IMG/VR virus record: IMGVR_UViG_3300042564_002453
Coordinates: 1-26,638 of that record
From: a virus
DNA: 26,638 nt
Direction: 5' to 3' (one strand)
The first letter of the stretch is position 1. The number at the start of each line of letters is the position of its first letter. Positions 1 to 26,638 of this stretch are shown one piece after another. The notes below the pieces were generated by a model. The model saw nothing but the letters and a program-made list of their open reading frames with translations. It was not told the DNA's origin and did not search any database. Both the position numbers and the translations under genes were made by a program.

Positions 1-270
1 TTTTTGTGTTCTAGTATCTTTTGGTTTTCCTTTTTCGTCTATGCCTCCAATATAACTAAAATGTATTGAATTAGAATTATATCCTTTAACACCGTTTGTA
101 ATTTGTTCGTAATTTGCTAATTCGTGTATAATTCCATTTGCATCAATTAACCTATGATAACCTACAGATTTCCATTTTAATACATCTTTCCAATAATTTA
201 AAATTGATTGTTTAGTTGCATTTGGTTGTGTAGCTGTACAATGTATAACTATGTATTTTATTTCACGCAT
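1..270 (-). CDS. N-acetylmuramoyl-L-alanine amidase-like endolysin (partial, C-terminus outside window)
   Basis: The reading frame starts at the ATG at 268-270 and runs off the left edge of the window, giving 90 residues. It begins MREIKYIVIHCTATQPN, the usual opening of the T7-lysozyme/PGRP-type amidase fold, where the H of IVIHCTA is a zinc ligand. Further on it reads GYHRLIDANGIIHELA, the second conserved block of that family. The enzyme would cut the bond between muramic acid and the peptide stem and release progeny. It lies one base downstream of the putative holin, which makes a compact lysis cassette after the tail fibre. The remaining zinc ligands should lie in the missing part. Amidase family assignment is fairly sure; the lysis role is inferred from context. 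Confidence 0.85.
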   Translation of the reverse strand, partial: MREIKYIVIHCTATQPNATKQSILNYWKDVLKWKSVGYHRLIDANGIIHELANYEQITNGVKGYNSNSIHFSYIGGIDEKGKPKDTRTQK

Positions 271-271
271 A

Positions 272-706
272 TTATTTAATTAAATCAATATCTTCTTTTA
301 CTTCTTTTGCTCTGTTTAATAATGTTTTTAACATTTTCCAAATATCAATTTTTAAAGCAGCTTCTATATTTTCTTTAATACTTACAAGCTCAATAAAAAT
401 TAAAAGTATTGCTACTAATTTGGTAAACATAAATTGAATTGTAAAATGTTGAGTAACAAACTCGTTTAATAAAAATTTATCAATTATATATAACATAATT
501 ATAGTAAGCTGATATAATAACATTTTACTTATAACGTGAGATAATTTTCTACTTTTAATGGAAACCCACCCATTTAGTTTTATGCTTTTAAATACACCTG
601 TAAACGTATCTAAAAATATAACAATACCTACCGAAATAAGTAAACCTTGAATAGGTGCAAAAAATAAAGCTAATCCTGTAAATATATAATTAAGATATGT
701 TTTCAT
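272..706 (-). CDS. putative holin (phage_holin_4-like membrane protein)
   Basis: A 144-residue protein with several hydrophobic segments: about residues 8-30 (IFTGLALFFAPIQGLLISVG), 60-77 and 88-107. The stretch FLDTFTGVFKSIKLNGW, followed by a basic SRKL segment, resembles the D-x-x-TG-hhK signature of the phage holin 4/Cph1 family. The C-terminus is charged. It sits directly upstream of the amidase, one base apart, as expected for a holin-endolysin pair, and would make the inner-membrane lesion that lets the amidase reach the cell wall. Holin assignment rests on topology, the family-like motif and position; an unrelated small membrane protein cannot be excluded. Confidence 0.7.
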   Translation of the reverse strand: MKTYLNYIFTGLALFFAPIQGLLISVGIVIFLDTFTGVFKSIKLNGWVSIKSRKLSHVISKMLLYQLTIIMLYIIDKFLLNEFVTQHFTIQFMFTKLVAILLIFIELVSIKENIEAALKIDIWKMLKTLLNRAKEVKEDIDLIK

Positions 707-725
707 TACTAATCAATAATATGTT

Positions 726-1040
726 TTATTTTAATAAATTTACAACTTCGTAACCAGCTTGTTCAAGTGCAACTTGCGTATAATATAACGCAGTTTCAAT
801 AGTTTGAGTTTCGCCTTTTTGCAATTCTACTGTAATGTTACCATTTGGTACGTTTGTACTAATTTCATTCGCTCTCTCTTTGAAAGCTTTTATACTTGCG
901 TAGTTTGATGTGGCAATTTCTAAAGTAGTTCCGTTTGCTCTACCAGCAAACTCGATTCTACAATACACTTCAGGCATTTCAATAGTTGTGCCAGTAATAA
1001 TAATTTTTGTTGTTTCTGTTGATTTTACTAATAATCCCAT
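726..1040 (-). CDS. small phage protein of unknown function between tail fibre and holin
   Basis: A 104-residue protein beginning MGLLVKSTETTKIIITGT. It has no signal peptide or membrane segment. Alternating hydrophobic and polar residues (KIIITGTTIEMPEVYCRIEF, then NITVEL) suggest beta strands, followed by a helical C-terminal part that ends VALEQAGYEVVNLLK. The start is the ATG at 1038-1040, preceded by an A-rich tract instead of a Shine-Dalgarno site, as elsewhere in this operon. Its place after the fibre gene and before lysis would fit a small virion or fibre-associated protein, but I do not recognise the family. Confidence 0.65.
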   Translation of the reverse strand: MGLLVKSTETTKIIITGTTIEMPEVYCRIEFAGRANGTTLEIATSNYASIKAFKERANEISTNVPNGNITVELQKGETQTIETALYYTQVALEQAGYEVVNLLK

Positions 1041-1052
1041 TTTGTTTTTGTT

Positions 1053-2132
1053 TTAAATTATAAATTGCCATCCAGTGGACTTGTTTACGTATAATCCCTC
1101 TACCACATCGGTACAATACACCATTAATCCAATAGCTGGACTTGCTATTGCTATTCTTTGTGCGTTTGTCATTCTTGGCGGTAGGAAACCCCGATTTGTA
1201 CTATCTACTTGTAATTGGGCTGAATTTACTGGGTTAGCAGTACTTATCGCTACTCTTCCTAATGAATCAATAACTATCCTATCGGTAGCTACAGTTTGTA
1301 ATCGTAAAAAATCTCTTCCGCTTCCTACTGAAAAAGAGTTTCCACTTCTAACGACAAATCTAGTTCCATCAATATTAATAGCTGTACCTGCTAAATACAC
1401 TAAAGAGATGCTTTGCCCTGTTGCTAAGTTAAAGTTTGTAACGCCATCTCCTCTTACTTGAATTGTATCTAGCGTATCAACACTATTTCTAACTCTAAAA
1501 GGTATGTCAGTGGATAATACCCCTTGTGAGCGAACGTCAAGTCTTGCTTGTGGTGTTGTTGTTCCAACCCCTAACCTCTTATTTGTATTATCCCAAAACA
1601 AACCATTATCCCCTGTTTGAGTATTTGTGGCGTTCCAAAAAGCAACTTGACCATTTGCACCTGTTCCTGTAACTGGGTTTGTGATTACATTTTGCTTTGT
1701 AGCTAAAGCATCAAATACACCATTCGAGCTTACAGCGTTTGAACTACCGTCAGTTGGTACAGCATCTATTGTAATTGGTGCGGGAATATCTTCTAAAGTT
1801 ATAAACGGATTAACACCATCTTCGCCATCGTTAACAAGCTCTGAAGTATTTGTAATTGTAGTTCCTGGTTCGCCTTGGTCTCCCTTATCTCCCTTATCTC
1901 CTTTTAAACCTTGTATGCCTTGCTCTCCCTGAATACCTTGTATACCTTGTATTCCTTGTATACCTTGGTCGCCTTTATCTCCTTTTAAACCTTGCTCTCC
2001 TAATCCATTAGCTACAATAGTAACATCATTATTGTTTTGCTCTAAAACAACCGTAGTTAAAATATCGTTTTCCTCAATTAAAACAGTTGCCGAAAAGTCG
2101 TTAGGCTCAATTATAATAGTTGTGTTAGACAT
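1053..2132 (-). CDS. tail fibre / receptor-binding protein with collagen-like segment
   Basis: A 359-residue protein in three parts. Residues 1-42 are a short beta-rich N-terminus, probably for attachment to the tail. Residues 45-90 are an unbroken Gly-x-y run of about 15 triplets, rich in GIQ, GDK and GEQ, which should form a collagen-like trimeric stalk. Residues 95-145 (VSSNGVFDALATKQ motif) and the rest look like fibre shaft and a C-terminal tip ending VYCTDVVEGLYVNKSTGWQF, which is common in Bacteroidetes phage fibres. The start codon overlaps the upstream gene by 8 bases. It would trimerise and contact the host surface. Collagen-like repeats in phage fibres are well known; receptor specificity cannot be told. 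Confidence 0.85.
   Translation of the reverse strand: MSNTTIIIEPNDFSATVLIEENDILTTVVLEQNNNDVTIVANGLGEQGLKGDKGDQGIQGIQGIQGIQGEQGIQGLKGDKGDKGDQGEPGTTITNTSELVNDGEDGVNPFITLEDIPAPITIDAVPTDGSSNAVSSNGVFDALATKQNVITNPVTGTGANGQVAFWNATNTQTGDNGLFWDNTNKRLGVGTTTPQARLDVRSQGVLSTDIPFRVRNSVDTLDTIQVRGDGVTNFNLATGQSISLVYLAGTAINIDGTRFVVRSGNSFSVGSGRDFLRLQTVATDRIVIDSLGRVAISTANPVNSAQLQVDSTNRGFLPPRMTNAQRIAIASPAIGLMVYCTDVVEGLYVNKSTGWQFII
1863..2000 (-). repeat. 9-bp period repeats encoding the collagen-like Gly-x-y stalk
   Basis: The DNA here is built of 9-base units that each encode one Gly-x-y triplet. The plus strand shows CCTTGTATA-type units several times in succession around 1932-1966 (the GIQ run) and TCTCCCTTA-type units around 1880-1900 (GDK). 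Such runs are prone to slippage in steps of 9 bases, which would change stalk length without a frameshift. Confidence 0.85.
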
Positions 2133-2478
2133 CTTGTGTAATTTGCCAAAAGTTAGTAAAATAAGTTATTTTAGTATTAGTTTCTGTAATTATTTCTAAA
2201 GAAAAAATATAATTAAATGCTGGGTAATTCATATCACGAGGCATTAAAAATATTTCTCCATTTGTAGGCGTTGGAATTGTAATAGTATTGTCTTCTGTTG
2301 AAAATAAAAAAGCATTATTTTGACCAGCCCCTTTTTTAAATGGAATATTAATAGTATAACCTGTTAAATCCATAGGAGTTTTATCTTCGCCCACACCATC
2401 ATACAAAGTCATTTTTAAACCTGTAAAAGTATCGCCTTGTCTTATATCTTTTATAAAATTGTTATTTGCACAGCTCAT
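2125..2478 (-). CDS. BppU-N-like / Ig-fold tail-associated protein
   Basis: A 117-residue protein, MSCANNNFIKDIRQGDTF at the start. The blocks DIRQGDTFTGLKMTLYD and PMDLTGYTINIPFKK match the pattern of the N-terminal beta-sandwich of baseplate upper proteins (RGDT ... DLTGY ... hxFxhR), where the domain docks receptor-binding parts on the tail tip. Here only that single domain is present, immediately upstream of the fibre gene with an 8-base overlap, which supports a role as fibre adaptor. Assignment by motif memory only; function inferred. Confidence 0.6.
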   Translation of the reverse strand: MSCANNNFIKDIRQGDTFTGLKMTLYDGVGEDKTPMDLTGYTINIPFKKGAGQNNAFLFSTEDNTITIPTPTNGEIFLMPRDMNYPAFNYIFSLEIITETNTKITYFTNFWQITQDV

Positions 2479-2479
2479 G

Positions 2480-2989
2480 TTATCCTATTCTTGAAATTCT
2501 AAAATTTTTATTATTCGATTTTATACCACATTTAAAATACTTTGCTATATTATTTCGCATTAAATAGCTTTCAACATTCAACCAAAGGTTAAAAGCATAG
2601 TTGCAATTATGCTCGTATAATGTTTTTTTCATTGGGTAGTCAATCTTTTCTGAAACGTCATTATTCATTTTGGCTTTTAAACCAAATGCAGTATCTATTA
2701 CATCACCATAAAGAACATATCTTGCATAAGCATAATGCGCTAAAACAGCTTTTAAACCTACGTTAGTATATGTTATGCCATTATATTCGTAAATAACACC
2801 TTCTAATAAATCAGTCCAATCTGAAGTATTATTTATTACATCGTAGTATAATTGCTCACCTAACAAAGGGTATAAATCCACCATTTGTGCCTGTAAAATT
2901 AATTCATTTAATTTTGCATTATTAATTGAATTACTTAACTGTTTGTATTGCTGTATTTCAGCACGTGTTATTAAAGGCGTTGTTATCAT
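2480..2989 (-). CDS. head-tail connector/adaptor-like protein (DUF6712-like)
   Basis: A 169-residue, mostly helical protein. The blocks LNELILQAQMVDLYPLLGEQLYYDVIN and VGLKAVLAHYAYARYVLYGDVIDTAFGLKAKMNNDVSEKI resemble the Bacteroidetes phage family related to gp6-like head-completion adaptors: bundled helices with a YxLLG...L element and a central helix of small and aromatic residues. It overlaps the end of the portal gene by 4 bases, so the two are probably translated in a coupled way, and adaptor next to portal is the expected pairing. It would sit on the portal ring and receive the tail. Function inferred from context and fold pattern. Confidence 0.6.
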   Translation of the reverse strand: MITTPLITRAEIQQYKQLSNSINNAKLNELILQAQMVDLYPLLGEQLYYDVINNTSDWTDLLEGVIYEYNGITYTNVGLKAVLAHYAYARYVLYGDVIDTAFGLKAKMNNDVSEKIDYPMKKTLYEHNCNYAFNLWLNVESYLMRNNIAKYFKCGIKSNNKNFRISRIG

Positions 2990-4164
2990 ACTATCGTGTT
3001 GTTAGGTGCTGGTAAAGCGATTAACGGTTGTATAAAAATATATTTTCCATTCCAATTTGGTAAATTTTGCACTATATCATTTACAATAGTTTCTAACATA
3101 TTGCGCTCTTTTGATGTGTTTTCCCAATACATTTTTTTAGCCTCTAATAAACTTGCCCCGCTGTTACCAAACATTGCACTATCAGGTGATTTGACCAAAG
3201 CAACGGGCAAGTTATTAAACGCCATTAATATATTTTTAGATACTGAATTTTCAGTATATTCAAACATCTTATCATCAAGCTCAGAATTAATAGTTTGTAT
3301 TTTAAAAATACTATCTATACCATTTATAAAGTCCGGGCTTTCAATCATCAAAGCACCGCCAGCATTTTCACTACCGATAAACTTTTCAATTGTTGCCTTA
3401 ACCTCATCCGCCTCCGCTTGTCTTGTTGCAAATTGTCTGTTTCTTACTAATTGTCCCGCATCGTTTACAATCATTTCAGGCTCATCATTGCTTACTAAAG
3501 GAGGCGTCATTATAACTGTTTTACCAAAGAAACCTTTGCGTAAAATCATATTCTTATAGATAGCCGCTTGACTTTCAGAATCGCAATCATTTAAAACCGC
3601 ATCAATTCTAGATAGTGGATAAAAATACCTGCTATCTAAATTTATATACAAAATTTGTCCTTTGTATTTTTCAATACTTCCAGCCTTTTCAATTTGTGAT
3701 TTAACTACATTTTGATTTTTGTTAAATACATCAAAAATTATAGGGGTTTCTTTACTATCTGACCAGTCATTTTTGAATAGTATTTTTCCGTTATAATTTT
3801 TACTATCTTTTTTACCTAAACGTATTTTTGTAAAATCAATAACTTTTGGGTTTAACTCCTCAAAATTTAGGTTATAATCAAAATGAATGGCTACACCTCT
3901 TTGGCGTACTAAACTATCCGCTATATCAATAGCAAAATCAATTAATTTTTGGTCTGTATTTATTTGAAAGTTATCAGCTTCGCCAAACCCCTTACCTAAT
4001 AAGTATTGTACCATTATTTCAGATGCCATTTTAGCAGTTACGGAGTTGTTTATAACTCTATCAATTCGCTCAGGGTATAAATTATCCTCTCCGTTTTGAT
4101 AAATTTCTAATTTTTTATCCCACTTAACCGCCCTTTTGATTATATCTAGGACTGTAACTTTCAT
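2986..4164 (-). CDS. phage portal protein
   Basis: A 392-residue protein. It opens with a short N-terminal region (KLEIYQNGEDNLYPERID), has a middle beta-rich part (IIFDVFNKNQN, GQILYINLDSRYFYPLSRIDAVLNDCDSESQAAIYKNMIL), the long helix region typical of the portal stem and clip, and a crown-like C-terminus with the pattern DKMFEYTENSVSKNILMAF then FGNSGASLLEAKKMYWENT. The last block (S-G-x-S-h-x-E-A...) is characteristic of portals of Bacteroidetes siphophages. It would form the dodecameric ring for DNA entry and exit. It shares one base with the upstream gene and 4 with the downstream one. It lies downstream of the capsid gene, the reverse of the common order. Confidence 0.85.
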   Translation of the reverse strand: MKVTVLDIIKRAVKWDKKLEIYQNGEDNLYPERIDRVINNSVTAKMASEIMVQYLLGKGFGEADNFQINTDQKLIDFAIDIADSLVRQRGVAIHFDYNLNFEELNPKVIDFTKIRLGKKDSKNYNGKILFKNDWSDSKETPIIFDVFNKNQNVVKSQIEKAGSIEKYKGQILYINLDSRYFYPLSRIDAVLNDCDSESQAAIYKNMILRKGFFGKTVIMTPPLVSNDEPEMIVNDAGQLVRNRQFATRQAEADEVKATIEKFIGSENAGGALMIESPDFINGIDSIFKIQTINSELDDKMFEYTENSVSKNILMAFNNLPVALVKSPDSAMFGNSGASLLEAKKMYWENTSKERNMLETIVNDIVQNLPNWNGKYIFIQPLIALPAPNNTIV

Positions 4165-4598
4165 TATTTAGTGGTTTTTTTATTTTTAATTTGTGTAGTT
4201 TCTTTTACTTCTTTTATTTCTGTAGGATATACCTCGAATAAATCTTCTAATTTAAAATCTTTGTTTAAATCTTTAAATCTTTTTATTAACTTTTCAGCGT
4301 AACGGTCTGTAATGTTTTCATTTGTAATTAAAAGAGAACCACCAAATTCTAATTGTAAACCTTCTCTTTTTTTGTGCAGTAAATATTGTGATTTATTTTC
4401 CATTTTTCTGTACTTTTTAATAAATTCTTTGTGATAACTTACAATGCATTTTTGACAAGCAGCGTTTACAGTTTCAACAAAGAATTCTAATTTATAATCT
4501 ATTAAGAATAATTTTAAAAGTGAAACATTATCGGAGGTCTTGCCCCCGATAATTGATTCCACATTCATTTCATGCCACTTATGAGCTAAATTTTGCAT
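4164..4598 (-). CDS. conserved phage protein of unknown function between tail tube and portal
   Basis: A 144-residue protein from the ATG at 4596-4598, which overlaps the end of the upstream gene by 20 bases; a TTG just upstream is less likely, and an internal ATG at 4566-4568 (MNVES) would remove the overlap almost fully. The central part, FFVETVNAACQKCIVSYHKEFIKKY followed by LLHKKREGLQLEFGGSLLITNENITDRYAEKLI, has the pattern (Cys pair, L-x-K-x-x-G-h-x-L-x-FG, NITD) of a small protein often seen near the capsid and portal genes of Bacteroidetes phages. The C-terminus is lysine-rich. Function unknown; a head or tail assembly role is only suggested by position. Confidence 0.7.
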   Translation of the reverse strand: MQNLAHKWHEMNVESIIGGKTSDNVSLLKLFLIDYKLEFFVETVNAACQKCIVSYHKEFIKKYRKMENKSQYLLHKKREGLQLEFGGSLLITNENITDRYAEKLIKRFKDLNKDFKLEDLFEVYPTEIKEVKETTQIKNKKTTK

Positions 4599-5163
4599 CA
4601 AATGCAGTCTTAGTTGTAGCGTAGTCAGTTTCTAATAATGTCATTGGAACTGTAGGCTCTTCAAATCCTTCTGTACTTTCCAAAGTGAATGAAATTGTAC
4701 CGTCGTTTTCTTTTGAGTTGTAAGTCAAAGTCATTAACTCTAAACCTGATTTTAACCCATAAACTTGAAACGCATCAGCATTAGATGCACCTTTCCATTT
4801 TTGCTCTACAACAACTACATATTTACCACCTTCTGAAAGATGAGTAGCTTGTAATTTGTTTGCAGCACTTGGATTTAAAATAACACCTGTAAACATATGT
4901 TTAAATTTGTCAGGTCCAAATTCTTTTTTAACCAATTCGTAACTAGTACCATTGATTTGTTTTACACCTTGTAATAAAAAAGCCGTTTTAGTAGCTTTTA
5001 ATGCCAAGTTTGTAAGTAATATTTTATTCGTTCCACTTACCGTAGTAGTAGCAATGTTTATATCCTCAGCATTGATTAACAATACATCAGTTTCTAAACC
5101 TCTTACACTTGGATTTGCACAATCAAATAAAAAGTCTGCGGTGATTAATCCTTCGCAAGCCAT
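4579..5163 (-). CDS. probable major tail (tube) protein
   Basis: A 194-residue protein beginning MACEGLITADFLFDCANPSVRGLETDVLLIN. It is rich in beta-strand-like segments and lacks membrane segments. The middle block GGKYVVVVEQKWKGASNADAFQVYGLKSGL and the following DGTISFTLES are what one expects of the conserved strands of a tail tube or related virion beta-barrel protein in Bacteroidetes phages. It sits between the major capsid gene and a small unknown gene, 36 bases after the capsid stop. Major tail protein is the best guess from size, composition and the frequent position after the capsid; a capsid decoration protein is an alternative. Confidence 0.6.
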   Translation of the reverse strand: MACEGLITADFLFDCANPSVRGLETDVLLINAEDINIATTTVSGTNKILLTNLALKATKTAFLLQGVKQINGTSYELVKKEFGPDKFKHMFTGVILNPSAANKLQATHLSEGGKYVVVVEQKWKGASNADAFQVYGLKSGLELMTLTYNSKENDGTISFTLESTEGFEEPTVPMTLLETDYATTKTAFDAKFSS

Positions 5164-5198
5164 ATTTTTATATTTTAAAAGTTAAAAAAAGTAACGGC

Positions 5199-6269
5199 TT
5201 AGTAAGCCGCTACTGTTAAATATTTCTCTAAATGTTTAGCATCCATAGTGTAAACACCATCGATAACATTTACTTTATGATATTGGTCATAGAAAGCATC
5301 TAAAGCTCCAAAGTCATCAGTTGCTAAAGTACCAATTTTTAAGTTCCTTGGAGTTGATAAAACCGCTCTGTGAGGTAAGTTCCATTTAGTTCCGTTGTCT
5401 TGGTAAGCTGCAATAACTCTATCCCAAACATCAATTTTTACAACAGGAATTCCTCTGTAAGTTAATGTTACTAATCCATTTTCGTTTATAATAGTATTAC
5501 CAGCTCCACTATTTTGGATTGATTCTAAGTCATTTAAGTAACCATCAAATATTGAACGTGTTACGTAAAATTTAGCATTTCCTGAATCTAATAATCTAGA
5601 GTCAGCTTTTGCATACATAGATTTTAAAGTTGCGATTGCATCTCCTGAAGCTAATGCTTGTAATGCATAAGATGCACCAGCGTTTTTAGTAATTGCTACA
5701 TATTTAGCGTCAGTAGTTGGAACCTCTGTAAAAATTTGTTTGAAAAATCCGTTGTAAGAATTAAAGAAACCTAAGTCAGTACCTACTTTAAATACACCTC
5801 CACCAGTTGTTAAGGCTGCAGCAGTATCATTAAACCAAGCTTGACGTAGTAAGTTTTCGTTAAAACCTTCTACAACTTTAGCAACTAAAAAGTTACCTAC
5901 TACACTGTTTGAACCTTCAATTACATTGTAAAAGTCAGGATTCATTTTTGACATTTGACGAATCAATTTGTCTTGTGCGTTTGCGTCAGCTGAACAGTGT
6001 TCTAATCTAAAGTCCATATCAACTGGAGTCCAAGTTTTCTCAGTTAATGCAACACCCGCAACTGCGTTTGGCGTACACCCTGTTACGGTTTTACCCATTA
6101 AACCCATTCTACCAGCGAATACGATTTGCTGATTGTATTTGATACCTTGTTCGATATCGTGCAACTCATTAAGAGTTGGGTCGCCAAAAGTTAATTCATT
6201 GATTACTTTTGACCAGTCTTTAAGTTCTTCTCTATTAAAAGCAAAACTTGATGTAATTTCTGATGCCAT
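5199..6269 (-). CDS. major capsid protein (HK97-fold)
   Basis: A 356-residue protein, MASEITSSFAFNREELKDW at the start. Mixed alpha/beta composition, a high share of small residues, and the conserved downstream block TLTYRGIPVVKIDVWDRVIAAY followed by HRAVLSTPRNLKIGT are typical of HK97-like capsid proteins in Bacteroidetes phages (the G-I/V-P-V-V strand and the late beta strands of the A-domain). It lies 2 bases after the protease-scaffold gene, the classical protease-capsid pairing. Stop at 5199 followed by a short A/T-rich gap. Confident as the shell protein; the presence of an N-terminal cleaved part cannot be seen because the scaffold is fused to the protease. Confidence 0.85.
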   Translation of the reverse strand: MASEITSSFAFNREELKDWSKVINELTFGDPTLNELHDIEQGIKYNQQIVFAGRMGLMGKTVTGCTPNAVAGVALTEKTWTPVDMDFRLEHCSADANAQDKLIRQMSKMNPDFYNVIEGSNSVVGNFLVAKVVEGFNENLLRQAWFNDTAAALTTGGGVFKVGTDLGFFNSYNGFFKQIFTEVPTTDAKYVAITKNAGASYALQALASGDAIATLKSMYAKADSRLLDSGNAKFYVTRSIFDGYLNDLESIQNSGAGNTIINENGLVTLTYRGIPVVKIDVWDRVIAAYQDNGTKWNLPHRAVLSTPRNLKIGTLATDDFGALDAFYDQYHKVNVIDGVYTMDAKHLEKYLTVAAY

Positions 6270-6271
6270 AG

Positions 6272-7330
6272 TTATTTACGTCTTTTGTTTTTTAAATTTT
6301 CTAATGCAGATAAAGCGTTGTTTGTAACAAGCTCACCTTTTTTGTTTTCTTTTTTCTCTTCTGCTGTAAATCTTGAAGTGATACCAGCTTTCAATTCCTT
6401 AACCTCTTTTACGATGTTAGTAATTTGAGCTTCTTGCTCTTCAATTTTTGTAGCATTAGCTTGTAATTCAGCTTCTTTTTCAGCTAATTGTTTACGTAAG
6501 GCGTCTAACTCTTCGTTAACGTCGTCTACTACAACAATTTCTGTTAATTCTCCAGCAGCGAAAATATAAGTACTACCGTCAGGCATAATGTACTCTCCCT
6601 CTGCAGGTTGTCCGTCAATCGTAGCCATTGCACCAACAGCTGGAGTTTCTCCTTCTGCTACTTCTGCAAAGTCTATCGCTACACCGTTAGCGTCTTGTAA
6701 AACTATGTTTACAATTTGCTTTTTAAATGTGTTTAGAATTGCAGAGAATTTCTCTTCAATCCAGCTTTTGTCTTCTTTTGTCATTGGTTTATCATTATTT
6801 AATTTAAGATACGCTTTTGCAAGGATAGGCTCGTTTAATACTGTTGCAAAACCTAAAGATGTTGCTTGGTCTTCTGTTAACCAAGTTTCATTTCTTAATA
6901 GCGGTGCAATTGCATCAGTTCCTAATCCTGTTTGGTTTGTGTAAAATTTAATAAGTTTATTTTCGCAATCCCTTACGCTTTGTGCATACGCTTCAATTTC
7001 ATCAGCGGTGCCATCAATTCCACCCATAGGGCTGTGAATCATAAATTGAGTACCACTTGTTAAAATTCTTTTATCACCAGCCATAAAAATAACCGTAGCA
7101 ATAGAAGCAACTAAGCCACTGCCTACAGTTGTAATTGGTAATTTTAAAGATTTAATGTAATTGAAAATATCAAAGCCAGTATCTACAACACCACCCTCTG
7201 AATTTATATGTACACGAAAAGAAGTTGCACCTGCTTGTGCTTTGACTTGTTGAATAATATCGATAAGCTCTGTACCTTTTTGGTCTTCATAGCTTCCGAT
7301 AAGTCCGTTTATATAAATAGTTCCTTCCAT
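6272..7330 (-). CDS. ClpP-like prohead protease fused to scaffold-like coiled coil
   Basis: A 352-residue protein. Residues 1-170 form a ClpP-type (S14) protease: HINSEGG at 41-47, nucleophile Ser76 in SGLVASIATV, His99 in QFMIHSPMGG and a probable acid Asp154 in TWLTEDQATSLGFA. Residues 205-265 are a beta-rich insert, and residues about 271-315 are a charged coiled coil (DALRKQLAEKEAELQ onwards), as in phage scaffolds; the C-terminus is lysine-rich. So protease and scaffold are one polypeptide, which also explains why no separate scaffold gene lies before the capsid gene. It would organise the procapsid and then remove itself. The ATG is only 5 bases from a TATCTTTG promoter element, so the mRNA may be nearly leaderless. 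Confidence 0.85.
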   Translation of the reverse strand: MEGTIYINGLIGSYEDQKGTELIDIIQQVKAQAGATSFRVHINSEGGVVDTGFDIFNYIKSLKLPITTVGSGLVASIATVIFMAGDKRILTSGTQFMIHSPMGGIDGTADEIEAYAQSVRDCENKLIKFYTNQTGLGTDAIAPLLRNETWLTEDQATSLGFATVLNEPILAKAYLKLNNDKPMTKEDKSWIEEKFSAILNTFKKQIVNIVLQDANGVAIDFAEVAEGETPAVGAMATIDGQPAEGEYIMPDGSTYIFAAGELTEIVVVDDVNEELDALRKQLAEKEAELQANATKIEEQEAQITNIVKEVKELKAGITSRFTAEEKKENKKGELVTNNALSALENLKNKRRK

Positions 7331-7335
7331 ACGTA

Positions 7336-7343
7336 CAAAGATA
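7336..7343 (-). promoter_or_regulatory. Bacteroidetes-type -7 element TATCTTTG for the head gene cluster
   Basis: TATCTTTG on the minus strand fits the consensus TAnnTTTG. It ends 5 bases before the ATG of the protease-scaffold gene, so transcription would start at or within a few bases of the start codon. No good TTTG at -33 is visible. It may drive the head module separately from the tail module. Confidence 0.5.
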
Positions 7344-7402
7344 CGAGGCTATTTATTGTGTTTTTTACAACGTATTTTGTAAAAAAATATATTGTAAGTA
7401 GG

Positions 7403-7410
7403 TAATTTTG
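7403..7410 (+). promoter_or_regulatory. plus-strand -7 element TAATTTTG for the small membrane gene
   Basis: TAATTTTG matches TAnnTTTG and lies 3 bases before the ATG at 7414. A TTTTG occurs about 23 bases upstream (near 7375), somewhat farther than usual. Together with the minus-strand element at 7336 it makes a divergent promoter region of about 80 bases. Confidence 0.4.
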
Positions 7411-7413
7411 AGT

Positions 7414-7599
7414 ATGATATTACTTACAATTTCTTTATTAGCACTTATTTATTCTTTGAGTGTTCAAAGCTATCGGGCTATAAAAAAAGCATTCACTCCA
7501 GCGTATAAAAAAACTCCCGAATACCAGGAGTTTAAAAATCAATTGTATAAAATTTTAGCGAAGCATAAAGTTAATAATGTTTCTAATAGTATTTTCTGA
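7414..7599 (+). CDS. small membrane protein, the only plus-strand gene
   Basis: A 61-residue protein from the ATG at 7414 (a TTG at 7408 would add two residues). Residues 1-21 (MILLTISLLALIYSLSVQSY) are a hydrophobic segment that would be a membrane anchor or uncleaved signal; the rest is basic (Lys-rich), so it would stay on the cytoplasmic side. Its 3' end overlaps the 3' end of the minus-strand gene 7555-7779 by 45 bases in a convergent way. Support for being real: an independent promoter-like element, and the absence of any other gene for 7414-7554. It may be a moron or host-takeover gene; no function is recognised. Confidence 0.55.
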   Translation: MILLTISLLALIYSLSVQSYRAIKKAFTPAYKKTPEYQEFKNQLYKILAKHKVNNVSNSIF

Positions 7600-7779
7600 A
7601 CAATTATACTTGTCCGCACAATAAGTTATAGCTATTGATTTTTTATTATTTTTTACTTCACTTAAATAAGTTTCATAAACTGTAATATAATCCATAATAT
7701 GTACTGGAATAATTCCACGTTTTACATATTCTAAAAATACCTTATAATTAATTTTTTTTAAAAATTCGTAGTTTACCAT
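7555..7779 (-). CDS. small helical protein with HTH-like C-terminus
   Basis: A 74-residue protein from the ATG at 7777-7779, which overlaps the previous stop by 7 bases (ATGGTAA), so translation is probably coupled; a TTG at 7794 would add five residues. The part from about residue 45 on, KKSIAITYCADKYNCSENTIRNIINFML, has the spacing of a helix-turn-helix (A-x-x-Y-x-C/V-S-x-x-T-h-x-x-h). The N-terminal half, FLKKINYKVFLEYVKRGIIP, is basic and helical. A DNA-binding regulator is possible. It sits in the small-gene cluster between tape measure and head genes. Confidence 0.6.
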   Translation of the reverse strand: MVNYEFLKKINYKVFLEYVKRGIIPVHIMDYITVYETYLSEVKNNKKSIAITYCADKYNCSENTIRNIINFMLR

Positions 7780-8021
7780 TTGTGTAGCGGACAAGTTTCT
7801 AATTCACTTCTAATCTTTGCACTTATTGGACAGTAACATAATTTACAATAATGCCCTTGTATTTCTTTTAAGTCATCTTTTATTAAAGCCAATAGTTCGC
7901 CCTCTTTGCATTCAAAACAAGTCACGCAAATTTTGGCACGCTCTTCAGCTATCTTTTCTGTAACCTCACTTTTATCAATGAAGTTTCCCCAGCCGTTTAA
8001 TATGTTAAATAATTTTCCCAC
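7773..8021 (-). CDS. small cysteine-rich protein (putative zinc-binding, CPL-K/H-W family)
   Basis: From the GTG at 8019-8021 this is 82 residues, starting VGKLFNILNGWGNFIDKSEV; a longer reading from ATG 8111 would run 68 bases into the tape-measure gene and looks spurious. It has IAEERAKICVTCFEC, then HYCKLCYCPISAKIRSELETCPLHKW. The order ERAxxCxxC ... CGCPhxAKxRS ... CPLxKW is a pattern I know from small Bacteroidetes phage proteins near the tape measure. Six to seven cysteines suggest a zinc-binding fold. The start lies 4 bases after a TATATTTG element. Role unknown. Confidence 0.7.
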   Translation of the reverse strand: MGKLFNILNGWGNFIDKSEVTEKIAEERAKICVTCFECKEGELLALIKDDLKEIQGHYCKLCYCPISAKIRSELETCPLHKW

Positions 8022-8025
8022 GTTG

Positions 8026-8033
8026 CAAATATA
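8026..8033 (-). promoter_or_regulatory. -7 element TATATTTG just before the GTG of the cysteine-rich gene
   Basis: TATATTTG on the minus strand ends 4 bases before the GTG start codon, so the transcript would be leaderless or almost so. It is just downstream of the tape-measure stop. A clear -33 TTTG is not visible. Confidence 0.45.
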
Positions 8034-8043
8034 CAAATTTATT

Positions 8044-11000
8044 TTATAAATTGGCACCATTAATAACTTGTGCGTATCTATTACCAACAGTTTGTATTTC
8101 TTCGACAGCAACTCTAGGAGCTGGAATGCTTGTTATTGCTTCAACAACGCTATCGATGTTTAAAGTTTCAGGGCGTACTCCTTGTGTAATAATTCCACCG
8201 CCTTGAAAAAATCCACCCGTACTAACTCCGCCTCCGTTAGAATTATTAAAATCCATAAAGGAACTAAAGGCACGTCGGTTTAAAATCCCAATTCCTTCGC
8301 CAGCTTCAGCTTCAAAAGTTGTACCGTCTTCGCCCCAAAATTTAGTGCCTCCAGCGCTATGACGTTTGCCTCCAATTTCTTGAATACCTCCTTTTTCAAA
8401 TCTTGCACCATTAATTTGCGCCACACTTCGAGCGGTTGTAGCAATAGTTCCAGCAATTTGAATAGCTCTTGAAATAGATGCGGCTGGCTCTGGTAATACC
8501 GAAGGAGTTTTTAAAATTTCAGTTACAGCTAAACCACCATTTATTAAAGCGGTTGCAGATGATATGGCTTTGTTTTTACCAAACAATCCTTCTAAACCAG
8601 CACCTACCTTTTGCATTTCTTGAAGTTTTGCGCTAGTATCATTTAATGATGCCAAGCGTTCCATTTCTCTTTTTTTATCTTCGGCTTGTTGCGCTTTTTG
8701 TCGGTATTGGTCTTCGGTTATTTTTCTAGATTCTAAATTCGCCTTTAATTGAACAAGCTCCGCATCGTAAACTTGTTGCGCTCTTATCATATCCTCTTCG
8801 AATTTAGTTTGAGCGTTTTCTAAATCTATTTCGTTTTGTGCTGCTAACTGCTCCGCTTTTTGTGTTTTAATTTGGTCTTCTAAATTTTTCTTATTGGCTT
8901 GTATTGTTTTTTCTGTTTCACCAGCTAAAATTATTCTTTGAGTTTCATATTCGATTTCAGCTTGAGTTAACGCCTCATTGTTTAATTTTTTATTTTCTAA
9001 TTTAGAAACATCGACTTTCTTTTCAATTGCTAATTGCTCAAGTTTTCTTTTTTCAATTTCTTTTAATCTACGTTCTTCTTCTGCAATTAATTCATCTGTT
9101 AAAAATTTAGCACCATCTAGCTTTGATTTTTCAGTAGCTAAAAATAAATCCAATTCGGCTTTTGCTAAATCTATTTTTGCTTTTGCTAGTTCTTCTAATT
9201 TTTTCTTTTCGTCTTCAATTGCCTTTGCTTTTGCTGCTGCTTTTTGTTCTTCAATTTTTTGCTGAACTTTAGCTTCGTCTGCTGTAGCACCACCACCACC
9301 TGATCCAAATTGTTTTGTTGTAGTAGTAGTTGCAGAAGTTGTATTTGTAGTGGTTTGTCCTTTTATTTCAAAAGTTTTAGACTTAAACCCTTCTATTTTC
9401 TTTTGAAGTGCATCTACATCAATGCCTAATGTTTTTAAAATTGGAGCAGTTGCATCGACTAAACCGCTAACTAATTTAATAGCATTATTGTAAAGATTAA
9501 CAAAAATATTACCAATATGTTTAAAAGCGTTACCAACACCATCTGCTAACGATCTAAAAGCTCCTGATAAATCCCCTGTTAATGCTTTTTTCCAAAATTG
9601 AACAACACCATTAAAATAACTTGCAAAAGATTTTATAACACCAGAAACTATATCAAAAGCATTAGTTACAACAAATTTTAAATTATTCCATGCGCCAACA
9701 AAAAGAACAGCAATAATATCCAAAAGAGGCTGTATGTCTTTTTTAACGTCTGAAATATATTCTAACATTGAAGATAACGCATCTACAGATAAAGCCTTTA
9801 TGTTTGTCCAAATATCGCCAAAACCTTCTACTTCAAAAAGTGCAGATTGTGCCTTATTTAAACGCTCATTTGCTTCAACTAATTTTAAAGATGCCGAAGT
9901 AGTAGAGTTTAATTCTTTTGTAGCTGCTTTTCCTAATGCCTCAAATATTTTTTGAGAACCTCCTACGTCTTCACCAGCACCTTTAAAAACATCGGCTGTT
10001 AATTGTGCATATTGCTGTTGTGAAAGGTTTGCATTTTGTGATGCTTTTGCTATCTCGTCAATAGCTTGTTTAGTTGTCAGTTCGCCTGTCTTTACTTTTG
10101 TTAAAATTTCATCTGAAAAAGAAGCACCAAAAGCATTTACCAAAGCGTCACGTGTCGATTTTGTATTTTCTTTTAATGCCAAGTCTGCCTCTTTTAAAGC
10201 ATCTGGTAATTTATCTGCATAAATTCCTAATTCAAAACCTGAGTTTATAATATTTGTAAATTCTTGAGCAGAAAAACCAGCGTTTGCAAAGAAAACATCA
10301 TACTCTCCAAGTGAATCTAAAAACTCCTGATTTTGAGCGCCACCATTTGCCAATCCTTCAGCTATTATCCTATTGGCTTCTGACATTGATATTCCGTAAG
10401 ATTGCGAAAGTGAATTCGCTTTGCTCGCTATGTCTTTAAAATCTTTATCAAATGTGTCGGCAGTTGCTTTTAATTCATCTCTAACGGAAGATATTTCTTT
10501 TGAGTTTACACCGAGTGCTTTTAACTCTTTATTCATTTCAACTAATCCTTTGTTGAAATCAAATATTTCTTTAGCACCCGCTCCAATAGCAACTAATCCA
10601 GCAAGCGCTGCACCTATTGGAGTGGCAATAAAAGTAAGTGCGGCTTTTGTCATTCCTATAATGGAATTTTTAATCGTGCCAAATGAATCAGATAGCAAAT
10701 TTGTAACACCTCCAGCTTCTTGACTACGCTGTATAAAGCCACCAATTCCACCATTAAAAATATTCATTTCTTGAAATGCCTCTTTAATGCTTTCTTTATA
10801 ATTTCCAACGTTTATTTTTTGTTGTAAATAAGCATCTGCATTTTCTTTTATGTACTTATTATTTTGGTCTAGCTTAGCGTTTAATGCTGTTAATTGATTT
10901 CTACCTTCAGCAGTTGTGGTGTTGGTTTCATTGCGTAATTTATTAAGCAATTGATTTTGTTGTCTTGCTTCGGCTATGCTCGTTGCTTCTTGACTTAATG

Positions 11001-11268
11001 CTAACGCTAAAAGTTCAGATTGGTCGGCTTGCGTTTTTGTAGCTTGTCCGCTTTCCTGTATTACTTTAACGTTTGAAGCATAGGCACTATTTAAAGATTT
11101 TAAAACCGCTTCATTTTGTACAAATGCTTCGCTTGACTTATCGCCACTTGCTGCTAAATCTTTTTGTGTATTTTTAAGCGCGTCAATTTCTTTTTTTAAA
11201 TCCGAAGTAGATTTTAAAAGTGCGTTTATGTCGATGTCTAACTCTGCTATTACGATTTTTTGTGCCAT
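8044..11268 (-). CDS. tail tape measure protein
   Basis: A 1074-residue protein, the longest in the window. The N-terminal 170 residues are helical coiled coil (IDINALLKSTSDLKKEIDAL). Hydrophobic stretches follow near residues 200-225 (MTKAALTFIATPIGAALAGL) and about 510-530, which could insert into the host membrane during ejection. Residues about 230-460 resemble the conserved tape-measure domain found in many siphophages (NSLSQSYGISMSEANRIIAEG and onwards). A Thr-rich linker is followed by another long charged coiled coil (about 660-870), then a Gly/Ala-rich C-terminus (GGIQEIGGKRHSAGG pattern). It would set tail length. Its ATG overlaps the stop of the upstream gene (TAATG). Length predicts a tail of roughly 150 nm if about 1.5 angstrom per residue applies. 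Confidence 0.9.
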   Translation of the reverse strand: MAQKIVIAELDIDINALLKSTSDLKKEIDALKNTQKDLAASGDKSSEAFVQNEAVLKSLNSAYASNVKVIQESGQATKTQADQSELLALALSQEATSIAEARQQNQLLNKLRNETNTTTAEGRNQLTALNAKLDQNNKYIKENADAYLQQKINVGNYKESIKEAFQEMNIFNGGIGGFIQRSQEAGGVTNLLSDSFGTIKNSIIGMTKAALTFIATPIGAALAGLVAIGAGAKEIFDFNKGLVEMNKELKALGVNSKEISSVRDELKATADTFDKDFKDIASKANSLSQSYGISMSEANRIIAEGLANGGAQNQEFLDSLGEYDVFFANAGFSAQEFTNIINSGFELGIYADKLPDALKEADLALKENTKSTRDALVNAFGASFSDEILTKVKTGELTTKQAIDEIAKASQNANLSQQQYAQLTADVFKGAGEDVGGSQKIFEALGKAATKELNSTTSASLKLVEANERLNKAQSALFEVEGFGDIWTNIKALSVDALSSMLEYISDVKKDIQPLLDIIAVLFVGAWNNLKFVVTNAFDIVSGVIKSFASYFNGVVQFWKKALTGDLSGAFRSLADGVGNAFKHIGNIFVNLYNNAIKLVSGLVDATAPILKTLGIDVDALQKKIEGFKSKTFEIKGQTTTNTTSATTTTTKQFGSGGGGATADEAKVQQKIEEQKAAAKAKAIEDEKKKLEELAKAKIDLAKAELDLFLATEKSKLDGAKFLTDELIAEEERRLKEIEKRKLEQLAIEKKVDVSKLENKKLNNEALTQAEIEYETQRIILAGETEKTIQANKKNLEDQIKTQKAEQLAAQNEIDLENAQTKFEEDMIRAQQVYDAELVQLKANLESRKITEDQYRQKAQQAEDKKREMERLASLNDTSAKLQEMQKVGAGLEGLFGKNKAISSATALINGGLAVTEILKTPSVLPEPAASISRAIQIAGTIATTARSVAQINGARFEKGGIQEIGGKRHSAGGTKFWGEDGTTFEAEAGEGIGILNRRAFSSFMDFNNSNGGGVSTGGFFQGGGIITQGVRPETLNIDSVVEAITSIPAPRVAVEEIQTVGNRYAQVINGANL

Positions 11269-13451
11269 TATGTTATTGTTATTGTTAATTCATTTGATGT
11301 TATTGAAACCCCTTTGCTAGTACTCGCTACAATTGTGGAAACTGTATAAGTTCCTGTAGTTGCAAATTCTACTGTAATTGAATTCATATTCCTTGAAATT
11401 AAAGTAGCTCCTATCGGTGTTGTAGGTAATTGATATTCATTAGCATTATAGATAGTATCTTGATATATTGTAAATGGTGTTCTCGCTTGGTATTCTCCTA
11501 CAACTTGACCCAATCCTAAATGAATGCGAGGTACTAATATTATATTCTCTTCTATTAATGTTTTTGGAAAAGCATTTGAGCTACCTGTATAATCTACTTT
11601 TATAAGTTCTACTTTTGTAATTCCTTTTTTTGTAAAGTTACTTATTTTGTTTAAAATAAAATAGCTGCTTAATTGTTCAATCCAATATAATTTGCTAAAA
11701 TCAATATTAGCTATATCGGTTTCATTTAGGTAAATAGTAGCATCCACCATTTTTGATAGATTTAAAATCGAGCCTATATTTTTATAATAATTTCTTACAA
11801 TATCTTCCATTCGTAAATTATAGAAACTTTCAACTGGAATAGTTGTAATTGCTTGGTGCAAACCAGCACTTTGACTTCCTATTTGAGTACTATCTGTAAA
11901 TGTGTGAGTATTTTCACGCATTAGATAATATCTTTTTTGCAATCCTTTGTATTCTACATCGCCATTATCTTTGACTTCTTTATTCCACATTTTATAAACA
12001 TTAGTTTGTAAATCGTGTATTAAAAATGTAGGGTCTTTTTCAGGCGCATATACTCGAGAATTAACAACGGTTTTAGCATCTGCAAGGTTTACATTATTTA
12101 TTAAAATTTCGCTATTGTAATAGTCGCTTTCGTTGTCATTGTATTTGTAAGCAAAATTATTTTCTTGTGCATAGCTACCATAAATATATCTTTCTGATAT
12201 TTTCTCTACAAATTTATTTTGTTCACGGCTCCAATCCACAACTGAATTATCTTGTAACAATTCCTGTAATGTTAAAAATTTATAATGATTTGTATATTTG
12301 TCTTTGAATGGTGTTAATGCGAAACGATTTAATATTTCAGTAATAAAATCCTTAATATTAAAATCCTTTAATTCGTTTGTAAAAGATACGATTTGACCCT
12401 GATACTCTTTTATAATTAGTTGGTCTTCAAAAGTGCCTCCATAAGAAACTTGTAACCCTAGAATATTAGGAGGAAAATCGTACAAAACAGTAATAACATC
12501 GTTTGCAATTAGATTTATATCTGTTGCATTTTGAGATGGACTTATAATTTGAACTCCATTTCTGTAAATTCTTGGTGTGTTTGCTGAAAATACTAATATT
12601 TCGCCATCAACACTATCGGTAAAATAATTAATACTTCCGTTTCCTAACTTATTTATTTCTAACTGATAAGTACCTGTTGTTGGTATTATAAATTCCTTTT
12701 TATCAAAATCTAAAATAGTATCAGTAACAATTGATTGTGTAAATGCCAAAGGTTGTTCAAATGATGTGCCAACAACTTGAACTGTTTTACCGTTAAATAA
12801 TTCGATAGGCACGTCTACTGGAGCTACAAATTTTGGATATGACAACCAAAGGTTTGTAAAATTTACCGTATTAAAAACGCTACCCTCGTAAGTAAATCCA
12901 TAAGTTTCAAATATCTTATTCCATAAATAACTAACCTTTGCACTAGGAACTAAATAATCAATATTAATTCTATTGGTATTATAAACCATTTTACCGTTAT
13001 AATCGGCTACTATGTATTTGTAATTTAAATTAGCAGTAAAAGAATTTACAACAGTTGTAAGCGTTTTATTGTGGTCAATTTCTGACAAGTCTAAATCCCC
13101 TAAACTTTTATTTTCTATTGCCTTGTACAAATCAATATTACCATCGTAAATATTAATCTTATAATCTTTGTCTGTACTTTGAATAACCGCCCACCCTTTA
13201 TAAATAATGCATTCGCCGTCATCTGTATAAAGATAAACCTCATTTTTTTGATAAGGCAAATAACTTGTAATACCAACAACGCCCAACATTTCAAACGCTT
13301 CTTTATTTTTGTCAGTTCTACGAATAGAAAAGCTATTTGTATAATTTGCCTGTCTATTATTCAAACTTAAAATATCGTTAACTTGTAAAGTTCTCGCTAT
13401 CTTTTCGTCTGGTTCTAATTCAATATCAAATCCGTTTATAATTAGCCTCAT
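11268..13451 (-). CDS. baseplate / tail-tip (Tal-like) structural protein
   Basis: A 727-residue protein. The first 150 residues (RLIINGFDIELEPDEKIARTLQVNDI, then ... RQANYTNSFSIRRTDKNKEAFEML) and the later mixed beta-rich parts are typical of the large structural protein that accompanies the Dit-like gene in Bacteroidetes siphophages. A C-terminal Ig-like stretch of about 75 residues ends VSTIVASTSKGVSITSNELTITIT, which would sit on the tip surface. It overlaps the Dit-like gene by 4 bases (ATGA) and the tape-measure start by 1, so the three genes are tightly coupled. Here the order is Dit-like, this gene, tape measure, which is opposite to the common order. Function is inferred from size and context. 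Confidence 0.65.
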   Translation of the reverse strand: MRLIINGFDIELEPDEKIARTLQVNDILSLNNRQANYTNSFSIRRTDKNKEAFEMLGVVGITSYLPYQKNEVYLYTDDGECIIYKGWAVIQSTDKDYKINIYDGNIDLYKAIENKSLGDLDLSEIDHNKTLTTVVNSFTANLNYKYIVADYNGKMVYNTNRINIDYLVPSAKVSYLWNKIFETYGFTYEGSVFNTVNFTNLWLSYPKFVAPVDVPIELFNGKTVQVVGTSFEQPLAFTQSIVTDTILDFDKKEFIIPTTGTYQLEINKLGNGSINYFTDSVDGEILVFSANTPRIYRNGVQIISPSQNATDINLIANDVITVLYDFPPNILGLQVSYGGTFEDQLIIKEYQGQIVSFTNELKDFNIKDFITEILNRFALTPFKDKYTNHYKFLTLQELLQDNSVVDWSREQNKFVEKISERYIYGSYAQENNFAYKYNDNESDYYNSEILINNVNLADAKTVVNSRVYAPEKDPTFLIHDLQTNVYKMWNKEVKDNGDVEYKGLQKRYYLMRENTHTFTDSTQIGSQSAGLHQAITTIPVESFYNLRMEDIVRNYYKNIGSILNLSKMVDATIYLNETDIANIDFSKLYWIEQLSSYFILNKISNFTKKGITKVELIKVDYTGSSNAFPKTLIEENIILVPRIHLGLGQVVGEYQARTPFTIYQDTIYNANEYQLPTTPIGATLISRNMNSITVEFATTGTYTVSTIVASTSKGVSITSNELTITIT

Positions 13452-14542
13452 AGTGTTTTAGTAGTATTCATTGGTAAATCAATATTCAAGTTTAAAGAAG
13501 TCATTTTCTCACGTGCATTTGAAGTTCTAAAAGCTCCGCTTTTTATTGTAACTTCTAACCAATCATTAGCAACGGAAATTTCGTTATAAGTTCCTGTGTA
13601 TAAATAAACTTTAGGACTGTCTAATAAATCCCTTAAAATTGAAAATTCTTCAGGCGTTATATTTTCCTGTACTATTGTTATATTATTTTCAGAAGTTTTA
13701 CCAATAGCCACATAAGGCGATATGCTATCTACAACGTCTTCATAATCGTTATTTATAATTCCTGTATCTTTTGTTGTAAGCGTATTGTTGCCTTTGTTAA
13801 ATAGCCAGTAATTCCAACCACCGAATGAATTTAACCATTTTAAATAATGCCCCTCACAACTATTTGTTATTTGCTCAAAGTCAATACTATTATCATTTAC
13901 AGTAATTCTATTGTAACCATTAGAAATTGCAAAATCATCAACAATCCCTAAACTTCCATTACCATTATTTACAACTATTCTATTTATAGCCTTGTCATTT
14001 GTATAAGTTTCTAAAGTTCCATTTACTGTTATATCAATATCATTTCTCAATCCATTATAAAAAGTAAAATCAAAAGGATAACCTACCCAATATTTTAAAT
14101 ACGTAATTGGTTTTAAAAACATTTGAATCTCAATATCAAATGGATAATTTGAATATAATTTTTTGTAATTCTGTACGTTTACAAATGCACTTAAAAAGTT
14201 ATAATTGTATGATGTGCTTTCGGTAGTGTTGTTTATAAACCCTATTGTAAAATCAATTTCAATATTTCTAAAAATATCGCCTGTATAATCAATTAAAAAA
14301 GTAGTATTTAAATCTACAAAGTCTGAAAAATTATTTTGGTTTAATAATGTAGAAACGCTATGTTTAAAATTAAAATGATACTTACCAAGTGGGTCAGGAA
14401 AAAGCGTAAAAATTAAACCAGCAAATAAAACGGTCGCTTTTGTATTTGTAACGTTTGTATCGCTATAAAATGTTATTGTGTTATTATTGTAACTCAATAA
14501 TAAAGTTTCATTGTCTAATTGTTTGTCAAATATTATCGCCAT
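13448..14542 (-). CDS. distal tail-like (Dit-like) structural protein
   Basis: A 364-residue beta-rich protein, MAIIFDKQLDNETLLLSYNN at the start. Residues near 220-250 contain CEGHYLKWLNSFGGWNYWLF, a pattern (G-x-Y-h-x-W-h-N-x-x-G-x-x-x-Y-h-h-F) often seen in Bacteroidetes phage distal-tail type proteins. The later part has a second domain ending VEVTIKSGAF-like strands. It overlaps the upstream gp10-like gene by 1 base and the next gene by 4. It would form the ring at the end of the tail tube that carries the tip proteins. Assignment by pattern and position only. Confidence 0.55.
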   Translation of the reverse strand: MAIIFDKQLDNETLLLSYNNNTITFYSDTNVTNTKATVLFAGLIFTLFPDPLGKYHFNFKHSVSTLLNQNNFSDFVDLNTTFLIDYTGDIFRNIEIDFTIGFINNTTESTSYNYNFLSAFVNVQNYKKLYSNYPFDIEIQMFLKPITYLKYWVGYPFDFTFYNGLRNDIDITVNGTLETYTNDKAINRIVVNNGNGSLGIVDDFAISNGYNRITVNDNSIDFEQITNSCEGHYLKWLNSFGGWNYWLFNKGNNTLTTKDTGIINNDYEDVVDSISPYVAIGKTSENNITIVQENITPEEFSILRDLLDSPKVYLYTGTYNEISVANDWLEVTIKSGAFRTSNAREKMTSLNLNIDLPMNTTKTL

Positions 14543-15006
14543 TATATTGCTAATTCTTTTGTTAAATTTATAATTTCAGTACTGTATATCATTGCCTGCT
14601 CAACCCCTACCTCATCTATAATCTTTTGAATGCGTACGTCTGTAACTACTTCGCTAATTAATTCCACGCCTCCATACTCTTCTCGTTTCCAACCTCTTTG
14701 TTCTATCTTACGTGCTATTAAAAATGCCAAGCTACTTATTGATATTTCGCCCTGTATTCTGTTTGCTATGCCTTTGTCTTTAATCCATTGCTCTATTGCA
14801 CTAATTGGTTGGAACGCCCCTGGTCTTCGCCCTGTTTCTAATTTTTGTGCATAACTTTCTCCCCATAGCTGCGCTGTTAATCCGTTTACCCTAACTTCTA
14901 AGCTATCGGCAAACTTACCACTTGCACGCATTCCCTTTGCGTCGTAGGCTTTTATTAAATCGTCTTTTAATAATTCAAATTCCTTTGAAAGTATTTTGCT
15001 ACTCAT
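14542..15006 (-). CDS. HK97 gp10-like tail-completion protein
   Basis: A 154-residue protein. The block LRMR-like start (RVNGLTAQLWGESYAQKLETGRRPG, with conserved G-x-x-YA-x-h-x-E-x-G) followed by FQPISAIEQWIKDKG matches the HK97 gp10 family, which works at the head-tail joint or in tail completion. A long helix follows (LAFLIARKIEQRGWK). The start ATG at 15004-15006 overlaps the end of the upstream gene by 8 bases. Family call is fairly confident; exact position in the virion is not known from sequence. Confidence 0.75.
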   Translation of the reverse strand: MSSKILSKEFELLKDDLIKAYDAKGMRASGKFADSLEVRVNGLTAQLWGESYAQKLETGRRPGAFQPISAIEQWIKDKGIANRIQGEISISSLAFLIARKIEQRGWKREEYGGVELISEVVTDVRIQKIIDEVGVEQAMIYSTEIINLTKELAI

Positions 15007-15433
15007 ATACTCTAAATTGGAATGTTACCCATAATCCCGACATATTGGCATCGAGTACATCAATAGCATCAACGCTTTCAAAACTAACTATATCAATTTC
15101 GTTGCACCATTTTAACTTTTGCTCTAATAAGTCTAATGATTTTATTAATGGTTCTATTCGGTGCGTATATTTAGCCTCACATTGTTCCTGTTCTGTTTCG
15201 TTATGATATTCTTGTGCAAAATCATCTGGCATTACATAGAAGAAATTACCATTATAAACCCTTGCACTATCCACTACATTACCACGCCTTAATGGAAATA
15301 AAAGCAAATGTATTTTATCAGGGCAAAGGTCGGAATTTGCATCGATTAAATTTAAGTGTGATTTATTACCATACTTAAACTCAATGCCATTAGCCTTTGA
15401 AACTGTTTCTAATATTCTAACTAAATCCGCCAT
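14999..15433 (-). CDS. probable tail terminator-like neck protein
   Basis: A 144-residue protein. The start is the ATG at 15431-15433 (MADLVRILETVSK), not the TTG six bases earlier, because the ATG shares TAATG with the stop of the preceding 57-residue gene. The order of elements, an N-terminal helix, a hydrophobic strand HLLLFPLRRG, then a long helix and a last strand GLWVTFQFRVYE, is like tail terminator proteins of siphophages. It precedes the gp10-like gene, as terminators often do. No enzymatic motif. Function inferred from fold order and neighbours; a minor virion protein is the alternative. Confidence 0.5.
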   Translation of the reverse strand: MADLVRILETVSKANGIEFKYGNKSHLNLIDANSDLCPDKIHLLLFPLRRGNVVDSARVYNGNFFYVMPDDFAQEYHNETEQEQCEAKYTHRIEPLIKSLDLLEQKLKWCNEIDIVSFESVDAIDVLDANMSGLWVTFQFRVYE

Positions 15434-15606
15434 TAACAATATAATTTAAACCCTTTGTACTTACCATCTTTTAAAAATGGTTTCATACCGTTGTAAATCT
15501 TTTCGGTAACGCATAAAGAAACGTCATCAATTGTTTTACCTTGTTCAGCTAAAGCATTATGATCAATTTCTTTAATAAATTTATTAAGTATAATTCTACT
15601 TTTCAT
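15433..15606 (-). CDS. 57-residue protein, translationally coupled on both sides
   Basis: A short frame fills what would otherwise be a 166-base gap. It starts at ATG 15604-15606 and ends at TAA 15433-15435; the first residues are MKSRIILNKFIKEIDHN and the last are KGFKLYC. Its ATG overlaps the stop of the upstream gene (TAATG), and its own stop overlaps the ATG of the next gene (TAATG), which is strong evidence that it is translated. It is basic, with no membrane segment. Small proteins here in other siphophages are neck or tail chaperone parts; no function can be given. Confidence 0.7.
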   Translation of the reverse strand: MKSRIILNKFIKEIDHNALAEQGKTIDDVSLCVTEKIYNGMKPFLKDGKYKGFKLYC

Positions 15607-16145
15607 TACTTTTTACTTTTTAATTTTTGATATTCATTTTCAACTTGTCCTTGAATGTTATTCATTCTAAGCAAATATATTATTTCTACATATTTTTTAG
15701 TTCCATAATCAAACGGATAACCTCCGTATATTTTAGCTAATTGTGAAAGTGGTAATATATCTGCAAATTCGTTTAACCTTTCTCCTCCAGCCATATCCCA
15801 AACTCCTGTATCTTCATTTACAGATTGCAATAATTGAACTTCCTTCTTTTGCAAATTTACAAAATAATTTGATATATATTTTTTTATTTGGAAAAAGTTT
15901 TGTAAAGGTAGCTCATAAAATTCTAATTCATCTATTTTTAAAGCAATGACAAATATATCTTTTACGTCTTCAATTTCTGCAGAAGTTGACAATTTTTTAA
16001 ATATGCTTCTAACTTCATTATAAGAAAGTTCATTTATTTTGATTTTAAGCAATGCTTTTTCTTTCAGCGAAGTGAACAATGTAATGTAAGGTAATTGTTT
16101 TTTCGGTAACAATTCTGTGTATTGTCTTACTGTTATTTGTTTCAT
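15606..16145 (-). CDS. phage protein of unknown function downstream of terminase (possible tail chaperone)
   Basis: A 179-residue, mostly helical protein beginning MKQITVRQYTELLPKKQLPY. The C-terminal part, WDMAGGERLNEFADILPLSQLAKIYGGYPFDYGTKKYVEIIYLLRMN, has the feel of phage tail assembly chaperones (a helical domain with L-x-x-hA-h-x-x-G-x-h), but the match is weak. It overlaps terminase by 4 bases and the 57-residue gene by 3. Because the tape measure is four genes downstream, a chaperone role is plausible but unproven; no known motif is clear. Confidence 0.6.
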   Translation of the reverse strand: MKQITVRQYTELLPKKQLPYITLFTSLKEKALLKIKINELSYNEVRSIFKKLSTSAEIEDVKDIFVIALKIDELEFYELPLQNFFQIKKYISNYFVNLQKKEVQLLQSVNEDTGVWDMAGGERLNEFADILPLSQLAKIYGGYPFDYGTKKYVEIIYLLRMNNIQGQVENEYQKLKSKK

Positions 16146-17530
16146 ACTCTAATATTAATATTATTGCTCTTTTGCATTAATTCTTTTTCAATTCCATAAG
16201 ATGTTAAATCAATATGCTCATCGTGTTTACCATTTGGAAAAACTGCAATTTGTTGTAGATAATGTTCATTCCAACTACCCTCTATTAATTTTACTCTTCC
16301 GCTTTCAATAAATGGGCTTACAGACCTTGCCCTTTCAATTTTTGACATTTGCACAAAGTCGCTTTTAATTTCTGCAATATTTAATCTTGTTTGTTGTTTT
16401 ATTAATTGTGCAATACTTTTACCGCTTGCTTTTGGTTCTACATAAATCATGCTTATTTGAACGCCTACAGCTTTTATAAATTCAGGAATGAATTTTAATA
16501 GTTCAGGCATTTCTAAATATTTATCAATAGAAGTTAGTATAATATAATCGTTATTATATTTTCCAGCAATTTGTATTCCTGTAGGGTCGTTTGCGTTATC
16601 TTTTGTATACGCACCATCAATATACATATTCCATTTTATAGGCGGAATTAATTGTCTTGGTATAATTTGAAACCAATTCTTTTTCCATTCACCGCCCTCA
16701 TCAGGCGAAGGAGTTTGCATATATTGACCAGCAAAAGTATATCGGCTTCCTTGCCTAATTTGTTCTAATTCTTCAAAGGTATGTTTTTCTTTCCATAATG
16801 GCTCGTTGTTTTCATTTAAAGCTGGTAAACATAAATGGGTCCACTCTTCCCCACTACCTCCATTTAAAAGAAACCCAGACATATCGTCTTCGTGTAATCT
16901 TTGCATAATTACAATAATTGGAGTATCTCTATCGTTTACACGTGAACGAATTGTGTTGTTAAATCTTTCATTAACCGCTTTTCTTTTTACTTCGCTAAAT
17001 GCATCGTCAGGTTTTAAAGGGTCATCAATAATAATAGCTCCGCTAAATTCTTTTGAATCCGTAACACCCGCACCAAAACCAGTAATCGCACCACCTGAAG
17101 CAGTAGCATAAACACCACCGCTCCAATCATTAAACCATTTTGATTTTGATTGTGCATCTTTTTTAAGTTTCATTTGCCATAGCTTTTGAAACGAATCACT
17201 TTCAATATATTCTTTTGTTTGACTTGAATTATCTAGTGCTAAACTATCGGAATATGATAAGTGTATAAATTTAGAAGAGGGATTTTTTGCAAGTGACCAA
17301 GCAATAAAACATTTAACGGCTAGCTCTGTTTTTCCATAACGTGGCGGAATGTTAATAATAAGCCTTTTTATATTGCCTTTTGCAACTTCTTGAAGTGTGT
17401 TAGCTATTTCTACAAAATGAGGCGCAGTGTTAAAATTGCGCCTTGTATTTTCTTTATATATGTATCTAGTGAAAAATAATAAATCACTTTCACACATTAC
17501 TTTTAAAACCTTTTCTTCATTAGTAAGCAT
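16142..17530 (-). CDS. terL: terminase large subunit
   Basis: A 462-residue protein with both terminase domains. ATPase: Walker A PPRYGKT at residues 62-68, Walker B GAIIIDD at 164-170 with the acidic pair D169-D170, and MQRLHEDD near 209-216 as a coupling motif. Nuclease (RNase H-like): D305 in MYIDGAY, E365 in YVEPKASG, and D437/D441 in KHDEHID. The length is normal for this family. It packages DNA into the procapsid through the portal. The ATG at 17528-17530 overlaps the end of the small subunit gene by 11 bases. All catalytic residues that can be judged are present, so it should be active. Confidence 0.95.
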   Translation of the reverse strand: MLTNEEKVLKVMCESDLLFFTRYIYKENTRRNFNTAPHFVEIANTLQEVAKGNIKRLIINIPPRYGKTELAVKCFIAWSLAKNPSSKFIHLSYSDSLALDNSSQTKEYIESDSFQKLWQMKLKKDAQSKSKWFNDWSGGVYATASGGAITGFGAGVTDSKEFSGAIIIDDPLKPDDAFSEVKRKAVNERFNNTIRSRVNDRDTPIIVIMQRLHEDDMSGFLLNGGSGEEWTHLCLPALNENNEPLWKEKHTFEELEQIRQGSRYTFAGQYMQTPSPDEGGEWKKNWFQIIPRQLIPPIKWNMYIDGAYTKDNANDPTGIQIAGKYNNDYIILTSIDKYLEMPELLKFIPEFIKAVGVQISMIYVEPKASGKSIAQLIKQQTRLNIAEIKSDFVQMSKIERARSVSPFIESGRVKLIEGSWNEHYLQQIAVFPNGKHDEHIDLTSYGIEKELMQKSNNINIRV

Positions 17531-17828
17531 TATCTAAAGCCTCTTTTATTCTTTTTATTTCTGCATCGTCTAAATCCTTAGCCTCGATATTAAAATTAGT
17601 TTGTTTAATTTCTTGAGGTGCTTTTCCAAATACGTGTTCTGCTACAAATAACTGACCTCTTTGGCTTTCTAACAATACTTTTTTAATAAAATGTATCTTT
17701 GCTTCGTCATCTGTTTCTTTATCGTATAATTCCTTTAAAGCAATAGAAAATAAATTGTTTACTTTTTCTTCGTCTACTTTTGGTTTTCTTCCAGCGCCAT
17801 CGCGCGCTCCTCCTTTTGTTTTTTCCAT
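17520..17828 (-). CDS. terS: terminase small subunit
   Basis: A 102-residue protein. It opens MEKTKGGARDGAGRKPKVDEE; the glycine-arginine GGARDGAGRKP block is characteristic of small terminase subunits of many phages. The middle, helical part and the acidic C-terminus (DLDDAEIKRIKEALDNAY) fit the rest. It would bind the packaging site on the concatemer and hand it to the large subunit. It overlaps the large subunit gene by 11 bases and is the first gene of the late operon. A TATATTTG promoter with a hairpin and U6 in the leader lies upstream. Confidence 0.85.
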   Translation of the reverse strand: MEKTKGGARDGAGRKPKVDEEKVNNLFSIALKELYDKETDDEAKIHFIKKVLLESQRGQLFVAEHVFGKAPQEIKQTNFNIEAKDLDDAEIKRIKEALDNAY

Positions 17829-17838
17829 ATTGAAAAAA

Positions 17839-17856
17839 GTATTGATTATTCAATAC
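17839..17856 (-). promoter_or_regulatory. 7-bp inverted repeat followed by U6 in the terminase leader
   Basis: On the minus strand GTATTGA-ATAA-TCAATAC is a perfect 7-bp stem with a 4-base loop, followed at once by six T. It lies between the promoter (17858-17865) and the terS ATG (17826-17828). It may act as a weak early terminator, or as a binding site for a regulator; the AT-rich stem makes the terminator strength uncertain. Confidence 0.5.
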
Positions 17857-17857
17857 G

Positions 17858-17865
17858 CAAATATA
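17858..17865 (-). promoter_or_regulatory. -7 element TATATTTG for the late (terminase) operon
   Basis: TATATTTG preceded directly by T8-G, the tail of the terminator of the lipoprotein gene. The T8-G-TATATTTG-C string (18 bases) is identical to the one at 24851-24868. A clear TTTG at -33 is missing, so activation by a phage factor is possible. Confidence 0.6.
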
Positions 17866-17866
17866 C

Positions 17867-17896
17867 AAAAAAAACCGATACATTACATATCGGTTT
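17867..17896 (-). terminator. intrinsic terminator of the lipoprotein gene
   Basis: On the minus strand, AAACCGATA (17888-17896) pairs with TATCGGTTT (17872-17880) to give a perfect 9-bp stem with a 7-base loop, followed by T8. It starts 4 bases after the stop codon of the lipoprotein gene. The U-tract runs directly into the next promoter. Confidence 0.85.
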
Positions 17897-17900
17897 AAAT

Positions 17901-18206
17901 TTAATTACAAACAGTTCTATGTCTGCTATACCTTGTAAGTGTATTATTTGTATTAGTATAAGTTTGCAAAGGTAAAATTACACCATTAGTTGTGCAATCT
18001 GTTGAAGTAGAATTTACTACATTTAAAACAAAATACCAACCAGTTGAGCTACCTTGTCCTGTATTCCAATTATACGTGTAATCGTTATATTCTAAAACCT
18101 TATAACAATTACAATATACAAGTTGTGTTGTTGGCGTTGGTACTTCATCTGTTGAACACGCTACCATTCCGATAGCAAGTGTTACTAATAATAATATTTT
18201 TTTCAT
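17901..18206 (-). CDS. small secreted lipoprotein
   Basis: A 101-residue protein with a classic lipoprotein signal: MKKILLLVTLAIGMVACSTDE, basic N-terminus, hydrophobic core and Cys17 as the acylated residue (lipobox GMVAC). The mature part is Thr/Asn/Tyr-rich and has cysteines at about positions 32, 34, 74 and near the C-terminus (RTVCN). It would be anchored in a host membrane. It has its own promoter 4 bases upstream of the ATG and its own terminator, so it is a separate transcription unit between the accessory genes and terminase. This suggests a moron, for example for superinfection exclusion or host conversion, which is inference. Confidence 0.75.
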   Translation of the reverse strand: MKKILLLVTLAIGMVACSTDEVPTPTTQLVYCNCYKVLEYNDYTYNWNTGQGSSTGWYFVLNVVNSTSTDCTTNGVILPLQTYTNTNNTLTRYSRHRTVCN

Positions 18207-18210
18207 ATTA

Positions 18211-18218
18211 CAAATATA
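18211..18218 (-). promoter_or_regulatory. -7 element TATATTTG for the lipoprotein gene
   Basis: TATATTTG on the minus strand ends 4 bases before the ATG at 18204-18206, so the transcript is likely to be leaderless or to have only a few bases. No good TTTG -33 element seen. Confidence 0.5.
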
Positions 18219-18229
18219 CTTATTTATTT

Positions 18230-18757
18230 TTAATTATTAACAACTTTATCAAACATTTCAGGATTCATATCTCTTAATTTTAACCAATCGTTATCTGTAT
18301 ATTCTGTAACTAATACGTCCCAATACTTTTTAGTTTTAAAATCGTTATTAGCTTTTAGAAAAGTTGCTACTTGCAAATTATTCATTCTATTTTTAATTTT
18401 TATTTTAATTACAGGTTGATAACTATAAAATAACTTGCTATTATTTTGTTTTTGCTTTTCTATGTAATTATAATAATCTTGTATGTATTTTTTATCTTGA
18501 GTTTGAAATGCTTTGATAATTAATTTAGTTGCTGGGTCTAATTTATAATATTTTATTTTTTTTCTTAAATTATAAATATTGGTTCTATCTGTTTTTATAT
18601 CATTTCCTATTTTTTCAAATAACTTACCTATTGGTAATTTTAATTTATTAGTTAGCATTTCAGCGTACATCGCTTTTAAAACTATAGGAACTACTTTTCT
18701 ATTTGGTTTGGATATATCAATTCCTAAATTTTGTTTAATATCTTCTATGGTTATCAT
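18230..18757 (-). CDS. HTH-like protein, possible late transcription regulator
   Basis: A 175-residue, very basic protein. The N-terminal block NRKVVPIVLKAMYAEMLTNKLKLPIGKLFEKIGNDIKTDRTNIYNLRKKIKYY has the spacing of a helix-turn-helix of the DnaA-domain-4 type (helix, L-P-h-x-x-h-x-x-x-h-G-x-D-x-T-x-h-x-x-L). The second half is helical and rich in Asn, Lys and Tyr. It is the last gene before the late operon, the position held by late regulators (for example ArpU or Q in other phages), and only a lipoprotein gene separates it from terS. The ATG follows a 20-base box shared with two other gene starts. DNA binding is likely; the late-regulator role is inference from position. Confidence 0.65.
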   Translation of the reverse strand: MITIEDIKQNLGIDISKPNRKVVPIVLKAMYAEMLTNKLKLPIGKLFEKIGNDIKTDRTNIYNLRKKIKYYKLDPATKLIIKAFQTQDKKYIQDYYNYIEKQKQNNSKLFYSYQPVIKIKIKNRMNNLQVATFLKANNDFKTKKYWDVLVTEYTDNDWLKLRDMNPEMFDKVVNN

Positions 18758-18774
18758 ATCTTATTTGTTTTTAA
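18755..18774 (-). promoter_or_regulatory. shared 20-nt gene-start box, copy 1
   Basis: The minus-strand string TTAAAAACAAATAAGATATG ends in the ATG of the 18230-18757 gene. An identical copy is at 20696-20715 and one with a single mismatch at 20355-20374. It also holds the original TAA of the upstream gene. It probably serves as a translation-initiation region in the absence of Shine-Dalgarno sites. Confidence 0.7.
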
Positions 18775-18841
18775 GTTTTTTAATAAAGTAATTGAAATCC
18801 ATACTTCCTTTTAGACCATATTCTTGCTGATACTTTCCACT
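18761..18841 (-). pseudogene. in-frame continuation of the MKNIHVLP-family gene after a TGA
   Basis: Directly after the TGA at 18842-18844 the same frame stays open for 26 more codons (SGKYQQEYGL ... KKLKNK) to a TAA at 18761-18763. That end fits the C-terminal region of the related gene at 20354, which continues after the shared KYSEEDM block (EAGHKKGFSG ... EQLKKNKI). A single base change such as CGA to TGA would explain the stop. Confidence 0.65.
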
Positions 18842-19582
18842 TCATACTCCATTTTCAAATGCTTCTTTCATATCTTCCTCACTATACTTATTCTTGTTTT
18901 GTTCTTGTTGCCATTTAGATATTTCAATGTACTTACCGTAATGTTTTTCTTGCCATTCTTTAAATGATAAAGATTCTCCATAAATTACCACTGCAAAAGA
19001 AAATATAGATTCTCTTTTTAATTGATGAAATTGTACATTAAAATCATAATTATTTTCTAATAAATTTTCTAAAGATGATGTATTAACTTCTTCAAGTGTT
19101 TCCTGTTTTTCAGTTTCAATAGTGCAACCATAACTACCATTTACTATTGGTAATTTTTGTTTAGATTCTTCTTTTGGAATGATTATCATATATTCATAAG
19201 GACTATATATTTCTTTAAAACTTCTAAACTTTTCAACTTCAACCTCCTCACAAGTAGGATTTTTAACAAACCATTGTAAGAACTCATCATCAATAGCTTG
19301 AACACCATCTTTGATAAGGTCTTGGTCTGTTGTAAGAATGATTTTTTTGTCTGATTTATCAAGATTGCAATTTGTATATTTTCTTATGTAATTTGTGCTT
19401 TTATTAAAAAAATAATCCCCATCTTTAATTTCTTCATCAGAAGTAATGTAGATGTTTTGGTTTTTATGAATCAAAGTATTTTGACTTTCGTGATTATCTA
19501 AATCTAATATATTATTAAAACTTAAATATAATTTACTTGGCTTGTCTGTTGGAATTACCCATAAATTTCTTTTCTTTTCCAT
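18842..19582 (-). CDS. MKNIHVLP/TDKPSRL-family phage protein, N-terminus altered by GIY-YIG insertion, C-terminus cut by TGA
   Basis: A 246-residue protein. The block VIPTDKPSKLYL, followed by NIYITSDEEIKDGDYF, is the signature of a Bacteroidetes phage protein family that usually begins MKNIHVLPTDKPSRL. Here the N-terminus reads MEKKRNLWVIP: its first codons are the last codons of the overlapping GIY-YIG gene read in another frame. The normal start, MKNIHVLP, survives as a stub at 20357. The C-terminus ends shortly after QNKNKYSEEDMKEAFENGV at a TGA, with 26 more codons in frame. Function of the family is unknown. The protein may be translated from the new start or may be decaying. Confidence 0.7.
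   Translation of the reverse strand: MEKKRNLWVIPTDKPSKLYLSFNNILDLDNHESQNTLIHKNQNIYITSDEEIKDGDYFFNKSTNYIRKYTNCNLDKSDKKIILTTDQDLIKDGVQAIDDEFLQWFVKNPTCEEVEVEKFRSFKEIYSPYEYMIIIPKEESKQKLPIVNGSYGCTIETEKQETLEEVNTSSLENLLENNYDFNVQFHQLKRESIFSFAVVIYGESLSFKEWQEKHYGKYIEISKWQQEQNKNKYSEEDMKEAFENGV
18866..18909 (-). repeat. 44-bp exact direct repeat, copy 1
   Basis: A 44-base stretch identical to 20468-20511, same orientation, encoding the EQNKNKYSEEDMK block in two otherwise different proteins. The identity at all codon positions points to recent duplication or recombination. Confidence 0.9.
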
Positions 19583-20283
19583 ATAAAATTATTTGCTGTT
19601 GTTCTATTGTATTTTGGATTAACACATTGTGTTATACAAGAACATCTTGTTAATGTTTTCTTTGATGCTTCTGTAACAGAATTATATTCTGCTATAAAAT
19701 TATTGTTTAAATCATACTGTAATACTGCAATTGGTTTTTTACCTGGTGTAGGATTATTTTTTCTTCTAACTTTTTCTTTTTCTAACTTTATTAATATGTT
19801 ATCAACTTTATCTGAAGAATATTTTTCTTTATATAACCATATAAAATTATTACAAGTTAATACTTTACCGTTAAGAGCAGCATATAAAGCTTGTCTATGA
19901 ATTTTAAGTTCTTTACAAATAGTTTCTATGTTAATCCACTCTTTGACAATATTTCCTTTTAAATCTATTTGATACGTTGGAGTTATTCTGTTTTGAGAAC
20001 CTTTTCTTCCTTCTCCTCCATCAGTAAAATTTACAAGAGTACCTTTTCCTAAGTCTTTTCTTCCATATAGAGCAATAAGCTCTATTTCTTTTAAACAAGC
20101 TTCTTCCCAAGATAGATTATCAAAAACTATATCTAATTTGTGTTCAGTTTTGTTTATAATTTTTTTAAAGTAATCAGTTCTTAGTGATAGATTTTTTGCT
20201 CTTTTGTATTTAGTATCAGAACCTATTCCTACATAGAAGATTTCATTCTTATCAAGTCTTGTATAAGTATATACGTATGCCAT
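19555..20283 (-). CDS. GIY-YIG homing endonuclease with NUMOD-type DNA-binding repeats
   Basis: A 242-residue protein. Residues 1-95 are a GIY-YIG nuclease: VYTY at 4-7 and YVGIG at 17-21 are the two strands, a basic segment KYKRAK at 25-30 follows, and E66 in CLKEIELIALYG is the probable metal ligand; NFTDGGEG at 85-92 closes the domain. The C-terminal part has two similar modules, YQIDLKGNIVKEWINIETIC and LQYDLNNNFIAEYNSVTEAS, each ending in NNFIW, as in NUMOD1 DNA-binding repeats. It would cut an allele without the insert and spread by repair. It has its own promoter, and its last codons supply a new start codon for the next gene. Confidence 0.85.
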   Translation of the reverse strand: MAYVYTYTRLDKNEIFYVGIGSDTKYKRAKNLSLRTDYFKKIINKTEHKLDIVFDNLSWEEACLKEIELIALYGRKDLGKGTLVNFTDGGEGRKGSQNRITPTYQIDLKGNIVKEWINIETICKELKIHRQALYAALNGKVLTCNNFIWLYKEKYSSDKVDNILIKLEKEKVRRKNNPTPGKKPIAVLQYDLNNNFIAEYNSVTEASKKTLTRCSCITQCVNPKYNRTTANNFIWKRKEIYG

Positions 20284-20307
20284 TTGTATTAAATTTTTAG
20301 TTCAATA

Positions 20308-20315
20308 CAAAGATA
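20308..20315 (-). promoter_or_regulatory. -7 element TATCTTTG for the GIY-YIG gene
   Basis: TATCTTTG lies 24 bases upstream of the ATG at 20281-20283. The leader can form an 8-bp A/T-rich hairpin (GTATTGAA pairing with TTTAATAC). A 14-bp palindrome, TACCAA-AG-TTGGTA at 20325-20338, lies just upstream and covers part of the -20 to -30 region, so it could be an operator; it is also the insertion junction. Confidence 0.5.
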
Positions 20316-20321
20316 CAATAA

Positions 20322-20357
20322 TTATACCAACTTTGGTAATACGTGTATGTTTTTCAT
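20322..20357 (-). pseudogene. stub of a MKNIHVLP-family gene cut by the GIY-YIG cassette
   Basis: A frame of 11 codons, MKNIHVLPKLV, then TAA. The first eight residues are the standard start of the family whose remaining part lies at 18842-19582. Its ATG overlaps the upstream stop (ATGA) and it is preceded by a gene-start box with 19 of 20 bases equal to two others. This is the old start of the interrupted gene. Confidence 0.65.
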
Positions 20358-20698
20358 ATCTTATTTTTTTTTAATTGTTCAAACCATTCTTCAAAAGATA
20401 ACTCTTTCCAATTTTCTATGTTTGGATAACCACTAAATCCTTTTTTATGACCAGCTTCAAAAGATAGTTTCATATCTTCCTCACTATACTTATTCTTGTT
20501 TTGTTCTTGTTTTTCAAAACCATATTTCTCAATAAGTCTTATAGCTTGTGCTTCGTTACCACATTCAAGACAGAATTTAATGTGTTGTAATAAACCATAT
20601 TCAAGTGTTTCTTGTTTATCAAAATCAATAAACTCATAAGCGTTACTTCTATTAGCCAATACTTCTTCTTTTGGTATTATTTTAAATTCGTGTTTCAT
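20354..20698 (-). CDS. accessory phage protein with C-terminal KYSEEDM/FEEWFEQ module
   Basis: A 114-residue protein, MKHEFKIIPKEEVLANRSNAY at the start. The N-terminal 55 residues are unique; the C-terminal half has KYSEEDMKLSFEAG followed by LSFEEWFEQLKKNKI, a tail module found on many unrelated small Bacteroidetes phage proteins. A 44-base part of it is identical to the downstream gene at 18866. The start at ATG 20696-20698 is fixed by the shared gene-start box. Function unknown; the module may be a partner-binding tail. Confidence 0.75.
   Translation of the reverse strand: MKHEFKIIPKEEVLANRSNAYEFIDFDKQETLEYGLLQHIKFCLECGNEAQAIRLIEKYGFEKQEQNKNKYSEEDMKLSFEAGHKKGFSGYPNIENWKELSFEEWFEQLKKNKI
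20355..20374 (-). promoter_or_regulatory. shared gene-start box, copy 3 (before the stub)
   Basis: This 20-base string ends at the ATG of the stub and has one mismatch to copies at 18755 and 20696. It shows that the stub start was a genuine gene start. Confidence 0.65.
20468..20511 (-). repeat. 44-bp exact direct repeat, copy 2
   Basis: Identical to 18866-18909, same orientation, about 1.6 kb apart. Recombination between the copies would delete the GIY-YIG cassette and the stub. Confidence 0.9.
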
Positions 20699-20715
20699 AT
20701 CTTATTTGTTTTTAA
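20696..20715 (-). promoter_or_regulatory. shared 20-nt gene-start box, copy 2
   Basis: Exact copy of the box at 18755-18774, ending in the ATG of the 20354-20698 gene. Confidence 0.7.
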
Positions 20716-20939
20716 TAATAATATTTTATTTTTTCTTTTTCTTTTTCTTTATATTTAAATAAGTGTGTTTTTGCATCTTCTAAATTATCAAATAAGCAAT
20801 ACTTTTCTTGATATTCACTTCCAAACCATAAAAAATTAAGTTCTTTATCAATACCTTCCCAAAAAGGGAAATCTCTGCGTTGTGGTATAAACTTACCGTT
20901 TATTTCTTTTACCCTGTATTTTTTAAAAATGTTTTTCAT
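20712..20939 (-). CDS. small accessory protein, unknown function
   Basis: A 75-residue protein starting MKNIFKKYRVKEINGKFIPQ, then DFPFWEGIDKELNFLWFG. Basic and aromatic-rich, with a long Lys/Glu stretch near the C-terminus (KEKEKEKIKYYY). The repeated pattern IPQRRDFPFWEGI resembles small Bacteroidetes phage proteins, but no function is known. It lies 3 bases after the upstream gene, within a block of short accessory genes read from the 21568 promoter. Confidence 0.65.
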   Translation of the reverse strand: MKNIFKKYRVKEINGKFIPQRRDFPFWEGIDKELNFLWFGSEYQEKYCLFDNLEDAKTHLFKYKEKEKEKIKYYY

Positions 20940-20942
20940 ATA

Positions 20943-21176
20943 TTATTTATTAAATGTTTCGTTGTATAAATGGATTGCAAAAATTCTTGAATCATTATCA
21001 AAAATTAAATTACTTTGTTCGGATTTTTGTTTGTAGCCCTCTATAAATGCTTCTAATTTCTGTTCCTTATCCATTTCTAATGCTTGATTAAAAAGACCTA
21101 TAAATTGCATCTCTTGTTCGTGAGTAAAATGAATAGATAATGCCTCTTGTAAAAATTCTACTGCTGTCTGTTCCAT
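20943..21176 (-). CDS. small accessory protein, unknown function
   Basis: A 77-residue protein beginning MEQTAVEFLQEALSIHFTHEQ. The N-terminal TAVEFLxEAL and the later HEQEMQFIGLFNQALEMDKEQ are patterns of a small helical protein common in Bacteroidetes phages, where a tail like FAIHLYNETFNK often follows. Acidic and helical, with no membrane segment. It precedes the 20712 gene by 3 bases and probably shares its transcript. The family is familiar but of unknown role. Confidence 0.7.
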   Translation of the reverse strand: MEQTAVEFLQEALSIHFTHEQEMQFIGLFNQALEMDKEQKLEAFIEGYKQKSEQSNLIFDNDSRIFAIHLYNETFNK

Positions 21177-21194
21177 ATATTATTTGTTTAATTA

Positions 21195-21455
21195 TTACTC
21201 TGTTATTCTTTCGTAATTCTTTCTTATTACTGTTTCTATTTGATAACCCATTTGATTTAAATAAGTTCCTTTGCTTATTTGTTTGCTATCGAAAATAACC
21301 TCAAGCATAGGCTCTAATGATTTTTCAAGTTGTTCGCCTTTGTCTATTATTTCTTTAGCTAATAAACTATTGGCTTTAATATTGTTTAGCTCTGTAATTA
21401 GTAAATAACTTAGTACTGCTATTTTGTGGCTCTGCTGGTGGTGTTTTTTGCTCAT
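21195..21455 (-). CDS. small accessory protein, first gene after leader RNA 2
   Basis: An 86-residue helical protein, MSKKHHQQSHKIAVLSYLLI at the start, then ELNNIKANSLLAKEIIDKGEQLEKSLEPML. No known motif. It is the first coding gene after the structured leader at 21466-21564 and the promoter at 21568-21599, and heads a run of short genes. Whatever that leader senses, this gene is its direct target. Function unknown. Confidence 0.65.
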   Translation of the reverse strand: MSKKHHQQSHKIAVLSYLLITELNNIKANSLLAKEIIDKGEQLEKSLEPMLEVIFDSKQISKGTYLNQMGYQIETVIRKNYERITE

Positions 21456-21465
21456 AATATTTTAA

Positions 21466-21564
21466 ATAAAAATGCCTACCTGTATTTGCGTTGGCTTCAA
21501 CCTCAACACTCCTACAAATAGGCTAATATTGTTAAACTTACTAAATTGTTGAAGCGTAAGTATG
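21466..21564 (-). ncRNA. structured 5' leader RNA 2 with kissing-loop-like terminator hairpin
   Basis: Hairpin I: ACTTAC (21556-21561) pairs with GTAAGT (21536-21541), a 6-bp stem starting at the expected transcript start, with a 14-base loop that includes GCTTCAAC (21548-21555). Hairpin II spans 21474-21523: outer GCC/GGC, middle TATTTG/CAAATA (21515-21520 with 21483-21488), and an inner stem around GUUGA...CCAAC whose apex contains GTTGAAGC (21494-21501), perfectly complementary to the loop of hairpin I. It is followed by ATTTTTATTT, then the ATG at 21453-21455. The arrangement looks like an intrinsic terminator controlled by loop-loop pairing. A second option is the CCTA/TAGG pairing at 21511-21522, which would compete. 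A short GTG frame (VLRLKPTQIQVGIFI) also lies inside hairpin II. Not recognised as a known riboswitch. Confidence 0.55.
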
Positions 21565-21567
21565 ATG

Positions 21568-21599
21568 CAAATATAAAAATAGTTTTTTTAACTACCAAA
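21568..21599 (-). promoter_or_regulatory. promoter TTTG-N20-TATATTTG for leader RNA 2
   Basis: The -7 element TATATTTG is at 21568-21575 and a TTTG at 21596-21599, 20 bases upstream, which fits the Bacteroidetes consensus well. The -33 part lies inside the last codons of the upstream 76-residue gene. Transcription should start near 21561, at the foot of hairpin I. Confidence 0.75.
21576..21594 (-). terminator. weak terminator-like hairpin at the end of the replication operon
   Basis: On the minus strand TAGTT-AAAAA-AACTA (21580-21594), a 5-bp A/T-rich stem containing the stop codon, is followed by TTTT and then by the promoter. The stem is weak, so read-through is likely. Confidence 0.35.
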
Positions 21600-21818
21600 T
21601 ATTTTTTGGTGTAAATGTAAAATTGTCTTATGAATAGATAGATTGATTTCGTTTGCTGATATTGGTTTTGTAAATCGTGTTACTTCTTCTTTATATTCGT
21701 ATTCAATCCACCATTTATATTTATGGTAAACAGGATATACTTTGTAACCTTTTTTAATTAGCTCATAGTTTTTATTTCCAAAGTCAGGTAAACGTTCTAT
21801 TTCTTTACGCTTTGCCAT
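21588..21818 (-). CDS. small protein of unknown function after NinG
   Basis: A 76-residue basic protein, MAKRKEIERLPDFGNKNYEL at the start, then YPVYHKYKWWIEYEYKEE. Rich in Tyr/Trp/Lys and no membrane segment, so nucleic-acid binding is possible but not shown. The start overlaps the NinG stop by 14 bases and is probably translationally coupled. It is the last gene of the replication operon. Confidence 0.65.
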   Translation of the reverse strand: MAKRKEIERLPDFGNKNYELIKKGYKVYPVYHKYKWWIEYEYKEEVTRFTKPISANEINLSIHKTILHLHQKIFGS

Positions 21819-22353
21819 TTAAAAGCTCTTTTGTTTTTACTCTGTATATTGCTATTAATTCTTTTATATCCTCAATAGTCAATAGAGCGGGTTTATTTCT
21901 ATCGTTTACAAGTTGGTTATATCTTTCTATTCCAATTCTTTTTGGTAGCCTTAAAGCATACTCTATTATATTTCCATGCAATTCTTTATTACATTTGATG
22001 CAGGAACTATGTACGTTATCTTCATTAAATCGTAAATTAGGACTTGAACCTACGGAAAAAAAGTGTGAAGCATTTACATCGTTTTCTTTTAAAAACTTAT
22101 CACACGACACGCAAGGTTTTCCTTTATCCCTTGTACGTATGTAAGTATTAAAAACCTTTTGGCAAATATTTAAGTAGTCTGATTTTGTCATTAACTTTTC
22201 CTTAAGTACTTTCTTTTCTTTTTGCCAATCGTTTGCTTTTTTACTTTTCATAAATTGTATTGAACAAGCAATCGAACACACAACTTGGGTATTATTCTGC
22301 GGTGTAAATTTATCTTTACAGCTTACGCATTTTCTTTGATATACTTTTTGCAT
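21805..22353 (-). CDS. NinG/Rap-like recombination nuclease
   Basis: A 182-residue protein. The N-terminal 35 residues hold a zinc-finger-like set (C9, C12, C26, C30). Residues 72-130 carry the conserved NinG core: RTRDKGKPCVSCDK (C81, C84), then ASHFFSVGSSPNLRFNEDNVHSSCIKCN (H97, C118, C121), and LHGN. This is the HNH-like zinc-bound domain of lambda NinG (Rap), a structure-specific nuclease that resolves recombination junctions. It overlaps NinB by one base, so the two are translated together. The pair is common in phage recombination loci, which with Rad52 and the SSB-like protein gives a full recombination set here. Confidence 0.85.
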   Translation of the reverse strand: MQKVYQRKCVSCKDKFTPQNNTQVVCSIACSIQFMKSKKANDWQKEKKVLKEKLMTKSDYLNICQKVFNTYIRTRDKGKPCVSCDKFLKENDVNASHFFSVGSSPNLRFNEDNVHSSCIKCNKELHGNIIEYALRLPKRIGIERYNQLVNDRNKPALLTIEDIKELIAIYRVKTKELLNGKA

Positions 22354-22787
22354 TATTCTAAAGTTAAAGTTAAATCTTGGTTTGGTTCAGGAATAGTAAC
22401 ACCAAAAAAATCAAATATCCATTCTCTTATTCCTGCAAAATAATCCATCATTTGACTGGTTGATAATTCAGTTGTTGATTTTATTCTTTCAATAGTTTCT
22501 CCTGTGCTTTCATCTACTATTAAAGTTTCTTTTAAAAATTTAAGTTTCAGTAAGTCGTGTGTTTGGTCTTTTGTTAAAGTATGCCCAACTTCTTTTAGAG
22601 TGTTTTGAACAATAGGCACAACCACACCCCATAGGTAGGAATTTTGAGGAGTACTTCTTTTCTTCTTTGCCTTTTCTATTTTAATTACTATTTGCTTACC
22701 TTCAAAAGTTTGTATTGCATCTTTAATTAAATTTGTATTGCGTGTTAAAGTTCCGTTTTTAACCTCGCTGATTATTTCGTAATTCAT
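22353..22787 (-). CDS. NinB-like recombination mediator (Orf family)
   Basis: A 144-residue protein. The block KKKRSTPQNSYLWGVVVPIV at residues 41-60, with R44, S45, Q48, N49 and W53, is the hallmark of NinB (lambda Orf), which binds single-stranded DNA and SSB and helps load recombinases. The preceding IVIKIEKAKKK and the later FLKETLIVDESTGE... and STELSTSQMMDYFAGIREW also fit. Overlaps NinG and the ATPase gene by one base each. It would act with the Rad52-like protein and the SSB-like protein encoded upstream. Confidence 0.85.
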   Translation of the reverse strand: MNYEIISEVKNGTLTRNTNLIKDAIQTFEGKQIVIKIEKAKKKRSTPQNSYLWGVVVPIVQNTLKEVGHTLTKDQTHDLLKLKFLKETLIVDESTGETIERIKSTTELSTSQMMDYFAGIREWIFDFFGVTIPEPNQDLTLTLE

Positions 22788-23617
22788 TATTCAATTAAAT
22801 AAGGTAAACCATTACTATTTACATCAAAGTTAAAATCTTCAAATCTATAACCTCTTGAGAATGGATTTGAAACGTTTATACTTCCATCTTCATTTTGTTC
22901 TAAAGATATTACATTTTCTGCTTTTTTTAATACATAAGTTCCTAAATGCCCCAAAGGTTTTCCAGTAGTTCCTGATTTATGTATAACCGTCATAATGTGT
23001 ATTCCATATTCGTAAGTCCATTTAGTCAAATAATCAGATGCTTGTTTACTCATTACAATATCGTTAGTATTTTCTATTAAATCAGCAATTCCGTCAATAG
23101 CAACAAACTTAACTTTTTTATCATATAACTTATTTTGGTTAGATAAACAATAATCAATTAACTTTAATCTTTGCTCACTTGGTAAATTACGAGTTATGTA
23201 ACATTTGTAATGCGTGTATAAACTCCCTACCATATCGTTTACTCGTCTAAATGTTCTTTGTGCATAATAAGCACCTTGCTCTGTATCAAAATCTAATATA
23301 GTAAAATCTTCTTTACGATGGCTTTTTATGTTTGGAAATAATTGATTTGTATTTCCACCTATAAAACTGGCTATAAATGCAGATTTAATAAACGATTTCT
23401 TTTTTTTACTTTCAGCTATAATTGCAGAAAATTCACTTGAAGTACATAAAGAAGTTGGATAACTATTTCCTTTGTACGTATGTTCGCCAATAGATAAAAG
23501 CGTATCAGGTGGTAAAAGTTCCTCGCTTAAATCTACATAACTACTAATTTCAATATCATTTATATTAAAATATTTTAAATTTTCTTCGCTAATTAATTCG
23601 TCAAAATTTATATCCAT
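22787..23617 (-). CDS. RecA-like/RepA-type ATPase of phage replication, with atypical Walker A
   Basis: A 276-residue protein. The region from residue 63 (FSAIIAESKKKKSFIKSAF) is in the place of the Walker A loop, but instead of GxxxxGK[ST] it reads AESKKKKS, so the glycines are replaced by Lys/Glu while K74 and S75 remain. Walker B is clear: KFVAIDGIADLI at 170-181 with D175. The later block HIMTVIHKSGTTGKPLGHLGTYVLKKAENVI (about 207-236) is the sensor region of RepA/AAA_25-type ATPases. It would be a replicative helicase-like or recombination ATPase acting with the initiator gene upstream. ATP hydrolysis may be altered; this needs a comparison with relatives. Confidence 0.8.
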   Translation of the reverse strand: MDINFDELISEENLKYFNINDIEISSYVDLSEELLPPDTLLSIGEHTYKGNSYPTSLCTSSEFSAIIAESKKKKSFIKSAFIASFIGGNTNQLFPNIKSHRKEDFTILDFDTEQGAYYAQRTFRRVNDMVGSLYTHYKCYITRNLPSEQRLKLIDYCLSNQNKLYDKKVKFVAIDGIADLIENTNDIVMSKQASDYLTKWTYEYGIHIMTVIHKSGTTGKPLGHLGTYVLKKAENVISLEQNEDGSINVSNPFSRGYRFEDFNFDVNSNGLPYLIE

Positions 23618-24126
23618 TATGTATAATTATTTGTGTTAGTAATAAATTCGTTTATAGTTTTTTCAAAAGATTTTTTAACATCGTCAAACTCCCACTTTTC
23701 TAAAATCTTATTACTAAATTCTTTTTCGTGTTTTTTTATTAATTCTAAATTATTGTTTTTAGCTTCTAAACTTTCAACTAATTCAAAAGTAATACCTTTT
23801 TCTTTCATTAAGTTTTGTAATGCTTGTATATTTAGTTCGCTTGTTAATCGTTCTAAATGTGAAATCAAAGGTAAATCTAAATCGTTTTGAACTTCTTTAA
23901 TTGATGCGTTTATATTTCCGTGCCTTAATAAAGAAAAAAACATATTGGCACATACTACCTTTGCAAATAACGTTTGTTCAGTAATTCTTAATTCGGTTAA
24001 ATAGTTAATCTCTTCTTGCAAAGTTTTTAATGCTTCAAAATCTTCTTTATAAACTTGTTTCTTTTCGTATAGTCTTTTAAAAGTATTTCCTAATCTTTTA
24101 AATGCTGATTGCGATTTCCAACTCAT
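23617..24126 (-). CDS. replication-operon helical protein of unknown function
   Basis: A 169-residue, mainly helical and charged protein. MSWKSQSAFKRLGNTFKRLYE at the start, then a coiled-coil stretch from ALKTLQEEINYLTELRI, and a C-terminus with LELIKKHEKEFSNKILEKWEFDDVKKSFEK. No nucleotide-binding motif. It sits between the initiator-like gene (2 bases) and the RecA-like ATPase (1-base overlap), a position often used by helicase loaders or accessory factors, so a loader role is possible but only an inference. Confidence 0.6.
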   Translation of the reverse strand: MSWKSQSAFKRLGNTFKRLYEKKQVYKEDFEALKTLQEEINYLTELRITEQTLFAKVVCANMFFSLLRHGNINASIKEVQNDLDLPLISHLERLTSELNIQALQNLMKEKGITFELVESLEAKNNNLELIKKHEKEFSNKILEKWEFDDVKKSFEKTINEFITNTNNYT

Positions 24127-24128
24127 AA

Positions 24129-24746
24129 TTAAAATTTTAATGGTATTCGTGTATTTTGTTTATTTGTTTTTGAAAACCAATCCGCATCAAAACCACCCCA
24201 ACTTTTCTCAACACATTTTTCTAATACCTCGTTTATATTATATCCACTTTTATTGTATTGTATTACAAATTTATTAAAAGCTGTTTGTGTGTTTGTTAAT
24301 TTTTTGTTTTTACGTACTTTAATCCAATCAAAAACTAATTCTTTTTTAGCACCTAAATTAATTAAAGAATTATAAAAAGAAAAAGGCAAAGGCTTATTTA
24401 TATTTTCTTCTTTCTCTTTTACTTCTACTTCTTCTTTCTCTTCTTCTTCTTGGGGGTTAGTCATAGGGTTATTCATAGGGTTAGTCGTGGGGTCTATTGT
24501 AGGGTTACCTAAAACATCAGTATTACTTACCCTTAACCAACCTTTTACACTTGATTCAATAATATGCCTTTGACTTTCATAACATAGTTTTACAATAAAA
24601 GATAAATCTTTTGGGTCTTCATTTAAAAATTGTTTATTAATGATTGAAGTTAAAAATTCAAGTTTATCCTTGTCTTCTTTCAATTCATTAAAAACATCAA
24701 AATAACTTCTTAAGAAATTAAATGCTTTTCGTTTTGTTGGTTTCAT
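24129..24746 (-). CDS. replication initiator-like protein with internal 12-bp iterons (DUF6291-like N-terminus)
   Basis: A 205-residue protein from the ATG at 24744-24746 (MKPTKRKAFNF); an ATG at 24786-24788 would add 14 residues but lies inside the terminator loop of the leader. Residues 1-75 (FNFLRSYFDVFNELKEDKDKLEFLTSIIN...DLSFIVKLCYESQRHIIESSVKGWLR) resemble the helical DUF6291 domain. A linker of NPxx tetrapeptides (NPTIDPTTNPMNNPMTNP) and an acidic run follow. The C-terminal domain (KKELVFDWIKVRKNKKLTNTQTAFNKF ... WGGFDADWF) resembles the DnaD-type tail of Bacteroidetes phage initiators. It probably binds the repeats within its own gene, as in lambda O, and recruits the ATPase downstream. 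Initiator role is inferred. Confidence 0.75.
   Translation of the reverse strand: MKPTKRKAFNFLRSYFDVFNELKEDKDKLEFLTSIINKQFLNEDPKDLSFIVKLCYESQRHIIESSVKGWLRVSNTDVLGNPTIDPTTNPMNNPMTNPQEEEEKEEVEVKEKEENINKPLPFSFYNSLINLGAKKELVFDWIKVRKNKKLTNTQTAFNKFVIQYNKSGYNINEVLEKCVEKSWGGFDADWFSKTNKQNTRIPLKF
24453..24507 (-). repeat. 12-bp iterons inside the initiator gene, candidate replication origin
   Basis: On the plus strand five 12-base units follow each other: GGGGTTAGTCAT, AGGGTTATTCAT, AGGGTTAGTCGT, GGGGTCTATTGT and AGGGTTA (partial). They give the NPxx repeats of the protein. GGGTTA is present in four of the five. AT-rich DNA lies on both sides. This is the layout of origins placed in the initiator gene, as in lambda. 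Confidence 0.6.
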
Positions 24747-24754
24747 ATTATAAT

Positions 24755-24846
24755 AAAAAGACAAAACCCCTAAAGAGCCATCACACATCTTTAAGGGTTT
24801 GTCGTGCTAATAAATTAGCAATATTTTCCTGTAAGTGATGGTTTAC
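24755..24846 (-). ncRNA. structured 5' leader RNA 1 with terminator and complementary loops
   Basis: Hairpin I: GTAA and TTAC (24831-24846) flank an 8-base loop with CCATCAC (24835-24841). A perfect 7-bp palindrome TGCTAAT-TT-ATTAGCA follows at 24805-24820. Hairpin II is a 16-bp stem with one bulge and one G-U pair (24788-24803 with 24760-24776), loop at 24777-24787, followed by TTTTTATTA. Its loop contains GTGATGG (24778-24784), perfectly complementary to the loop of hairpin I. The asymmetric G-U pair (a C-A mismatch on the other strand) shows it is built for the minus-strand RNA. This is an intrinsic terminator before the replication operon, with a possible kissing-loop switch. Same plan as leader RNA 2. 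No known riboswitch was recognised. Confidence 0.6.
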
Positions 24847-24851
24847 GTATG

Positions 24852-24881
24852 CAAATATACAAAAAAAATATAACCTGCAAA
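24852..24881 (-). promoter_or_regulatory. promoter TTTG-N18-TATATTTG for the replication operon
   Basis: -7 element TATATTTG at 24852-24859 and TTTG (24878-24881) 18 bases upstream, in the range of the Bacteroidetes consensus. The -33 element lies inside the stem of the upstream terminator. Transcription should start at about 24846, at hairpin I of the leader. Confidence 0.75.
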
Positions 24882-24895
24882 ATTAATTGCAGGTT
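24861..24895 (-). terminator. intrinsic terminator of the HNH gene, overlapping the next promoter
   Basis: AACCTGCAA (24887-24895 on the minus strand) pairs with TTGCAGGTT (24872-24880), a perfect 9-bp stem with a 6-base loop, then ATA and T8. It starts 13 bases after the stop of the HNH gene. The plus strand also has T5 after the stem, so it could work in both directions. Confidence 0.85.
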
Positions 24896-24908
24896 TTTAT
24901 TAACAATT

Positions 24909-25415
24909 TTAGAAATTTATTTCTTTGCTTAATAAATATTTAAAATGTTTTTCTCTTGTATCTAAAACTTCTTCATTATTACCTTTAAAAATATTATCAT
25001 ATTTGATTAAAAAAGTATGTGCTTTTCTATGTTCTTTAATTGGTAATATAAAAAAATCATCTAAATAATCATCTAAATAATTCCAATGGTGTATTTCAAA
25101 ACCTTTTGGTATTTTATATTTTCTATGAAGATTTTTATACTTAGAGCTTTTAGTATTAGGTCTTTTTTGATTCCAAACTTTTTGTTTTTCATTATAACCT
25201 AATCTAATATATTTTTCCCTATGTCTTGCTCTTTCTTTTTCTAATCCCTCTACTGTAGAAGTTTTTAATTGTAAATTTATTTTACTATCAATTTTAGTAC
25301 AATCTTTACATTTATTTAAAAAACCATCTGCAGTTTTAGGGTGCTTATAAAATTCAATAACAATTTTTTCTTCATTACATTTAAAGCAAACTTTTGTAAA
25401 ATTTAAATTCTCCAT
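24909..25415 (-). CDS. HNH homing-type endonuclease with zinc finger
   Basis: A 168-residue protein. The N-terminus has a CxxC pair (C10, C13), then F/Y and [15 protein letters not shown] with C36 and C39, forming a zinc finger common in phage HNH enzymes. The C-terminal nuclease reads [29 protein letters not shown], with H109, H110, N112, D120, H129 and H133 as the probable active and metal-binding residues. It would cut DNA at a target site. It has its own promoter and stands between two terminators, so it is an independent unit that interrupts the recombination-replication order. A free-standing homing endonuclease is the best guess. Confidence 0.85.
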
Positions 25416-25438
25416 ATCTATATATTTTTTTATTTATA

Positions 25439-25446
25439 CAAATATA
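25439..25446 (-). promoter_or_regulatory. -7 element TATATTTG for the HNH gene
   Basis: TATATTTG lies 23 bases upstream of the HNH ATG (25413-25415) and just after a terminator-like hairpin. No hairpin is visible in this leader, unlike leaders 1 and 2. No clear TTTG at -33. Confidence 0.5.
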
Positions 25447-25460
25447 GAGAATTAAAATGG

Positions 25461-25496
25461 TAATAAAAAATTTATTTTACCTTTTTAAAAAGGTAA
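25461..25496 (-). terminator. terminator palindrome overlapping the stop of the SSB-like gene
   Basis: TTACCTTTTT-AAAAAGGTAA at 25477-25496 is a perfect 20-base palindrome that includes the last codons (L-P-F) and stop of the SSB-like gene, followed after some bases by T6. It would end the recombination transcript. The U-tract is not directly at the stem, so efficiency is uncertain. Confidence 0.55.
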
Positions 25497-25847
25497 GTTA
25501 TTAACAGCTTCTTGTAAAGCATCAGATATTGGTTCTTTAACTTCAAAAGTTTCAATACTTGAACCACCATCTATTGGTGAATTTTCTTTATCTATTTTCC
25601 AACCATTTAAACTACAATACCATTTACCATTATAAGAATTACCTCTAATATTAATTCCTACCTTTACAGCTTGTCCTATTGAGTATTTATCTAAAACTTC
25701 GCATTTGTCTTGTACAAAATCAATAGGCACTTCTTGTGGATATTGTTCGTTTGTTTTAACTACTAATAATCTTTTTTTGAAAGTTCCTGCACTTCCTACT
25801 GTTTCTGTATTTCCAATATGGATAATACTTCCAATTACTTCACTCAT
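25485..25847 (-). CDS. DUF3127-like single-stranded-DNA-binding protein
   Basis: A 120-residue protein. GSIIHIGNTETVGSAGTFKKRLLVVKT, YPQEVPIDFVQDKCEVLDKY, IGQAVKVGINIRGNSYNGKWYCSLNGWKI is the order of strands of the DUF3127 OB-fold, an SSB-like family widespread in Bacteroidetes and their phages. The C-terminus ends EAVNNLPF, much like the acidic D-D-x-P-F tip of SSB proteins that docks partner proteins. It follows the Rad52-like gene by 15 bases. It would coat single-stranded DNA for annealing and replication. Good family match; binding is inferred. Confidence 0.85.
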   Translation of the reverse strand: MSEVIGSIIHIGNTETVGSAGTFKKRLLVVKTNEQYPQEVPIDFVQDKCEVLDKYSIGQAVKVGINIRGNSYNGKWYCSLNGWKIDKENSPIDGGSSIETFEVKEPISDALQEAVNNLPF

Positions 25848-25862
25848 TTTTATTTAATTTAA

Positions 25863-26318
25863 TTATTGTTTACTTAATTCATTACACCAAAGATTAATTG
25901 TATTGGCGTTTTTTACAAAACTATTTGATTTTTCAGAAAACGGAATCCATTTATTATTTTCTTGTTTAACTGGCAATTTAATTATTTTTTTAGAATATAA
26001 AAAACGACCTATTCCCCACATAACAGCAGCACGTTTAAAAGCATCTGAAGCTTCTCCTTTTTCTTTTTCTACATTGCTTTCAGTACCGCAATCAGATTTC
26101 CAAGTCCAAGAATCATTTGTTTTAATTCCTATATTACAAAACAAATTACCTTTGTATTCTTCAAATTTACATTGCCAATTTTCAGCACCACAAACCTCAT
26201 CTAATAAATCTTGCACATCTCTTGAATCTATATAAGCTACACAACTTGCACCCCATTGATTAGAAGATTGAACTCTCCATTTAAAAGGTATTTCTTTTTT
26301 TAAATCTTTTAAATTCAT
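25863..26318 (-). CDS. Rad52-like single-strand annealing protein
   Basis: A 151-residue protein. AYIDSRDVQDLLDEVCGAENWQCKF at 29-52, GNLFCNIGIKTNDSWTWKSDCGTES at about 57-81, and KGEASDAFKRAAVMWGIGRFLY at 87-108 are the three conserved blocks of Rad52/22-type annealing proteins in phages. The length is that of the annealing core only. It would anneal complementary strands during recombination-dependent replication, working with the SSB-like protein downstream and NinB. The start ATG at 26316-26318 lies 3 bases after the previous stop. Confidence 0.9.
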   Translation of the reverse strand: MNLKDLKKEIPFKWRVQSSNQWGASCVAYIDSRDVQDLLDEVCGAENWQCKFEEYKGNLFCNIGIKTNDSWTWKSDCGTESNVEKEKGEASDAFKRAAVMWGIGRFLYSKKIIKLPVKQENNKWIPFSEKSNSFVKNANTINLWCNELSKQ

Positions 26319-26321
26319 AAT

Positions 26322-26638
26322 TTAGTATTTTATTGTTAAACTATCTGAAGCATATTTTACGCTTACTTTTGGTATCTCACATCCATCACTATCGTATAAT
26401 GGTTCTGTTTGTTTTAAAGATATTTTTAAAACCTCTTCACGCTCTTTTAATTTTCTGCTTAAATCCGCCCATAATTCATCTTCTGAAAATTGTATCATTT
26501 GGCGACCATTTACAGGGTTTATTTCTATTCCGTAAGCTGTTTGTTTTTCACGTGGTAAACTTGCTTTTAATTCATCTCTAACGTTGCTTATTGCAGTCGT
26601 TAAACGTTCAGCTTGTGCAAATGCTTCTACTTTGTCAA
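26322..26638 (-). CDS. partial phage gene of unknown function upstream of Rad52
   Basis: The frame enters the window at its right edge and ends at TAA 26322-26324, giving about 104 residues of the C-terminal part (FAQAERLTTAISNVRDELKA... to SVKYASDSLTIKY). Helical in its first half (LWADLSRKLKEREEVLKISL), then a short beta-rich end with SDGCEIPKVSVKYA. Only 3 bases separate it from the Rad52 start, so it belongs to the recombination operon. A nuclease or its partner is common at this place in other phages, but no motif is seen here. Confidence 0.6.
   Translation of the reverse strand, partial: DKVEAFAQAERLTTAISNVRDELKASLPREKQTAYGIEINPVNGRQMIQFSEDELWADLSRKLKEREEVLKISLKQTEPLYDSDGCEIPKVSVKYASDSLTIKY

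Follow-up and report, generated by a model that had tools for sequence, protein, structure and literature searches.

In ColE1, RNA I and RNA II form an intermolecular sense-antisense pair, made from opposite strands, which controls the plasmid primer; their loops of about 7 nt pair while both stems stay closed, and the specificity of the pair can be changed as long as complementarity is kept. In the pT181 and pIP501 attenuators, loop-loop contacts decide whether a terminator forms in the leader of a replication gene. The P4 CI and P1/P7 C4 RNAs are phage operon leader RNAs with short complementary strings in one transcript, which vary by immunity group, and they are processed to small RNAs that act in trans. 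Another phage RNA, the HK022 putRNA, is a two-stem-loop antiterminator of conserved sequence (PMC9378689). In the HMP-PP riboswitch (thiS motif), the regulatory structure lies within an intrinsic terminator, a pseudoknot may involve the terminator loop, and termination is switched; that loop is highly conserved, a ligand is bound, and an alternative structure breaks the terminator stem (PMC6478431). Compatibility of ColE1 is the subject of PMC9458437.

The DNA analysed here (the window, 26,638 nucleotides) represents part of the genome of a tailed phage that is kin to Flavobacterium phages. Reading its minus strand directly, we find that two operons open with one shared two-hairpin leader plan, as the first-pass annotation had proposed: a -7 box, hairpin I, a spacer, a terminator-like hairpin II, a U-tract and a start codon (leader A, 24859-24746; leader B, 21575-21455; both on the minus strand). 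The short hairpin I lies about six bases past the -7 box in both, and the start codon follows 13 to 18 bases 3' of hairpin II. The same annotation had reported that a string of 7 or 8 bases in loop I is perfectly complementary to loop II and that this anti-loop starts 10 and 12 bases past the -7 box; the sequence bears out both the pairs (CCATCAC/GTGATGG in A, GCTTCAAC/GTTGAAGC in B) and the distances. The features are as follows, with the evidence for each in brackets.

24852 to 24859, minus strand: -7 box of leader A, TATATTTG, of the Bacteroidota TAnnTTTG type (sequence; family upstream profile)
24831 to 24846, minus strand: hairpin I of leader A, GTAA-A-CCATCAC-TTAC (fold; stem covariation in 23 leaders)
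24841 to 24835, minus strand: loop I of leader A, CCATCAC (sequence)
24805 to 24820, minus strand: spacer mini-hairpin of leader A, TGCTAATTTATTAGCA, present in the A-type scaffold only (fold; homologues)
24760 to 24803, minus strand: hairpin II of leader A, intrinsic terminator stem (fold; 23 of 23 leaders of the same scaffold pair with their own hairpin I)
24784 to 24778, minus strand: loop II target of leader A, GTGATGG (sequence)
24752 to 24759, minus strand: U-tract of leader A, TTTTTATT (sequence)
24746, minus strand: ATG behind leader A (sequence)
24129 to 24746, minus strand: first gene behind leader A, a replication initiation O-like / primosomal protein (PHROGs 6451, 1.6e-20; PHROGs 678, 2.1e-15)
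21568 to 21575, minus strand: -7 box of leader B, TATATTTG (sequence)
21536 to 21561, minus strand: hairpin I of leader B, ACTTAC-GCTTCAAC-AATTTA-GTAAGT (fold; homologue in hattifnatt9-1)
21555 to 21548, minus strand: anti-loop of leader B, GCTTCAAC (sequence)
21474 to 21523, minus strand: hairpin II of leader B, intrinsic terminator stem (fold; homologue L024)
21501 to 21494, minus strand: loop II target of leader B, GTTGAAGC (sequence)
21464 to 21473, minus strand: U-tract of leader B, ATTTTTATTT (sequence)
21195 to 21455, minus strand: first gene behind leader B, an 86-aa protein (ATG at 21455)

The 86-aa protein found no match in PHROGs and a sub-threshold match only in Pfam. Both leaders fold better than their dinucleotide shuffles (z -3.95 for A, z -3.28 for B). 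Taken by themselves the two leaders are suggestive, since shuffling loop II alone gave an equal match to loop I in 1.1% (A) and 0.26% (B) of trials, frequencies that concern cases picked after the fact, and it is the homologues that decide.

Relatives of genes A and B in IMG/VR carry the same leader plan with other loop pairs (GTGGACG/CGTCCAC in L003, GCACTAC/GTAGTGC in L004, GTGCAG/CTGCAC in both L005 and L006, GCCTGAGAA/TTCTCAGGC in L017 and, in a homologue of leader B, GGTCTGAA/TTCAGACC in L024). Another homologue of leader B, in phage hattifnatt9-1, has GCTTCGAC/GTCGAAGC. Homologues of gene A keep the promoter, hairpin I and the terminator while their complementary loops differ, and those of the A-type scaffold retain the spacer mini-hairpin with its sequence altered. 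To scan IMG/VR, part of the hairpin II stem scaffold was fixed and the loop was left as N, with no selection for complementarity. All 34 distinct leaders recovered by the two scaffold scans pair, in 249 of 249 kissing cells. The A scaffold contributes 23 distinct leaders with 161/161 cells paired (shuffled mean 145, maximum 152) and two-sided changes at 3 of 7 kissing positions; the D scaffold contributes 11 with 88/88 cells paired (shuffled mean 79, maximum 85) and two-sided changes at 3 of 8. Stem I covaries on its own among the 23 A-scaffold leaders (GTA/TAC, GCA/TGC, GTG/CAC). One leader (L192) sets CCACTGC opposite GTAGTGG, with the sole G-U pair among both scaffold sets; it looks like an evolutionary intermediate and fits pairing of RNA, not of DNA. 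The first-pass annotation had staked its proposal on compensatory changes in homologues, and these are strongly in evidence, both as unrelated loop pairs within the same architecture and as two-sided changes, with one G-U intermediate, within near-identical scaffolds.

Many further leaders were found with a scanner for a -7 box followed by hairpin I and a terminator with complementary loops, and about 49 loop pairs were observed overall. Four scanner matches were dropped: L038 and L173, and also L019 and L094, which look like chance in coding sequence. When 421 promoter-terminator-ATG leaders were chosen blind to their loops (a redundant set), a complementary 7-mer was present in 96, compared with 1, 1 and 1 in the reversed, complemented and direct-repeat controls. 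With a looser score, in which G-U was allowed and non-coding clusters were counted, 42 of 92 clusters reached the threshold versus 6 of 92 in a parallel-strand control, so a few single members may be due to chance; some of these counts are redundant or phylogenetically linked.

That the loops keep pairing while their letters change completely argues for a real RNA control element, apparently one that has not been described. Sequence comparison establishes the architecture and a covarying loop-loop helix that is part of the terminator leader, and shows that this helix is always tied to a U-tract terminator and to the place where a replication or accessory operon starts. We propose that each leader would be a cis-acting transcription attenuator made from two kissing hairpins, a reading to which we give a probability of roughly 0.8.

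Across 36 leaders hairpin I begins 4-8 nt past the -7 box (median 6), and the predicted kiss is 6 bp long in 3 leaders, 7 in 20, 8 in 7, 9 in 5 and 10 in 1. The unpaired linkers of loop II are short, with a median of 1 nt on the 5' side and 0 nt on the 3' side in 30/36 leaders. Two closed stems, a loop pairing of 6-8 bp and short linkers, the marks of a ColE1-type structure, are thus all seen in the predicted geometry. Read from the sequence alone, this geometry is that of a compact kissing complex; a long antiterminator helix that invades the terminator stem should reach further. A stable stem followed by a U-tract, as in intrinsic terminators, is present as well, and most hairpin II stems fall at about -10 to -23 kcal/mol. 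True members still show a U-tract by eye when the U-tract filter is removed, which makes transcription termination the most likely output of the leader.

In the proposed attenuator, hairpin I would fold first, being the first structure in the transcript, and its 7-8 nt loop string would pair with the apical loop of hairpin II, the terminator that stands directly before the first gene. Both stems may stay closed during loop pairing, as in ColE1-type kissing complexes. Because loop II would leave RNA polymerase ahead of the 3' arm of its own stem, the kiss could form in time to affect termination; the kissed state would then alter the chance that polymerase is released at the terminator, and the operon would be gated by how the kissed and unkissed states are balanced. 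Candidate switching signals are a phage or host protein, a leader RNA in trans, or none at all.

As to the sign of the effect, we lean, with weak commitment and somewhat short of even confidence, to kissing that opposes or delays termination, since terminator stems as strong as these need no support. A kiss of 7-8 bp fits a closed terminator stem, however, and so need not disrupt termination. The loop-loop complex might instead stabilise the terminator and enforce termination, so that a phage or host factor that breaks the complex opens the operon. The geometry permits both stems and the kiss at the same time, and in two leaders (L046, L121) the U-tract is displaced from the terminator stem, both of which speak for enforcement. 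Stems as strong as most of these would, however, leave little selection on extra pairing, and we regard this opposite sign as a little less likely than the first.

The leaders sit at the starts of replication and accessory operons, in agreement with what the first-pass annotation had said of this phage. Among 35 downstream genes, 16 form one homology group within the O-like/DnaD-like replication proteins, and the others include small ORFs ahead of replication genes, HNH endonucleases, a helicase and a methyltransferase. The B scaffold heads different genes in different phages (the 86-aa protein, a methyltransferase, a helicase), which suggests that it may be a portable cassette. It is possible, and we offer it tentatively as somewhat less probable than not, that the leaders represent a sequence-independent class of RNA switch, in which kissing of a transcript's first hairpin with the loop of its own terminator would gate, as a module, operons for replication, endonucleases and other functions. 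The loops would be a key that can be re-coded without constraint, leaders, and perhaps interference groups of phages, would be orthogonal to one another, and searches based on sequence would miss the class.

All of the cultured flavophages (Polaribacter, Tenacibaculum, Cellulophaga, Flavobacterium) that were chosen through replication-protein homology or leader DNA similarity have loops that pair. Their pairs are GGTCGTAG/CTACGACC in Polaribacter P12002L and P12002S, GGTGGAA/TTCCACC in Polaribacter Freya_1, GTAGGATTC/GAATCCTAC in Tenacibaculum Gundel_1, CTCTCACAA/TTGTGAGAG in Cellulophaga phi46:3 and TGAGAGC/GCTCTCA in Flavobacterium elemoA; Flavobacterium mumin6-1 and snusmum9-1 carry GTGGAACG, Flavobacterium morran9-1 carries GTGAGAAG, and the scanner found GTGAGACG in filifjonk9-1 and CGGGCAGG in 11b. 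In 3.0 Mb of viral DNA with 5080 boxes, 68 promoters have the full plan compared with 3, 5 and 6 in composition-matched controls, while 0.65 Mb of Flavobacterium chromosome with 978 boxes gave 2 compared with 1, 0 and 2. This enrichment in viral DNA, with host DNA at the level of its controls, shows the leader to be a phage element. The A-scaffold pattern had a single match in GTDB genomes, within a Flavobacterium sp. CF136 coding sequence, and thus no host or prophage copy of the scaffold was found there. The scanner returned no leader in Bacteroides B40-8, Riemerella RAP44 or Flavobacterium 6H, so the leader is not universal in phages of Bacteroidota; absence by scanner is weak evidence, since the leader of P12002L escaped it and was spotted by eye. 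The first-pass annotation had spoken of a loop-loop family in this phage; the family extends to many flavobacterial phages.

A version of the model that acts in trans is improbable in our estimate. In it, the terminated leader RNA of about 100 nt would build up, and its loops would pair with leaders being transcribed from other copies of the genome or from phages that superinfect; the outcome would be feedback on copy number, or an immunity group like those of P4 CI and P1/P7 C4 RNA. Consistent with this, three loop groups (GTGAGACG, GTGGAACG, GTGAGAAG) occur, in leaders that otherwise resemble one another, among phages isolated on the same Flavobacterium strains, and where a genome has two or three leaders, no two share a loop in the cases observed. 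Divergence of the kissing bases also exceeds that of the remaining hairpin positions (0.215 vs 0.093 in A, 0.177 vs 0.119 in D), but in the A scaffold it is no higher than that of the whole rest of the leader (0.215 vs 0.232). Every leader RNA, moreover, contains both partners and would mask itself. A recurrent loop motif that could be a shared target in trans has weak backing: about 1% of shuffles gave a top 4-mer count at or above the 10 observed. Among 31 records of carrier phages, which include fragments, none showed a PF00589 integrase, and this weakens lysogenic immunity as a general reason; Freya-type Polaribacter phages have been reported with an integrase (PMC8776804).

Somewhat more improbable again is processive antitermination of the put type, by which the kissed two-hairpin RNA would bind RNA polymerase and carry it past hairpin II and later terminators, as in HK022. 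The leaders, like a put site, give a promoter-proximal two-stem-loop RNA in phage operons, here ending in a terminator, and putRNA is a two-stem-loop RNA that works without a phage protein (PMC9378689). Yet putRNAs as described share sequence and their individual bases matter, whereas the leader loops change freely, and the terminator here is hairpin II itself. The complementary strings could also be read at the level of DNA, as inverted repeats about 50 bp apart just past the promoter that form an operator for a phage repressor and have no RNA function. We consider this very improbable, for the strings sit in apical loops whose stems covary independently, G-U replaces a Watson-Crick pair in L192, a U-tract terminator comes next, and the strings differ between leaders of one genome, so that a separate repressor would be needed for each. 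Chance complementarity in ordinary terminators, for which the loop-shuffle frequencies of the two window cases chosen post hoc might speak, is contradicted by the homologues and controls and refuted by scaffold scans made without selection for complementarity, leaving it a negligible probability.

Searched with Rfam at the gathering score, the window and 12 carrier loci gave nothing except one tRNA, and at a permissive threshold chance-level matches only, all of them sub-threshold; the C4 covariance model (Rfam RF01695) was without a match in the same sequences. No description of a class with the kissing-loop terminator plan was found in the open-licence literature, in line with the view of the first-pass annotation that no described class fits. 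Such a leader can escape catalogues of RNA families because complementarity alone is conserved and no loop base is fixed. Gene regulation in Flavobacteriaceae phages is almost unknown, and the leader appears to add a common control element. Single and compensatory loop mutants would offer a clear and cheap route to the influence of loop-loop pairing on an intrinsic terminator, and if the leader works as a switch, its re-codable loop pair could supply Bacteroidota with orthogonal attenuators of natural origin.

The HMP-PP riboswitch resembles these leaders in having a regulatory structure within an intrinsic terminator in which the terminator loop is involved. It differs in that the flavophage loops are hypervariable with only complementarity kept, and in that both stems can coexist; the genes downstream of the flavophage leaders are those for replication, HNH nuclease, helicase and methyltransferase. 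Conserved unpaired nucleotides that might form a ligand pocket are not seen, as loops and stems vary across the loop pairs. HK022 putRNA is likewise a nascent RNA of two stem-loops that lies beside an early phage promoter and acts at terminators, but on distant ones, and its own hairpins are not a terminator. Unlike the flavophage leaders, P4 CI and C4 are not known to pair a promoter-proximal hairpin with the loop of an intrinsic terminator. The pT181 and pIP501 attenuators require a separate antisense RNA, whereas none has been identified for the flavophage leaders, and, in contrast to ColE1, the flavophage leader has both loops in one transcript, one of them within the terminator.

In other carrier phages, HNH (NUMOD4-type) endonuclease genes have kissing leaders of their own (L004:7240, L035:12552, L046:4103 and, on the minus strand, L187 near 4059), with the loop I/loop II pair GTCGTCG/CGACGAC and the variants GTCGCAG, GTGGTCG and GTGGACG. 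It is as if the mobile endonuclease gene and its kissing-leader gate, the putative attenuator, were moving together.

The spacers between hairpins I and II frequently resemble AAAGAAATTTTA or GAAAATATT (for example L037:33628 and L117:566) and have in common a weak A-then-T motif, which may be a pause or binding site.

The window itself encodes the following:

1053-2132, protein of the tail region that contains collagen-like GXY repeats (GLKGDKGDQGIQGIQG)
17901-18206, small protein predicted to be a lipoprotein (MKKILLLVTLAIGMVACSTDE)
19555-20283, GIY-YIG endonuclease-like protein, by eye (YVYTYTRLDKNEIFYVGIGSD)
21805-22353, NinG-like protein, recombination set
22353-22787, NinB-like protein, recombination set
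25863-26318, Rad52/Erf-like protein, recombination set

The predicted lipoprotein gene has on one side an ORF whose function is unknown and on the other the gene preceding the large terminase, and two ORFs with a common string, EQNKNKYSEEDMK, adjoin the GIY-YIG-like gene. Lambdoid phages likewise carry a recombination set of the Rad52/Erf-like, NinB-like and NinG-like kind found here.
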